Shown: in pieces, positions 1 through 5,006 of the stretch | Numbering within the stretch: position 1 is the stretch's first letter | Layout: every line of letters begins with the position of its first letter | NCBI GenBank assembly: GCA_018623955.1 | Contig: JAAZUX010000084.1 | Span: 1 to 5,006 of the forward strand | Origin: Flavobacteriaceae bacterium | GTDB taxonomy: Bacteria > Bacteroidota > Bacteroidia > Flavobacteriales > Flavobacteriaceae | DNA length: 5,006 nt | Direction of reading: 5' to 3' | The notes under the pieces: model-generated | What the model was told of the DNA's origin: nothing | The model's database searches: none | The model's input: the letters and a program-made list of their open reading frames with translations, nothing else | Program-made: the position numbers and the translations under genes

Positions 1-86
1 ACAGCCCGTTTCCAAAAATATCAAGTGAAAATATCATTTGGAAAAAGTAAAGCAAGCAAATGTGATCTATGAATATTTTATGACGA
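1..86. other. AT-rich upstream intergenic DNA, no gene seen
   Basis: This stretch is strongly AT-rich and I see no convincing coding frame on either strand, nor the end of an upstream gene. It contains the nested repeats listed separately (9-44) and a lone TGAAT half-site at 70-74 that does not make a convincing ARG box. It probably lies upstream of the arg operon promoter and could carry regulator-binding sites. In several Bacteroidota an argR gene sits next to this operon, but none is visible here. Confidence 0.5.
9..44. repeat. 8-bp inverted repeat enclosing a 9-bp direct repeat
   Basis: TTTCCAAA (9-16) is the exact reverse complement of TTTGGAAA (37-44), with 20 nt between the arms. Overlapping it, AAAATATCA occurs twice (15-23 and 28-36) with a 13-bp period. 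Neither strand has a T-run directly after the stem, so it does not look like a terminator. It could be a regulator-binding site upstream of the promoter, or chance in AT-rich DNA. No regulator can be named from the sequence. Confidence 0.3.
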
Positions 87-118
87 TTTTGCAAAAAAAA
101 ATAAAATTCGGATATTTG
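87..118 (+). promoter_or_regulatory. Candidate Bacteroidota-type promoter for the arg operon
   Basis: TTTTG at 87-91 matches the Bacteroidota -33 element. GATATTTG at 111-118 matches the -7 consensus TAnnTTTG at five of its six fixed positions, the first T being G. The 19-nt spacer is within the known range for this promoter class. Transcription would then start at about 122-125, only a few nucleotides before the leader ORF at 127. This is a match to a short degenerate consensus in AT-rich DNA, so it is a candidate only. It is supported by lying just where the GC-rich leader begins. Confidence 0.45.
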
Positions 119-137
119 CATTTCATATGAAAGATGC
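118..137. repeat. Palindrome at the predicted transcription start (possible operator)
   Basis: TTTCATATGAAA (121-132) is a perfect 12-bp palindrome. Its flanks GCA (118-120) and TGC (135-137) extend the dyad, with two unpaired bases (133-134) on the right side. It overlaps the end of the -7 element, the predicted start of transcription and the ATG of the leader ORF, a position where a bound repressor would block initiation. It does not match the usual ARG box (TGAAT-N4-ATTCA), so no regulator is assigned. Chance is possible for a 12-bp palindrome. Confidence 0.3.
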
Positions 138-204
138 AACGACATACTCCTTGGAAACCGCCGCAATTTACAACCCGGCTCCACTTCGTCCACGCCGCCC
201 CTAG
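127..204 (+). CDS. Putative Arg/Pro-rich leader peptide of the arg operon
   Basis: This 25-codon ORF runs from ATG (127) to TAG (202-204). It begins MKDATTYSLE and ends PAPLRPRRP, so seven of its last nine residues are Arg or Pro. The three Arg codons are CGT (187), CGC (193) and CGC (196), with the last two in tandem just before the stop. It lies between a candidate promoter and the first arg gene, is followed directly by competing hairpins, and sits in a GC-rich island. These are the hallmarks of a leader peptide whose translation reports on charged tRNA-Arg. The peptide itself probably has no function. No Shine-Dalgarno is visible, as is normal in Bacteroidota, and the mRNA may be almost leaderless here. 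The ORF is too short to prove by coding statistics, and I do not recognise a named family. The main alternative is chance in a structured RNA leader. Confidence 0.6.
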   Translation: MKDATTYSLETAAIYNPAPLRPRRP

Positions 205-241
205 CGGGTACATTTCTCTATTCGAGACTCAGGTGCGTCCG
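173..241 (+). promoter_or_regulatory. Putative attenuator: anti-antiterminator and antiterminator arms
   Basis: Three mutually exclusive pairings can be traced by hand. Arm 1, ACCCG (173-177), lies inside the leader ORF and is fully complementary to arm 2, CGGGT (205-209), just after the leader stop. Arm 2 can instead pair with 237-241 (GTCCG, including two G-U pairs), closing a longer structure that also holds a small TCTC/GAGA hairpin (215-218 with 224-227). That structure uses the left arm of the terminator-like hairpin at 224-246. A ribosome waiting at the Arg codons (187-198) would cover arm 1 and free arm 2 to form the antiterminator. A ribosome reaching the stop at 202-204 would cover arm 2 and let the terminator form. 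Individual stems are only 4-5 bp, so folding energy must be computed. Confidence 0.45.
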
Positions 242-251
242 GTCTCATTTT
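224..251 (+). terminator. Putative attenuator terminator hairpin in the leader
   Basis: GAGAC (224-228) pairs with GTCTC (242-246). Inside, GG (232-233) can pair with CC (239-240) around a TGCGT loop. The stem is followed by ATTTT (247-251), so it resembles a weak intrinsic terminator between the leader ORF and the first enzyme gene. The stem is short and has an internal loop, and the T-run is only four bases, so strong termination is not assured. Its position 20 nt after the leader stop, and its overlap with the antiterminator pairing, are the main reasons for the call. Confidence 0.4.
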
Positions 252-297
252 CCAAAACTTATAACCTATTTTTTCAATCTAAAAACGTTTGTCAATA

Positions 298-822
298 ATG
301 GAATTGATTATTGCCAATTCAAAACATATTATACACGCCCAAGACATCAGTACATGCATCGGCGAATCGGCCAAAATGCGAGGTACCGGTATCGCCCGAA
401 GGAGTCCGGAATACATCAGTAAAAAGATGGAAGCAGGCAATGCCGTCATTGCCTTGGAAAACAATGAATTCGCCGGCTTTTGCTATATCGAAGTTTGGGG
501 TCATGGAAAATACGTGGCCCACTCCGGTTTGATCGTCTCCCCCGATCACAGAGGTAAAGGGCTGGCTAAGCAAATCAAACAAAAAGTGTTTGATTTGTCT
601 AAAAAGAAATTTCCCGATTCTAAAATATTTGGAATTACCACCGGAAAAGCGGTGATGCGGATCAATTTTGAGTTGGGTTACCAACCCGTTGATTTTTCTC
701 AACTTACGGACGATCCCGATTTTTGGAAAGGCTGTCAAACCTGTAAGAATTATGATGTGCTGACCCGAACAGAAAGAACTATGTGCCTGTGTACGGGCAT
801 GTTGTATGACCCAAGACAATGA
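298..822 (+). CDS. GNAT-family acyltransferase, probable N-acylglutamate synthase (argA-type step)
   Basis: This 174-residue single-domain protein has the GNAT fold signature. Motif A lies around residues 76-98, with the acyl-CoA pyrophosphate-binding loop RGKGLA at 85-90, and a motif B-like segment GITTGKAVMRINFELGY lies at 112-128. As the first enzyme gene of an arg operon, it most likely transfers an acyl group from acyl-CoA to glutamate. In Bacteroides the arginine intermediates are succinylated, so the acyl group could be acetyl or succinyl; the sequence alone does not decide. It lacks the amino-acid-kinase domain of classical E. coli-type ArgA. The C-terminus carries four cysteines (146, 149, 163, 165; C-x2-C then C-x-C), which may bind a metal. 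I chose ATG 298 because a TTG start at 289 would add only three residues (MSI) and homologues as I recall them begin MEL-like. No Shine-Dalgarno is visible. argG follows after 21 nt. Confidence 0.85.
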   Translation: MELIIANSKHIIHAQDISTCIGESAKMRGTGIARRSPEYISKKMEAGNAVIALENNEFAGFCYIEVWGHGKYVAHSGLIVSPDHRGKGLAKQIKQKVFDLSKKKFPDSKIFGITTGKAVMRINFELGYQPVDFSQLTDDPDFWKGCQTCKNYDVLTRTERTMCLCTGMLYDPRQ

Positions 823-843
823 TAAATCTATAGTAAATCAGAA

Positions 844-2034
844 ATGGAAAATAAAAAATTAGTATTGGCCTACAGCGGCGGTTTAGACACCTCCTATTGC
901 TTGATGAAACTTTCTCAAGAAGGCTATCAGGTTCACGCCATCAGTGTCAATACAGGAGGATTTGATGCTATGGAAGTGGAGGAAATGAAAGCCAAAGCCC
1001 TGCAGATGGGAGCCCATACCTATCAATCCATCAATGCACTAGACTCCTTTTACGAAAAGGTGGTCAAATATTTGGTATTCGGTAATGTTCTCAAAAACAA
1101 CACCTACCCCCTATCGGTCAGTGCAGAGCGAATTGTTCAGGCCATGGAAATCGTAGCCTATGCCAATCAGATTGGCGCCGATGCCATTGCCCATGGAAGT
1201 ACAGGAGCAGGAAACGATCAAGTGCGGTTTGATCTGATATTTCAGGTCATGGCACCGGATATTGAGATCATCACCCCCATCAGAGACCAACAGCTTTCCA
1301 GAGAAGCCGAAATCGCTTACCTCAAAGAAAATGGAGTGGCCTTGTCGTGGGAAAAAGCACAGTACTCCATCAATCAAGGTTTGTGGGGAACCAGTGTGGG
1401 CGGTAAGGAAACCCTGACCTCCCACGATAGCCTTCCCGAATCGGCTTATCCAAGTCAATTGGAAAAACAAGAAGCCCAAAAAGTAACCCTGCATTTTGAA
1501 AAAGGGGAATTGGTAGGAATCGATGGCCAGATGGACAATCCGGTCAATAACATCATCAAATTACAAAAGCAAGCAAAAAAATTTGGTGTTGGCAGAGACA
1601 TCCATGTGGGAGACACCATCATAGGGATCAAAGGCAGGGTTGGTTTTGAAGCTGCTGCCCCTCTTTTGATCATCAAAGCCCATCACCTGCTCGAAAAACA
1701 TACCTTAAGCAAATGGCAACAATTTCAGAAGGAACAACTGGGAAATTTTTATGGGATGCTGCTCCACGAAGGACAATATCTGGATCCGGTCATGCGGGAC
1801 CTAGAAGTCTTTTTGAGCAACAGTCAAACAACGGTTAGCGGAAAGGTTTTCGTAACCCTCCACCCCTATCGATTTGAACTCAACGGTATTGAATCAGATC
1901 ACGACCTGATGAATGCCGCTTTTGGCAGCTATGGGGAAGAAAACAAGGGTTGGTCAGCCGATGACGCCAAGGGTTTTATTAAACTAGTTTCCAACCAAAA
2001 CAAAATATACCAATTCGTAAATAAAGAAAAATGA
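844..2034 (+). CDS. argG: Argininosuccinate synthase
   Basis: ArgG is cytosolic and joins citrulline and aspartate, using ATP (to AMP and pyrophosphate), to make argininosuccinate, the next-to-last step to arginine. The N-terminal PP-loop that binds ATP is plain: AYSGGLDTS at residues 9-17. Further family motifs are HGSTGAGNDQVRF (117-129), which contributes to ATP, citrulline and aspartate binding, and YSINQGLWG (174-182). The length of 396 residues is close to the roughly 400 usual for the family, with no gap or frameshift. The C-terminal half, for example GRVGFEAAAPL (264-274), diverges from the E. coli and human forms and fits the Bacteroidota branch. The gene starts 21 nt after the GNAT gene without a Shine-Dalgarno. 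Its TGA overlaps the argC start as ATGA (2031-2034), which suggests translational coupling. Confidence 0.97.
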   Translation: MENKKLVLAYSGGLDTSYCLMKLSQEGYQVHAISVNTGGFDAMEVEEMKAKALQMGAHTYQSINALDSFYEKVVKYLVFGNVLKNNTYPLSVSAERIVQAMEIVAYANQIGADAIAHGSTGAGNDQVRFDLIFQVMAPDIEIITPIRDQQLSREAEIAYLKENGVALSWEKAQYSINQGLWGTSVGGKETLTSHDSLPESAYPSQLEKQEAQKVTLHFEKGELVGIDGQMDNPVNNIIKLQKQAKKFGVGRDIHVGDTIIGIKGRVGFEAAAPLLIIKAHHLLEKHTLSKWQQFQKEQLGNFYGMLLHEGQYLDPVMRDLEVFLSNSQTTVSGKVFVTLHPYRFELNGIESDHDLMNAAFGSYGEENKGWSADDAKGFIKLVSNQNKIYQFVNKEK

Positions 2035-2990
2035 AAAAAGTAGGCATTATTGGGGGTTCAGGTTATACCGGAGGAGAATTGATCCGATTGGTATTACACC
2101 ACCCCGCATTGGAATTGGATTTTGTGTACAGCACCACCAAACCGGGAACACCAATGCACGATACCCATGCAGATTTACTGGGCAGCGGAGCACCGGATTT
2201 TACAGCAACCATTAACCCAGATGTCGATGTGGTATTCCTCTGTGTGGGGCATGGCAAATCGGTTGGGTTTTTGGAAAAAAATCAATTTTCTAAAAATACG
2301 GTCATCATTGACTTGAGTAACGATTTTAGATTGAAAAAAGACACGCAATTTCAGGACTACGATTTTGTATATGGATTGCCGGAAAATCAGCGAGATAAGA
2401 TCGAAAAAGCCAATGCCATTGCCAATCCCGGTTGTTTTGCAACAGCCATACAACTGGCTCTTTTGCCATTGGCCAAAGCCGGAATCATCCAAGAAGCAGT
2501 CCATGTTAACGCCACCACAGGCAGTACAGGCGCGGGGGTGGGATTAAGTCCCACCGGGCATTTCAGCTGGAGAAATAACAATATCTCTTGGTACAAACCC
2601 TTCACCCATCAACATTTGGGTGAAATTGGGGAAACTCTGGGAGCACCCAAAATATATTTTCTCCCCCAAAGGGGAAATTTTACGAGGGGGATCTTTGCCA
2701 GTTGCTACACCCCTTTTGACGGTGAACTCAACAAAGCAGTTGAAATGTACAAGGAGTATTACAAAAATCATCCTTTTACACACGTATCGGACAATGAGCT
2801 TACTCTAAAACAAGTAGTAAACACCAATCATTGTGCCCTACATTTACATCAATTTGAGAACCAATTGCTGATCACATCGGTCATTGATAATTTGGTCAAA
2901 GGTGCCTCAGGTCAAGCCGTACAGAATTTGAACCTCATCATGGGATGGGAAGAAGATTTAGGCCTACAACTCAAAGCCAGTGTGTTTTAA
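2031..2990 (+). CDS. argC: N-acyl-gamma-glutamyl-phosphate reductase
   Basis: ArgC reduces N-acetyl- (or in some Bacteroidota N-succinyl-) glutamyl phosphate to the semialdehyde with NADPH, the third step of the pathway. The N-terminal Rossmann loop GGSGYTGGEL is at residues 8-17. The catalytic cysteine is Cys135 in NPGCFAT (132-138), and the catalytic histidine is probably among FTHQH (191-195). TGSTGAG (163-169), RGNFTRGIFA (214-223) and NLVKGASGQAVQNLNLIMG (287-305) are family-typical. At 319 residues it is the short, E. coli-like size class and looks complete. Its ATG lies inside the end of argG in an ATGA overlap. The ArgB kinase that supplies its substrate is not in the window and probably lies downstream. 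Confidence 0.97.
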   Translation: MKKVGIIGGSGYTGGELIRLVLHHPALELDFVYSTTKPGTPMHDTHADLLGSGAPDFTATINPDVDVVFLCVGHGKSVGFLEKNQFSKNTVIIDLSNDFRLKKDTQFQDYDFVYGLPENQRDKIEKANAIANPGCFATAIQLALLPLAKAGIIQEAVHVNATTGSTGAGVGLSPTGHFSWRNNNISWYKPFTHQHLGEIGETLGAPKIYFLPQRGNFTRGIFASCYTPFDGELNKAVEMYKEYYKNHPFTHVSDNELTLKQVVNTNHCALHLHQFENQLLITSVIDNLVKGASGQAVQNLNLIMGWEEDLGLQLKASVF

Positions 2991-3008
2991 AAATTAAAAA
3001 GAATAAAA

Positions 3009-3803
3009 ATGAAAATAGCCATCATCGGATCAGGGAATTTGGGATTGAGTATTGCCAAAGGATTGGTATACAACAATACCTATACTTCACTTTACCTGAC
3101 CAAAAGAGACCTCAGTGCCATCGAAAAATGGGAAGAATACAACAATGTCAAAATCACTTCGGACAATCAAGAGGCTGTAAAAAATGCTGACATCATCATC
3201 TTTACGGTACAGCCCCGACAGTTTGACGGCATCTTAGAGGAAATCAAAGCTGTATTGACCGACAAACATGTCTTGATCTCTGCCATTACGGGCTACAGCA
3301 TCAAGCGAATGGAAGACCAATTGGGAGGGAATTATCCCATCATCCGAAGTATGCCCAACACTGCCATTTCGGTAGGGAAATCGATGACCTGTTTATGTTC
3401 CAATGCAGTAGGAGAAAAAAGGATTGCTATTGCAGAGGCCATTTTCAATGGTCTGGGAACCACCATCAAAATCGCTGAGAAACAAATGCAGGCTGCTACG
3501 GTGGTTTGTGCCAGTGGAATCGCCTTTTGGATGCGACTGATTCGCGCCACTACCCAAGGGGGGGTCCAAATGGGTTTTGATGCGGATGAATCCATGCGCA
3601 TGTCAATGTATACAGCTCTGGGAGCTGCAAGTCTATTGATTGAAACCGACTCCCATCCCGAAACCGAAATAGATAAAGTCACCACTCCTCAAGGCTGTAC
3701 CATTACCGGTTTAAACGAAATGGAACACCAAGGTTTGAGTTCGTCTCTCATCAAAGGAATCATGGCTTCTTTCGAAAAAATTAATGAAATTAAAATGCAA
3801 TGA
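3009..3803 (+). CDS. proC: Pyrroline-5-carboxylate reductase
   Basis: ProC reduces pyrroline-5-carboxylate to proline with NAD(P)H. The dinucleotide-binding loop is GSGNLG (residues 7-12) right at the N-terminus. RSMPNTAISVGKSM (113-126) is the conserved MPN block. The C-terminal family signature appears as VTTPQGCTITGLNEME (224-239), against the usual VTSPGGTT-AGL form. The usual V-KPQ motif reads VQPRQF (67-72), a mild variant. Length (264) is normal. It starts 18 nt after argC behind an A-rich stretch. Its TGA overlaps the argD start (ATGA, 3800-3803). Its place in an arg operon makes sense because ornithine and glutamate semialdehyde, which cyclises to pyrroline-5-carboxylate, are interconverted by ornithine transaminase activity. 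A related reductase acting on another arginine-pathway imine cannot be excluded. Confidence 0.9.
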   Translation: MKIAIIGSGNLGLSIAKGLVYNNTYTSLYLTKRDLSAIEKWEEYNNVKITSDNQEAVKNADIIIFTVQPRQFDGILEEIKAVLTDKHVLISAITGYSIKRMEDQLGGNYPIIRSMPNTAISVGKSMTCLCSNAVGEKRIAIAEAIFNGLGTTIKIAEKQMQAATVVCASGIAFWMRLIRATTQGGVQMGFDADESMRMSMYTALGAASLLIETDSHPETEIDKVTTPQGCTITGLNEMEHQGLSSSLIKGIMASFEKINEIKMQ

Positions 3804-4921
3804 AACTATTTGACGTATACCCGCTTTATGAAGTTTGCCCCGTAAAGGCAAATGATGTCCATGTTTATGACGAGGCAGGAACGGAATATTTGGATCTATA
3901 CGGTGGTCATGCGGTCATTTCAGTGGGACACAGTCACCCCCATTATGTCAACCGATTACAAGAGCAATTACAAAAAATTGCTTTTTATTCCAACGCCGTA
4001 GAAAATCCACTTCAACAACAGTTGGCAGACGAAATCGGGGAACAATCTTGTTTGCACGAATACCAGTTATTCTTGTGCAGTTCCGGAGCAGAGGCCAACG
4101 AAAATGCTCTAAAATTGGCCTCTTTTCACACCGGCAAAAAAAGGGTAGTGGCCTTTAAAAACGCATTTCACGGAAGAACCTCAGCAGCCGTTGCCGCCAC
4201 AGACAACCCAAACATCAATGCTCCGTTGAATCAGCAGCAACAGGTAACTTTTATTCCTTTTAACAACGCTCAGGCGTTGGAAAAAGAATTGCAAAGAGGA
4301 GATGTTTGTGCAGTGATTTTTGAACCCATTCAAGGGGTAGGCGGTCTCGATCAGCCCGAGGATGATTTTGTGTTGAAAATGGAACAATTGTGCCATCAAT
4401 ACGGCACCGCTTTGATCGCCGATGAGGTGCAATCCGGCTTTTCCAGATCGGGTAGCTTTTTTGCTTTTCAAAACAACAACATCAAACCCCACATCATAAC
4501 TATGGCTAAGGGAATGGGTAATGGTTTTCCCGTAGGTGGTATACTGGTCCACCCCGATGTCAAACCCAAATATGGAATGCTGGGGACTACCTTTGGAGGG
4601 AATCACTTGGCCTGCACGGCTTCATTGGCGGTTTTGGAAATCCTAAAAAAAGACAAGCTCCAAAAACATGCCAAAGAAATGGAAGCCTATTTCAGAAGCA
4701 AAGCAGAAAAAATAAAAGGGGCCAAAATCAAAGGAAGAGGGCTCATGCTTGGATTGGAATTTGACTTTGAAGTGGGGCCCTTACGAAAAAGGCTCATCTA
4801 TGAAAAACACATATTTACGGGGGGAAGCAGTAACAAAAACGTTTTGCGAATCCTTCCGCCATTGACCGTGCAAAAAGTTCATTTCGATCAGCTTTTTGAC
4901 GCATTAGAAGATTTATTATGA
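3800..4921 (+). CDS. argD: Acyl-ornithine aminotransferase (class III, PLP)
   Basis: This is a fold-type I, class III PLP aminotransferase of 373 residues, close to the length of bacterial ArgD. It converts N-acyl-glutamate semialdehyde and glutamate to N-acyl-ornithine and 2-oxoglutarate in the cytosol. SSGAEANE (94-101) binds the PLP phosphate, NAFHGRT (121-127) carries the stacking aromatic, and ADEVQSGFSRSG (207-218) gives the Asp that contacts the pyridine nitrogen. The Schiff-base lysine is Lys237 in MAKGMGNGFPVGG, and TTFGGNHLAC (263-272) is the second phosphate-contact segment. Related enzymes include ornithine and succinylornithine aminotransferases. Operon position favours the biosynthetic ArgD role, with acetyl versus succinyl substrate undecided. 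Some ArgD-type enzymes also act on ornithine, which would feed the adjacent ProC. It overlaps both neighbours by 4 nt. Confidence 0.94.
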   Translation: MKLFDVYPLYEVCPVKANDVHVYDEAGTEYLDLYGGHAVISVGHSHPHYVNRLQEQLQKIAFYSNAVENPLQQQLADEIGEQSCLHEYQLFLCSSGAEANENALKLASFHTGKKRVVAFKNAFHGRTSAAVAATDNPNINAPLNQQQQVTFIPFNNAQALEKELQRGDVCAVIFEPIQGVGGLDQPEDDFVLKMEQLCHQYGTALIADEVQSGFSRSGSFFAFQNNNIKPHIITMAKGMGNGFPVGGILVHPDVKPKYGMLGTTFGGNHLACTASLAVLEILKKDKLQKHAKEMEAYFRSKAEKIKGAKIKGRGLMLGLEFDFEVGPLRKRLIYEKHIFTGGSSNKNVLRILPPLTVQKVHFDQLFDALEDLL

Positions 4922-5006
4922 AGCATTTTATCACCCTAGCGGATTTACCCAATTTTGAACAGACCATCGATTTGGCAATGGATTTAAAAAGAAATCCCAC
5001 ACAATC
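4918..5006 (+). CDS. argF': Probable N-acyl-ornithine carbamoyltransferase, N-terminus only
   Basis: Only 29 codons and two further bases are present before the window ends. The start MKHFITLADL and the following helix-like stretch, with DLAMDLKRNP, resemble the N-terminus of Bacteroidota N-acetyl- or N-succinyl-ornithine carbamoyltransferases, which commonly begin MK-F followed by a D-rich helix. Its ATG overlaps the argD stop as ATGA (4918-4921), and the expected next step after ArgD in this phylum is carbamoylation of acyl-ornithine. No catalytic motif (such as the carbamoyl-phosphate loop) lies within the visible part, so the call rests on N-terminal similarity and gene order. An ordinary ornithine carbamoyltransferase is the main alternative. 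Confidence 0.65.
   Translation, partial: MKHFITLADLPNFEQTIDLAMDLKRNPTQ

Follow-up and report, generated by a model that had tools for sequence, protein, structure and literature searches.

A putative arginine-reading leader and two associated hairpins upstream of an arginine operon in Flavobacteriaceae

Arginine control and the closest described leaders

The best-known control of arginine synthesis is repression by ArgR. The C-terminal domain of this repressor (PF02863) was found in none of 397 sampled genomes of the family, a sample that stands apart from the genome of the window itself (the window being the whole stretch of 5,006 nucleotides analysed here), and the same search was positive in 8 of 14 reference genomes, Bacteroides included. 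Leaders of the his and trp type resemble the element described below in that a short ORF with codons for the amino acid that is produced lies right after the promoter, with hairpins behind it. However, the his leaders of the same genomes carry a strong hairpin and a U run, whereas the arginine element has neither a U tract nor a covarying antiterminator.

Two leaders from other bacteria are close in a different respect. In the Salmonella speF leader orf34, as presented in passages of PMC6386406, Arg codons sense arginine, a hairpin lies near the stop codon and there is no intrinsic terminator; pausing at these codons acts on RNA structure, on RNase G and, via translation of the leader, on Rho. 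The likeness is one of descriptions, and the system differs in that it controls putrescine synthesis and uses Rho, sequestration of a start site and RNase G. The Arg codons of the Staphylococcus aureus leader peptide rbfL likewise sense arginine, yet these are AGA/AGG codons, and the leader blocks translation of a biofilm regulator (excerpts of PMC13009471).

Among RNA motifs of Bacteroidetes, portions of PMC2864571 present Bacteroid-trp (RF01692), Flavo-1 (RF01705) and the GUCCY-hairpin, of which Bacteroid-trp is listed as cis-regulatory. The arginine element differs from these in having no Rfam match; the GUCCY-hairpin, which appears in the table of that paper without an Rfam model, lies outside this comparison. 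For F. psychrophilum, passages of PMC9723704 point strongly to attenuation by leader peptides ahead of amino acid operons, naming no arginine operons, and the present idea may be foreshadowed there. Searches of an open-access library gave no report of an arginine leader in Bacteroidetes.

The arginine operon and its leader ORF

The window contains the beginning of an arginine operon with the gene order GNAT-argG-argC-proC-argD:

298..822, + strand: GNAT acetyltransferase, first gene of the operon (PF00583; ATG at 298)
844..2034, + strand: argG, argininosuccinate synthase (PF00764, PF20979)
2031..2990, + strand: semialdehyde dehydrogenase of the argC type (PF01118, PF22698; probable argC from its position)
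3009..3803, + strand: pyrroline-5-carboxylate reductase of the proC type (PF14748, PF03807)
3800..4921, + strand: class III aminotransferase of the argD type (PF00202; probable argD from its position)

The nearest GNAT homologues belong to uncultured Flavobacteriaceae and reach up to 94% identity. In many genomes of 0.6 Mb (e.g., G071, G273 and G102), the GNAT match is located inside an open frame of approx. 590-620 codons, and GNAT is possibly fused to another protein there. Regions upstream of homologous GNAT genes in relatives are given here as L-numbered loci, 80 of which form the core set. Upstream of the first gene, the following features were delimited:

111..118, + strand: likely -7 promoter box, GATATTTG, 8 nt 5' of the leader ATG, with five of the six specified bases of TAnnTTTG
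127..204, + strand: leader ORF of 25 codons plus TAG (sequence; Arg-rich ORFs in relatives; variability by codon position)
187..198, + strand: control codons CGT-CCA-CGC-CGC, i.e., Arg-Pro-Arg-Arg (frequency of Arg in 173 sequences)
202..204, + strand: leader stop codon, located within hairpin P1 (sequence; relatives)

The peptide encoded from ATG127 to TAG202-204 is MKDATTYSLETAAIYNPAPLRPRRP. This 25-codon ORF with Arg codons at its end before TAG had been picked out by the first-pass annotation; it is present as described, and Arg-rich ORFs recur before homologous GNAT genes. Upstream of the 80 core GNAT genes, short ORFs that end in Arg codons are the rule, with peptide ends such as RRRP, RPRRP and RRPLGV directly before the stop codon. 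At L015 and L022, the upstream sequence is too short for the leader to be judged, and at L068 the leader ORF has no ATG start. A larger set of 173 unique sequences from 185 loci was selected with a search pattern in which P1 and the P2 loop (of the hairpins described in the next section) are largely fixed, and these sequences therefore cannot test those parts. An ATG-initiated ORF in the leader frame that stops at P1 occurs in 143 of the 173, in line with conservation of the short Arg-ending ORF in relatives; among the other 30, 20 start with TTG or GTG at -84 or -87, nine have one of these codons elsewhere, and L007 combines an ATG with a later stop.

The placement and the choice of the Arg codons are both distinctive. 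Over the nine codons that precede an invariant CGC, the leader frame holds 2.86 Arg codons on average versus 0.22 and 0.69 in the other frames (n = 173), and the three codons before this CGC encode Arg in 92%, 51% and 33% of the sequences. Farther upstream, Arg codons reach at most 30% of sequences at any single position. The Arg codons are retained, through synonymous as well as other substitutions, while the rest of the peptide diverges across the 173 sequences. Among leader Arg codons, 479 of 525 (91%) are CGT or CGC; in the GNAT genes, these two codons make up 232 of 823 (28%) and AGA is the commonest. Attenuation leaders commonly show pronounced codon bias, according to part of PMC1183508. 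In 13 ungapped close sequences, variability over codons 9-20 is highest at third positions (0.288 vs. 0.205 and 0.218 at the other two), and it is near zero over codons 21-25.

Transcription probably begins just 5' of the leader ATG. In 38 of 137 relatives (background 1.6%), the window not being among the 38, an exact TAnnTTTG, the box named in a passage of PMC9723704, lies no more than 26 nt from the leader ATG, and in 29 of these 38 it sits 7 nt away. Judged from sequence comparison, it is highly probable that a true regulatory leader with Arg codons precedes the operon.

Several other ORFs were noted in this region. A second ORF in the +1 frame (134-298) overlaps the leader as well as both hairpins, P1 and P2, and ends in a stop codon that shares bases with the GNAT ATG; this frame is open in 13 of 13 sequences (the window and L001-L012); it was rejected as a gene, its variable part having no coding pattern. 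Tandem leaders occur at L100-L102, L105-L108, L192, L215, L217, L219 and L220, where a second short Arg-rich ORF lies approx. 130-210 nt before P1. At loci L109-L127, a conserved leader ORF of another kind lies 220-330 nt before GNAT, its Arg codons (CGG and AGA) scattered along the frame; where it stops, a possible hairpin was read by eye. There are also GNAT genes (e.g., at L135 and L137-L148) with no upstream ATG ORF containing at least three Arg codons.

Hairpins, spacing and distribution of the element

The leader ORF and the segment between its stop codon and GNAT contain the following structural features:

152..183, + strand: P0, hairpin within the leader ORF (152-155 and 160-163 with 176-179 and 180-183; fold of the window)
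195..209, + strand: P1, stop-codon hairpin (family register 197-200:206-209; window register 195-198:204-207)
210..223, + strand: U-rich spacer of nearly constant length (spacing and composition in relatives)
224..246, + strand: P2 hairpin (224-229:241-246, bulge 230-231, 232-233:239-240, loop UGCGU at 234-238)
247..297, + strand: G-poor tract reaching the GNAT start, with 2 G in 51 nt

The P0 region of 74 relatives (a set with mutual identity below 74%) folds better than codon shuffles, with a mean z of -0.85 and 41% of sequences below -1, and this comparison gives modest support to P0 as a predicted hairpin. P1 has the form GCCC-loop-GGGU in the family, whereas the window favours the neighbouring register CCGC:GCGG; in window RNA, the two registers have probabilities of 0.04 and 0.74, respectively. 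P1 is nearly invariant among relatives, so its pairing is tested in few sequences: GGGU has become GGGC in five, and in L128, which the covariance model missed, inspection by eye shows compensated pairing in AGGCC-GUAA-GGUCU. The U tails behind P1 score 2.44 versus 1.68 at random positions, with 40% versus 20% at 2.5 or above, and P1 may itself act as a weak terminator or, together with the U-rich spacer, as a pause site. Were its 3' arm set free, a common partner for it appears unlikely from the predicted folds: of the best folds of 172 sequences, 126 have the partner 3' of the P2 loop, 12 within that loop and 17 ahead of P2, the remaining 17 leave the arm unpaired, and partner positions vary across the 20 folds that were compared.

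In relatives, the P2 stem is topped by GG:CC and a UGNGY loop, and most sequences leave one to three bases unpaired on the 5' side. When 3' arms were swapped among the 74 sequences, which hold 33 distinct versions of this arm, the mean stem fell from 5.76 bp to 3.20 bp (sd 0.22; maximum of 1000 shuffles 3.82). In 90 aligned covariance-model matches (from 91 sources, L128 being the one missed), seven of the eight P2 pairs are altered on both sides and two-sided changes fill 75 cells versus 23.2 after shuffling, figures that come from an alignment fitted to the structure. From the same alignment, RNAalifold predicts P1 and GG:CC, and the outer P2 stem is absent; in ribosome-free window RNA, the P2 stem has a probability of 0.30. 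At L016 and L045, the P2 loop reads AUAUU and an additional hairpin with a T5 run lies just behind P2; this extra hairpin is possibly a true terminator that replaces the usual output.

The GGGU end of P1 and the GG of P2 are on average 21.0 nt apart (sd 1.0, n = 173), and 55.6 nt (sd 9.6, n = 166) lie between P2 and the GNAT ATG. At -45 to -15, G makes up 4.1% before 114 arginine starts versus 14.2% before 203 control starts, the latter being starts of predicted ORFs that may include promoters. This G-poor tract may be merely the translation start region of GNAT, the A-rich positions of which agree with F. johnsoniae data in part of PMC6847099. Masking of the GNAT start by P2 and use of the P2 loop as a Shine-Dalgarno-like site were both set aside upon inspection of the sequence.

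With regard to distribution, a strict pattern of the element occurs in 208 of 397 family genomes, with two matches each in two genomes; the reversed pattern has one match in the genome table. At the 80 GNAT loci, 70 match the pattern and nine more match the covariance model (E<=0.001), i.e., 79 of 80, with L063 as the sole exception (E 0.28). The model was run against 54 chosen loci; of the 30 best loci of a wider GNAT search, 13 lack the pattern, and L113-L117 among these lay outside the model search. In 13 full genomes, the model gives one strong match (E below 1e-10) in eight, a weak one in G204 (0.0055) and nothing better than 0.12 in four. In the phylum sample, for which the comparison was partly run under stricter filters, 13 of 247 genomes match, and all 13 also belong to the family sample. 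Comparison with Rfam gave no family above its threshold in the window and no match to the element in eight loci; a single weak fluoride match at L067 (E 3.6) lies elsewhere in that locus, off the element.

From leader translation to the transcript

An element in which a cis-acting, ribosome-read arginine sensor controls P1, and in which P1, acting with P2 at a constant distance, brings about early loss of the transcript, stands in our estimate at about even chances. Its sensor half is supported by comparison of relatives; we infer the stalling, the occlusion of P1, the direction in which the operon is controlled and all of the output. Under poor charging of tRNA-Arg for CGY codons, the ribosome would stall at the last Arg codons and cover the 5' arm of P1, which could then not fold. 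A ribosome extends about 12-13 nt beyond the first base of its A site, and on this geometry it would cover that arm whenever one of these codons occupied the A site. With ample arginine, the ribosome would reach the stop codon within P1 and depart, and P1 would fold, thereby reporting that the leader has been read through. P1 and P2 at their fixed distance might then cause the transcript to be lost before the genes, either by termination at a site other than a normal U-tract terminator or by RNA cleavage. The leading candidate for this step is Rho acting on the G-poor tract, the alternative being cleavage by an RNase; a Rho domain was found in eight of eight genomes checked, and the speF leader shows that outputs through RNase G or Rho exist.

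The leader ORF, the Arg codons with their CGY bias, the sequence of P1, the pairing of P2, the spacing, the G-poor tract and the failure to find ArgR all count in favour of the proposal. Against it count the low probability of the P2 stem and the lack of its outer part in the consensus fold, the scant variation of P1, the above-random U tails behind P1, the possibility that the G-poor tract is only a start region, and the position of some Arg codons too far upstream for shielding P1. A non-classic output is likely. The fuller statement, that a family without detectable ArgR uses an Arg-codon leader whose output needs neither an antiterminator nor a U-tract terminator, with a stalled ribosome blocking P1, which acts together with P2, is put at somewhat below even chances.

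The best surviving alternative, itself unlikely, is that the leader affects not transcription but how the mRNA is translated or how stable it is, e.g., through coupling to the GNAT start or a guarded RNase site. The lack of a U-tract terminator agrees with it, as do the use of RNase G at Salmonella speF (passages of PMC6386406) and the block of a start site through Arg codons at S. aureus rbfL (excerpts of PMC13009471). However, the GNAT start lies far beyond P2 for direct coupling, and to block a start during starvation would run counter to what a biosynthetic operon needs.

Less likely again is the classic attenuator of the trp/his type, which the first-pass annotation had proposed: hairpin 224-246 as intrinsic terminator, and 205-209:237-241 together with 215-218:224-227 as antiterminator. 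All of the arms that it named are present as sequence (ACCCG 173-177, CGGGT 205-209, TCTC 215-218, GAGA 224-227, GTCCG 237-241 and ATTTT 247-251), and the Arg control codons, the stop codon and the hairpin behind them fit such logic; what does not hold is a conserved competing antiterminator and a U-tract terminator. Of the three pairings expected to covary, hairpin 224-246 does so strongly, but the antiterminator pairings show no covariation. The pairing of arm 1, ACCCG:CGGGT, has a probability of 0.001 in ribosome-free window RNA, and ACCCG is found only in the window among 15 close sequences (the window and the 14 nearest loci). Pairing of the spacer with the 5' arm of P2, which includes TCTC:GAGA, reaches -1.84 kcal/mol versus -1.83 with exchanged spacers, and 44 of 100 shuffles are equally good; a pair extending GGGU:GYCC is seen in 14 of 74 sequences, rarer than the 21.1 obtained by shuffling. 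Within the group of the window, the geometry is nevertheless possible. TCTC is kept in 12 of the 15 close sequences, and with everything 5' of 205 masked in RNA ending at 251, the antiterminator has a probability of 0.92 in L006, 0.42-0.47 in L001, L005, L008 and L012, 0.17 in the window and at most 0.11 in the other nine of the 15.

The terminator side of this scheme fares similarly. The GAGAC/GTCTC hairpin (224-246) is real and covarying, but in relatives it mostly has no U tract. As a control, loci upstream of hisG in the same genomes (L222 and L224-L227) encode His-rich leader peptides with strong U-tract terminators; these are the five of seven his loci with a full leader and terminator, L223 ending inside the hairpin and L221 being read in another frame. 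The P2 tail score averages 1.77 over 185 loci versus 1.68 at random positions and 3.8-5.5 in the five his attenuators, and 27% of loci versus 20% of random positions score 2.5 or above. The mean energy of P2 (-7.2 kcal/mol) is about half that of the his hairpin (about -15). The tail score of the window, 3.13, is borderline and, like the extra hairpin and T run after P2 at L016 and L045, speaks for a terminator; with family tail scores near random, P2 was rejected as an intrinsic terminator. A trp/his-type switch as the conserved mechanism is thus not supported by the sequences compared, and this reading had overlooked the stop-codon hairpin P1, the constant spacing and the fact that most relatives have no U tract.

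It is more doubtful still that P2, with its bulge, GG, UGNGY loop and CC, is the site of a putative RNA-binding protein to which the leader merely adds. The loop and its closing pairs are much more conserved than the stem, and at L107 and L129 GG:CC is replaced by GA:UC with the loop unchanged. Nonetheless, the loop is altered at L016, L019, L045 and L063, where the leader and P1 are retained, the fixed spacing couples P2 with P1, and there is no candidate protein. A chance ORF with hairpins of no function is scarcely credible in view of the conservation, codon bias and covariation, and as regards sequence conservation it is already refuted.

A ribosome-read arginine sensor acting through P1 and P2 would have consequences beyond this operon. 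Its downstream half departs from the terminator/antiterminator scheme, and this raises a testable question, i.e., how the position of a ribosome is read out with no competing hairpin. Judged by searches of an open-access library, an arginine leader of this kind may be new. If the proposal is true, arginine would become one more amino acid whose production a translating ribosome gauges, and leader-peptide control would gain a new kind of output module, in a family in which ArgR was not found in the 397 sampled genomes and the leader-linked element occurs in 208 of them.
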